Origin: Botryosphaeria dothidea
Taxonomy: Eukaryota; Ascomycota; Dothideomycetes; Botryosphaeriales; Botryosphaeriaceae
Assembly (NCBI GenBank): GCA_011503125.2
Contig: WWBZ02000062.1
Coordinates: 1,922,001 to 1,986,000, forward strand
DNA length: 64,000 bases
Direction of reading: 5' to 3'
The first letter of the stretch is position 1; each line of letters opens with the position of its first letter. The position numbers and the translations under genes are program-made. Shown here piece by piece: positions 1 through 64,000 of the stretch. The notes under the pieces are model-generated. The model saw only the letters and a program-made list of their open reading frames with translations. It made no database searches and was not told the DNA's origin.

Positions 1-109
1 AAGGATTCTAACCGAAGATTGAGCGGTCATCAGCAAAGCCTTCTGACCAATCCCAATCTTTCAGATACCTATGTACAATCACTTGACAAAAGTTCTCGCG
101 TGATTAAGC

Positions 110-131
110 GAGACGCGTCAAAACGCGTCTC
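110..131. repeat. Perfect 9-bp inverted repeat upstream of the transposase
   Basis: The arms gagacgcgt (110-118) and acgcgtctc (123-131) are perfectly complementary around a 4-base loop. It lies 35 bases before the transposase ATG and may be a subterminal element of the transposon or a transposase-binding site. The role is inferred only from position. Confidence 0.5.
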
Positions 132-165
132 GAGCGCCCACACCTCCAATCTTCGCACCACCAAA

Positions 166-1260
166 ATGGCACCACAACGCACTCCTCTCAAAGAGCTCTT
201 TGGCACACATACTCCCAATCAACACTACTCTCCACATCAGCGAGGAATTTTACTTGCCTGCAAGGCTCTTGGCAAGAAGCCTGCCTGGTTCCAGAAGCAC
301 CTGGGCGTGCCTGAATCTTCGGTACGCTCGACTATGCAGCTCGCGCCATTACGCAACGAAGGGCGCTCCCAATTACGGACTGGGCGGCCAAAATGTCTTT
401 CAGAAACCGACAAGCGACATATTCTACGCGTGGTGCGAGCCAACCCAAAATTCACGTACCAAGAGGTCCGGGAAGTCACAGGTGTGACCTGCCATGACCG
501 GACCATCTCTCGACTCTTAGACACCTACAACATAAAGAAATGACGCGCAGCTGGCCGCCCGGAACTCACGGAAGAACATGCTGCTATCAGACTTGCCTGG
601 GCACTCGAGCATGTGCACTGGACCGAGGCGCAATGGAAGAAAGTCATCTGGTCAGATGAGTGCTCTGTGGAGCGAGGAAAGGGCCAAAAAAGGGAGTGGT
701 GCTTTCGCACTCCTAGCCAAAAATGGGACCTCCAAATGGTCCAACCATATAAAAAAGGAATAAATATATCCATTATGGTATGGGCTGGCTTTTCTGGCTT
801 ACGAGGAAGGTCTCCTTTACACGTAATGGTACGTGATCCTTTAGCTAAGAGGGGTGGCTATTCAGCCAACTCTTATCTTAAGGTTCTCGAGGAAAACATA
901 CCAAAAGTGCATAGAAGAGGTATGACTTTTATGCAGGATAATGCTCCAATTTATACTGCAATAAAAGTTAGGGAATGGTTTAAAAGAAGGCGGATAAATC
1001 TATTAGATTGGCCACCTTATAGCCCGGATTTGAATCCAATTGAATATATCTGGTTTTATTTAAAGTCTAAGGCATTAGAGCTACATCCAGAGCTTAAATA
1101 CTTAACCGGATCAGTAGATTTTATTAGAGAGAAGCTGGGAGAAGCATTGCGGGAAGCATGAGAGGCTTTGCCATAATCTTTATTTGACTCTATATTAGGT
1201 AGTATGAAGCGTAGGTGTGAGGCAGTTATCACAGCAGAGGGCTGGCATACCAAGTATTAG
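166..1260 (+). pseudogene. Tc1/mariner-family transposase, broken by three in-frame stops
   Basis: Cut-and-paste transposase of the Tc1 type. The ATG at 166 opens an N-terminal helix-turn-helix region (LLACKALGKKPAWFQKHL onward) and a second one near 430-520. The catalytic DDE core follows: WSDE near 652, MQDNAP near 934 and the hallmark PPYSPDLNPIEYIW near 1012. The spacing between the second Asp and the Glu is 34 residues (DD34E). One frame stays coherent across the whole stretch but is cut by TGA at 541-543, TGA at 1159-1161 and TAA at 1174-1176, before the natural TAG at 1258. The stops fit C-to-T or G-to-A changes (for example CGA to TGA and CAA to TAA), as expected from repeat-induced point mutation, but that is inference. 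I could not define the terminal inverted repeats. The element is most likely an immobile relic. Confidence 0.9.
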
Positions 1261-1470
1261 CAAAGAAATAATACTAGCATCCTTCTTCTTACTCAATTTT
1301 AACTTAAAAACAACTTAGTATAAGAGCTAGGAAGCATGCGTTGAGAATCAGTAAGTTGATGGGGTACGAGGGTCATCGCTTCGGAAGCGCCCGCGCGAGA
1401 ACTTTTGTCCTAGTACTGTATATGTCAGATAAGCCGAAACGACAAGGATGATCTATATTTACTCACGCAG

Positions 1471-3380
1471 CTAAAGCAAACTTCGCGTGTGCGTCCGCGC
1501 ATAGTCGGGAACGATTCGGATCGTGTTGGAAATCGAGTTGATTTGATTATTGTCTGGATTGTTGGCATGTCCCATGAGAGGGGTATGAGAGGGTGCCTGC
1601 TATATAGACTATTTGACGCTAAACCTAATTCGGAGCATTCTGAGACTATATTTCCAACAGATCGACCCTGGCAAGATTCATAACAAGACCTGTTCCGTAT
1701 GTCCTTCCTCCTTGATTTCCTCTCCATTTCCATCAAACGCAGGCTGGTCAATAATGTACACGTCAATGTATGCCAATTGACGGACTGGGGAGATAGAACT
1801 GTATTTGGCCCGATACCAGTCAGGTGCGCCCCCACTGAATTTAACCGGCGCATCATAGAAGTGGGACCTGTATTGGTGAGCATCATTCCGATAATACCAA
1901 AGAAATACTGAGCACGAGTACTCACAACTCATGGACCCAGGTTACCGATCGAGCTCTAAGTGCATCATTGTCTAACCTGGTGTCCAGGTTTTTGATGGAC
2001 CCGATGAAGGGCTCAATTTCATCTGGCTGCGATGTAAATGTTTCATCGCACCAGACAATGAGGTCTGCCCCCGCCCAAGCCACAGCAGCTACGGGCTTAC
2101 TCTTGCCTTCTTTTGGTTCGTATTGACACATTGTGACGTAATTAGGTTTTGCTGAACCAACTGAATGTATCCAGCGAGGACTTGTGCAGAAGACAGTGGT
2201 GCGCCAACCACCTTTTTCAGCAACTACAACATTTTGTTAGTGATGAATACGAAAATAGAGACATGAAGATAGATACAAACGTCGGTATGCTGTCCCTTGC
2301 GGTTTGTCCAGTTCTTTAAGTGTCTTCCCTTCCAGTTGGGGGATTTTAACTTCCGGTAAAATATTTCCATATGCTTTCATCTTGACAAAGCAAAGCAGGA
2401 ATTCGAAGTCCATGAAAAGGGTCATTGGCCTCCATAACGTTTTTCATCATTTCGAATATCTTGTCAGGCGTATTAGCTTGACTAGGGAACGGTCAAAACC
2501 AAATACTAATACCTACAGCCTTGACAAAATCAAAATACAGCTCATGTTTCTTGAGAGGCCCTCCGTTCTTAGCGTCCATTTCAATTCCGAAAAATGCTGT
2601 GCGACATGTCTCAGTTTCACTCGGAAGCCATAGTATGTACCTAATTACTTACAAGTGAGAATCCTGGCAGTCTTGTTACAACGCTTTGTGCCTTATGTTA
2701 GCAATTGTTATAGGCTGGAGATTATTCACTCACCCATTTATCCTTTCTCTGGTAGAAGTGCGGCCGAGGCATTGTTCCGACATACTCAATATCCGCAAAA
2801 GCTACATCAACGAGCTGATGACGAGTTAGGATACCCGAGCAGTAAGATTCTGTTGGTATGTTGATGAACAACGATGATCCATTGATGATTGGCATGAAGA
2901 GGGAGAGGGTAGGTAACCCGCTTGCCTCTTATACAAGTGATTGTACCTGAGCTATATAGTGAGACACGATTTGTCTCAAAAATGAGTGATATCCAACAGA
3001 TTCTTAAAAGGAGTACCTTATAGGCCTCTTTATAGCTTTTCTGAAGCTTTTTAGAAGTAAGCAATCGGACTACGATGTTACACGTCTTCTCATCGCCGAG
3101 GCAGGTCAACAAGTCACCGGAAAGGAGAAATAAAAAGTGCCACTCAGTGGTACCGCCTGGAGCTCAGAGTGTTGAATTAAAGCAAACTTACTTTCTCGGG
3201 GTCTCTCTTTGATGCAGGGGAATCTGGAATGCTCTTATCTGGAGCACATCCTCCTCCAACTTGATACCTTAAAATTTTCCCAAAGAAGGACCATAAATCG
3301 GGGTCGGTTGCTATGACTGTACTTGCGAATATCAAGGGCAAAGTAAGACGAAGGAGCCAAATGTTGGCGTAGAATCTCAT
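1471..3380 (-). CDS. Secreted zinc metalloprotease-like protein (HExxH, M35-like)
   Basis: Probable secreted zinc endopeptidase. The start at 3380 gives a hydrophobic signal peptide (MRFYANIWLLRLTLPLIFAS). Exon 1 ends at 3192 at a GTAAGT donor. At least five short introns follow, and reading across them gives continuous protein, including RHQLVDVAFADIEYVGTMPR (near 2750-2830) and FFGIEMDAKNGGPLKKHEL (near 2590). A late exon near 1925-2200 ends in TWVHEL, and the next exon begins SHFYDAPVKF, so splicing produces the zinc motif HELSH with the intron inside its Leu codon. EGHTEQ further on could contribute to the active site. The HELSH motif and secretion suggest an aspzincin/M35-like enzyme. 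The last exon, ending near 1471, is my best guess and could contain an error. A shared upstream region separates it from the divergent gene at 4072. Confidence 0.6.
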
Positions 3381-4071
3381 GATGCTGTGTGAGTGAAAAG
3401 TTTGGAATTTAAGATGAAAAACGAAGTGTGTGGAAATACTGTCAATAGATCAGATAGATTTTCTTAACATCTGAGCTGCTGGAGGAATTATTCTATTATT
3501 ATAAGCGTGTTGAGAGCTGCAAAGAAAGTCTGCATACTAGTAGTTCAACACGTATGTCCTTTACTCAAGGTCCAACAGCGACATTAACTGCGGCCCCTGT
3601 TCAATTACCGCACTATCATTCTGCAAGAAGTGTGTGCCGCTGTTAGAGGACTGAACAGGCCATGATGCGTAAATAGCAACAGCATACTCTAAGGCTTATT
3701 TCTTTCCATGTCTGCTTTCGTGGCATTTTCCTAATCACTGACATCCAACTGATGCCTGAGAGAATGGAATTCGAAGCAGTAACGTCTGCGGCACAGCTAG
3801 TCTAGATTCCCGTGATGCTTGTGTTAAGCGCGAAGGATCGCGGCAAATTGGCGCATTGGTGTTGGTCTTCGAGGTTCTACGCCGCGTTGGTTCTTGGCAT
3901 GTAGTCCCAAGCATTGGACAAGTTTTAACTTGGTACATCTCTTTTTATAGCCTGGATAAAACCTTTTCTTTTACATAAGTGAACTTTGTATATCTAGTAA
4001 TTCGCAGCAATCATCATCTTCCTTACAGTCTTCTTCAGTTCAGACATTCCCCTCTTCTGCATTGCCTTACC
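3381..4071. other. Divergent intergenic region
   Basis: Shared upstream region of the protease (-) and the secreted protein (+). I see no convincing coding sequence, RNA gene or defined promoter motif here. Confidence 0.5.
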
Positions 4072-6610
4072 ATGCAGGTACCGCAAGCAGCGCCACTTAT
4101 CGGCTGGAGTCGTCTCTCTGGATTCCATAATAGCACCACCGGCCATGATAATCCCACAACATCACTCAACATTGTTCCAGCATTTACCGATCAATTTGTT
4201 GTCACGACTGTCAATCCCCCTATCACTTTCACGGCGTCAACGGTCTCAGACTGGGAGAAATATACGGCTATCGGAATCTACACTGATGTGTCATCCACCA
4301 AAGTATATTCTGGTGGGTTGGTTTGGGAGCCGATTGTCCTAAACGGTGCCTCATCACCTACTGTCACTGTCCCAGTGAACGTCATCCCTATAGAAGCACA
4401 CATGTCTTCCAACACCCAGGATACGACGGAAGCTCAGAAATCACCAAAGGCCATCACCACACCAAGATCAGTATCAACCGCTGGTGCTACTTCGGGGAAA
4501 TCGTGGAATATCGGACCCACTATTGTTGCAACTACAACAACGGGCAAGTTATGCACAGTCCTTATTTCCGTCCCAGTAAAACTAACAATATCTCAGGAAA
4601 CCATCCCGTGGTCACTTTCTCCGCATCAAGAGATGCTTCCCGGTTATCTGTGACCTCGAAGGCTACAGAGTCAGGGGCTACAATATTTCCGGGAGGTTGG
4701 ATTTGGGCCCCAGTGAAGCCACCAGGTGTACAACTACCCCTCATATTACCATCTCTCTCTGAGAATATAGGTCCGCCTGGGTCGGACTCGTCTAGCTCAG
4801 ATCACTCAGGAGGTGGGGGCGGAGATGACAAAAACAGCGAGGGTGACGGCGATGGTGGGGGTGGTGGGGATAATGGCGACGGCGGAGAGAATGAGACCTC
4901 TAATGACGGAGAAGACAAAGGCGGAAATGAAAATTCAGAGGAAAGCTCAAAATCAACGTCTGAGCAAAGTTCGACGTCAACTTCTGAGGAGTGCTCGAAG
5001 AAAACTGCCACCGTTACGTTCACTGAAGAAGTCTCCTATACGATAGACGCTTCATCAATTATCGTTTCTACTACGACAAGTACGATAACACCAAGGTAAG
5101 CTCCTTCGATATTCTTCAACATTTTCATTCGTCGTGCTGGAATCTAATCATAGGACAGTCTCCCGGAAACCCCAAAAAGCTGCGTTGTAACTGTCTCTGA
5201 GACAAACACAACCACGCATTCACCTCCAGAAACAACCTTCATGGCCGATGAATTCTCGGAACATTTCATAAAGCCTGACATACTTCCACCGCCTGATGGT
5301 GGAACGCAGAAGTATCTAGCAGATCTTTTCCGCCAGTTGGGATACGCCGCAGAGGATGATGAGTTGAGCACAACCCTCTCTACCACCCAGACTCCTTCAG
5401 CAACTTCTGCCTCCTCAACAGCTGCAGAGCCAGTACAAACGTGCGGTGGCACCACCTATGCTGAAGCTATACCCAATGCTGTTGGGTTCGTCAAAGGACT
5501 CACGTCTGCCTTCTGCAATGACCGTGGCCAGAATAACAATGCCAAGGACGCATTCAGAAAGGAGTACTCTGCTTCGGATGCCAAGGTCTATTCCAAGCGC
5601 TCATCTCTTTTTGGGAGATCTCCTCCGCCACCTACGCTGACCCCAGGTTCATATTCGGGATAGAAAGTCCAGTTTGAGTGGAAGCCAGGGAACTTGACAA
5701 GTGCGGACTGCACAAGCAATGACGCATGCTCAAAGACATTGGGTGACACGTTGACTCGTTGTCAGGGGTAAAGGCTCCCACCCATATTGGTCAAGGAACC
5801 GACTAATACGGTACCAGGTATGATCTCAATTCCGCCTACAAGAGCGGCAATTACTCTAATGAATGCGGCACGTAAGACTTGCCACCTGCCGACCACTACA
5901 AAATGACGAAATCCCTGATATATCCTCCCAGATACTCGTACTCCATTTCCGGTTATCCAGAGCCCAGCCAGAGCTCATCGAGTGCAGCTACCAGCGCCAC
6001 GACTATCGGCAAACAAACCACCACTAGCGCACCCAAGCCGTCAAGCTCCTCTGATCCAACTGCTTGCGGCATCCTTCTCGACCCTTGGTATGAAGATGGC
6101 CCAGTTGCCTACGCTCGCAACATCTTCCAAACGGCCAAACACTCCTACTGCTTCAATGGAGTCGAACATGTGGCCCATTACGACCGCTATGACGGTAGTC
6201 AGGCTACTTACTACATAGACCGCAACAAGATGGACCCGTTTATCCACCTTACAGCCCTTTGTCAAGGTGAGCCAACTGATAACGCGTGGGTTCAGCTCAG
6301 CAAATCCCTGTGTGATAAGGCCTGGAATAAGAAAACAAGAGCTACTGTGCGGGTACAGGTGTCGCGCAGTCCGGACCAGACCGGTTGTGAGAGTTTGAAA
6401 CATTACAAGGTGCCGCAGGGGAGAGAGTGTGATGCCATATTCGACAGGCTGATTGATAAATGTGAGTGTGATACACCTTCGACAAGAGTTGTGACTATGC
6501 TGATAAGTACAGGCATGCCGATGGGCAGTGAGATGAAGTCAGAAGTGACGAAGGTGAGGATATCAAGCGGTTGTTATGACCATTGGCTCATTGGTGTTGA
6601 TGTGGAGTAA
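4072..6610 (+). CDS. Secreted low-complexity protein with Cys-containing C-terminal domain
   Basis: Unrecognised multi-exon gene. The 3' half splices cleanly: introns at 5096-5158, 5586-5663, 5768-5817, 5872-5931 and 6462-6512, with phases that agree throughout. Two apparent stops (5661-5663 and 5873-5875) therefore fall at an intron end or inside an intron and are not mutations. The order is: Thr/Ser/Val-rich N-terminal part; PGGWIWAPVKPPGVQLP near 4690; an acidic Gly/Asp/Glu stretch (4810-4930); a Ser/Thr segment; then a domain from about 6050 with regularly spaced Cys and a final Cys pair split by the last intron. The Pro-rich and CxVTVSET-like pieces resemble the tails of fungal killer-toxin-type GH18 chitinases, but no catalytic domain is present, so this is a weak analogy. 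The start is uncertain: 3979 is also in frame. The first intron, between about 4520 and 4612, was not resolved. Confidence 0.55.
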
Positions 6611-6983
6611 GTTAAAGATATATACCGGTAAGGAGTTGAAGCATTCGTCCGGACGTAAACGTCCAGTACAATTTAGTACATTTGTGTGCGGACGAATGCT
6701 TCGCGACCTCATGAATTTCAATATAGGTTGCAAAATTACTGATATCGAACTCGAGGGTGTCAATTCTCTGTCATTTGTTTCACTCCACCATTCTGTTGCA
6801 TTGGAAGAAATTGTTCTGAAGGGAAACTTTTTACGCGACGTTAAACATCCCAAAGTTAGCGCTCTCCTTCAAGCTTCTTGTGGGGGGAATTGTTTCATCG
6901 GGTGATCAACTTGACGGACCGATACTCCGTACCGAAGATTGTTTGCGGGTGTCAAAGCGCGTGCCATCCGTAACCTCGCGGTG
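6611..6983. other. Intergenic region with nested inverted repeats
   Basis: No coding sequence recognised. It contains the palindromic structure at 6635-6702 listed separately. Confidence 0.5.
6635..6702. repeat. 64-bp inverted-repeat element with internal palindrome
   Basis: The arms gaagcattcgtccg (6638-6651) and cggacgaatgcttc (6689-6702) match perfectly over 14 bases. Inside lies a second palindrome, ggacgt-aa-acgtcc (6651-6664). A related copy of the left arm (about 20 of 22 bases) occurs near 8418-8438, also followed by a gacgt...acgtc motif. It could be a short MITE remnant or a strong hairpin at the 3' end of the 4072-6610 gene. Confidence 0.6.
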
Positions 6984-7560
6984 TCAACTTGAAGAGGAGC
7001 CGGTCGCCAGCACGACGTCCAAGTTCTTGGTATCTTGAGAGCCTCTAGAATATCTTGAATACTTAAAGCTCTGGTCAAAACGTCTTTGCACCTCCGCAGC
7101 AAGCAACAATGTATAACCCTCCGCGCCATTCCGGGCGATCACTTCCGCATTGAGCATCAGGGGACCTCTCTATGCCCAGTTCGAAATTCCAAGAGGCGCC
7201 AAGTCCGAAATCATCTCCTGCTTGTCCGTAAGATTTCCAGTATGGGCTCTTAGCATAATACCAAGCAATAGCATAGCATAGGCGCCACCGTTGTCTAACC
7301 GCGAACGGTAGCCTTGTGACCCGATGGGCCAGTCAAACAGAAACCTGGCCTTATCGATGGCAGGCCTATCTCGTATAGCCTTATGGAAACGTGTGCCAAG
7401 TACCAGACCGCGATTACCTACCGGATACTATCTCCTCATGCCCCCAGTTTTCTGGCATGAGAGGTCGGAAGAAGCTCTCTGATTTGAGACGTCTCACCGA
7501 CCCAGTGATGATGGGTTGTACATATCTCGGACGGAAATTAGGTTCCTCTCCACCCATCAT
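6984..7560 (-). pseudogene. Unrecognised gene or broken gene remnant
   Basis: A coherent protein reading starts at the ATG at 7560. Exon 1 (7429-7560, 44 codons) joins in phase, through a 49-base intron (7380-7428), to an exon reading AIRDRPAIDKARFLFDWPIG and onward to NWA, then TAG at 7170-7172. The same frame continues after the stop with protein-like sequence (LMLNAEVIARNGAEGYTLLL) to a TGA at 6984. Either this is an intact 113-residue protein, or a longer one truncated by a nonsense change. I do not recognise the family. Confidence 0.35.
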
Positions 7561-8138
7561 GCGTGTTCGGTTCGTGCCGCGACTTTATTTCGAGAGATGT
7601 AGGCTTATGCGAGATGCATCTCAGTCTTAATCACCAACTATTGTGCTCTGGCGCCTGTTGAAAGGTCTAGAAGTATTCAATTTGCTGTAGTTATACGTAT
7701 ATCTAACAGAACCACTAACAGAGTACCTTCATGTTAAAGTTTGTACGAATAAGGAAAAAGTTCTTACGACGAGCGATATCTACACAGAGCCTCAAGTCTC
7801 CATTTCTAGAAGGATAAATCGGCCCCACCACTCCGTCATGTTTCCAGCCTCCACAAACTGCTCCAGGATCTGCCGCGTTCCCTCCGCGATTCACGCAAAC
7901 CACAACATCTTGGACGCCTGATCCAGCGCAAACACCACCGCTGATCAGGCGAACCATGATACCTCTATCACGGACGGCTCCCAAGAGCGTTCCACTCGTA
8001 TTCAATATCCGACTCCGCCAGACGCGTCCAAAGGCCCATGTATAAAAGCCTCCAGTGAACCCTGCTATTCTTGCATCATCCACCATCTCAATCACGTTCA
8101 AACAGAAGCCTCCCACTCCACCAAAAACCTCCACCAAC
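7561..8138. other. Intergenic region, promoter side of the small secreted peptide
   Basis: No gene seen. It ends in the TATA-containing promoter and 5' leader of the gene at 8139. Confidence 0.5.
8041..8048 (+). promoter_or_regulatory. TATA box of the small secreted peptide gene
   Basis: tataaaag lies 98 bases upstream of the ATG at 8139, a normal distance for a fungal gene with a leader of about 60 bases. Confidence 0.6.
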
Positions 8139-8294
8139 ATGCAGTTCAACACCATTCTCATCGCCTTCCTTTCCCTTGCAGCCTCGGCCGCCGCCTGCAC
8201 CGGCGACACCCACGAGTGCTGCATCGGCTACTCGCAGGACAACCAGACCATCTACGACGAGTGCTGCGGCAACCCGGCCGACTTCGCTTGCTAA
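8139..8294 (+). CDS. Small cysteine-rich secreted peptide (candidate effector)
   Basis: 51-residue protein. The first 19 residues (MQFNTILIAFLSLAASAAA) form a classic signal peptide. The 32-residue mature part has six cysteines in a C-CC-CC-C pattern, enough for three disulphides, and one N-glycosylation sequon (NQT). The ATG at 8139 is preceded by CCAAC and a TATA box. The stop (8292-8294) is followed at once by a well-formed intron in the 3' leader (donor at 8308, CTAAC near 8347, acceptor at 8363 or 8366), which supports active transcription. The gene converges on the giant adhesin gene. The function is unknown. The size, secretion and Cys density are those of small secreted effectors or antimicrobial peptides. 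An alternative in-frame ATG at 8055 would hide the signal peptide and is unlikely. Confidence 0.75.
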   Translation: MQFNTILIAFLSLAASAAACTGDTHECCIGYSQDNQTIYDECCGNPADFAC

Positions 8295-8987
8295 GCGAAA
8301 CGCAAAGGTGAGAAAGAGACTCAGCCAAAGCCCTCAATCCCAGCTTACTAACGAGATGTGTAGCAGATGATATGATTCCGGAAAGAAGAGTTTGGTTGTA
8401 GTGCTAAGAACATGGGTGGTTGAAGCATTCATCCGGGCGCATTTGTTGGCGTTAGTGTAAGACGTTCACGTCCACTTGAAGGATTCAGCTGCCCATGAGG
8501 TATGCGCTCATAGTTTTATGGGGAGACGAGCGCCAGGATACTCAGCAGTATATCGTGTATGAGAACAGTATTTGCAAACCAAGCCTCTTTCTTGTTTCGA
8601 AATACAATTCCCTGATGCCACAAATTTCCATGTCCTGTCTTGTTAGCCTTCCTGCACGGGATTTAATCCCCGAAGAAACCAAACCTCAGCAGCGTGAGCA
8701 AGAGTCGTAGCAGTGAAGCCGAAAGGAATCTTTAGACGGACTTTCACATATACATGATCTTGGGGACACAGGTAGCAATGTGAACACTATTATTTGACCG
8801 TAGCCAAGCTGTTGCAAAAAGATAAGCTCATACGGTACAGCAGGTCTTACAACGAGGGGCATCGAACTAACGATTGATTACAAAAGGGGTGAAATACAAA
8901 TCATCGCAGCATAAAAATAATTGAAAAAGATAAAACATCAAGATGCTCAATAAATACCCAAGAACAGGCAGCTTCAGCTGTGTTCTT
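8295..8987. other. Intergenic region between convergent genes
   Basis: Contains the 3'-leader intron of the small peptide gene (8308-8366), a degenerate copy (8418-8438) of the inverted-repeat arm seen at 6635, and the 3' end of the adhesin gene. No other coding sequence is supported. Confidence 0.5.
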
Positions 8988-11900
8988 CTAAGTCCATCCC
9001 GTATAGGGACCACAGTTTGTCTGTCTGAAAAGGCCTGTGGTATCCTCTCGAACTGTGCCCATGGGATCAGTTGTCCTCAGAGTAAAAGAAACTGCACCAG
9101 CGGCATCGCCATAGATCAGTCGGATTGGCGTCAAGGATCCCGCAGCCAAGTTCATCGTGACACTATACGAGGGCGTGTTGAGGCCTGCGAGTACTTGATA
9201 GTTGGTATTTGTCCAGCCAGACACGGCGTTTGGCCCCAGCCAGAGATACCTAACAGGAAGTTCACATTAGCGTCTTTGACCTCATCGCCGGTGGAGCAAA
9301 GGGGATCACTAACCCAACGTCATCAGGCTGATGCAACGTGAAGGTCCAAGAACCCCCAGTTGGAGCGTAAAAGTAGCCTCGGAAAATCGTGGCAGTTTGT
9401 GCCATTGCATGAGTACCAGAGTTATAAACTGTACCAACTCCGGGTGAAGCAATGCCGATCCCGATATTGTCTGCTATACCCTGGAAATTCACCGTACTAT
9501 AGGTTCCCTGAGGGTTGTTGTAAACGGCAGGAGAAAACGCTGGATAATAGGGATTGGATGGGGTGGAACCGCCAGTGGCAGGGTTCGGACGGTTCGTATA
9601 TTCAATACCGGGAGAAGCTGAGCAGGATGACGGGACAATGACCTCAACAAGACCTGCACCGGTGACTTGTGATCCAGCGGGCGCGCTAGTAACAGTCCTT
9701 GCAGTTCCGGAACCCACGGTGATTGTCGTGGTTGTGAAACTGACAGCCGATCTACAGGGCGACAAAACAACTTGCGTGCAACCGCTGGGGATTGTACCGA
9801 CAAGATTGAGGACGCCATTGCACATTGCGGCGAGGAATTGACCGTTAGCCGCGTTGGTGACCTGCGGAAATGTTAGCAATCTTGGTTCTGGAACGTTTTC
9901 CAAGAGCTTCACTGACATGCAACGTATTGTCACTCCAATAGGTTACATCGATATCACTGTTAATTGCCTGTCCTGGGAGGTCGAACAAGAACGGAGAATT
10001 GGAGGTTCCACTTCGCTGGCAGGAGTGCAGTTGGCTAGAAGTCCCGGCACCGCTGCTGCAGACCAATCTTGACGATGTTGGATCGACGAAGAAGTAGGAT
10101 GCGCTGGAGAAGGTTTGAGTAAGGCCACACTCGTGCGCAGTGCCACTGTAGGCCGTATCAAGAACGTCGAGGTAGCCATAGAAATTGTTGGAGAAATCAG
10201 TCACAGACACCTTGAAGGGCGCTTGCGTGGGGACAGTGATGATAGCCACGTTGCTTGCCGATCCGGAAACCGTCGTAACGGAAGTAGCTATGAACGTCTG
10301 GCTTCCAGAGGTCCGAGTCAAGGTCAAGGATGGGTTTGACGGGGGTGTACTGCTTGACGGGTAAGGTTGACCAACAATGACATACGTTGCAGCCGGGAGC
10401 GTGCCTGCTGGGTCTGTAAATGCCGTCGCGTGATAAGTTGCAGGTAGGCCTGTGACAGTAAGAGTAGGATACGGCGAGCCAACAACCACGTAGGTTCCTG
10501 CGGGGAGAGAACCGGCTGGGTCTGTGTACTGCGTGACAGGAGTCGCAGGAGCGCCAGGGACCGTGATGGTTTGGTAAGGTTGACCAACAATGACATACGT
10601 TCCAGCGGGAAGATTTCCCGGCCTAAAAGGTGATCATCACATTTCAGTTGTCTTGTACTTTTGATTTCGAGATTAGTTTGTCACTTACGGATCGGTATAC
10701 GCAGTCTGCGTAGTTGCAGGCAGGCCAGGGATAGTGACAGTAGGGTACGGCGAGCCAACAATCACATAAGTCCCAGGTCCATAAGTCCCGGGAGGATCGG
10801 TGCTGGTCGTGTACGTAGTCGGTGGAAGGCCAGGGACCGTAATGGTGGGATGATTTTGGGCCAGGTTCGAGTTGCCAGAAGGAGCGAGCGCCGAGTTGCC
10901 GCTGGGAGCGATGGCCGAGTTTCCACTAGGAGCAGCGGCGGAGTTTCCACTAGGAGCGGCGGCTGAATTCCTACTGGTAGCGGCGGCTGAATTTCCACTA
11001 GGAGCGGCGGCTGAGTTTCCACTAGGAGCGGCAGCTGAATTTCCACTGGGAGCGAGGGCCGAATTGCCACCGGGAGCCAGGGCCGAATTGCCACCAGGAG
11101 CGAAGCCCTGTGGGATGTCCACAAGCACGTAGGTTGTAGGGATGGGAAAGAAGCCTTGAATTAAGATTGTCGAAATGGTACTTGTGAATCCCTGCAAGGT
11201 AGATATTGTCAGTGTATTTTCTACTCAAAAACCATCTTGGTTTCTTACCACTGAGCCGGAAGTGCGATAGCTGGTGGACAGAGCCGCTGGAGGCGCGGGA
11301 GTGTTGACCACAACATAAGTCGTAGGGAAGGGGTTGGAATCAACTGGGTTCGTGACTACAGTGCTGGTGTACGCGACGGTTCCGCTGACTTGGTACGACG
11401 TGCTCAAGACTGGGCCTGCTGAGCTTCGGACTGCTGAGCTCGGAGCTGCTGAGCTTGGAGTAGTCCCAGTGTTACTACATGTCTGGATATTCTGGTTGAT
11501 GCAACTCAACACATTAGAACCAGTGAGGAGATTCGAGGCGCCATTTGCGACGAAGCAGGCGGCGGCGTTGACTTGCGCGAACAAACCAAGGGCTGTCTGA
11601 CAAGTTGCCAGGCCGGGATCAAGGAGGCTGATACCGGTACGACCAGCCAATTGCTGGCAAGACGACGGGATGCTAGCGTCAAGACAGCTGTTGCAAGTCT
11701 GGACGTTGGCTGCCAGACAGCAGTTAAGGTCAGATCCGGTCAGAGAGTTGATGACGCCATCGGCGAAACATGAACCAGCTTGCACGGCGCCAAGGGATCC
11801 CAGCGCAGTCTTGCAAAGAGCGGCAGAGCTAGCACCGACGAAGCTGCTGAAGAAGCCGCTTCCGGAGAAGTTACATGCGTCAGGAAGGCTGGTGACACAA

Positions 11901-14900
11901 GAAGTTGCGACGGGAGTACCGCATGCTGTGGTAGTTGTGGCTACCATCAACGAGGTTGGTGTGGATAAACCTTGTGCGCAGACGGCAACATTGTTCTGCA
12001 AGCACTGGAGGAAATCGTTTCCACTGAAAAGGTTGTTGGCGAAGCAAGTAGCCGCCGATGTAGTGCCGTAAATACCAAGCGCGTCCTGGCAGGTTTGCAA
12101 GAGTGAGTTGCCAAAGATGTTGCCACTCACGGCCCCAAGTGCCGAGCAGGAAGATGGAATTGTAGGGGCGCAGTTGTTGCACGTAGGCAAGTAGTTGTGC
12201 AGGCACGACATGAAGTCGCCATCACTGCTGAACGGACTGAAAACGGCGCCGGCGGCGTTGTCGGCGAAGCAAGATGCAGCCTGTACGGTACCCAAAGTAC
12301 CCAGGGCAGCTTGACATGCAACGTAGTTGATCGAACCGGTAAAGGGGCTGAAAAAGCCGCCACCCGAGTTTGATTGGCAGGCACTAGGAAGCGAGGAAAG
12401 GCATTGTGGCGCATTGGATCCCGCGGAAGGCAAACAGACGGATGATGAAGCGCTAGAGGAAGCACTTGCAGAGCTAGGTGCACTCGACGAGGGTGTTGAT
12501 GAGGCGAGTGTTGATGAAGCGGGTGTAGATGAGGCGAGTGCACTGGTGGGTATGTTGATCAAAACTTCGGTTGCGGGACTTCCATCCGTCCAGACGGTCG
12601 CAATACTGGTCGTGAATGGAACTGAACCTGAGTACTGCGTGGTCGTGAATAAATAACCGGGAGTGGAAGATGCAAGGATGTCCGACGAGTCAGATTCTTC
12701 GCCTGGAGCGACAAGGCGAGTACCTCCGCTTGGAAGAATAGCTTGTGATGAACTTCTTGCAGCTGAAGCCGAAACCGAAGGGGAAGCTGAAGCTGCGACC
12801 GAAGGGGAAGATGCAGCTGCAGCCGAAGGGGAAGACGAAGGCGCGGCTGATGGCGACGGCGATGATGAAGACGATGGCGAAGGCGTGGGCGACGGCACAA
12901 CGTACAACACCTCTGTGAAAGGTTGGCCACCGTTCACAGCCGGGTTCGCGGTAATGAAAGTTGTCGTGTACGCAGGGAGATTTCCAGAGGTCACGGTCGA
13001 GGTGATGCCGAAAGGCGTAGGCACGTTGACGACAATTGCCGTGTATGGCAAGCCAGCGTTTACACTGGGGTTAAAAGTGACAACAGTCGTAGTAAACGCA
13101 ACATTTCCACTTGTCTGAGTCACTGCCGTGAGCGGAGCGGGAGCCGGCGAGGGGGAACTCGGGAGACCGGAGGTTGGGACGTAGACTTGGACCTGGGTAT
13201 AGGGCGAGGCACCAGGGCTACCAGTAGGTGTGACAAGAGCCGTGATAGTCGCGGGAACGCTTCCAGAAGTGTATGTCACAGTCGGCACACTATTGGCTGC
13301 CAAATTGGTTGGTGGGACATTGATAAGAACCGCCGAGCCTGCACTTGAGCCGAGGGACCCGCTGAAGTAAGTGAAGATGGTCGAGGTGAACGGAACTGTG
13401 CCACCAGTAGTGTAAATCGTGGGGAGGCTGGCGGTATTTGATTGTCCAGGAATTGAGCTCGTCGGGCTGCCGGATGGCAGGAGGCTGGTCGGACCAGTAG
13501 GGCTGGAACTGCCAACCGAAGGCAAGCCACTGCTCGGAGACGAGCCGGGACCCGATGAAGTAGGCAACCCAAGCTGTGTACCAGGAATCTGCACTAAGAC
13601 AACAGAAGCAGCAGCAGAGCCAGTGGAGCCGCTCAGGAACGTAAACACCGTAGTGGTGAGCGGGACGGAGCCGCTATATGTCTGCGTTATAGTAGGCAGA
13701 ACGACTGGAGCTGAAGATGGCCCTGGAGCTGAAGAAGCGCCAGGGTTTGAGGAAGCGCCCGGGACTGAAGATGCGTCAGGGTTTGAGGATGCGCCTGGAA
13801 CCGATGATGCGCCCGGGTTTGAGGATACACCTGGGCCTGAGGATGCACCTGGGTTTGAGGATGCACCTGGACCCGACGGAGCAGCAGAAGGACCAGCGCT
13901 GCCAGGGACATTGACGATCACTGCGGGGACAGAACCCAAGCCAGTTGATGCGGCGATGAATCCCGTTGTGGTGAAAGCGGAAATGCCCGAGTAAGTCTGA
14001 GTGATAGTCGTCAGACTCTGCTGAGCAGACGAAGGGCCAGACGGAAGCGACGAGCCTGGGCTGGATGGCCCACCAGTAGCAAGCGCGGTGCCTGGAATGT
14101 TGACAATGACTGCGGAGATCGAACCGGTACCAGACGGGTCGGGAATAAGTCCAGTGCTGGTGAAGATTGACGTGCCTGAGGCATAATTCTGGGTAACGGT
14201 GGGGAGGCCTGAAGTAGAAGGACTAGCTGGAAGTGACAAGCTTGGGCTAGATGACCCACCGGGAGAAAGAGCGGTTCCAGGGACGTTGACAATGACGGCT
14301 GAGATTGAAGCGGTACCAGATGGGTCGAGAATGAGGCCAGTAGTAGTGAAGGTCGACGTGCCTGAAGCATAAGTCTGGGTTATAGTTGGTAGGCCACCGG
14401 GAGCAGACGAAGGACCTGACGAGGGCGAGACGACTGGGCTGGATGAGCCACCGGGTGCAGACGAAGGACCAACTGAAGGACCAACTGAAGGCGAAATTTC
14501 AGGGTTTGATGAGCTACCAGGAGCAAGTGCGGTACCGGGGACATTAACGATTACCGCAGAGATTGAACCAGTTCCAGATGGGTCTTGAATGAGTCCAGTA
14601 GTGGTAAAAGCCGACGTGCCTGAGGCATAGGTCTGAGTCACGGTGGGTAGGCCGCCGGGAGCCGAGGAAGGACCAACTGATGGCGAAATTCCAGGGCTGG
14701 ATGGACTACCAGAAGCAAGTGCGGTGCCGGGGACGTTGACGATGACTGCAGAGATTGAACCAGTTCCAGATGGATCTTGAATGAGTCCAGTGCTAGTGAA
14801 AACTGACGTGCCTGAGACATAAGTCTGAGTCACGGTGGGGAGGTTTCCTGGAGCAGAAGAACCACCGAGGGGCAGTGATTGGCTTGCGGCGGGCACAGAG

Positions 14901-17900
14901 GATGCTGATGCCGAAGGACCCGCAAAGCTCGAAGGGCTAGAAGGACCAACACTGCCTGGGACGTTGATAATAACGGCAGAGACAGGGGCCCCTCCAGTAG
15001 ATGCAGAAACCAAGCCCGTAGTCGTGAAGGTTACGGATCCAGTCAGGTACGTCTGGGTGATGGTCAAGAGGTTCTCTGGAGCCGAAGGACTTGTAGCTGA
15101 AGGACTACCGGCCGAGGGACTTTCAGCCGAAGGACCGGCACTGCTCAGCGGAGAGCTTGGGCTCACTGGGCCGGATGGTGATTGTGAGGCCGCGCCGTTG
15201 GCCGGGACGTTGATGATCACGGCCGAAACAGGACTGGCTCCAATCGACCCACTGAGAAGCGTCAAGGCAGTTGTGGTAAACGTGACCGATCCCGTGGCAT
15301 AAGTGACAGTCACGGTAGGCAGGTTCTCAGGTGCCGATGATCCGCCACTTGCCAGTGAGGCACCTGGGCTGACCGGCGCCGATGACGAAAGTCCGGGAGC
15401 AGTAGGTGTCGCAAGGGCGGAGCGTGGGACCTGGACGAGGAGCGTGCCAACTCCGCCTGCAGTTGACGGGAGCAAAGTAAGCGACTTCGTGGTCGTGTCA
15501 TCATACGTTGCCGTAAGTGTAACCTGCGCATCCAATTGTACGTCGAAAGAGGTGGCAGACGGATACGGGACCAACTGAACCAGCGTCGGGGCACCGGTTC
15601 CACCAGGCTGAGCCGTAATGGTTCCAGTAGTGGTGTCGCCAAGGTAGTAAAGGGTCCGCGGGATACCGCTGGCGAGCGACAGGTTAGAGGTGATGCTTCC
15701 CGGCGTCGAGGAAGCGCCGGTAGGCAGCGAAGAGCTGGGGCCAGACGAAACGGCAGCCGAAGGGCCTGAAGAGCCAGGACCAGATGAAACGGCAGCTGAA
15801 GGTCCGGAGGTTCCAGCGCCAGACGAAACGCCCACCGAAGGGTCCGAGGATCCGGGGCCAGACGAAATAGGAACCGAAGGTCCTGACGATCCAGGGCCGG
15901 AAGAAACGCCCGCCGAAGGTCCTGACGATCCAGGACCAGGCGAAACGGCGGTTGAAAGTCCTGAGGTTCCAGGAACATTGACGATTACGGCAGAAACAGG
16001 GGAACCACCAATTGAGCCACTGAGATACGTCAAGGCGGTAGTCGTGAACGTATCTGTACCAGTGAAGTAAGGCACGGTTATAGTCGGAAGATTATCCGGC
16101 GCGGAAGATCCACCGATGGAAGGCGACGAAACACCAGGAACATTCACGATCACAGCACTCGTCTGAACGGGCCCAAGTGATCCGCTCACGAGCGCAAGGC
16201 CCGTGGTTGTGAAGATTGATGTTCCGGTGTAATAAGTTTGCGTCACAGTGGGCAAACCAGAGACGCCAGGAGAGCTGCTCACAGGAGCTCCGGAGGATTC
16301 GGCCAAAGACTCAGACGGCGAAACGCCAGGAAGACCACTTGAAGCGCTAGGAACGCTTGGGGACGCGCCGGGACCGCTCGAGGATGCACCCGGACTACTC
16401 GGGGACGCGCCGGGCGAAGAGAGACTTGGGGTGGCGCTTTCCGGAACCACGACAATGACGTCTGTGTAGGGAATTGAGCCGATGGTTTGCACGCGAGTCG
16501 AAGTCAGAGGTACAGAGCCAGACGTGGTGGTGAACGTGGAAACTCCACTGACGAGGTTGGTGAAAGGCAGATTGACGATGACTATCTGACTGTACGAGAC
16601 AGATGCTCCAGCCGAAGGAACGACGGTGGTTGTGAACGCGCTGACTCCAGAGTAGTAGGACGTAATGGTCTGGATAGCTGGTTCGCTAGAGGACAGGCCA
16701 GGCACGCCGGGAGAACTGCTTGCACCACTGGAAGCAGAAACAAGGTTGGTGAAAGGTAGATTGACAATGACGAACTGGCTGTAAGAAAGAGATGCTCCAG
16801 CCGAAGGAACAACGGTGGTTGTGAATGCAGTTGTGCCAGAATAGTATGACGTGATAGTCGGGAGACCTGGCTCGCTCGAAGACAGACCTGGAGAGCCACT
16901 CGGTAGGCCACTGCTTTCGGAAGGAGCTCCAGAAGAAGGTCCCGACGGTATTCCAGATGAGGCCACGTTGCTCTCAGGGAAATTGATGATAACTTCCGTA
17001 ACGGCAGCCGTTCCACTGGCTGGAGTAGTGACGACAGTAGTCGTGAAGAAGGAGGTGCCAGCGGTCGTGGAGATGGTGATGGGGCCACCGCTGCCGGGAA
17101 GAGATTCTCCAGGAGTGGAGCTCGCACCAGGCACCGATGGTCCGCTCGCACCAGGTGCAGACGAACTCGCAGAGGAGCCACTCAAAACAGGAGCAGACGA
17201 ACCGCTGACAGGTGAAGTAGACGAGCCGGATGGAAGACTGGCGAGGTTGCTCTGAGGAACATTGACCACAACCTGTGTGATGCCTTGCGTAGCACCGGGT
17301 GATGTTGTGACAATCGTGGTAGTGAACAGTTGAGTGCCGCTAGTGACCGTAATCGTGGCGCCGCTGCTGACAGGGCCGCTGGACAGAGGACCGCTACTCG
17401 AGGGACCGCCGAGAGACGATGCGCCACTCGAAGGACCAACCGCTGATGCTGTCAGAGACTCACTGGGAAGACCAGAGCCTGAAGAACCGCTCGAAAGCGA
17501 GGCGCCGCTTTCAGATGGAACAGCACCTGTGGGAATGGACGAGAGGCCAGAGGCTCCAAAAATCGAAGGAGTCTCTGAGCCTGTCGGAACGCTGGCCGAG
17601 GCAGTAGGCACGGACGCAGACGGGGTCTCAGAACCGGTTTGCGAAGCGCCTGACAGGAGGCCAGTAAGTCCAAGGCTGATGTCGATGCCTCCAGAGGTGC
17701 TGGAAGATACAGGAACGCTGCCGGACGGAGTAGTGGATGAGAGAAGGCCAGAAGCCGAGGGGCCGCTGACGGATGGGCCAGAAGCGCTGGGGGCAGTCTC
17801 AGATCCACTGGGGAGAGAGGAGAATGGTGCGGTACCACTCGATACGGGACCGGACACTGATTCCGTTGGAATACCTGAAGAAGGCAGGCCGGATGAACCA

Positions 17901-20900
17901 GAGCCGGAGAGCGACACCGAGGCCGATGGAGCGTTGGGTGCCGAGCCGGAAGGCAGGATAGTCTCAGAGCCGCTTGGCGCAGAAGCACCAGAAGACGGCA
18001 GCCCAGATCCAGAAGCACTTGGTCCCAGGTTGGTAGCTCCGCTGGGAATACCAGATCCGCTTGAAATGCCAGATCCGCTAGGAAGGACAGAGCCACTTGA
18101 GAGGCCAGATTCACTGGGAAGCAGAGAACCAGATGAAAGACCAGACTCAATGGGCAGACCGGTAGTGCCGCTTGCCAAACCAGAGCCACTCGGGAGGCCA
18201 GAGCTGCTGGGCAGACCAGAGCCGCTTGTGAGAGTAGACTCGCTGGCAAGTCCCGAAGCACTACTGAGAGATCCGGAGCCGCTTGGAAGACCCGATTCGG
18301 TAGGAGGCCCAGAAGCAGCGGTGGGCGATGCAGAGGGAGCGCTTTCGCTTGGCAGACCGGAGGCACCGCTGAGAGACTCGGAAGGAGGAACAGAAGCACC
18401 GGACACAGGAACACTCGCAGAAACGATTTCTCCAGTGGGCACAGATGCAGAAGCTCCGGAAGAAACCAAAGAGCCACCGAGGTTGCTGAGAGGCACGTTG
18501 ACGATGACCTGCGTGATGGCTTGTGTAGCACCGCTGGGTATGGTGACGATGGTGGTGGTGAACAGTTGAGTGCCGCTGGTAACCGTGATTGGGCCACCGC
18601 TGCTCAATGGGCCGCTGGCTGAAAAGCCGCTCGACACGCCGCTCGTGGGTCCAGAGGACACCGCGGGGCCAGACGACGCCGACGCGCCGCTCGCCGATGG
18701 GACACCAGAGAGAGAAGCCTCGGTGGGCACAGAGACGGTCTGGCCCAGGGAGTCCGTGATGCCAGAGACAGAAGACAGGGCAGATTCCGAAGCCGGGCCT
18801 GATGCAGAAGGCCCAACTGACAAGGACGAAGTGCCGGGCAAGGACGATTCACCAGGGAGGCTTGATGCGCCAGATGACAAGATCGACTCCCTAGGGCTGG
18901 AAGCGCTGGGCCCAGAGACACTAGGGGCGCCGGACACAGATTCAGACGGGACGGACGCGGAAGATCCAGCTGTCAAGCTTGCTAGGGCGGACGACAGGCC
19001 CGCGGAATCGGTGAGCGAGAGAGCTGAAGCAGCGCTGGAGAGCAACGAGGACAGCTCAGGGTCAGTCAAAGATGTCGATGGCGAAGTAGACGGGCCGCCA
19101 GTGAGCGAGTTCAGAGCCGTGCCTCCAGACGGAAGAACGGTGCCAGTCGAAAGACCAGATGGTGCGCTGGCTCCAGAGAGCGATTCGGATGGAACACTGG
19201 CTGAAGGAAGCCCAGTATCAGAGACAGAGACGGAAGCACCAGACGGCACTGAAGCGCTTGGGAGCTCCGATCCAGAGGGCGCTGAGGCACTGACGCCAGT
19301 CGGGAGGCTTTCCGAAGAAAGACCTGAGGAAGGAGCAGTGACACCAGTGGGCAGGCTTGCACTGACTTCCGAAGGAATGCTGGCAGAAGGAGCTCCAGAC
19401 ACAGAGGCACTCGGAAGCTCTGATCCAGAGGGCGCCGAAACACCAGAAGACGGCACACCAGAGCCAGTGGGCAGGCTTTCGGAAGGTGCACTGACGCTAG
19501 CGGACAGACTTGCAGACAGCGATGCGCTGAGATCAGTCGGGGCGGATACGGACGAAGCACTAAGCGCGCTCTCCGAGGGCACGCTCACGGAGGCCAAGTT
19601 CGTGGGAAGAGACTGTGCCACAGTTCCCGAGGATGAAGGCAGGCCAGTAGCGGAGAGCAGCGAGGACAGACTGCTGAGCTCGGACGAAAGAGCACTAGCG
19701 AGGGTCGATTCACCGCTAGGCAGATTGCTCAATGACGAGGCCAGAGACGCGGAAAGCGAAGAAGCGAGCACCGAGTCCGTGATGGGTGCAGTAGCGGAGG
19801 AAAGGGATTCGGAAGGAAGGCCGGTGACACCCGCACTGCTAAGCAGGGAGGACAGACTGCTCAGTTCAGAAGGAAGGGCACTTACGCTCAGAGTCTCACT
19901 CGAGGGAAGGCCAGAAGCACTCAGACTCGCGGACTCAGTTGGGAGGAGCGATGCCAGGCTGCTAAGCTCAGATGAGATGACTGCGGCAGCAGTGGAGTCA
20001 CCGCTGGGCAGGTTGCTCAACTGCGACAGGAGAGAAGAAGCCGACGCCAAAGCAGGATCAGTGATCGATGCGCTTGTGGTGGGAAGACCGCTCGCGCCAG
20101 ACACAGAAGCGCTGTTCAGGAGCGAGGCGAGTTCACTGCTGGGAACAGTGCTCAGAAGCGAGGCGAGAGACGCCGACAAAGACGAAGCGAGAGCGGAATC
20201 GGTGATGGATCCGCTCGGCAGGCCGCTAGCTGAAAGGCCGCTGAGAGAAGCACCGGCGGAGAGTGAAACTGAGACCTCGCTGCCACTTGGCGCGGAAACA
20301 CCGCTCGCGGAGAGGCTGCTGACGGTCGCCGAAGCAAGGTTACTGACACCGAGAGAGGCAAAAATCGATGAAGCGACGCCAGGATCTGTAACAGACAAGC
20401 TGCTGAGCAGGGCCGAGACATCACTGGGGTTGACTCCGCTCGAAACCGCGCTCGAAAGACCGGAAACTGTCGTGACAGAAGCGCTCGACAGCGAAGCGGA
20501 GGCTGAGAGTTGGGCGGACAGCGAGGAAAGCACAGAGGGAATGGCAGCCGTGTCGGTGACAGAAAGACTGCTGAGCAGGCTAGAGAGATCCACGCTGGTG
20601 GATGCGGAAATGCTGCTGAGGCCAGAGACGCTTGGAGCCGTGAGACTCTCACTGGGAAGGCCGCTAGAAAGGCTTAGACTCTCACTGGGGAGAGTGAGGC
20701 TCTCGCTCGGGAGGCTGACGCTCGCACTGGAGAGGCCAGACGCGCTGAGTTCAGTAGGCAGCGAAGCGCTGCTGAGGGACGGGCCGCTTGCACTGGACGG
20801 GCTGAGACTCTCGCTGGGAAGACTGCTAGAAAGAGTGAGGCTCTCGCTCGGCACACTGACACTAGCGCTGGAGAGACCAGACAAGCTGAGCTCGGTGGGC

Positions 20901-23900
20901 ACCGAGGCGCTGCTGAGCGAAACGCCGCTCAGGCTGACGCTCTCCGAGAAGACAGAAAGGCCAGACACAGACTCCGACGGTGCGCTCAACGAGGACACGC
21001 CAGACAGCGAGGAAGGAAGGCCGGACACGGAAACGCTTGGCGCCGTGATTGATTCAGAAGGAACGCTAGCGCTGCTCAGAGAAACTCCGCTCAGCGACGA
21101 GACGCCGCTCAATGAAGACACAGATGCGGAAGGAGCAGTGCCGGTCGACGAAGTGCCGAACAACAAGCTGCTCAAGCTGCTCAGGAAGCCCGTGGTCGCG
21201 GACAAGCTCTCAGAAGGCACGCTGGCGTTGATCGTCGGGATGCCGCTGACCGACGCGCTCACGGTCGAGGGAAGACCTGACACAGCAGCCGGCGTCTCAA
21301 CCAACGCAGTGCCGGTGATCTGTCCGCTGAGCGGATGCAGCGTGAGCGTGCGTGTTGTTGTACCGTCCCAGGGCGCGGTCAAAGTCGTCGCCGGATCAAC
21401 ACCGCCGCCGAATGGCGTTGCCGCGGGCGTGATGACGAAGGTTGACGGGATGCCGCTGGCCAGCGGACCAACGTTATCGCCCGGGACGGCGGTGATGGTC
21501 GCGATGGTGCCGTCGCCGCCATCGTAGGGGCGGGAGACCAGAAGGCCGGTAGGCGTGGCGGAGGCGGAAGAAGCCACGAACGGAGTCTCGAGGACGATGG
21601 TGCCGAGGCCGCCAGAAGTGATAGGGTGCAGTGTCAGCGTCCTGGTGACGAGGCCGGTGTAAGGGAGGAAGAAGGTGATGGAGGGGTCGATAGCACCGGT
21701 GAAGGCTGATGTCGCAGGCAGCAGAGGGATCGCGGTGGGGATAGCGGTCACGGCGGGGCCGACGTTGTTGCCTGGGGTCGCAGTGATGGTGCGAGAAGTC
21801 GTGTCGCCGTCGTACACCTGGGTAGCTGCGGAAGCGACGGGCTGAATGGCGGATGAGATGCCAGAGGAAGCAGACGAGAGACCAGACGAGACACCCGGAG
21901 ATGCGGACGGGAGGCCAGACGAGGCACCCGAAGATGCGGACGAAAGGCTAGACGAAGCACCCGAAGACGCGGACGGAAGGCCAGACGAGGCACCCGAGGA
22001 GGCGGACACGCTGCCTGATGAGGCCGCGAGAGGCGTTTCCACGAGCAGCGTACCAGCTGATTGAGTGCCCACAGGGTGCAGCGTCAATGTGCGAGTAGTA
22101 GTACCAGTCCACGGCGCAGTCAAGATATTGCTGGGGTCCACATAGCCTGTGTAAGGAGCAGTGGCCGGCGTGAGGACAAGCGAAGTAGGAACAGCAGTCG
22201 AGATAACACCAAGGCTGTTTCCAGGCGTCGCCGTCACCGTAGCCACAACGGAGTCACCATCGTAGGGCTGGCCAAATGCCGAAGAAGACGGGAGACCAGA
22301 AGATGTAGCTCCTCCGGGAATCTCGATGAGGAGTGTGCCGGTAACCTCGCCACTGACAGGCAACAGCGTGAGCGTCTTCGTAGTCAAGCCCGTGTAAGGA
22401 GCGAAAAACGTCAATTGAGAGTTCACTGCACCGCTGAACGGCGAGGTGGCGGGGGTCAAAGACACTGTAGTGGGAAGACCAAGAGAAAGCGTAGTCGGGA
22501 GTCCATCTGCTCCAAGCGTAGTGGAGAACGGGGTAGCAACAACACTTCCCACCGTGCTATCGCCCACGTAAGGTCTTCCACCCAAAGGCAGAGTCGCTGA
22601 TGCCGAGACTGAGGATGACGCACCGCCAGGAACCTCAATCAAGGGCGTGGCCGCAGTATCAGTGCCAGTGGGGTAGATGGTAAGCGTGCGAGTAGTAAGA
22701 CCCGTCCAGGGGGTAGTCAAGGCCGCTGCGGAATCGATTGCACCAGTCCAAGGCGACGTCGCCGGAGTGAGAGTCAGGACAAGAGGCGCGGTAGCACTCA
22801 GGCCTCCGAGGGCTGGGGTGACCGTGAAGGTGGCTATCGTGCTGTCTCCATCGTACAACTGTCCAAACGCTGACGAAGAGCCAAGGGAGGCGGTCGCGGA
22901 CGAAGCACCGGAAGCTGTCAAAGAAGCCGAAGAAGACGGCGAGCCAGACTCCGAGGCCACGGAAGCGGACGAAGAAGCCAAGGAGACAGAGGGAGTAGCA
23001 GTGGCCGGCACCTCGACCAACAATGAAGCGTAGCTGTCCGTACCAGTCGGGAAAATGGTGAGCGTGCGAGTGCTGGTGCCAAAGTACGGCGTCGTAAAGA
23101 TACCGATCGGGTTGATTGAGCCGGTCCAAGGTGTGGTCGCAGGATACAGGGTGAAGATCGTAGGGAGACCAACCTGTCCGCTGACAACAAGAGTCGCCGT
23201 GATTGTAACAAGGACACCGTCCCCGCCGTAATACAGCTGGGAAGGCGCCGATGATGTTGATGCGGAAGGCGCCGAAGATCCTGACGCGGAAAGCGTCGAA
23301 GATGTGCCAGATGGGGATTCGATCAGGTAGGTCGCAAGACTCTCCGTGCCGGTCGGCAGCAAGGTAAGAGTGCTGACCGCTGTGCCCGGATAGAAGGCGG
23401 TAAGAGTCGTCGCAGGGTCAACTGCGTAGGTGAAAGCCGTGTTCGTCGCAGGGATAATAGGGAAAGTCACCGGCGCACTCAGATCAGGGGCTGTGGCTGT
23501 GATAACATCCGCAGTCGAGCCACCGAGATAAGGCCTTCCTCCCAGAGTGGCAGAAGCCGTTGGGAGACCGGAGGAAGAACTACCGGTTGGCGTTTCAATA
23601 ACGATAGTTCCAAGGCTGAAAGTGCCACTTGGGGCCAAAGTCAAAGTCTTCGTAGTGTCGCCCGGGTAGCCGATGGTCAAAGTTGTTACAGGATCAATTG
23701 AGAAGGATACGAGGGCGGTGGCAGGCGTGATAATAAAGACCAGCGGGGAACTCAGGAGAGAACCCGTTGCAGTAACAATTCCAGTGGTCGAATCACCTAC
23801 ATACTGTCTTCCTTCGATACTGGCAGAAGACATCGGTAGACCAGATGATGGCACACCAGAAGACGTTGGCGCACCAGAAGATGTTGCCAGACCAGAAGAC

Positions 23901-26900
23901 GTTGACACGCCAGAAGACGTCGGCAGACCAGAAGATGAGCCGGCGGTTGGCGTTTCCAACAGAATTGTTCCCAGGGTGAGAGTACCGGCTGGCAACAAAG
24001 TCAATGTTTTCGTGGTCGCGCCTGGGTAGCCGATGGTCAAGGTTGTAACAGGATCAACAGCGAACGATGCGAGGGCGGTGGCTGGCGTGATCGGGAATAT
24101 CAACGGAGCACTAAGGAAAGATGCAGTCGCGGTGACAGTTCCAACGGTCGTATCACCGACATAGGGTCTACCTTCCAAGCTAGCAGAAGAAGTTGACAAG
24201 CCGGAAGAGGTTGACAAGCCTGAAGAGGCTGACAAACCTGAAGAAGTTGACGATCCTGAAGATGTTGACAAGCCTGAGCTAAGGCTTGGTGTCTCTAGGA
24301 CAACGGTGCCGTAGGTAAGACTTCCGGTCGGGAAAAGGGTCAGAGTGCGCGTTGTAGCACCTGGATAGCCGGTAGTTAAGGTAGTAACGGGATCAATGGC
24401 AAATGAAGATGTTGCGCTGGCGGGAGTGACTGTGAGGATCAGGGGCGCAGTCAAGACTGAAGCCGTCGCGGTAATAGTTCCGACAGTTGTGTCACCAGCA
24501 TAAAGTCTGCCTTCCAGACCACCAGAAGAGGTTGGCAGGCCCGAGGAGGAGCCAAAGCTAGGAGTCTCCAGCACAATCGTTCCAAAGGTCAAAGTTCCAC
24601 TTGGGAAAAGGGTCAGAGTGCGAGTCGTCGCGCCGGGGTAACCCTTGGTCAAAGTAGTAACGGGATCAATGGCAAACGAGGACGTAGCACTGGCAGGAGT
24701 AACCGTGAGGATCAAGGGCGCAGTCAAGATGGACGCCGAGGCGGTTATGACGCCCGCAGTTGTGTCACCGGCATACGAACGAGGACCGCCCAGGGATGAA
24801 ACCAATGGTGACGAGGTAGGAGTGACGAGAGCGAAGCGCGGAAGTTGAACCACAACAGTACCGAGCCCACCGGAGGATGATGGCAGAAGAGTTATCGTTT
24901 TTGAGGTCGTACCATCATATGGTGCCGTGAGCGTAGTGAGCGGATCAACTGGTCCAGTGAACACACCGGCCGTGTACGGCACCACTTCAAATGTGGTGGG
25001 AAGGCCAGTGCCACCCGGCTGCACAGTGATGAAACCCATGGTGGTGTCACCGACATAAAGTCTACGCGGCAAGCCTGTAGGGGCAGGAGTAATTGTTGCC
25101 AAGTTTGTAGACAGACTACTGGAAGCGAGGTTGGCAGGAGTCTCCAACAGAATCGTGCCTGAGATGTCGCTACCGGTCGGGTAGAGAGTAAGCGTCTTTG
25201 TTGTGATCCCGTCATAAGGCGCAGTGAAGGTGACCAGAGGATCGATCGGACCAGTAAACGCGGCTGTGGCAGGCGTGATGTAGAGACTCGTTGGCACAGC
25301 AGAAAGACCTGTGGAGGCAGCTGGAATCGTTGCAGCCGTGCTATCACCAAAGTACGGCCTACCAATCGGAGCTGACGCGCTGAGAGAGCTGGGGCCAGTG
25401 ATCTGAGGTACCTCGAGCAGTAATGTTCCAAAGGTCGAGCCGGAAGTTGGGTAAAGGGTAAGAGTCTTGGTGGAAATTCCAGACCACGGCGCGGTGTAGG
25501 TGATGAGGGGATCCAGGCCACCCGAAAATGGCACATCCGTAGGTGTGATGAAAATACCCGTGGGGATGGCACCAAGGCCGGTAGACGCAGTCACCGTACC
25601 AGCAGTAGTATCACCGAAGTACGGGCGGCCGATTGTTGGAAGACCCGTGGGGCTTGAAGACACTCCCGAAGAGGAAGACGCTCCCAAAGTGGAGGACGCT
25701 CCGAAAGTGGAAGACGCGCTCAAAGTGGAGGACGCGCTCAAAGAGGAAGCAGTCGCAGATGCAGGGTATTGGATGAGGTAGGTACCTGCAGTCTCGCTGC
25801 CGGTCGGGAACAACGTCAAGGTACGGACCGACACTCCTGTATATGGCGCAGTGAATGTGTTGAGAGGGTCTACAGGGTATGTAAACTGCGCAGTAGCGGG
25901 CGTGAGGACAAGCCCAGTTGGCGTAACAGTGAGTCCGAGCGAAGCACTAATGCTAAGGGTGACTGAATCGCCGGCATAAGGCCTACCTGACGGAAGTCCG
26001 GATGTTGCAGATGGAAGTGCAGAGGTCACGGAGGCAGCAGTGGCGGCTGGTGTTTCAATCAGGTAGGTTGCCAAATTCTCTCCTGGAAGAGGCAAGAGGA
26101 TAAGGGTCTTCGTGGTAGTACCTGACCAAGGAGCAGTGAAGGTAACGCTCGGGTTGAAGGCAGTGGGCAAGGCCGCGGTAGCAGGGGTCAATGTTAGGGT
26201 AGTGAGTTCAACGCCTCCAACCGAGACCGGCACAGTTTGAGTTGAGGTATCACCAAGGTACGGGCGACCTCCAGCAGTTGCGGAACCAGAAGGCAGAGAA
26301 GAAGATGCAGCCGTGCCCGATGACTGCTGCAACGATGAGCTAACGGGGGTAGACACCAATGAATCTGACAGTGATGGAGTGACGGAAGCTGGAATTTCAA
26401 GAACAATGGTGGCATACTCCTGAGAAGGCAGAGGAAGCACCGTGAGAGTCTTTGTCGTCGGACCCGTCCAGGTTGCCACATAAGTGACGGGGTAAGTGAG
26501 TCCTGTGAAAGCTGTGATGGTGGCAGGAGTCAAGGAGAGAACGAGAGGGCTGCTAAACAGGCCAGTGGCCGTAATAGGCCCGGTCGTAGTGTCTCCGATG
26601 TAGGACCTCGGGATTTCAACGGTAGCAGAGGGTAGAGCCGAGGAGGAAGCAGTAGCTGTGATCAGCGAGTTCGAGGAAATAGAGGCGGTGTTGAACGGAG
26701 TAGCCACCAACAAAGTACCAAGCCCGCCGCTGACAGTTGGGAAGAGCGTGAAAGAGGTAGGAGTAAACCCGGGATAACCGATCGTAAGTGTGATGCTGGG
26801 GTCCAAAGCTCCAGTGAAGGGAGTATCTGTTGGGGTGATCACGAACCCAGGCAGGCCCGCGCCCGTGAGCGAAGGAGTAATTGTCTGTGTTGCGGTGCCG

Positions 26901-29900
26901 CCGTAGTATGGGCGCGTGAGGCCGCTTGGTGCGGTCGTAATCGAAGCGCTCAATCCTCCCGAGGAAGACGATGCACTCAGACCTCCCGAGGAAGAGGAAA
27001 TACCCGAAGATGACGCACTTAACCCTCCCGAGGGAGATGAAGCGCTCAATCCTGCCGAGGAAGACGGACCACTCACACCGGCAGACGTGACGGAAGCAGA
27101 GACAAGTGCTGTAGGAACCTGGACAACGACGGTGCCAATACCGGTACCCGATGGGAAGATGGTGAACGTGGAGACGACAGATCCACCGTACGGGATCGTG
27201 ACAGTGGTGAAACTTGCCGATGCCGATGCCGACGCTGATGCCGAGGGCCCAAATCCTGGAGTTGCAACGACTTGAGTGCCATAGATTCCGGAAGATGTTG
27301 GCAGGATTGTAAAGGTGGTAGCAATGGTTCCGGTCCACCCAGGGAGCGTGAAAGTGGTGAGCGGATCGACGGCGCCAGTGAACAACTGAGCGGTTGCGGG
27401 CGTCAAAGTGTATGTGACAGGGATGCCAGCAATGGTTGTCGAAACCGTGAGAACATTGGTGCCAGTAACATACGGAACTACGCCACCAGTTGGCAGTGCA
27501 AGCGATGAGGAGATAACACCGAACGAACTGGTAGGGGCGCTGAACGGCGTCTCAACCACCAGTGTGCCGAGGGCAAACTGTCCGGTAGGCACAATGGTAA
27601 TCGTGGTCGGAGTTGGACCATTGTAGCCAACCGTGAAAGTTGTGGCCGGATCAACCGCACCAGTGAACGCTGGTATGGTTGCAGGGGTGAGTGTGAGAGT
27701 AACCGGGACTCCGTTGATTGTAGCAGGTACTTCAACCGTTGAGGTTCCACTCAGATACGGAAGGGTCAGGCCGGGAGCTGCAGTGGAAGATGCACCGGAA
27801 GCGGTGGTTCCGGAGGAGTAGCTGGAAGTCAGAGATCCTGAACCGAGTGAGCCACTGAAAGAAACGGTTGGTGTTTCTACAACAATGGTGCCGGCAGTTT
27901 CCGAATCGGAAGGCAGCAGCGTGATGGTGGCAACGACAGAACCGCTGTAGCCGATCGTCGGCGTGTATGTGACGAAAGGACCGGTGAAAGCGACCTGAGT
28001 GGGAGTAATGTAAACCGGAACAGGAGAACCATTAATTATTGGCGTGATGGTTTCCAGGGTGTTACCTCCCAGGTAACCCTGCGTCCTCAACCCGGTGATA
28101 ACTGCGGAGGGCGAAGACGGGAGCGCAGATGAAACACCGACAGTTGGGACTTCAACTACCAATGTGCCTAGAGTATCTGTTCCTGCGGGCAAAACGGTGA
28201 TTGTTGTGGTCGTGAAGCCGGGGTAGCCGACAGTAAGCGCACTCGTAGCATAAGGCCCTGTGAAGACGCCAGTTGCAGGCGTGAGGAGTAGCGTGGATGG
28301 AACGCCATCAATAAGAGGTGTAATGACCGTTGGCGAGGCCCCGCCGAGGTAGGGCTTCGTGATAGAACCAGCGCTTGTAGCACTTGGAGCACTCGTCGCG
28401 CTGGGAGTCAATCCAGTCTCAATCACAACAGTTCCCAAGGAGTTGGTGCCCTGCGGGAGGATTGTGAAAGTCTGGGGAAGACCGCCTGATGTGAGGGCCG
28501 GAATGGTCCAAGTGATTGGGCCGACAGGCCCAGTGAAGAACGTCGCGACTGGAGTAAGAGTAACACCGATGCCAATCGGGAGACCGCTAATGGTAGGCGA
28601 GATCGTTAATGTGGCAGTTCCACCAACATAAGGAAGTCCGGCTCCAACAGAGGCTGTCGCGGAGATAGAAGCCGACACTGAGACAGAAGCCGACCCGGAG
28701 ACAGAAGAAAACCCGGATACAGAAGATGATCCGGAGACAGGAGCCGACCCGGAGACAGAGGAAACCCCGGAGACAGAGGCCGACCCGGATACAGAAGACA
28801 GCCCGGTGACAGTCGGTGAGTAAATGGGAGTCAAAATCACAACAGTTCCAGTCGCCTCAAGCCCGGTCGGGAGCAAGGTAATCGTTGCCACAGCGGTTGA
28901 CGGCCAGCCAGCCGTGAGCGTGATGGAAGGATTCACACCGCCCGTAAAGGGGGTCGTTGCCGGAGTGAGCGTCAGAGCTGCACTCCCCGGGAGGCCACTG
29001 ATGCCGGGGGTGATGACTTGCGTGCCGGTTGCTCCAACATACGGGCGAGCACCCGGTGCGGTCGTGGGACCCGCTGAAGACGGGAACAACGGCTCCTCAA
29101 CCACTACAGTGCCGAGACCTCCTGATGCGGTGGGCGCGAGCGTGATGGTGTGAGGGGTTGCTCCAGAGTATTTCGCAGTCAAAGTCGTAGAAGCAAGACC
29201 GAAAGTTGCCAAATAGGAGTTAGGCAAAGGAATGATATACAGAGTTCTCTGTACTCCGCTGACGGTTGGATACAAGGTCTGCGTTGTTGTACCACCTACA
29301 TAGTATTGAGTGATGATATCGGTTGGCACTGCTGGGGGAGATGACGGCGGAGCGGTGATCGAAGCAGAGAGCGACACAGCCACGGACAAACCCGAACCAG
29401 TGGAAGAGGCAGCGAGACCAGTAGGTGTCTCAAGCAAGATTGTGCCTGCTCCAGACGGATCCGTGGGCAGAATCGTCAGAGTTTCTGTTGTAAGACCCGG
29501 ATAGCCTGCGGTGATAGTGTTGAAAGGGTCGATGAGCCCTGTATACACACCGGGGACAGGAGTGATGACAAAAGTCGTCAAGGTGCCACTTTGTGTAGCG
29601 GTCAAAGTTGCGATCGTCTCCGCACCGACGTAGGGTAATGCGCCGATGAGGCCAGGGAATCCTGAAGATGTGACACCCGGAGAAGACGAAGCAAATGAGC
29701 TCGAGTACTCTGAGGAAATAGAAGCGCTGGGAGATACCGAAGACGTTACTCCAACAGAAGATGAGACAGCAGGGCTCGAGTACTCAGAGGAAACAGAAGC
29801 GCTAGGAGATACCGAAGATACTAATCCGACAGAAGATGAGGCAGCAGAGCTCGGGAACTCAGATGAGACACCAGGAGACGAAGAATCAATTGAGCTCGGG

Positions 29901-32155
29901 TAACCCGAAGCAGGAGAGCTCTGAAGTCCTGTTGGTGTCTCTACAACAATGATTCCCACCTGCGATGGCCCTGGGTTCAGGATCGTGAGTGTGGTGGTTG
30001 TAGGACCGTCATAACCAATGGTGTAGCTGGTGGTTGCAATGCTGCCAGTGAATGCGACCTGGGTCGGAGTCAAGACGAATGTGGATGGCAGACCATTGAC
30101 GGGGATTGTGATAGTAGTCACGACTGTTCCCGTAATGTACGGATATGTCAAAGCACCAGCTGAGGACGACGGTGCGGCTGAGCTAGACGGTCCAGCTGAG
30201 GTAGACGGTCCGGCTGAGATGGAAGAGCCAAGTGAAAGAGAAAGGAACAAGCCAGAGCTCGTGGTAGAATAGCTTGTTGGAGTCAAAACTAGAGGAGTTC
30301 CGGGCTCAGTACCCGAGGGAAGAATGATCACAGTTGTTGGAGATGCACCAGGATAGCCAGCAGTTAGAGCAAACGTTGCCAAAGGCCCAGTGAAGCTTGC
30401 TGCCGTGGCCGGGACAAGATCGAGAGATGTCTGCAAAGTACCGGCCGTGGCCACAACAGATGTGGGCGCGGGCAAGCCGATGACAAAGCGGCTTGTGATG
30501 CTTGAACTAGTCGGTACGTATCCTGTGGGTGTCAAAACGAGAGGGGTCGCCGCTTCAGTTCCAGAAGGAAGAATGATCAAGGTCGTTGGCGACGAGCCAG
30601 AATATCCAGCTGTCAGGGCAAACGTTGCCAGGGGCCCAATGAAGTTCGTGGCCGTGGCTGGGACAAGGTCGAGAGATAGCTGCAGGCTACCTGCAGTTGC
30701 CAATAGGGACGTAGGTGCCGGTAAGCCGATCACGGAGCGCGTCGTGATTCCGCCAAATGTGCTGATAGAACTGTAGCTAGGAGAACCCGTGAATGATGGT
30801 CCCGGCGAAGATGATCCCGGCAAAGACGGCCCCGGCGAAGACGATCCCGGCAAAGACGATCCCGGCAAAGACGATCCCGGCAAAGATGATCCCGTTGAAG
30901 ATGGTCCCGGGGTGTACGTGGGTGTCTCAACAATTTCTGTTCCAACGCCTCCTGTCGGTGACACGGTCAGAGTGGTTGGCGTCGGACCTCCGTAGCCACC
31001 GGTCAGCTGAACGGTTGCTGTTACAAGGAAAGTGTTGGGGCCAGGGGCGGGGACCAAAGAGATGGTACGAGGGACGGTTCCAATTGTCACTATAACAGCG
31101 GTGGGTGAAGGACCGAAGTACGTCAGCGTGAGAATATCAGTGGGTGAGATGCTCCGCGTGGGCGTTTCAACGACAACAGTCGCCTCGGTATTGGATCCCG
31201 TGGGAAGGATCAAAAGGCTGGTGATTGTCGGTCCATCATAGCCAGCAGTCAACGTTTGGGTCGCTGTAGGGCCAGTGAAGTATGAAACGGTTGCTGGTGT
31301 AAGCACGAGAGGGAAAGAATTCGTGCCCGCAGTGACAATCAGCGAGGTCGGGGAGGGTCCCAAATACGGTAGAGTCACCACTCCTGTAGGCAGGAAGCTG
31401 CTTTGACTAGGCGAAGAGCTTCCAAAGAATGGCGAGCTGGAGCCAGATCCACTGCTCAGAGATGAACTCGCGTATGGAGACAGGCTTGATGACCCAAATG
31501 AGCTAGCGCCAAAGCTACTGCTCGGGATGGGGGTGCCTGAAGATAGTAGCGAGCTTGCAGTTCCTACTGAGCTTGGGCCGAAGCTACTGACAGAGGAACT
31601 GCTATATGGGGGCGAGAGGCTTGACGATCCGGCGGAAAGCGAGCTGTAGCCGGCGGAAGAGGAGCTGCCGAACGTTGGCACCGAGCTCGGTGAACCGGAA
31701 GAGTAGCCAAGGCTACTCGTCTGTGAAGGAAGACCGGAAGAAGCACTGAAAGATGTACTCGTGAGAGTCACGGATGCGGAGGAATATACAGTTGAAGAAG
31801 GAGACCCAGGTCTAGTAATGCGAGTAGTGGTCGAAGTGATGCCGGAGCCAGACCTGTTGATTGTGTACGTGCGCGTGCTGGTACCAGTGATGGTGCTTGT
31901 AACCGTAACAATCGTGTCAAGGTAGGTCGGGGCACTTGGGACCGTGATGGTTGCACCAGGACCCACAGTGATGGTCGTGGGTCGTGTGATGGGGGTCCTG
32001 ACGGCTACAGGTTGCTCGAGGACGGTGGCTCCAATGTCAATCTCGACTACACAGTCGGGATCATGGACGCGGACAACCTGGCGCCGTCCCAAGATGCCAC
32101 CGGCAGCCGGTGGCAACAAGAGGCCGGCCACCAGGCCGAGGCTGCGCAAAAACAT
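8988..32155 (-). CDS. Giant secreted GLEYA-domain adhesin, 7,641 residues
   Basis: Extracellular cell-surface adhesin. There are five exons: 11249-32155 (20,907 bp, uninterrupted), 10689-11191, 9917-10622, 9314-9861 and 8988-9249. They sum to 22,926 bases, an exact multiple of three, with consensus splice sites and a CTAAC branch point in the intron at 9862-9916. The protein starts with a signal peptide (MFLRSLGLVAGLLLPPAAGG) and a Kex2-like GRR site. A Ser-rich linker follows, then about 32 type-A repeats, a Ser-rich stalk, about 22 type-B repeats, a fourfold Cys-rich module, an (SGNSAAAP)-like array, and four units related to TDPAGTLPAGTYVIVG. The C-terminal domain is GLEYA/PA14: C-SASPGIEYTN matches the GLEYA signature region, and TGGSWTFTLHQPDDVGYLWLG matches the PA14 fold. 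Family knowledge: GLEYA domains bind glycans in fungal adhesins. No GPI-anchor tail is visible. There is no frameshift or internal stop. Confidence 0.85.
10866..11106 (-). repeat. 24-bp minisatellite encoding (A-P-S-G-N-S-A-A) repeats
   Basis: Ten units of eight residues, APSGNSAA with small changes (APGGNSAL, ATSRNSAA, APSGNSAI), within exon 2 of the adhesin gene. DNA identity between units is high, so copy number probably varies between strains. Confidence 0.85.
11472..12440 (-). repeat. Fourfold Cys-rich module in the adhesin
   Basis: Four tandem units of about 70-85 residues with the pattern C..LP.AC (or IPSSC), then C..ALG......A.CFA, then CL..N...C. They sit between the type-B repeats and the C-terminal part. 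The regular Cys spacing suggests a disulphide-bonded helical domain. I do not recognise the family. Confidence 0.7.
12500..18605 (-). repeat. Type-B adhesin repeats, about 22 units
   Basis: Units with a core of 40-45 residues: ITQTYxSGTSxFTTTGL, then 8-15 residues, then SAVIVNVPGT, separated by Ser/Pro-rich linkers. One type-A-like unit (YYLGDTTTGTITAQPGG) is embedded near 15,600, and two more type-B-like units (TSYQVSGTVAYTSTVVT and TSYRTSGSV) follow the Cys-rich module near 11,250-11,410. This points to module shuffling inside the gene. Confidence 0.8.
18605..21290 (-). repeat. Ser-rich stalk of the adhesin
   Basis: About 900 residues of low-complexity Ser/Leu/Ala/Val/Pro sequence (for example SLSASLASLLSTVPSSELAS), without the type-A or type-B cores. 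It is likely an O-glycosylated extended spacer. The opposite strand is open over most of this stretch because of codon bias. Confidence 0.8.
21290..31388 (-). repeat. Type-A adhesin repeats, about 32 units
   Basis: Each unit has a core of about 75 residues and a variable Ser-rich linker. The core runs roughly RPYxGDTTxxTITA, then LTPAT, FTGAxDPxTTFTAPY, TTKTLTLxPTGS and GTxxVETP. The units are clearly related but divergent. Linkers contain their own short tandem repeats: 15-bp units at about 30795-30900, units of about 84 bp at 29650-29900, 18-bp units at 28650-28810 and 24190-24280. Confidence 0.85.
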
Positions 32156-35100
32156 GTCAATCTATCCGCAAGCAGTATTACTTACTATCTTCGTGATTAT
32201 CGTCAAAATCGGGTTAATCGGGGTCGCGGAAATTCGTAACGGTCGCCGTTGAGACACGAGTCTCCAAACCAACGAAAAATGACCGGACAACACACAGAAC
32301 GATGGACTGAGCAAAACGATAGTGGCTGAAACAAAAGACTGCCTTGGAAGCTCTAGATAATATGTGATCCTGACCATTTGCGAAATGAAAATGCAAAGAA
32401 TGAGCCAGCAAAACAGGGACATTCTGGCCTGGGTTCTTCGCGCGCTTCGATTGCCGCAAGGCAAGGGACGCGCCACCACAATAGAACGTGGAGGGAGGTA
32501 GCGCCTTTTCCAACATTGCCACGCCGTTGAGGGCCCGTGATTCGATTCTTGCGGGTGATGTGCCGCTGAAGTTTCCTCAGTAGGTCCAGGAACGCGGACC
32601 ATCCATGCCTCGATCATGCTCCGGGAGTGAGGATCAGCTAGGATTGAGCCTTGCGCCATCGAGGATCAGACGATGGGAGGTGTTGAGCTCAGCACCGAGG
32701 AGTTTTGAAGGTCTGAAGTTGTTGTGGGCAGACGCGGCGAACTTGGCGACGCTTGTTTCTCGCCCCCGACCGCGTTCTATTTTCGGCTAGCGCTCCTTCG
32801 GGCTTCGTCGAGGCTTCTCTATGTCCGTAAATCGAGCATTGGTGCAGTCCTATCCCTCTTCGGATTTCTAGAATTGAACACTGTTATGGGCTATAGCTAC
32901 TACGGAAATTCGGTCCGTTACTGATGTGTGCTTGTGACGTCGGACAGTGGAGGCCAAGAAAATTCAACACGATCAAGCTCAGTACGCTTCCCAACCACAT
33001 GGCAATTCCCGTTCGCTATCAAGGGACAACGTCGCACAATGACCGGTCTTCTTATGTCTCCCCATTCAAACAACAACCTTGCTCGGACTTTACGAAGATT
33101 GTGAAAAGCCAATGAGCCTACATCCTATATCTCTTTTTTTTAAAACAAAAAAAAAACGCTGGTAAGCCTTGCCGAGGTTTAATCAATTTCACACAGAGCA
33201 TAAACTACAATGAATAGGGCCTAGATGGACAACACCAGGTTTGCCATTACTTTTTCATCCTACAGCACTGTTTTCAGTCTGTACAAAAACAGTACATAGT
33301 TGAAGCAGAAATAGACCTGGCTCGCGCTTAACAACAAATTCTGACAACAATGCGGACCTTGTGACAGATTCCAGCATCTCCGTGGAACTCCCCACACTAG
33401 CTCCTCACTTTTTGCGCCCCACTTCGCCCTCTGCCTTGCCAATCATCCGGATGATCGGAGTACGACCTTCTGTCTTCAAAATTGAAGTTCTCAGAATGAT
33501 TCTTCGACTTTTGTTTTCCAAAATAAATAATGAACTACGGCTTAGTCATCGGGTGGCAAGACATGAGAGCGGTATGGTATCCAGACTTAGCGGGAGGCAA
33601 GCTTGTCTCAGCTCATGTATTTCCAACGTCGAGTTTATTTTGCCATAGGCGCGACCAGCTCTGCCGAGGGATGCGGTGGCGCTGCATTCCCAGCTTGAGA
33701 TGAGGTGTTTTTCGAAGGGAGAGCAGAACGCCCCTTGCGGACCGCGTTCCCCATCGAAATTGACGCGTGCCTCGCATTACCTTTGCAAGTGCTTCTACCT
33801 GACAGACGGGGTGGCCAATGGAATATTTTTATGACACAATGAACTTATCAATGGTGGCAATCTACCCTTTCGGGTCATGTGATGGACGGGAGAAGAAAGG
33901 AATGCGTGCACCAGTCCTCGAGATTCTCTTTCACCAAACTTCCCAATTTCTCAACTGCATTGTTTTGCCATGGTTGAATTGTTCCAGGGCGTTCTCCGCC
34001 GAGCCAACGAGCCGTTATAGACCGTTCAAATCCAAACTGTTTGAACGATCAGTCATGGTTGAGATTCTAGAAAGTTTGCTGGTATTGATGGAAGAGCCAC
34101 AAGTGATATTCCAGCTCATGCACAATGCTGCCAACATGTACGACTGACTTTTGTCATATACCTTATACGCCCCGCACTGTTCCTTCAGAGTATTTAGTTG
34201 GCTTCTCGACACGTAAATATGTGTTTTGATTGATTTCTTCAAGCAAAAAGAAGTTTCGGGATCACTACTGTGGATCTATAGTAGCGATAGAACAGGATGA
34301 GATTGGCAAAACAAACAAAGAAACCTATGGTGGAATTTACTCGATGTCCTAGTGCAGCATCGTATGAAATGTCACAGGCAAACTCGCTTTCAGGGCATCA
34401 AAGTGAAACAGATGGCTGAACATACTAAGAACACTGTTTGCTCAGACAGGGTAGGACAAACAGAAGAGTCATCAACAACAGTGATCACTTGCTTAGTGAA
34501 AATAAAAAGCGACAATCAAATCAATAAATCAACAAACAAAAAAGACAAGAACTCCTTGAGTTTGGTTTCTACTCCAGAAGAAAATACGAGCAATATGTCT
34601 CGTGGCCGCATTCGAAACTTGACGAGATAATTTGCAAAAAAAACACGCCATGCTCGAAGGAGGCATATCTGAGCGATTTCCCGGATGCATCAAGACAGAA
34701 AGGCAAAAAGACAACGTCAATGCATGATGAGCAGCTGTGTGATATCAGATTTCAGCACATTATGCCCAATGTGCAGATCACATAGAAACCAACGAGTAGG
34801 ATGCATTGCCGTTGACAGAGTAGGGGTTGTTCCATCCCATGTAGTACGAACTCAATGTGAGTGGTGACAGCGGGAAAGTTGTGTGATGAGCACACTTGGT
34901 GATCGCTCGCACCATGCATTCTCTGCATGTGACTCTTCCGTTGCCTGTGGCTAGGTTGTGGCACCAGCACATACGAGGGAATTGTTGACACCTTTCTCAC
35001 CGCCCGAAATGCCCTCCGTCGTGCGCTCAATCACTCCTGCTAATTCTCGTCACTCCTTATCACGGATTGTATGACGACAATCCAGTTTTTTTACGGGCCG

Positions 35101-36904
35101 ATGCTACTACATATCTTCCATAAGAACCATACCATAAATGAAGCCAGAGGGTGAACTTCTGAATTCAAGGACCAAGTCGATCTACAGCGAGTGGAACGGT
35201 TATTCTGCACATCTCAAAGCAATGATTCTTGGCGTATTTTCCTTCTTGAGCTACTTCAAGGTCTGATCGTACGAGCCTGAAGAAGGCAGAAAGGAGAGCG
35301 GCATGGTATAGCAGGCGCTATAGACCCGTATAGGATGCCATGATCAAATTCTGGGCCGACTCTGCCGCTCACCAGCACACCTGAGAAAGCGGTAAACGTG
35401 ACGCGCCAGCACTTTGCAGTCGCAACTGTTGCCTTTTTGTTTCCCCTTGACCGCCCCCGAAGCTGTGGGTAACATGTACCTGATCGCCCGAGATCAAGGT
35501 GTCGAGCTGCAGCTGTCAAATCCCACCACGCTGTAAACGACCATTACGTGGAAGAGATATCGACGATCTGAGAGAGCAATCTCGGCCAATAGCACAGGGG
35601 TAAGTACGCGTTCTCGCCCCGCCCCTAACATCCCATTACTCATCCTTGCGCTCTGATTGCTGGGGAGGACGCGATGGCAACCTTGAGGTCCGATTTCGCG
35701 GCTTTTGTCAAGGGTAGGGTGTCTGCGTCCAGGGTTTTGACTCAGGAGCTTGGGACGCGGCCCCCGGCGAGATCGCCCGTTCTGGACCTGGTTCGCCGTG
35801 CGGCGCACCGTTTTTGGCCCACTCGCGGCCGGGTGAGGCTGAACCGCCAACCGCCAGCCATGCAGATCCCCTGCCAGCTCAGGCGAATCCTACACAACAG
35901 CGAGCTGCCGGTGACAGAGAACGGGCCTTGGTCGCGCCGCAAATGTCCGTCCGTGCTCGGTGTTGGTGTGGAGAACGTGCACAACTTTGTGGTTGCCGCC
36001 ACGGACAGGGGTCGGAGCCGCGGGAAGGGCCACGATTTGCTCGCCTTCTGGGAAGATCCCAACCCGTTGAATGTGCGTCTGCGGGAACGCGCCTCTCCCG
36101 CAAGGCCGGTTGGTGGCTGCCCTCTCAGAAAAAAGCCCGACCGGCAGCCAAGCGAGGTTTCAGGCCCTGTTCGTCTTCACGCCATTGCAGACGTGTGTCA
36201 TTACTCGTCACATCCACTGAGAATGCAGAAACGGCGGCTTGCGCAGCCTTCTCCCATCGGGGCTAAACACTGTCCCGCCTCCTAACGACGGCATTGTAGA
36301 CTGATACTGGCGCCAAACGGATTGACACGGCGGCGCCGGACTGAGGCACAATAAAGGAGAGTTAGAGTACGGAGATCCCTCCGGGCGAGAGAGTTGCAGC
36401 AACATGATTCGGGCCTACCGGGTGGGCAGTGTCATTGCAGTGCCCATGTTCTCCACGGACTCCATCTTGCCGTACCGTCCGGCCTGTCTCCTGATTTGCA
36501 GGCGCGTAAAATGGAGAGGGAGTATGACAAAAACGCATAGCAGGCCTTGCTAAGCAGCTAACCGTAAAGTGCAAGTGGCCGACCAGGCCTCCGTTCCAGC
36601 AAGATCGACGGGCCGCGAGATAATGCCCGTACCGCCTGGAAAAAGCAAACTTCGCCCCGTCAGGGATGCTGCGCATTACAAGTGCTCCTCGTGGCCCGAC
36701 TCTCAGGTTCGAAAAGCACGGTTACCACCTTTCCGGAGATCAGAGGCATGGCTTGAGGCCGTGGATGTCGTCTGCATCAGATTAAGTATCATACGCTACC
36801 CAGGACAACGGCGCTTTGAATATATTCCTACGCCCCTCCCGCGCCGACGCTTGTAAAGTGGAACAGGGCCTGAGGGGAACGACAAACCTTACCCCACCGT
36901 CGAC
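32156..36904. other. 4.7-kb region without a supported gene
   Basis: This holds the upstream region of the giant adhesin gene and of the rhodopsin-domain gene. I examined open frames on both strands and found none with a signal peptide, family motif or consistent splice signals. A short T/A-rich tract lies at 33130-33160. The 35,300-36,300 part is GC-rich with overlapping open frames on both strands, which looks like composition rather than coding. Confidence 0.45.
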
Positions 36905-38255
36905 ATGCCGCTCGCAATTCAGCAGAAGGGCCCTCAGCTCATGGCCGTCTTGTGGCTGGAGACGATTCTGGCCCTGACTGTTATCTCGCTGCGGTACTGG
37001 ACAAGAAGCAAGATTGGTGGCCAAGTCGGCTGGGATGACTGGCTGCTGGTCGCGACCTGGGTATGCTTGTGTTTCCGGCAGTTGTGCCTGCACGAACGCT
37101 GACTGTTTAGGAAGTTCTTGATGTTGGCCTTCGCGATCATCTGCACTGTTGCTGCGCAACATGGACTTGGCATACATATGAAGGATATTTTGCCAGCATC
37201 CGAATGGTCCGTTGGCATGAGGACTTTCCTTATTGGACAGTCTGTCATTTCCATGGCAATGGGTACAAGTAAATGTGCCGTTGCTGTGTTCTTGATTCGC
37301 ATCTTGAACAAGACTTGGTAAGCTCCACTCCCAGTCTCGTACGTCGAGGTACTAACGGGATGTGAAGGCATTACATTGTCCTCTGGTTCTGGATCATCAC
37401 AATGATGGCCGTCAGCATATTACTCAGTGTCTGTGTGTTTGCCCAAATGGATCCCGTGGAAGCACTTTGGGATCCTTCAGTCAAGGGAACACCCACAATG
37501 AAGCTCTCCGTCATTGCAACACTCACATGCGGTATGTCCATTCCGCACCTACTGGTATACCTCGTTGGCTGACCGGAAGTTCTTCAGTGTGGTCCGCTGC
37601 TATGGATTTTTTCCTGGCAATCTTCCCATGGCTGGTGCTCTGGCAATTGAACATGAGAAAGAAGGAGAAGATTACCATCTGTATCTCCTTGTCACTCGGT
37701 GTGATTGCAGGAGTTTGCGGCATTGTCCGCACAACCACACTGGATGCTTTGAATGACTCCACTGACTATCTCTGTAAGACACTTGTTTCCCAAGTATTCT
37801 GCATGCCGTTGCTAATGTTTCTTTCAGATGCATGCTCGGACAGTGTTTGCTGGACATTCTCGGAGTTGACACTGACGATTGTCTGCGTGACCCTCCCCGC
37901 ACTTCGCCCTCTGTGGAAGCGCGTTACTGGCCAGAGCTCATCCGGATACGGCAATTACTACAAGCACTCTCAGTCCAAGGGCGGATTTCCATCTAGAGCC
38001 GAGCAGGGCGCAATCAACCTGGACTACATGCCCGGAGCAGCGAAGAAAGCCTCGGACCCCATGTATACCACCCAAGCCGGAAAGGCGTCGGTACACTCGG
38101 ACGGCAACAGCGACCGAAGCATTTTGGGTGATCAAAAGGGTAATCCGGAGTCTATTCAAAGAGTGCAGGAAGTGACCGTCACATACGACACTGTGTCTGA
38201 AAGCAGCGTCAACAACGAGTTCGGCCATACCGGATACTCGGCGCACGCCAGATAG
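36905..38255 (+). CDS. Fungal rhodopsin-domain integral membrane protein
   Basis: Predicted 378-residue, seven-helix plasma-membrane protein of the fungal 'rhodopsin domain' (SAT4/PTH11-related) family. Its members are thought to sense or signal, mostly without known ligands. Exons: 36905-37060, 37115-37317, 37368-37531, 37588-37773 and 37828-38255, in total 379 codons with the stop. Family signs are the GWDDWLLVATW motif after the second helix, conserved Cys/His in the loop after helix 3, and repeated hydrophobic helices (LVLWFWIITMMAVSILLSV; MDFFLAIFPWLVLW). The tail from about residue 275 is polar and Ser-rich and likely cytoplasmic. The start at 36905 is preceded by a purine at -3 (GACATGC). 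Confidence 0.85.
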
Positions 38256-40299
38256 TGAGAGGAGACGTGTGCAGGTTGTCCTGCGGGTCGAAAGGCGTCC
38301 CCTTGATCGCCGATATTTCCTTTGTTTAATTCGCCGCAGTAGTGGCCCTTTGGAAAGCGTTATACCCAGCAACAAAAAATCAAGCCTCTTACATTTCTCA
38401 CCTTTCCCTCACAGCACCTGATCAATATTCACACCCTGCTACTGCCATCTCTCAAAAGCTGCGGAGATCGGCGAGATGCAGATGCGCTTTTCCCAATCTT
38501 CCCCGGACCATCAGCAAACGCAATTCGAAGATCCGCAAATGGATCAACGTCGGCTACACAGTGTCTGCGCCGTTGGCGATGATGAGTACGACTTACTCAG
38601 ACCGCGCGGCCCCATTCATCAGGCAACGGGATGCCTTTTCTGGTGCGCGACACAGTCGCGCGGGCCGTGTGGCAGCTCCCAGGCACAGGCATCGGCTAGT
38701 CCTCAAGGCCACCCACTAGGCATGGGGCAAGCGAACGCTTTCATTGATGGAAAACGGGCAGCGACCTGGTGCGCGGGGCAGAGTCCTGGTATGTAGTAGA
38801 CCGGGTTGCCTGCTGTTCCAAGTACCGGAGAGCGCTCATGCTTGAGCTTGTTCTTTTCGCAGCGAAATTGGTTGACACGCTTGTGATACCGGTTGATGTC
38901 CAGTCGGTCATGCGAGGTGGCGTCGGTGCTTCTGTTGGAGCGCCATTCTTGCCGAACTGCACTCGCATGACTCGGCTTCTCATCCGACAGCCTGCAGAGG
39001 CTCAAGCCGATCACCGGGTGCGGTGGCGTGCCGCTGCAGGACTCAGGAGGCTCCCTTTTGTGAAAACGGTCAATAGCTGGGCCACTCGGCCGAGATCTCC
39101 TGCGCTTACGGGCAAGTTTGATCAGGCACTGTTTGCTGCCTATACGTGCATTACTCTGCATGCCCAGCCCCGGGGTTGACTCGGGCTGTTCGATCAAGCA
39201 TTTCCAGGCAAGCAACACTAGATGATCTTGCTGATGCGCCTGATTTGCTGCTTCCACTCAGCGTTCCAAGCACGTGGTTGACTCGGCAGTTGGAGGGAGT
39301 GATTCCTTCTGGAACCGCAAGGGGGGCCGGGTTCTGGTGACGGCGGCCTGGAACCATCAGCGGGGAGTGTGCCTGCATGCTGTCGCCGAGAGTCGCACGG
39401 CAGGCACACCGCTGCTTGTGCCTCTGACAAAAAGCAAACAGGCAACGGCGCGAGAGTAAGCAACGTGCATGAAGATTGGGGCAAAAAGCGGAAAAGACGT
39501 GAAAAATTGGGCTTCTCCAACTGCGCCGCACAACGAAGAGCACAACATGGTCTTGGGTTCTGGCCGCGCGGGAGCAGGGGCCGGCGCGCTAGACAGGGGG
39601 TGGCTATTCCGCCCGCTTGGGATCGACGCGGAATGTCTATATGTGAAACCCGACAGGCAGCGGTTTAACGGCATTTGGGTCCATCGCTGTGCGCGGCGGA
39701 CTGGGGTCCTCAAGCCTGCCAAGCCAAGCCATCAAACCGCCCTGCTCCACCCCGGCCGTATGCCTTCGTACTGGCCACTTGCATATGCAGCGCTCAGGCA
39801 TCAAGGTTCCGCGATGGCACAGACGCAGATAGAAATCCCTGGCCTTGTCACCATTTTCTTCATCCGCCCGAAAGCGTTTTAGCAAGCGCTCGCGCCGAAG
39901 GTTCCTGGCAGACTGTGCCGCCGACTGTGCCGAATGGGGGAGAGAGCCGCGAAGATGCGGGGCCTCGCATGCAAGCCGAACTCTCCTCTGCGCAATCTAA
40001 CCGAATGAATTGCTGAACATCACCAATTGAGAAATGCCTCGAACATCAGATATGCAATTGCAATCGGCGGCTTCTTCCTTCGCCATGAGTAAGGTTACTG
40101 CGGAGCCCACGTGTTGGTGGCAAGGTGTTTGCTCTTCTCGCGTGGCTTTCGACAGACGAGGCGGATCTCTTATAGGCTTCCCCGCCAGATTCTGAGATCT
40201 CACCAGCGAAGCTCCCCTCTCCCTACCCTCCTCTCTCACTGGGCGGTACTTTGACGCTTCCAGGCAGAACTGGCAACTGTCTTGTCCAACTCAGTCAAC
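38256..40299. other. 2-kb intergenic region
   Basis: No open frame here shows a recognisable domain, signal peptide or splice pattern. It includes the 3' flank of the rhodopsin-domain gene and the promoter of the transporter gene. Confidence 0.45.
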
Positions 40300-42193
40300 A
40301 TGGGCAAAGCAACTGTGGATGCCCCCATTGTACGGGGCCATACTAGCGCTATGAGCTATGGTGTACGTCTACATGTGATAGCTCATCCAGAACTTACACT
40401 GATGATTCCAGACCATTGCTCTTGCCGGCCTGGGAGGCTTCATCTACGGATATGCCGCCAATGTCTTGACCGGAACTTTGGCTCAGCCGACGTTCTTGGC
40501 CAAGTTCTTGAGTACCGCTGATGCCATTGAACGCACCAATGGCATGGTTGGAGGGTGAGTCTTGATTGACGTTCCCATTGTCCCATTCTGCGAGGTGTTT
40601 GGACATTGTTATCGCAATGGCTCTGTGACCATTCCATTGCGACTCCATGTCCTTGCCTGCCAGACAACCTCAGAAATCACTGCTAACTCCATTCTTAGAT
40701 TCTTCGGCGGCGCTCTGCTCGGTGTCATCGTCCAAGCCCCCATCGCCAACAGGTTCGGCCGCCGTGCAGCCAACGGCGTTGCAGCGCTCCTCTTGATCTT
40801 CTCCAGCGCTCTGCAGGCCGGGTCCACCAACATCGCCATGTTCCTCGCAGGCCGCACCATCTCCGGCTTCGGCGCTGCCATGTGCTTCTCCAACACTCCT
40901 ACCTACACTGCTGAGCTGGCGACGCCGCACAATCGCGGTCTGCTCGTCGGCTCACAAGGTCTATGCGTCGTCGGATCTTACATCGTATCTGCCGTCCTGG
41001 GTCTCGCATTCTACTTTGTCAATGCTGTACGCCTCGCTCTCCATCCAGCCAATCATCATCACCATTACTGACTCCCCACCACAGGACTACGCCTGGCGCC
41101 TCAACTTCATCGTCCTCACCGGCTTCTCCTGCATCTTCCTCGGCTCGCTCTTCTTCCTGCCCGAATCCCCGCGCTGGCTGATCGAGCAGGGCCGCGAAGA
41201 CGAGGCGCGCGGCATCCTCGAGCGCCTGCACCGCGACATCAGCGACCCGGAGGGCACCGTGGCCAAGGCCGAGTTCGTGCAGATCCGCGCGCAGATTTCG
41301 GCGGAGCGCTCGCTGCCCAGCAGCTACTGGTACATCTTCACGACGCCGAGCATGCTCAAGCGCGCTGTGTGCACGCTGCTCGTGTGGACGATGGGCCAGA
41401 GCACCGGCATCACCGTCATCGCCAACCTGATCGCGTGAGTTCCGCCTCCCTCCCTCCCTCCCTCCCTGCCGCACGCCAACACTGACGATTCCCGCAGCAC
41501 CCTCATGGGCAACCTCGGCTTCGACGCCGTGATGCAACTCGGCCTCGGCGTCGCCTGGGACGCGTGCGTCCTGATCGGCTGCTTCGTCAACGTGTTTCTG
41601 ATGGACCGGCTCGGCCGCGTCAACATGCTGGTCATCGGCGGCTTCGGCTGCGTCGTCCTGCTCGTCATCGAGGGCGTCCTGCAGAAGTACTACCTGGCCA
41701 CGACCTTCGCGCCGGGCCTCAACGCCGCCGTCGCCATGTACTTCATCTTCGGCGTGTGGTTCACGTCGACGATCGAGTGCACGGGCTACGTGTACGGCGC
41801 CGAGATCTGGCCCACGCACCTGCGCAGCAAGGGCGCCACGCTCAACTACATCGGCTTCTTCGGCCCCGCGCTGGCGTACACCTACCCCGCCACCACCGCG
41901 TTCGCGACCATCGGCTGGAAGTACTACATGGTGTTTGTGGCGGTGACCGTGCCGTGCTGCATTGCCATCTACTTCATGCTGCCTGAGGTAAGCGATGCAC
42001 AAGAAACCAAACGTCGGAACAGATGGGCTAACCCAATAACCAGACCACCGGCCTCACGCTCGAGGAGATCGGCCCGCTGTTCGGCGACGACGTCCAGGTC
42101 AAGTTCGAGGACGCGCTGCACGCTGATCTGGGCGAGTCCTCGCGTACCCAGTCCGTGGAGGTGGGCCCGGACTCCAAGCAGGAGGAGGCCTGA
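40300..42193 (+). CDS. MFS sugar transporter
   Basis: Proton-linked sugar transporter of the plasma membrane, 507 residues, about 12 helices. Six exons: 40300-40362, 40412-40554, 40699-41026, 41085-41434, 41498-41987 and 42044-42193, summing to 508 codons. Family signatures: NRFGRR in the loop between helices 2 and 3, PESPRWLIEQGREDEARGIL after helix 6, DRLGR in the loop after helix 8, and GAEIWPTHLRSKG. The N-terminus includes GGFIYGYAANV of helix 1. The substrate cannot be told from sequence. The Glu/Gln-rich C-terminus is cytoplasmic. The gene has a typical GC-rich fungal coding bias. Confidence 0.92.
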
Positions 42194-42253
42194 TTCCGTT
42201 GAAACGATGTCGATATGGGGTAGCCTACATGCGCTAGGCCGTGGAGGATTTAT

Positions 42254-42289
<36 letters not shown>

Positions 42290-42597
42290 GGCAGATATCT
42301 GATGCCCAAGGGCCCTGCCAAAATAAAACCCAATTTGTCTACATAATGTTTAAAATACACTCCTCACATCAACTTGAAGCTTGTATCATGAGCGAAGGGC
42401 GTGCGGGCGGCCCGTGAGCGCTTTCATGACTTTGGTTTCGAAGGGCCGGCCGTCTCGCCGGGTAGGTTTCGAGAGACGCTCTCCACGCACACGCTCATAC
42501 TTTCGTCGCAGCCAGGAAGTTGCAAAAGCATCATGACGCACTCTATTTTCTTATAGACAGATACATACATACAACATCGCTATTCAAAACACGCAGC
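42194..42597. other. Short intergenic region between convergent genes
   Basis: 3' flanks of the transporter (+) and acyltransferase (-), with a dinucleotide microsatellite. No gene. Confidence 0.6.
42255..42288. repeat. (AG)17 microsatellite
   Basis: Uninterrupted AG dinucleotide run of 34 bases in the 3' flank of the transporter gene. Confidence 0.95.
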
Positions 42598-44155
42598 CTA
42601 CAGGCCCCTCGGCTTCGCGAACCGCGCCAGCTCCTCATCCTTCAACAGCCGCTCCATGCAGCTGCTCTCCAAGCAGACACACACCTCCGTCCCCTCCTCC
42701 TCATTACCGACCTTCTTCGGCCTCTTCGGGTACATGAAGATATACCCATCAACCGTCGGCCGCGGGCGCCTGAGCGCCGCCGGCAGCCCAAAGCCGAAGT
42801 CTCCGGTCGTGTAGCCGGTCATGGTGCCCCACGAGGTGCCGCAGACGTCCATGCCGAGGAAGCCGTTGACGCGGATGGCGATCCAGTTCTTGTTCTCGGT
42901 GCCGGCCAGCCAGTCCAGCGTGTCGCGGATCATCTGCGGGTCGGTGTAGTCCTTGATGCTCTGGCGCACCGTCGCCGCGACGAGCGGCAGCGTGTGCGCG
43001 TCGACGAGGCGGCCGATCGGGACGCCGGGCTTGGGCAGCAGCAGCGCGTTGCCCAGGTAGTGCGGCGGCAGCGGCGGGTCGACGGCTTTGCGGATGCCGA
43101 CGGCGTGCAGCAGGTGCGTGTCGGAGGCCAGGTCCGGCGTGAACATGGCGAGGCGCGAGCGCGTCATCGCGCGCCACAGCACCGCCATGATGGAGTCGTA
43201 CGTGCTGACCCACGCGCCCGCGTCGGGCTGCTTGGTGGCGTCCTTGAGCGCGGCCAGGCCGCTGGTCGAGAAGTGGAACATGACCTGCGAGAGCGGCGGC
43301 ATCTTGAAGTCGGCGGGCGGCGGCGCGGGCGGCTCTTTGACGTGGTCGAGCGAGCGGATCTTCTTCTGCGTCGCGGCCATCCACTCGGGGGTGGGCTTGG
43401 CGTGCGAGATGAGCGGCGTGCGGTCGAGGCAGCTGGCGTCGAAGGAGGGGAGGGGGGAGGAGGTGGCGATGGCGCGGGTGTTGGCGGCCCATTGGGAGAG
43501 GAAGCCGTCGGTGCCGGGACCTGGAGGTGTCAGTGTGGGTGGCGTTGTGAGAGGGAGTTCTCGTTCATACCGTCTGAGCAGCAGTGGTGGACGGCCGCAG
43601 CCACGACGACGCCGCCGCGGATGAAGTTGATCTGGGTGACGAGGATGGGAGTCTCGTCGTCCTTGTCCTCGCCCAGCGGGGTCAAAGGCTGCTTCTGAGT
43701 GACGGCGATGGGCAGCAGCAGGTCTCCGTCCATCTTTGCGGCGGGGAAGTCCTCCCTTTCCAGAGCCTCGAAGGAGGGGAAATCATCGCTGTCGGACATG
43801 TCGTTGACAATGTACTCGACGGTGTTGCCCTTCTTCCTCTTGATCCAGACCTTGCCGTTGTTGGGGTCTGTCTCCAGCTCGCCAGCAAGGGAGCGGTACT
43901 GGCTCAGAGTGACCTCGAGGCCCTCCTTGAGGGTTGTGATGATCTTGGTCCTGTCTGCGCCAGCATCGAGCTCGTAGGTGAACTGATCAGGAGTCAGCGT
44001 AGCTGGTGGAGCATCGAACAGCAGCAGAGGCCTACCGTCAACAAGGTGTAAATCTTGGGCAGAGCATGGTCGATGTCGCTGAGCTCAAAAGCTTCCACTT
44101 CAGGGTCATTTTCGTAGCCGCGGGAGCGGACGTGGAAGACTTCCTTCTTGCCCAT
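42598..44155 (-). CDS. BAHD-type acyltransferase
   Basis: CoA-dependent O- or N-acyltransferase of the BAHD/transferase family, 484 residues. Exons: 44036-44155, 43571-43982 and 42598-43520, exactly 485 codons with the stop. The catalytic HxxxD is HHCCSD (His173, Asp177), just before the second intron. The structural DFGWG motif appears as DFGFG (418-422). Fungal members acylate secondary metabolites (for example trichothecene 3-O-acetyltransferase) or cell-surface compounds. The acceptor here is unknown. The neighbouring Zn2Cys6 gene lies upstream, about 0.9 kb away, on the same strand. It might work with the peptide cluster 6 kb away, but nothing in the sequence links them. Confidence 0.85.
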
Positions 44156-45092
44156 CTTGAGATTTCTTGAGAGACTGGTGTTGCACAGCAGCGAACTGTT
44201 TGCCAGAAGGCCAGCTCAAGCTGGGAGCTCCCCACCTTAAGCTCTATGGTGGGGTCACCCTCAGGGGACCCCACCATCGCCGCGTGTCCGTGTCGAGCAC
44301 AAAGCACAAGCAGGTGGCCAAGGTGGCTGCACAAAAGGCGCGGTCGAAGGGGACATTATCCAGGGCTCGCACTACTGTCGGAGGAGTTCATGGCGGTGCC
44401 CCGTGCGGCCAGGGACTCAGTGTAGCCGATCAACCTGGGGACGAGTCAGTGCCGCTGCGGTCTGACCTTCCCTCTTGATCCCAGCTCGCCGAACAGCCCG
44501 CCCTGACCGCCTTCGTCGCCGTTTCAGCGCGTAGCCCGGCCCGACCGACTGGCCGCCCTGGTGCTTGCCTGATTCATGACACGGGACGACTGTAGCAACC
44601 CGGTGCGAGGCGAGCGGATTGTGCGCAGGGTTTCTGCAGTCTCGTCCCTGATGTGCTGACGGGCATGGATTAACTAGCCGCGGTATTTAGGCCGCCGAAA
44701 ATTGAGATTCCTCCGCGGCGGCACATGTGGGAGCGTCGAATCAGAGCGGCCGTTCAAGGAGCCTGTGGTCGTCGAGTGTCCCGCCATCCAACATCCAACG
44801 AGCATGGATAGCTGCGCAACAAAAGTCTAATGTTGCACAGGGGAAACATGCAGTTTTGCTTTTTCCAAGCTGCTGGGTCAGAGCGTCTGGGATGCAATCC
44901 TGCATGAAAATTATCCACGTCTATAGCGTCCCGAGCTCCAGACAATGCCAGCATGGACACTGGCACCTCCAGGATGCGACAGGTGGCAAAACTCGGTTCC
45001 TGCGTGCAGAATGAGCCCGTCACAGTGGGTGCGAACAGATCCTGGCGTCGGGAAGGATTGCAACCGCCTCTGCCGCAGCGCCTCATTACGCC
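44156..45092. other. Intergenic region
   Basis: Upstream of the acyltransferase and downstream of the regulator gene. No coding sequence or RNA gene recognised. Confidence 0.5.
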
Positions 45093-46758
45093 TCATGCCA
45101 TTGCTTCGCGAAAGCCAAGCTGGTAAGCGATGTATCCGTTCCAGTCCATCAACTCACTTCTGCGCTCCACCTTGATCCCGTCCACCGTCGATGCTACGCG
45201 AAGCGGCCACAGACATTGGTATCCCAGCACGGCCGCGCCAGTAGATCGAGATTGGGCATTTTGCCTGTGGTCTGCCAAGATGAAAGGCATGCTTTCGCAA
45301 ATATCATCGGCCAGCTCCAGCGTCGTCTGCTTCCAGAGGGACTGCCGCACTCCAGTCAGCAGCTTGAACACCGGATCAACAGCCTGCATCCTCCCAGCCA
45401 GCCGTAGCAGCGTATTCGCCAGGCTGATGCGCAGCGCACGGTTGAAGTTCCAGTTCGTAGCCGCAACGAGGTTGAAGTATACGTGCACAGTCTCCCACCC
45501 CGCCTTATCCTCGCCCTTCCGCTTGGGACCCACGACTGTCTTCCTCTCGAACTGCCACTGCTCCCCCTCCCCCTCTGCCCACCGCTCGAGCCTATCCAGC
45601 AACTCCTCCCCCTCCACCAACAACTCCTGCAACCGCTTCCCCGCCTTCTTCCCCGCCTTCATCCCCGCCTCCCCCTCCACCACCTCCCCCGCCCTCGCAC
45701 AAAACACCGCCACCTCCCACTCCATCTCCACAACCTTGTCCGCGACGTACCCGCCGCCCTCCCTCCACAGCGCATCCAACCACCTGCGCCCCTCGCGCGG
45801 CGGCATCCTGCCCGCCCGCAAATCCGCCACGCACACCTGCGCAAACACCATCCGAAAAAGCACCCGCCCGTCGTCGTCCGCCAGCCCCTCCTCCCCCCTC
45901 AGCCTGAGCAGCGCCACCTTCCCCGCGTAGTGCAGGTCCTGCCCGTTCCCGGCGACGTCCCCCGCCATCATCTCGAACAAGTTGAGCAAGATGAGCGCGA
46001 GCAGCAGCTGGCCGTCGCGCGACCTGTTGTTGATGTGCGCGTGGTGTGTCAGCGCGGTGCCGACGCGCGCGAGGGCGGCGCCGTAGCGGTGGCGCGCGGC
46101 GGCGAGGTGGGAGGGGGCGTTGGTGCGCGTGTAGGCGTTGGCGAGGGAGACGGCGGGGAGGGCGGCGAGGAGCGAGGGGTGCAGCGCGTTGCGGGACCAT
46201 TGGGTCGTGAGGGTCGAGAAGAGCGTGCTGGGTTGCGCGCCGAGGGCGTAGTCTGGCGGGGGGAGTGAGGGGTCAGCTGCGAGTGGGGGAAGGAGGTGCG
46301 TGGTGGGGGAGTTTACCCTGTGCGAAGTGCTCGACGGCGGTCGAGGTGATTAGGTGGGAGGATGATGGGGGGCTGGAGGGATGGGGGGGGAGGAGGTTGA
46401 GGTGGGGTTGGGAGCTCTTAGGAGGTTGTGGCTGTGATGAGGGTTGGTTAGCGCGACGCGAGAGGACTTTGGCGGCGGCGTAGGCATTTTGGTCGCGGAA
46501 GGTGAGTTCGTTGGAGGAGCGGTAGCCTGAGCAGAAGCCGATGTTCTTCAGGCACTTTCTGCATTGTGGTTTCGTTTCGTCGCACTACGGGCGGTGAGCT
46601 ATTCAGGTCTTAGAGAGTCGTAGCGCTCAATGAGGCCAAAATGAGGACACATCGGATTGCCTCATTGAGAAAGACGTGCGTAGCGTCAAGCCACTTACCT
46701 TGATGCGCTTTGTGAGACAGGTTCGACAGGCGCCAGATGGCTTCCCGGTGTTGACCAT
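45093..46758 (-). CDS. Zn2Cys6 transcription factor
   Basis: Binuclear zinc-cluster regulator of 495 residues. Exons: 46699-46758, 46317-46584 and 45093-46252, exactly 496 codons with the stop. The N-terminal zinc cluster is C-x2-C-x6-C-x6-C-x2-C-x6-C (ACRTC...KC...QCRKC...FC), with the first intron falling exactly between the second and third cysteine segments. A Ser/Pro-rich linker follows, then a helical regulatory part related to the fungal-specific domain. An in-frame ATG at 46893 would add 45 residues; I prefer 46758 because it puts the cluster at residues 11-40, as is usual. It could control the acyltransferase next door or the peptide cluster; no binding-site evidence. Confidence 0.85.
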
Positions 46759-47160
46759 TTGACGTGGAGTAGCTCCGGGAGGGACGGTCGGGATGGTTTT
46801 GGCACCTGTCGCAAGGGTAACCCTTTTAATAAAATAGAGCCGCCCGATCTCACAAGCAACCCCAAGAAATCCCAAGGGGGATGCGCCAAGCACCTCAGCC
46901 GCACGCGTTGGTGTTGATCAGCGGAACCCAGCTGGATCGGACTTTCCCGTTCCGGTAATGCAGCACCTCACAGCCTCGCGCTACCATGGCAGGGCTGACG
47001 CTAACGTCCCAGAACGGCATCGTACGTAGAAAAAGAGGCCGGAATCACTAGCTTCCTATGTTGCATACCGGTAAAATAATGGCCCGTGAGAGTTGTAGCC
47101 TGACTCCTCAAAATTGCGCTGATAGAAACATATGCCGATGCGCTCCCGATTCCTTTTTCC
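46759..47160. other. Short intergenic region
   Basis: Upstream of the regulator gene and downstream of the ATPase gene. Nothing else seen. Confidence 0.5.
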
Positions 47161-48961
47161 TTATGACTCCTCTGTTGGCTTGACTCTCATTGAGATGGTC
47201 TCGGTCTCGTATCCTTTTCCATTCCGTACAGCCAATTGGTATTCACCATTGCCCACTAGGTCTTTCAGAACCAACTCCCGGGTGCGTTCGAGACTCTCAA
47301 TGGCGCTGATCCGGTCATTTGTGGCCTCCAGATGCTCCTTGAAGCCAGGCTGTTTGCAAATCTCGCGAAAAGCGTTTTGCATTGGTACGGAATCCGCCCT
47401 GACCATGGCATTGGAATCAATGGCAATGATGTTAATGTGGTCCATTTGCTGAAGGAAGTCGGCTCGTGTCATGATTTGGCGTGCTTTGTGCACCTCGACT
47501 GCTGGCAATTTAGTCGGATCGGTAACGCCCTCCTCGCCTTCCTGGTCTACCAGTGCCGATGCGAGAACCATAGCGGCCGCCTACAAAGAGTCAGTGGCCA
47601 CATGTGCTGGTCAGATTACCATCTCAGCTTACGCAGAACTTTTGCTGGTCCATGACATCGTCATCCATTTCCTCACTGTAGACAAATAGTTAGTACAAGC
47701 TGCCTTGTGTGCATGCACAGTTGGACTTACCCCAGGATCCAGCACTGATTGAGCAGCCAGATCTTCTCCTTCTTATAAATATGCTCGCACGCCTCTAGCA
47801 TGTTGGGTGCTCTCGCAACCTGGTTCAGGAATCTGAGCCGACCGCCAATGGAGTTGTAAACCTGGTCCAAAATTGATGCCGACACCTCCTCATCCTTGAA
47901 CCTGTACCTGAAATTCTTCAACGCATTTACCGCCACATCCCTAGGAACGTCCGGGATGTTGAGGACTTGCATCCGGGTTGCCTGGTTGATCAATCTTTCC
48001 GAGATCCAGTAATCATCGCTACTCAACACCAGCGTGATGAGCTCACTCGCGCTCCACAGCTCGGCTCTCTGCTGGATCAACTCCAGCAGATCCTTTCCGT
48101 CCTCATCATCCCTCAGGAGGTGGATTCCGTTGATGACCAACACCAACGGCTTCTTCGCTTTCTCTTTCCTCGTCAAAGCCACCTTCTCCAGCTTATTGAA
48201 CGCGCGCTCGATATCCAACAAGGCCGTCGTATCTCTCGGCCCCTTGAAGCTGAACAAGCTCCCAATATAATCCTCGTGGAACTCAAAGTCCAGCGCCTTC
48301 CCCAACCTCACGCGAAAAATCTCCGGATCGCCATGCGCCTCGAGCAACGCAACGCCCTCGCCATTCGCCTTGCGCATGCCCTCCAGCAGCATGCTCGTCT
48401 TGCCCGTCCCCTTCTCGCCGGTGATCAGATAGTAATGGCCCTGCGTGCGGCCGGCCAGGATATCGTCGATCATGCGCTGCTCGTCGCGCTGGATCCACCA
48501 AGCGGCCTCGGGGATCTCCTTGGTCGGATCGATGCCCTTGCCGTCCGAGTGCCGCGCCAGCGCGGCGCGCTCGAGCGACGAGAAGCCCTCGTCGAAGGCG
48601 TTCTCGATCTTCGACAGCACCTGCGCTTTGTAGTAGCGCTGGTACGCGAAGCCGACGCCGCCGAGGATGGCGACGGAGGCGAGCGTCGTGATGGACGATT
48701 CGAGCAGCTTGGATTTCCAGTCGTCGCCGCCGCCTCCCCCGTCAGATGACGATCCCTTGCTCTTTCCATGGCCGTTTGGCTCCTCAAGGTCTTCCCGGTA
48801 GAAGGGGTGGCCGGGGAAGAGGCGGTACCGCGGGATGTGACGCGGATAGCGGAGGTAGCCTTTGTTGGTGGGGTGTTCAGCGCTGGCTCCATCTGGTGAG
48901 GTGCATTGTCGTATGGAATTTTACCGTATCTGGCGGAGCGGCGCAGAGCTTGAGCCCTCAT
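47161..48961 (-). CDS. Mitochondrial P-loop (AAA/STAND-like) ATPase
   Basis: Predicted 542-residue NTPase. The ATG at 48961 gives an Arg-rich mitochondrial presequence (MRAQALRRSARYG). A 66-base intron (48860-48924) then leads to the main exon (47731-48859), followed by 47633-47675 and 47161-47580. Codons total 543. A Gly-rich linker precedes a single membrane segment at about residues 68-85. Then come Walker A GEKGTGKT (160-167) and a Walker B-like hhhhN stretch (KPLVLVINGIHLL). The arginine-rich C-terminal half resembles winged-helix lids of ATPase domain 2 proteins. The placement suggests an inner-membrane protein with the ATPase in the matrix or intermembrane space; the client is unknown. 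It is widespread in filamentous fungi and probably marks the left boundary of the peptide cluster. Confidence 0.75.
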
Positions 48962-50095
48962 CGTGGTCTATCAATCCCTGTATTCTATACCCCGATTCTA
49001 ACGTAACACAATGCGGCGGAGATGACGTAGGAAACGGAAAAGCGGCACGGACAAGCGAAGGCGAGTAATTGGGTCAATTGATCCAACGACACGTGATGAA
49101 AGGTGATGGGCCTGATGACAGACGGCCCGGAAATGCAAATCTAACAAAACGCAACGATGAAAGGGGAAATTTGAAGTTGGGGAAGACGCGTGCGGGCGGA
49201 GACGCGTCTAGACGAAGCGCTCGACTTGGCTGCTCGAGTCAGTCTGAACACGTCATTGCTTTCCCACGTGATCGCCGCTCAATCAATTTGAAAAGCTCCC
49301 AGGTCTCGAAGTTTAACATCTCTGCACATCTTCTGGATCCAAGCTGCTTTGCTGTGATAAGGCTTTTTTTCTGCAGCGCAATCTGGTTCTGGATCGGTCG
49401 CATATCCAACATTAGCGTTTCGATGGACACAGCCACCTCCGCCTTCATCCCGGGCAGCTTATGCACTTCAATCCCCCAAACTCTCTCCTACGGGGTCTAT
49501 GTAAGACTTTTCTAGTTGCATACGGGGGTGCGCGTGGGGAACTAAAGCACTGGCCGAAATAGGAGTGCAAGCGATCGAGAATACTTCAGTCCTTGGTTTA
49601 CAGCCTCCTTGCTTGATACTGTAAATCCCCGACTTGATATTCTTCAGCCCATCACAAGACAACCAGAGAGACAATAATTCCTTGACGCACTATACCTGAA
49701 GACCAATGGCAGCGACGTCCAAATCCACTTTACCATCCTCCGGTGTAACTTTAACAGCTCTGCACAGCAAAATTGAGCTTTGCCCCATCCACGGAGTGCC
49801 TTCTCTGTGCTAATATGTAAGATATGCAGGGGATGGCTCGCCATAAGAGACTTGCACCATTCACGGTCTCTACAACTCCGCGCGAGGAGGAAGCTGAAGA
49901 CTTGCCACATGCTCCAGAAAATGAACACATTCTAGAAGACGCTACCAAGAGTCACGGTGAGTATATGCGAGGGTCATATGCTCCGAAGTACGTATCTCGA
50001 TTCTTCGATTCCTGCATCCCTGGATTCCTCACAAGTCCCTCAAACTCCATTCCTGGATCCTCGAATGCAATCACTCCCACGGAAGAACAGATGGA
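48962..50095. other. Intergenic region
   Basis: Promoter side of the ATPase gene and 3' flank of the peptide precursor gene. An open frame on the + strand at 49824-50099 overlaps the precursor stop but shows no coding features. Confidence 0.45.
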
Positions 50096-50669
50096 CTAGC
50101 CGTAGTATTTCGCAGCATCCTCATCCTCCGCGCGCCTACCATAGTATTTGGCCGCATCCTCATCCTCCGTACGCTTGCCATAATACTTAGCGGCGTCTTC
50201 ATCCTCTGTACGCTTTCCGTAGTACTTCGCGGCATCTTCGTCTTCAGCCCTCTTGCCATAGTACTTGGCCGCGTCCTCGTCTCCGGTCCGCTTTCCGTAA
50301 TACTTGGCAGCATCCTCATCCTCGGCCCGTCTTCCATAGTACTTGGCAGCGTCCTCGTCTTCAGAACGCCTGCCATAGTACTTGGCTGCATCCTCGTCCT
50401 CCGTGCGCTTGCCATAGTACTTGGCAGCATCTTCGTCCTCAGCACGCTTTCCGTAGTATTTGGCAGCGTCTTCATCCTCGCTGCGAGTGACCACAGTGCC
50501 AGAGACAGCACGAGGAAGAGGCACGGGACTGATGGGGATCACTGCATCACAGTGTCAGTTATTCCAGAGATATACGGAAGCTTTCTTCTCACTCACAAGC
50601 CTTGGGGTCCGCGACAGGTGCAGCGACTGCCAGGAAGGGCAGAAGGAGAAGAATAGTGCTCTTGTGCAT
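50096..50669 (-). CDS. Dikaritin-type RiPP precursor with ten Kex2-flanked repeats
   Basis: Precursor of a ribosomally made, post-translationally modified peptide. Two exons, 50597-50669 and 50096-50541, joined across a 55-base intron, give 172 residues. Residues 1-20 (MHKSTILLLLPFLAVAAPVA) form a signal peptide. After a short leader, residues 45-172 are ten tandem repeats of xEDEDAAKYYG-(K/R)R, x being Ser, Ala or Thr. Unit 6 has GDED instead of EDED, and unit 10 ends at Gly before the stop. Dibasic KR/RR sites flank the units for Kex2 processing in the Golgi. In ustiloxin and asperipin precursors the core sits just before the dibasic site, so the core here is probably the (K)YYG segment. 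It is divergent from the UstYa-type gene at 51557. It is not an alpha-pheromone: no WC...PG motif. The start lies about 90 bases below a TATA box. Confidence 0.9.
50099..50482 (-). repeat. Ten 39-bp tandem repeats of the RiPP precursor
   Basis: Nine 39-bp units plus a final 33-bp unit. The protein core AAKYYG is invariant, while third codon positions differ between units (TAC/TAT, GCG/GCA/GCT/GCC, AAG/AAA, GAG/GAA). This indicates selection on the peptide rather than very recent copying. Confidence 0.95.
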
Positions 50670-51556
50670 CTTGAATGGTGATCGACAGACTGAAGAATGC
50701 TGTATTTGCTCTCGGGGTGTCCTGGTGAAAGGAAGAGCTGGTTGTGAGCATCTGTCTTATATGCCCCTCAGGTTGTCCTTCGGCAGGGCTAGTGCTCCAT
50801 GAAAAGTATCATGTCCCATCACAAGCCTCGAAAGGGAGTTGCGATTACACCACTCCCTCCGTTTCCACTTCTCTCTCCGCTTCCAGCTCCGCAGCGCTAA
50901 AGACGCCCTCATCATCATCCAACACAGGACTTGAACCTTGCGTTCTGTAAGTCGGGCCCAAATTAGTATGTGTAAGATGCGGAGGAAAAGATCCTGCAGA
51001 TCAGCAGCACGTCCATTGTTGGTGTCCGAAGCAATATACTTCCGAAAACGGCAATCCGTGAGATCGACAAGCGATGAGTGCTGAGTGACTACATGCCCTG
51101 GATCCTTGCACTTGTGCGGAGCTATCTCAAGATAGCAAACGGTTTCTGTTAGCGCTACAAGATGGTTGGTCGAGAATCGCTTACGTATCCGCTTCCAGAG
51201 GGTAGCGCGCGACGGACTTCAGCTCCGTCAGTTTAGCCCCCACATCGCGAAATCACGACACCTCGTGTCGAATAAGCACTAATGCCCAGACTGTGGAGGT
51301 GCTTATCATGAAGCGATGGACGCAGGGATATGTACTACGGTTGATCCGGTCAACACCAAAGCTCAGCCACGCCAACCAAAGGATTCGGGCTAATGTGGTG
51401 CGTGATTTTGCTACGTCAGACCCCGACATATCGGTGTGCCCGAAAGGGACCAGGGCATCCGAGAGCATGTGGTGGGTAATCGGACTCCTTTCTATCAAGA
51501 CATCTTTGACAAGCAACCCTCTCAGACTCCAAGTGCAATACTCTCAGCAAAGCACC
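50670..51556. promoter_or_regulatory. Divergent promoter region of the RiPP cluster
   Basis: 887 bases between the precursor (-) and the first UstYa-type gene (+), so both could be controlled together. An in-frame ATG at 51293 exists, but 51557 has the better context (caccATG) and places the membrane anchor as in the family. I could not assign a specific regulator site. Confidence 0.5.
50756..50761 (-). promoter_or_regulatory. TATA box of the RiPP precursor gene
   Basis: On the minus strand TATAAG (within GGGCATATAAGACAG) lies about 90 bases upstream of the ATG at 50669. Confidence 0.55.
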
Positions 51557-52711
51557 ATGTCACTCAGCAAAGAAGAATTCCGCTCCGATGATGGCAGCGG
51601 CATGCTGCCTCTGCTTTCTGGAGAGCAAGAATATGAAGAAGAGCATCATTCATTCACTCGGAGGAAGCCCAAGTTCCCCGTTTGGCCCTTCATCGTCCAT
51701 TTGATTATCTTCTGCGCATACACGATTGCCTTTTTGGCATACTCGAAATCAGTCCAAGGAGAGAATTGTCACAAATCTCTGATCTACTGTAAGCAGAATC
51801 CATCTTGTATGACAGACCAAAGAGCTAACAGCGGACAAGCACCTGTGCGAGAGGCAGTCAAGTGGGAAAGAGTCACGTCTAAAAATGAGCTGGAAGAGAA
51901 GAATCCATACAAAGGCCCTCCACGTCCTGAGCTGGACGACGCCTGGCATGATCTCTTGAAGCATTCCAGCATCCGGGTTAGCAAGGAGGATCTTCGAAAG
52001 ATCAATCGCACTTCCATTAAGCTTGCAGATGGCTCAGGGAAGTACATGGCCGAGATCAATGCGTACCATCATCTCCACTGTCTCGTGGGTTTCAACAATC
52101 TGCTTCATTGTATATCTCCGATCTGACTTGTGCATTCAGAAACTCATTCGCCGCGTCATCTACACTGATTACTACGGGCAGCCAGAGGAGGAGATGGTCT
52201 GGACTCATTTGGGTGAGTTTACGATATCCTCAACGTTCGTCTATTATGCTGACCACAATGCTGTAGAACACTGCATGGAGGACCTCCGACAGACCATCAT
52301 GTGCAAGGCGGATTTCAGTCTGTTGACGTATGATTGGATTCCCAATTACCGCAAGCCGTGGCCAAACTTCAAAATGGACCACGAATGTGTTGACTGGAAG
52401 GCATTCGATGACTGGGCCGGTGAACGGTCTTTCTCGCTTTTTGATCAGAAGTCTTTGGTTCATCCAGAACTTGGTAAGTTTTTGTACACAATTTAGGCCA
52501 CCGCAGTACCATCTGACTTGTCTTCACACAAGGTCTCGCCTTCCCCCGGATCAACGGGACCATAGACTTCCATGGCGGCCCTTTGCCAAAAACGCCTGAT
52601 GGAAACGTCGAGGAAAAGGAGGAGACGCGGGAGGGCCATGGCACAGAGGGTGCGGCTCAGCACAAGGGGCATGACCCCACCGAGATACATGCAGGACATG
52701 GCGTAGCTTAG
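51557..52711 (+). CDS. UstYa-family (DUF3328) peptide oxidase A
   Basis: Copper-dependent-type oxidase that in known dikaritin pathways forms side-chain cross-links (macrocyclisation) on the processed core peptide. 328 residues from four exons: 51557-52084, 52140-52212, 52267-52473 and 52533-52711 (329 codons with stop, phases consistent). A single membrane anchor lies at residues 43-63, giving type II topology with the catalytic part in the secretory lumen. Both family motifs are intact: HHLHCL (171-176), cut by the first intron right after it, and EHCMEDLRQTIMC (from 201). The family-typical PYKGPPRPELDDAWHDLL precedes them. The C-terminus is a hydrophilic His/Glu-rich tail not usual in the family core. 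It is divergent from the precursor, with UstYa-type B downstream. Confidence 0.92.
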
Positions 52712-53429
52712 GTTCTCCCAAAATAGATGATCAATCAAACACATTGTTATCCCTAGATTACGACATTCACATGCAGTCAAAGCTAAGCGCATCAGGCTCC
52801 GTGACTGACTCCCACCGCGCGGGGCCTATACACGCCAACACGATAGTGAGTTGCGTTTGCCACAGGCGATGGGTCAATGCGCTGATGATGGCGTGGGTAT
52901 TCTGAGAGCGACATCAAGGGATGTCCGGGGGCGGAAACGCCGTCGGCGAGGCGGTCGGTGCCTGAAGGATGCAGCGGCTTCAGGGAGCGCCACTTCCCCC
53001 GAACTGCCTCAACGGGAAAGCCAATGCGGGAGGACGCCCCACCGTAGGCTTATCGCGTGTTAAGATACGTGCTAAATGATGCGCTACGACTTGGACCAAA
53101 GCTTGCTTGTCATGCTGGTGCTTATCACTTAGCCTCATTTGCGGGGTTCCATACGTGCGCGGTCAGCCGCTTACTGTTGGAGGGGCTCACTGCGACCGTC
53201 CCAAAATGCACGCTCAGCTCCGATAATAGCCCCATTCGGAAATCCCTGAACTCACTTCTTCCCTCGGCATTGCGGTGTGCTACGTTGGTTAGGGCAGAGC
53301 CAACCGACTATTGTGCCGGTTCCATTCTCCCTTATCGAGATGAAGCAATATTGGGGCAAGCGAGTACCTTTTCTCCCCAACTTCTCAGTGACTACGTTTC
53401 CCAATCCTGACTTTCAACCATTTTCCACC
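52712..53429. other. Intergenic region within the RiPP cluster
   Basis: Between the two UstYa-type genes. No further gene recognised. Confidence 0.5.
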
Positions 53430-54350
53430 ATGTTCTCAGATTTTCTCAGACATCTATTACCCTCAAGACCTTCTTCACCTACCTATGCACCACTACGGGC
53501 CCCACAAAACAGGGAGGATGATGAGAAACAAGATGGAGACGTGCCGTCGCAGGGCACTTCTTCCAGCGCACGAGTCACACAGTACGTGCACATGGTAGCC
53601 GGATCTCTGGTCGGAGTTTTCTTGACTCTGTTGGTCTTGTGGGCTGTCGATATCCAGTATATCCGAGTCTATCGGCCGACAGTCAAAGAGTTTGCTCCAA
53701 CAATGCCGCTCAAAACAGTCGTTTTTGATGAGCATCGGGAGCTGTACGGTCGTCCAAGCGCGGAGACGAATGCTGCTTGGGACGCCCTCATGCCACGTCA
53801 GTACCGCTTCTCGTTCGCTGACCGTACATTTTACTGATCTGTTTGCAGTTGGAAGTTCGCATTCCCGCAACGGCTGGGTGCTCATCCCCAACCCGGAGGA
53901 ATACAATCTGCGACCTGGCGTTCTGGTTCCGGAACTCGGCGTCGAGCGCTTTTCTGTTGCAATGTACCATCAATTACACTGCCTGGTAAATTAACTCCTG
54001 GTAACCGAGGAGCTTCTCGTACTGATTTGCGACAGAGAATCATACGAGACTATTACTGGGACCTCATTCAGACCGTTGAGACCGGGTCGCAAGACGAGGC
54101 GCGGAAAGAAGCAGTGAAGCAACTACAATATGAACATCCGCAGCATTGTTTCTCGTATCTGGTGCAGGCTGTTCAATGCAACGCCGACCTCACCATGGAG
54201 TGGGCAATACTGGAGAAGGACGGTTCGAGGTTCCAGGTGGATGGAGTGGGTGTCCCACACTTTCAGTGCAAGGACCCCAACAAGGTGAAGTCATGGATCG
54301 AAACGGTCCATAGTCCACCTGATCCTAACAAGACGCACCATCATGAATAA
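53430..54350 (+). CDS. UstYa-family (DUF3328) peptide oxidase B
   Basis: Second member of the UstYa family, 272 residues from three exons: 53430-53796, 53849-53985 and 54036-54350 (273 codons). The ATG at 53430 has a CCACC context; an upstream in-frame ATG at 53340 is possible. There is one membrane anchor at about 53-76. The first family motif is HQLHCL (163-168), again immediately followed by an intron. The second is HPQHCFSYLVQAVQCNADLTMEW (HC at 205-206), the form with HCFSYL typical of UstYb-like enzymes. It is divergent from oxidase A, so the pair is not a recent duplication. Paired UstYa/UstYb enzymes act together in ustiloxin synthesis, which makes a joint role here likely. Confidence 0.9.
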
Positions 54351-54751
54351 ATCAACACTACAATACCTCAATAAGAGTAGAGCAGTCCGGTACATGGCGG
54401 TCACTGCACAGACGGCAGTGGCGCTGGGTGGGTATTCGGCATCCTGTTGCATGCATGAACTTTATAGACTTGAGCTTCAAGAAAGATTGACATTACAACC
54501 CTGTTGAAGAAAGCCAAGCAATGCTCACTATTACAAAAGAAGAAATGGTTGCGAGATGTTCGTTTTCGGGACTGCTCGTATCCGACCCGGGAGCGACACC
54601 ACGTCGCGACGACCCCGTACATCCGAGAGTAACGCTAATAAATTGCAGATGTTTAGTCGTACAGATTTTCCTATCCCCTCGAGATTTGTTTTTTCTTTCT
54701 TCCTTGTCCGATTCCTCCGCCGTGCTCTTGTCGTTGTTGCTCGAATCACAG
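54351..54751. other. Short intergenic region
   Basis: Promoter of the alpha/beta hydrolase gene, CT-rich near 54670-54720. No gene. Confidence 0.5.
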
Positions 54752-56037
54752 ATGGCGGAAGAGAAAACCGAACTCCCCTTTGGGGTGAAGATGAAGCTCG
54801 TTGCAAGCATTCCTATCATCGGTAATGCCATCCTCAGACTATCATCTACTTTTTTCCAAGTAGGCTAACATGTACCACAGTGCTCCGAGCCCTCAAATAC
54901 ATCCTCACCATCCTCTTCTCCTCCCGACCCTCCCGGCCCTTCACCCGCACCCTGGCCGTCTCCCTCGGCCGCGCCTGCGCTCTCACCATCGCGCCCCTCA
55001 CCAACCCATACTCCAACGTCCTCCCCTCAACCGGCGACGCCATCCGCCAGTTCTGCGAATCCAAGCAGCTCCCCCTCCGCTCCACCCCCATCCCCATCCC
55101 CAGCAACCCCTCCATCCCACCAGCGACCCTCCACTTCATCACGCCCGCCCCAGCCCCATCCGCCCAAACAAACCGCATCCTCCTCTTCCTCCACGGCGGC
55201 GGCTACCACTCGCCTCTCTTCGGCCCCTCCCACCTGCCCTTCGCCCTGCGCCTTGCCGCCGCCGCCCGCGCCCCGACGCTCGCGGTGCTCGAGTACGGCC
55301 TCGCGCCGGCGCTACCCTACCCGGGGCAGCTGGTCCAGGCGATCGAGGCGCTGCGGCACGCGGTGCGCTTGCCGGCCGACGGGGGCGCGGGACACGCCCC
55401 GCGCGACGTCGTGCTGGCGGGGGACTCGGCGGGCGGGAACCTCGTTGCGGGCGTGCTGGCGCACCTGCGCAGCGCCGGTCCGCACGCGCCGGCGGTGGAG
55501 GGGCTGGCGGGGGGAGAGGGGAAGAGGCTGGGCGGCGCGGTGATGGTGAGTCCGTGGGTGGGCATGCAGTTTGAGGGGGGCAGCTACGAGCGGAACGCAG
55601 GGGTGGATCAGATTGGGGTAGAGGAGATGGCGGAGGCGAGTGACAAGTGGAGGCCGGAGCGTGGGGAGGTGTGGGCGGACATGCTCGGAGGTGGTGCGAT
55701 GCCGGCGCTGCCAGGTGGTGCGGGCGGATTGGACGGGTTCTGGAAGGGGGTGTTTCAAGGCCCGGGCAGAGTTGTGGAGAAGGCGGTTGTGACTGTGGGG
55801 GATGAGGAGATACTCTTGGATGATGTTGTCGCGTTCGCGAGGATGGCGGGGGCGGCGGAGGCCGGCGGGAGTTGCGTGAAGGATTCGGGTGATGGGCATG
55901 TGCAGGATGAGAACTGCGTGCTGTTGGTCAAGTCTCCGGGGGAAGCACATGATGGAGCTTTGACTGATTTATTTGCTGGGGTGAAGGCGGAACGCTCAAT
56001 GCTTTCAGAGATACTGGTCTGGCTTGAGAAGCTGTAG
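54752..56037 (+). CDS. Alpha/beta hydrolase-3 (HSL-type) esterase
   Basis: Serine hydrolase of the hormone-sensitive lipase branch, 408 residues, two exons (54752-54821, 54881-56037). The oxyanion loop is HGGGY (128-132). The nucleophile elbow is GDSAGG with Ser206. The likely catalytic His is His380 in GEAHD, with the acid in the GDEEILLDD stretch. It has an N-terminal hydrophobic segment (ILTILFSSRP). It follows the two UstYa-type genes in the same direction, 400 bases away, and could cleave an ester or amide during peptide maturation, but such esterases are common and the link is positional. The coding sequence is strikingly C/G-rich at third positions compared with its neighbours, as is the acyltransferase gene. 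Confidence 0.85.
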
Positions 56038-57832
56038 AAGGAGCGTGATACTTTGAACTGAGTGAAGTGTTTCTCGGTTCTTTGTTCACTATCACGATGA
56101 AGGACTGTAGGTCCACGCGTCGCCTTTACGTACATAGATCGTGTAGAGAGAACAACACTGGGCGAGAACATAGCCGTCAGCATTCCTTTCACAGCTGAAT
56201 ATCGGATGTGGCGTCGGGAAGTGTACCATATCAGTCTCTTGCCACAGTGCAGTCGTCATCACACGCTTCTTATCTTCGTATATCAGTTTCATGTTCGTAG
56301 ATCAGCAGTACGAGGCGAACTGTGAAAGCATTACAAGAGCAAATGCGGATGCGTGGTTCCAGACGAAAGCATGCAGCCAAATATAAACGCTGTCACAACG
56401 TTCAACTGCTCATCTAGGACAGGCGATTCGAATCCTTGAAGAGTGGTGAGATGTGATTGTGGTGTGGCAATAAATATTATTTTTGACGGAACTCGTATAG
56501 GTGTGGACAGCATGACTGGTCGGCTGGCGCTGACCGCGAAAGCTGAAAGGATGGTCATCGGAGATACGATCCACCCTAGAGCTCAGCCGCAAGATCACGC
56601 ATAAATGAGGATTCGGCCGGCTCTCTACGGGAATGTGCACCGAACGCGTTGTGCGACTGAGGAAGGCTGTATCCCGCGCGGGATCGCCTGCGTGGCGTTC
56701 GGATCACACACTAATAGGACTTAGCAATCTCAGTGTCAGCAAAGTCTCTCGAAGTCCTATAGGGCAGTTTCTCTTGGCTTTAGAGGAAAAATCTTCAGAA
56801 AATCTTATGATATACACAAGAGAACAGAGGCATTCGGGAATCGGGGAGAGACATGGAAGTAAACCCACGACCTAAACAAAGTGCCCAACACCCGCCTCGT
56901 AATTGGTGAGGTCTTGTCTAAAACTTCGCGACCACTCCCATCCCACGCCTAGCGCTTCCACTTCGCGAGAAATGACACGCATGAACCATCTGAACGGTTA
57001 GCTCACGTCAGAATGCGGAAGAGCCTCAAGTTTGGGGCGCGTTGGCTTGTGACATAACCTACTTGCCTCTAGATCGTTGTTCTGGGCACATTTTTGGTCA
57101 TGTGGCTTGGTAAAAAAGAAACGCCTTGTTCGTTCAGCCTCGTTCGCACTAAGTTTCCAAATCCAGAATCGGGCTGAAGAACAAGCTTTGGTAAGACAAT
57201 GTGGCAACCAAAGGAAAGAATAGCGATGCTATATTCTGGCAGCATCATGGGAAAGGCAACATCGGACGGTATACTCCACCGATGTAAGACGCTCTTGGTA
57301 AATTCCGACCTTTGCCTGGCTCAGGCTCCATAGCAGAGCTTACCGAAAAAATATCACCTGATAATGCAGTCGTGTGCAACGTGTGCTGTGCCCATCATTG
57401 GCTGGTGTGATTAGGCAGATGTGGCCTGAGAAGCATCAAATGTCTTGCCAAGTTGAGCCTGCAAGCCTCAGTGATACAGGATGGGGACGGAGAAAGGAGG
57501 ATGTGAAGGACCAGCAACGGTGGGGAAAACTTGAAGGCAACTAGACATGCTTGCAAGCCTTCATTGAGAGGCGGACCCGCTCGGCTCCGTCCGCCCGTAC
57601 GAATTTTAAAGCACACTGACAGCTGAAGCTGTCTGTGGCGTTGTTCGTGAATTATATAAGCCCCTACTACGGTCGTAGGCCTACTTGTGCTGCGAGGACC
57701 TGATGCTCCCTCCCTCTCTGTGGAAGAGAGTAGCACGACGCCCAAAATTGTTCCACTGCTGCACACACCTCATTGAACGCAACACAAAATTGCCCCTTGC
57801 TTTACTGCAACTCCTCGAGCTCGGGCTTCGCA
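56038..57832. other. 1.8-kb intergenic region
   Basis: No gene supported on either strand. The right end carries the Myb gene promoter with a TATA box. Confidence 0.5.
57652..57659 (+). promoter_or_regulatory. TATA box of the Myb regulator gene
   Basis: ttatataa, about 175 bases upstream of the ATG at 57833. Confidence 0.5.
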
Positions 57833-58905
57833 ATGCATTCGACGTTGCGGAAACACGAAACAGCGCCGCCGCTACGCCGAAGGTGGACAAACGAAGAAGA
57901 CGAGAAGCTACTGAGAGAAGTAGAAGCTCAGTGTAAGTGAATTTGCAACATGTCAAGGATCACTATATTTACGAATCGCTCTTGATTAGCACGTTCAGGA
58001 TACTCGTCGAATTGGAAAGCAGTAGCTGAAAGGATTCCCGGTCGCACGAACAAGGACTGTCGGAAACGATGGATCAAAATCAAGACGTCCACGACAAAAG
58101 GTCCCTGGGACTGGACAGAAGATGAACGGTTAAGGGACGCTGTGGAAAAACATGGGTTCAAGTGAGTCTCTTTGTAAGACGTGAGCAACATTGGCTCACA
58201 GAGGAAAAGATGGGTAGAAGTGTCCCGTGCTGTCGGTTCCCGCAACTCCGATCAATGCGCAAAACGATGGAATTACGCCGTCGACCCCACCATCGATAGA
58301 AGTCCGTGGAAGCCGGAGGATGACGAGGTACTTATCTTCGCGGTTTCAAAGTATGGACCAGCTTGGAGATCGATATCAGAAGAGTACTTTCCGAGACGGG
58401 CCACAACAGACATCAAGAATAGGTACGTCCTTCATTCTGGCACTCGTTTGAGACTGGATCTAAAACATCCAGGCACATTATCATCACAGGCAGTAGACGA
58501 AGGACACCAATGACCCATAAGGGGAACTTCGAAAGCCCAGCAAGCGAGTTCTCTGACACTGCACTCAGTCCCGATCCTCTCGGAGGTCTTGAGTATTCTC
58601 CGATTCCGAGCCATATCAGCTCGATACACAGTTTTGCCGGCATGACAGGCCCTGAAAGTCTGGGCCACAGCGGGAAAGAAGTAGGTTGGCTGGATTTGGC
58701 AAGCTCTGGATTGCTCCATGTTTCTGATGACGCTATTCTCAATTCTGTTCCGCCCGCTGGCGATCTTGAAAGCGGCATGGATGAAACTACAAACAAGGGA
58801 TGGGTGGAAAATGGAGCAATGCTGGATTCGTTCCTTGACGAGTTGATGAATGGTCCTTTCGATCTTGGCCAACATCCGGAAGATTTTACAATGCCGCTCT
58901 TGTAG
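57833..58905 (+). CDS. Myb-type transcription factor with three repeats
   Basis: Nuclear DNA-binding protein of 307 residues, four exons (57833-57932, 57990-58161, 58204-58422, 58473-58905; 308 codons). Three Myb/SANT repeats: RRWTNEEDEKLLREVEAQ...NWKAVAERIPGRTNKDCRKRW; KGPWDWTEDERLRDAVEKHG...QCAKRW; RSPWKPEDDEVLIFAVSKYG...TDIKNR. Introns fall inside each repeat region, as in other fungal Myb genes. The C-terminal half is acidic and Ser-rich (DSFLDELMNGPFDLG), a possible activation domain. It lies 1.8 kb beyond the esterase and could regulate the peptide cluster or be unrelated. Confidence 0.85.
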
Positions 58906-59806
58906 CGAAATCACCGACGTCGTTTGCAAAGATTCTCAGTTCTTGTCAAAATTGGCCGCTATACCCTCGTTCAACCGCTCACAAATCGATTTCAGACATG
59001 GTAAAGCAGCGTCGCATATAAAATCAGTCTTTTCAATCAACATTCTAAGTGACATTCATTCTGTGTCCCTTTTATCTTCAAAGTCTTGTGGCGGCATTGG
59101 CATGAGAGCTTGTCACGGAGGATCAAATCTTGTCAGCAAAAAGTACAATATCTCATCCCGAGCCTAGTTACACAATGAGGTGACACTAACGGAATTTTGG
59201 GAATATAATCGGTTGGTCAGAATGATTCATCTTTGAGTGACTGCGAGCAAATTTTATATGGTACTCGGTGTCGCACAATCACGAATAGTAGTTCTCGCCA
59301 AGACTTTGGGGGCCGAGTTGCTGGAATAAATTCGCAGTCTACGTCATTTGCCGACAAATGGTTGTCATGTCATGCGAAATACCAATTTTAGGCAGCAATT
59401 CAACTGCCAAGGGAGGCAGAATCCTGTGACCGCCTCAAATCAACCACTGAGCGTACAATCCCACGCTTAACCAGTCTTTGCGTCCATGCACCTAGACAGA
59501 TTAAGCAAGCGGTGAGGGCAGTTGTAACACAGGGCTCACATTCAAGATCCTGTAAAGCTTTTCAACAAGCTCCTTGCTTATTCCTTTCGAAGACATGGTT
59601 AAATGGCAATCATATCCCCCTTCCCTTCGTTTCGCGAACTCCCTGACCAAGGCAGCGAACATCACTCTCTGTTCATACTGCTTCAGAATATCCCACCGGC
59701 GCTCGGTAAGCAAGATATGAGTGAAACAAGGTTAGCTCACTTTCGACTGTCATTTAATGAGAGGTACACTTAGCGCTAACAGCATTATCGCTGTAGCATT
59801 CCACTC
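58906..59806. other. Intergenic region
   Basis: An open frame at 59501-59713 (-) reads like protein (LTERRWDILKQYEQRVMFAA) but lacks a convincing start, partner exon or family match, so I do not call it. Nothing else seen. Confidence 0.4.
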
Positions 59807-62800
59807 ATGCAGCTTGAGCCTGCAAGAGACTCTTTTAAGCAGTCTCTCCGGTCCGATGTTTCTACACGCGATTCAAACGACGCACGCTATGCATCTTGGG
59901 GCGCTGCACATGAAGGCAGCGCGTACCTCGATACGCACTCTTTAGCCCATGATACTGAGACACTTCAACGCTCACACAAGGGGACAGGGGACGTTTCGCC
60001 CATCAAAAACGACCAAGAATTCTTCGACACGCCATGGCAAAGGCCATGGAGGCTGATTCGTGACGAGCTCCCGGACGGGTGGCGTTTTGGCGCCACCATA
60101 GGCGCAGCCTTATCACTTTGCGCTTTAGTCGCTAACATCATCACCCTGATTGTCGCTTCCGTCTTGGCCCGTCGCGAGAATGGCATTGTCTCCTACATAA
60201 GTCCCATCCGTAAAGGAGACTGTGCAGATATCGAGCATATCCAATTGGGTGTCCATCCGATAATCAATATTGTGAGCACCCTGCTTCTCGGTGCGAGCAA
60301 CTATTGCATGCAGTGTGTCTCTGCTCCCACTCGGTCGGATGTAAATGGTGCGCGTCAAGTTGGCTCTTGGCTTGGTATTGGTGTGCCCAACATCAAAAAC
60401 CTTTGGTATCTCCGGAGAATAAAGCTGGTCCTTTGGTTGGTGTTAGGGCTGTCTTCTGTGCCCCTGCATTTCAGGGCTCGCAACAAGCACCGCTTGCTTA
60501 CAAGCGCTTGCAAGCACGCTTGCAAGCGGAATTACGTGATAGATATTACTTAAGACGGCTTAGTTTATTCCTAATAGGGATTCTCCGGGAGATCTTATCT
60601 AATTAAAAGATAAATCTACTCCATTCAAAAGGACGAATCTACTACTCTTTTTACTATATTAGGTATATTTACTTACGTGACTCCGCTTATAAGCGCTTGT
60701 AAGTATTTTAACTAAGCGGAGCTCGGGCCTGCACTTGCTTACGCTTGCTTGATAGAGTCTACTGCTTGCAAGCCGCTTGATTGCGAGCCCTGCTGCATTT
60801 ACTATAATTCTCCAGACCTATACTTGAAGAAATCATCCCTACATGGCTAACCCAGTCCAGCTACAACTCAACATTTTTCGTATCCCTTGCGAACAACTCT
60901 CACGACGTCTACATTGCATCTAGCGACTTCATGACTGGAGGCTGGATTGACACGACTGCTTTTGGAACCCCTTCGGGGTATCTCCCTGGCAGCGAACTGA
61001 ATATCACGTTCAAACAACCAAACGGGACAGACTTGACTCTTGAGTGGCCTCTGTCCATATATAATCTGCATTTCTTAACTAATCCACACGAAATATAATC
61101 TAAAATAAGAAATCTTCATCGGAACGATAACGGATCTTTTTTTGAACGCCTTGAAAACGCACGGTGCATTGAGGAGCACGCAAAAACACCCCTACCCGGA
61201 AGACGTACACTTCTATTAAGTTCCTCAACCTCATCACTCGAAAATGATAATGATGGAAGGCATGGACTGTAGTGGAGACCATGGGCCTGGAATGACTCTT
61301 CCTTTGTTCTCTTTGTTCACTCATATCTCCAAGACCATTGGCAGATTAGCTCTAATAGCTCGCTTAACGAGCAGAGCTTGGCAGTTGGGTATATTAACCC
61401 CTGCCAACTCTCTCTTCAATCGATCATCCTTTTGCACCACATCCATCAGATAATGATAATCTTCTACCTTCCGCACTGTATGGAGAACCCCACAGCATCA
61501 ACACAGCGTGTACGAATTCCACTGGACATTCATTCAACCTACCAGGAATTGGAGCCGTCAGCTGTGCCGCAAACTCGTCCTTATATTCAATAGTACACTA
61601 GGACGGCTGCTTTTTACCGTGTGGAAATCCAATAATATTTAATTGGTTCAATTGGATGTGCTCTCAAGAGACTCAGTACTGGTCAGACAATACTTACGAG
61701 GCCTTTTAACTTCCTTCTCCAGACCAATTATGTAGCGAAGGATACTGGCAAAGCATCAACGCATCGCGCTGGACCGCGTGGGGTTATGATGTGGATTACT
61801 GCATCAGTGAAAACATCAATGACGCATGTCAGTTGAACGTTGCAAGGAGTCTCTTGATTGTTGTCATCATATTCAACGCTTTGGTAAGTGATTGAGACCC
61901 GTTGACAGAGGCGTTTGAGCTGACTTGAGGAATCCTCCGATTCAGAAATTTCTCGTAATTTTATTTGTGGTTTTGAAGATTGAAGACCAACCGCTTATAA
62001 CAGTCGGCGACGCGGCAGCATCGTTCATTGAAGAACGGGATATCATGACTCAAAAGATGTGTCTCTTCACTAGAGAATACTTTTCCAAAGAGTCTCAAAT
62101 AGCCAAAAAGCTCTTGCAGCAAGATAATCTCCCCAAATCTTACAATCTCACGGAGAAAAGAGCAGCTCGAGCAGCGAGTAAACTGCGCTGGGCTTCTGCA
62201 ATTTTTCTGTAAGTGCTTGTACTCTCCTTAGCATGTACCGTGAAGATTAAAGCTCAAAAAAATGGGGTTATGAAGGATTTGACGGATCACGATGCTGCTT
62301 CTCTCTAAACGCGGTCCCACAATGACTACTAACAACTGCGCTCGAACTTCACAGCACGATCATCGGCATTGCATCCATTCTTGGTCTTCTAGGATATGCT
62401 ACGGAGGCCATGGAATCCAATTACAACAAAAGCGGATTAAAATTTATATGGAAGCTCGGAGTCGGCAAAACAAGTCCATACACACTGATCACCGGTTGGG
62501 CCTTACCGGCATCTGGAGACGCCGCCATTGTAGCAACAGCGCTGATCGCCAATCTGCCGCAAGCGCTTCTCTCCATTCTCTACTTCGTCATCAACGGCCT
62601 CATTACCAACCTCTCTCTCGCGGAGTAGTGGTCCCGATACCCTCGAAAGCGGGCAGCGTTGCGGCCTCACGGCAGTCAACGGTCAACGTATTTCCTCCAG
62701 GTCCTCTATCGCCTTGGTATTCCCCTTATGGTACTTTCGGGCCTCTTACATTGGATAATCTCACAAAGTATCTTCCTCGTCAAAGTGGACTCCAGGGACC

Positions 62801-63159
62801 AAATAGGTGGAGACTCACTTTCCGGTCAGGATGGTGAGCCGGTTGGCTATGGGGCAATCACCTGTGGCTATTCGCCATTGGGGATGATTGTTACAGTCCT
62901 GGCAGGTTTTGTGCCCATTGTGTTTGCAATATCCCTTGGCTGGCGCAGGATGAAGCCTGGGATGCCGATGGCAGGGAGCTGCAGCGCCGCTATCTCTGCG
63001 GCATGCCACGCTCCTGAAGGAACATCTGAGGTTCTGCCTATCATTTGGGGAGTTATTCCTGGTGCAAACTCGGAGACAGAGGACCACCAGGATGTCGGTC
63101 ACTGTGCCTTTTCCAACGAGCATGTAGAAGTTCCAGTTGAAGGACACCTATATGCCTGA
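59807..63159 (+). pseudogene. DUF6536 membrane protein gene, inactivated
   Basis: Relic of a large fungal multi-pass membrane protein (DUF6536). The intact left part runs to 60471: DGWRFGATIGAALSL (helix 1), STLLLGASNYCMQCVSAPTR, SWLGIGVPNIKNLWYLRRIK and WLVLGLSSVPLH, all typical. A 321-bp MITE then interrupts codons for LHL. Beyond it the reading resumes (TWLTQSSYNSTFFVSLANNS near 60840) but out of phase, so a small deletion is also present. A later piece (near 61130) has FERLENARCIEEH followed by a stop. PLITVGDAAASF near 61990 and ITGWALPASGDAA near 62490 are also recognisable. A TAG at 62626-62628 cuts LSLAE*WSRY. The number of separate lesions makes function very unlikely. The role of the family is unknown. 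Confidence 0.8.
60472..60792. mobile_element. hAT-type MITE (321 bp) with TIRs and 8-bp target duplication
   Basis: Non-autonomous DNA transposon. Terminal inverted repeats are CAGGGCTCGCAA (60472-60483) and TTGCGAGCCCTG (60781-60792), perfect over 12 bases and starting with CAGGG as hAT elements do. It is flanked by a perfect 8-bp duplication, ctgcattt, at 60464-60471 and 60793-60800, the size made by hAT transposases. The inside is AT-rich and contains many cttgcaagcg-type palindromes near both ends (subterminal repeats). It has no coding capacity. It splits the DUF6536 gene and must be younger than that gene. Confidence 0.92.
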
Positions 63160-63418
63160 GATTTTGGATTTGCCTGGGCAATCATTTCCTTTCCGGACTC
63201 GGCTTTGCCCAGTTGTTTCATAACCTCATATGAAGAAGGGGAAATGGACGATAGAAGGCCCAGTGTCAGTGAGCTGATTATTGGTTATCTTTCAGACTTA
63301 GGCCAACGCTATACTCGATTCATGGTCGAAGTTCTTCTTGGACTGGCGGTTGACCTCATGGAATAATTTTCAGCATTGAAGGTTGGTTGATGTCATTATA
63401 ATTCCTCTGCTACTGGCT

Positions 63419-64000
63419 TCATAGCTGAATTCCTAATTCACCACATGTCTTCTTTAACGCCGCTGCATCTACCTCGTCAACTTCATCCGGCAACACGAAC
63501 CCCTTCAAGCTCTTTCCTGCCCCGATCACAACAGATTCAATTCCGTCACCGCTCGTAAAGCTCCAAACCCTCACGAACTTGCTTCCAAACCTCAACGCAA
63601 ACCTCTCCCCCGCGGCCACAAACACCGTCTCGCCCTCCCTCGCCTCGACCGGCTGCACCCCCTCAACCTCCACGACCAGCGTACCCTCCACCACAGCCAA
63701 GCAATGGTGCGTCTTCGGAAACACCACGCCCTTCGCGAACGGATTCTTCCCGTCATGCCTCCGACTCCCCTCCACACTCGCAATCGCAAACCTGCCCGCC
63801 GTCTGCTTCGTCGTCGCGAACGGCCGCGCCAGCACCCCTCCCAGCAGCCACCTCGGGCCCGTATTATGCTTCAGATAATACGGCGCCGACGACTCCGGCA
63901 GGCGCTCGTCGTCCTCGTCCCAGTCGGTCACGGGCGCGCTGACGTGGTGGGGGTGGAAGTGGACGTCGTACTGCCCCTTGGCGGCCATGACCTTCGGGAT
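63419..64000 (-). CDS. Cupin dioxygenase, C-terminal part (runs off the right edge)
   Basis: Only the last 193 codons are inside the window. The frame is open to the edge, reading IPKV before the in-window Met at 63988, so the true start lies beyond 64000. The sequence matches the C-terminal cupin of fungal quercetin 2,3-dioxygenase-like proteins: WDEDDERLP, YYLKHNTGPRWLLGG, RPFATTKQTAGRFAIASVEG, and the beta-barrel strand FPKTHHCLAVVEGT with candidate metal-binding His. GETVFVAAGERFAL and SGDGIES follow. Family role: metal-dependent ring-opening oxidation of flavonols or related substrates. It could also be a related cupin without that activity. Confidence 0.75.
   Translation of the reverse strand: MPKVMAAKGQYDVHFHPHHVSAPVTDWDEDDERLPESSAPYYLKHNTGPRWLLGGVLARPFATTKQTAGRFAIASVEGSRRHDGKNPFAKGVVFPKTHHCLAVVEGTLVVEVEGVQPVEAREGETVFVAAGERFALRFGSKFVRVWSFTSGDGIESVVIGAGKSLKGFVLPDEVDEVDAAALKKTCGELGIQL

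Follow-up and report, generated by a model that had tools for sequence, protein, structure and literature searches.

The window, which is the whole stretch of Botryosphaeria dothidea DNA analysed (64,000 nucleotides, numbered from its first letter), carries from 50096 to 54350 a repeat-containing precursor gene on the minus strand, then a UstYa oxidase gene divergent from it (U1), then a second UstYa gene (U2), all physically linked (Table 1). These limits are exactly those given in a preliminary description of the same DNA: the last base of the precursor stop codon is 50096, and that of U2 is 54350. All three genes give open frames after splicing, and no sign was seen that precursor or oxidases are pseudogenes.

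Table 1. Features in and around the locus (window coordinates).
Feature	Position	Strand	Details
Probable Zn2Cys6 transcription factor frames	45096..46917	minus	Zn_clus E 0.0069, 16.9 bits, below cut-off 21
Precursor gene, 172 aa	50096..50669	minus	two exons, 50669-50597 + 50541-50096
Ten units [S/A/T][E/G]DEDAAKYYG + nine KR/RR junctions	50096..50482	minus	period 13 aa including dibasic pair
Signal-peptide-like N-terminus MHKSTILLLLPFLAVAAPVADPKA	50597..50669	minus	hydropathy only
Divergent intergenic region, precursor / U1, 887 bp	50670..51556		four CGG-N(0-12)-CCG matches
UstYa gene 1 (U1), 311 aa, five exons	51557..52711	plus	PF11807, E 1.2e-54; exons 51557-51788, 51840-52084, 52140-52212, 52267-52473, 52533-52711
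UstYa gene 2 (U2), 272 aa, three exons	53430..54350	plus	PF11807, E 2.1e-22; exons 53430-53796, 53849-53985, 54036-54350
Alpha/beta hydrolase (Abhydrolase_3)	54752..56037	plus	5' end of the model (start codon, first exon) set by eye

The precursor and its repeat

The precursor exons are separated by an intron of 55 bp (50596-50542, GTGAGT...CAG). The signal-peptide-like N-terminus has a hydrophobic 12-mer at residue 6, with a mean Kyte-Doolittle value of 2.86, and TRF places a tandem array of period 39 at 50099-50479, within the gene. Ten Kex2-flanked repeats had been described. Ten units are indeed present, but only eight are dibasic on both sides, as the junctions between the ten units number nine, six of them KR and three RR: VVTR, which is not dibasic, precedes unit 1, and unit 10 runs to the stop. 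In this last unit YYG is followed directly by the stop codon and not by basic residues, as expected if Gly is the C-terminus of the mature peptide. A search of the same genome with the precursor protein gave its own two exons as the only strong matches; two others were weak (E 0.087), and no paralogous precursor was found.

The repeat was evaluated with a detector requiring at least three similar units, of 8-100 aa each, between dibasic sites. One of the 663 open segments in the 64-kb window was positive, and it is the precursor. Elsewhere in the genome, 27 loci totalling 149,675 bases, with some overlap between them and without the four that overlap the cluster, supplied 1673 segments, none of them positive. 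Shuffling the window by mononucleotides, 20 times, gave no positive either. A chance or low-complexity origin of the repeat was rejected on these counts.

Across all ten units, 9 of the 11 residues do not change, despite variation at the third base of every codon, which indicates that the peptide itself is under selection. The same third-base variation makes recent amplification of the DNA an unlikely source of the repeat. When all 11 unit residues were taken, none being picked, and compared with 2000 neutral simulations, the differences from the unit consensus amounted to 7 amino acids, whereas the simulations averaged 36.1 and never fell below 27, so that 0/2000 were as low. Invariant residues numbered at most two in the simulations, against the nine observed. 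What is conserved is the repeat peptide and not the DNA.

The published rule for a Kex2-processed repeat protein (KEP) asks for a signal peptide and for three or more tandem repeats, each 8 to 100 aa long, bounded by KR, KK, RK or RR (Umemura 2020, PMC7329392). The present precursor, with its DUF3328 (UstYa) neighbours, fits this rule, with hydropathy as the sole criterion for the signal peptide. A signal peptide followed by Kex2-separated repeats is also the architecture of alpha-pheromone-type precursors. Such an identity is extremely improbable here, and it was rejected because the XA/XP dipeptide of Ste13 is found at the start of 0/10 units; in addition, pheromone-type KEPs are reported to be without UstYa neighbours, with three exceptions (PMC7329392).

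The UstYa genes

Two HxxHC motifs are the rule for UstYa (PF11807) oxidases. U1 has HHLHC at 154 and HLEHC at 182, and U2 has HQLHC at 163 and HPQHC at 202, which confirms the intact UstYa motifs ascribed earlier to the two adjacent genes. Both proteins were matched by the Pfam UstYa profile above its curated cut-off and across most of its length, and they share only 28% identity. Their most hydrophobic 19-mer lies at residue 42 in U1 and at residue 55 in U2. Alternative starts of U1 exon 2 are possible at 51816, 51825 or 51858, and an in-frame ATG upstream of U2, at 53340, is a possible start. No credible relative of solved structure was found with U1 as the query (best E 0.37).

Genome-wide, 18 UstYa exon matches (17 above cut-off) were grouped into 13 places at 9 loci. 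The repeat detector found no comparable precursor in nine stretches around the other eight loci.

As an alternative, the precursor could be a KEP secreting linear, at most trimmed peptides that function as signals, as antimicrobials or at the surface, while the UstYa pair has another substrate. In the survey of PMC7329392, 6120 of 7878 KEPs have no UstYa gene nearby, and linear KEP peptides were detected in mushrooms (PMC9769878). Two UstYa genes adjoin the precursor, yet the whole genome yielded only 9 UstYa loci; a chance UstYa neighbour is expected approximately 0.01 times, as a rough estimate from the five or so KEPs reported per ascomycete strain (PMC7329392). We consider this explanation improbable. 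The same survey lists 1758 precursor/UstYa associations, with 22% of KEPs beside UstYa genes, and reports that DUF3328 genes peak at the position adjoining KEP precursors, and that Tyr occurs in 65.6% of repeats near DUF3328 genes versus 38.2% elsewhere (PMC7329392).

Neighbouring genes

A motif scan of four intergenic regions gave nothing beyond generic CGG-N-CCG matches, taken as raw hits. The Abhydrolase_3 gene adjoins U2, and its membership of the cluster is uncertain. Equally uncertain is the membership of the Zn2Cys6 candidate, a possible regulator, whose cysteine pattern, read by eye, spans a presumed intron and whose main frame has no Pfam match. An AAA gene sits between this candidate and the cluster, and approximately 8 kb from the precursor, at 40.6-42.3 kb, there is a sugar-type MFS transporter. 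No peptidase family was found among 30 window frames/models scanned against Pfam.

Tyrosinase, methyltransferase and flavin enzyme had all been described as absent nearby. For tyrosinase this was borne out, as 0/26 exon-level matches of a genome search, in which the best candidates were scored, fall on the cluster's contig (C58). For methyltransferase and flavin enzyme it holds among the 30 frames/models, a scan without short exons in which not every exon is covered. Tyrosinase works with UstYa/Yb in the ustiloxin pathway, and is needed in that of phomopsin.

Comparison with known systems

Ustiloxin B (UstA, UstYa/UstYb, UstQ; Aspergillus flavus / Ustilaginoidea virens) shares with the locus a signal peptide, Kex2 units of 13/14 aa, ED before the core and KR after it, a Gly at the core end, and two UstYa proteins homologous to each other (PMC6514808). 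The core between these ED and KR motifs is YAIG in the ustiloxin precursor (PMC6514808), whereas (K)YYG is predicted here, and the repeats number 16 versus 10. The enzyme sets differ as well, the contig having no tyrosinase match and the 30 scanned frames/models no methyltransferase or flavin enzyme.

Asperipin-2a (AprA, AprY; A. flavus) is made by a small, four-gene cluster without tyrosinase, its core FYYTGY also has adjacent Tyr residues, and its cyclase is a UstYa homologue (PMC6514808). However, that cluster has one UstYa gene and a hexapeptide core, whereas two UstYa genes are present here, and its isoflavone-reductase-like protein has no counterpart among the 30 scanned frames/models. 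In a chemical variant, compatible with a dikaritin-type pathway, the UstYa pair would desaturate or hydroxylate the unit, leaving a linear oxidised peptide. The contig without tyrosinase match speaks for it, and in the phomopsin pathway three UstYa homologues are needed for desaturation and cyclisation (PMC10512285). Against it, asperipin-2a is cyclised with no tyrosinase and from a core with neighbouring Tyr residues, and we regard the linear oxidised product as rather unlikely.

In the broad definition, dikaritins are KEP-derived and cyclised by UstYa homologues (PMC10512285); at the locus, a KEP precursor and UstYa homologues stand in one cluster. The strict five-gene definition of Ding et al. 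includes tyrosinase, methyltransferase, multiple DUF3328/UstYa, and transporter or peptidase (as quoted in PMC12048977). Here the UstYa genes are multiple (two), and the contig has no tyrosinase match. An EDYXI repeat motif marks the ustiloxin/phomopsin subgroup (PMC6339444), to which the precursor repeat does not conform. The unit EDEDAAKYYG without EDYXI, and the contig without a tyrosinase match, were counted against the dikaritin reading.

Discussion

The precursor/UstYa locus is real and probably functional. Since a ten-unit precursor adjoins two UstYa oxidase genes, it probably gives a small modified peptide, by a pathway type that is already known. The anatomy of the locus lends good support to the dikaritin-type (KEP and UstYa) reading of the preliminary description, and we put at roughly 0.8 the probability of a dikaritin-type RiPP locus with Kex2/Kex1 release, oxidation of the Tyr end by the UstYa pair and trimming of the acidic part.

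Processing, topology, oxidation, core boundary and product are predicted as follows. The signal peptide would bring the precursor into the secretory pathway, where Kex2 would cleave behind each KR/RR pair. A carboxypeptidase of the Kex1 type would strip the two basic residues, and ten 11-mers ending in Gly would be released. Anchored in the membrane and exposed to the secretory lumen, the two UstYa oxidases would then oxidise the Tyr-containing end, most likely giving a Tyr-to-side-chain cross-link inside (K)YYG. The acidic DEDAA may be a recognition or leader part, trimmed off later. The product may be a cyclic peptide from (K)YYG, as proposed in the preliminary description; UstYa proteins can also desaturate residues. 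More tentatively, and against the odds, (K)YYG may be a minimal core not reported so far, cross-linked Tyr-Tyr or Tyr-Lys by a divergent UstYa pair without tyrosinase, in which case the product would be among the smallest UstYa-made macrocycles.

The cluster had been called new, which can apply to the core sequence only. Architecture and mechanism are already known, from the 1758 associations cited above, and a pathway without tyrosinase is not new either, asperipin-2a being the precedent. The predicted core sequence is apparently new, although the same repeat may already stand in a published supplementary table; 838 repeat types are tabulated by Umemura 2020 (PMC7329392). In the literature searched, AAKYYG, KYYGKR and KYYGRR gave no match, and none of the matches listed for Macrophomina/Botryosphaeriaceae RiPP literature is about the locus. 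The words RiPP and ribosomally occur 0 times in a Botryosphaeriaceae genome paper (PMC8336260). Only five dikaritins were reported by the end of 2022, according to PMC10512285. The combination of a single, nearly invariant unit with two oxidases, on a contig without tyrosinase, makes this compact locus a clean case for what a UstYa pair alone does to Tyr-Tyr.

Precursor and oxidase genes

The precursor begins with a hydrophobic stretch of signal-peptide type (12-mer mean Kyte-Doolittle 2.86), followed by a short linker and ten 11-residue units. Nine dibasic sites, six KR and three RR, lie at the unit junctions. The preliminary description counted ten Kex2-flanked repeats: the count is right, but only eight units have dibasic sites on both sides, because the residues before the first, VVTR, contain no dibasic pair and the last terminates at YYG-stop. 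This bare end would point to Gly as the mature C-terminus left by carboxypeptidase trimming.

HxxHC motifs mark the UstYa family. As previously described, two adjoining genes carry them: U1 and U2 both match Pfam UstYa, and each has two such motifs and, towards its N-terminus, a hydrophobic segment of membrane type. The start of U1 exon 2 is uncertain within 42 bp; U2 has a possible alternative upstream ATG at 53340. Since they share 28% identity across 121 residues, U1 and U2 appear to be an old or divergent pair. A sequence search found no credible solved-structure relative of U1.

Features of the precursor locus and its surroundings
Feature	Position	Strand	Details
Sugar-type transporter	40.6-42.3 kb	plus	
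Trichothecene-acetyltransferase-like transferase, left side	frames 42601-44084	minus	
Fungal AAA protein, left of precursor		minus	
Probable Zn2Cys6 regulator, left of precursor		minus	Zn_clus E 0.0069, below cut-off
Precursor gene	50669-50096	minus	172 aa, two exons
Precursor intron	50596-50542	minus	55 bp
Ten units	50482-50099	minus	[S/A/T][E/G]DEDAAKYYG
U1, UstYa oxidase	51557-52711	plus	311 aa, five exons; Pfam UstYa E 1.2e-54
U2, UstYa oxidase	53430-54350	plus	272 aa, three exons; Pfam UstYa E 2.1e-22
Alpha/beta hydrolase, right of oxidases	54752-56037	plus	Abhydrolase_3

Selection on the repeat units

Similar dibasic-bounded units were detected in one of the 663 open segments of the window. 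The same detector found no comparable repeat in 20 mononucleotide shuffles or in 1673 segments from another 27 genomic loci, which total 149,675 bases and overlap one another in places; four loci overlapping the cluster were excluded. Over all 11 unit residues, nucleotide columns varied at 1/11, 2/11 and 11/11 for codon positions 1, 2 and 3, and unit pairs differed by 244 synonymous and 41 nonsynonymous codon changes. In 2000 simulations, which placed random substitutions equal in number to those observed and simplified the repeats' history to a star phylogeny, a mean of 36.1 codons (minimum 27) departed from the consensus amino acid, versus 7 observed, and at most two residues stayed invariant, versus 9 of 11. 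Including the dibasic pair (13 residues, 9 units) gave a similar outcome (9 versus 38.8, minimum 28). The precursor repeat is real, selection acts on it at the peptide level, and the frames are open after splicing.

Neighbouring genes and other UstYa loci

The hydrolase, AAA protein, regulator (whose main frame matched no family), transferase and transporter are neighbours and possible members of the cluster. Ustiloxin-type enzymes had been described as absent nearby. For tyrosinase this is borne out by a genome-wide search, in which none of 26 exon-level matches lay on the cluster's contig; for the methyltransferase and flavin enzyme it extends to the 30 window frames or models scanned (part of the exons), which yielded none of the three enzymes. 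Tyrosinase matches on contigs C36 and C78 have equal scores and are displaced by almost the same distance (885,673 and 885,666 bases), and weak protein matches to the precursor score equally on C36 and C69; these contigs may be partly redundant.

Elsewhere in the window, Tc1/mariner-type transposase frames (HTH_Tnp_Tc3_2, DDE_3) occupy 1-1158 (plus), interrupted by a stop at 541-543, and a frame for a fungal rhodopsin-domain membrane protein (PF20684, E 5.6e-14) lies at 37356-38252 (plus). One open frame at 11228-32155 (minus), of 6976 aa counted from the first Met, has a hydrophobic N-terminus and is Ser/Thr-rich (1477 Ser, 1002 Thr); downstream of it, a frame at 9265-9942 (minus) matches part of the GLEYA adhesin domain (E 6.6e-6). 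This is possibly a giant cell-surface adhesin.

The genome holds at least 18 UstYa exon matches, at least 17 over the cut-off, which group by proximity into at least 13 places at at least nine loci. No comparable precursor was detected in nine stretches of about 10 kb spanning the other eight loci, with a detector blind to intron-split precursors and to fewer than three units. At one locus (G000:C47:3854500-3874300), about four UstYa places fall inside about 5 kb, and no Kex2-repeat precursor was detectable in the 20 kb fetched; this is perhaps a UstYa cluster with a non-repeat or non-ribosomal substrate.

Relation to known dikaritins and proposed pathway

Loci encoding Kex2-processed repeat proteins (KEPs) and dikaritins are a common, well-described kind, since the Umemura 2020 survey gives DUF3328 genes near 1758 of 7878 KEPs (KEPs in 1345 of 1461 strains; PMC7329392) and nine dikaritin clusters were reported in Venturia inaequalis alone (PMC9632046). 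AAKYYG, KYYGKR and KYYGRR were absent from the open-access literature searched, whose scope left aside supplements, figures and subscription papers, as was YYG from the main text of five KEP/RiPP papers; among the Macrophomina/Botryosphaeriaceae RiPP matches listed, no title concerned this locus. The genome's rDNA spacer resembles Botryosphaeriaceae, with Macrophomina the probable genus. The cluster had been called a candidate new one, which can hold for the core but not for the type of locus: most likely, this is a dikaritin-type locus whose core is not found in the literature searched.

According to PMC6514808, the ustiloxin precursor has a signal peptide and 16 repeats, thought to yield 13/14-mers by Kex2, with ED and KR motifs flanking the core YAIG; the first cyclic intermediate arises through the action of UstQ, UstYa and UstYb. 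For asperipin-2a (core FYYTGY), the same paper describes a four-gene cluster without tyrosinase, in which one UstYa homologue cyclises via Tyr side chains. The present unit equals the ustiloxin unit in length, acidic N-half and Gly-dibasic end, and shares adjacent tyrosines with asperipin-2a. Because of this resemblance, we propose that Kex2/Kex1 would free 11-mers, whose (K)YYG end the UstYa pair would oxidise and whose acidic part would be trimmed off. Whether the oxidation is a cross-link as such is about an even call. The main chemical rival is a linear oxidised peptide, because UstYa homologues can also desaturate residues (PMC10512285). With either product, we put the probability that the locus encodes a dikaritin-type RiPP pathway at roughly 0.8.
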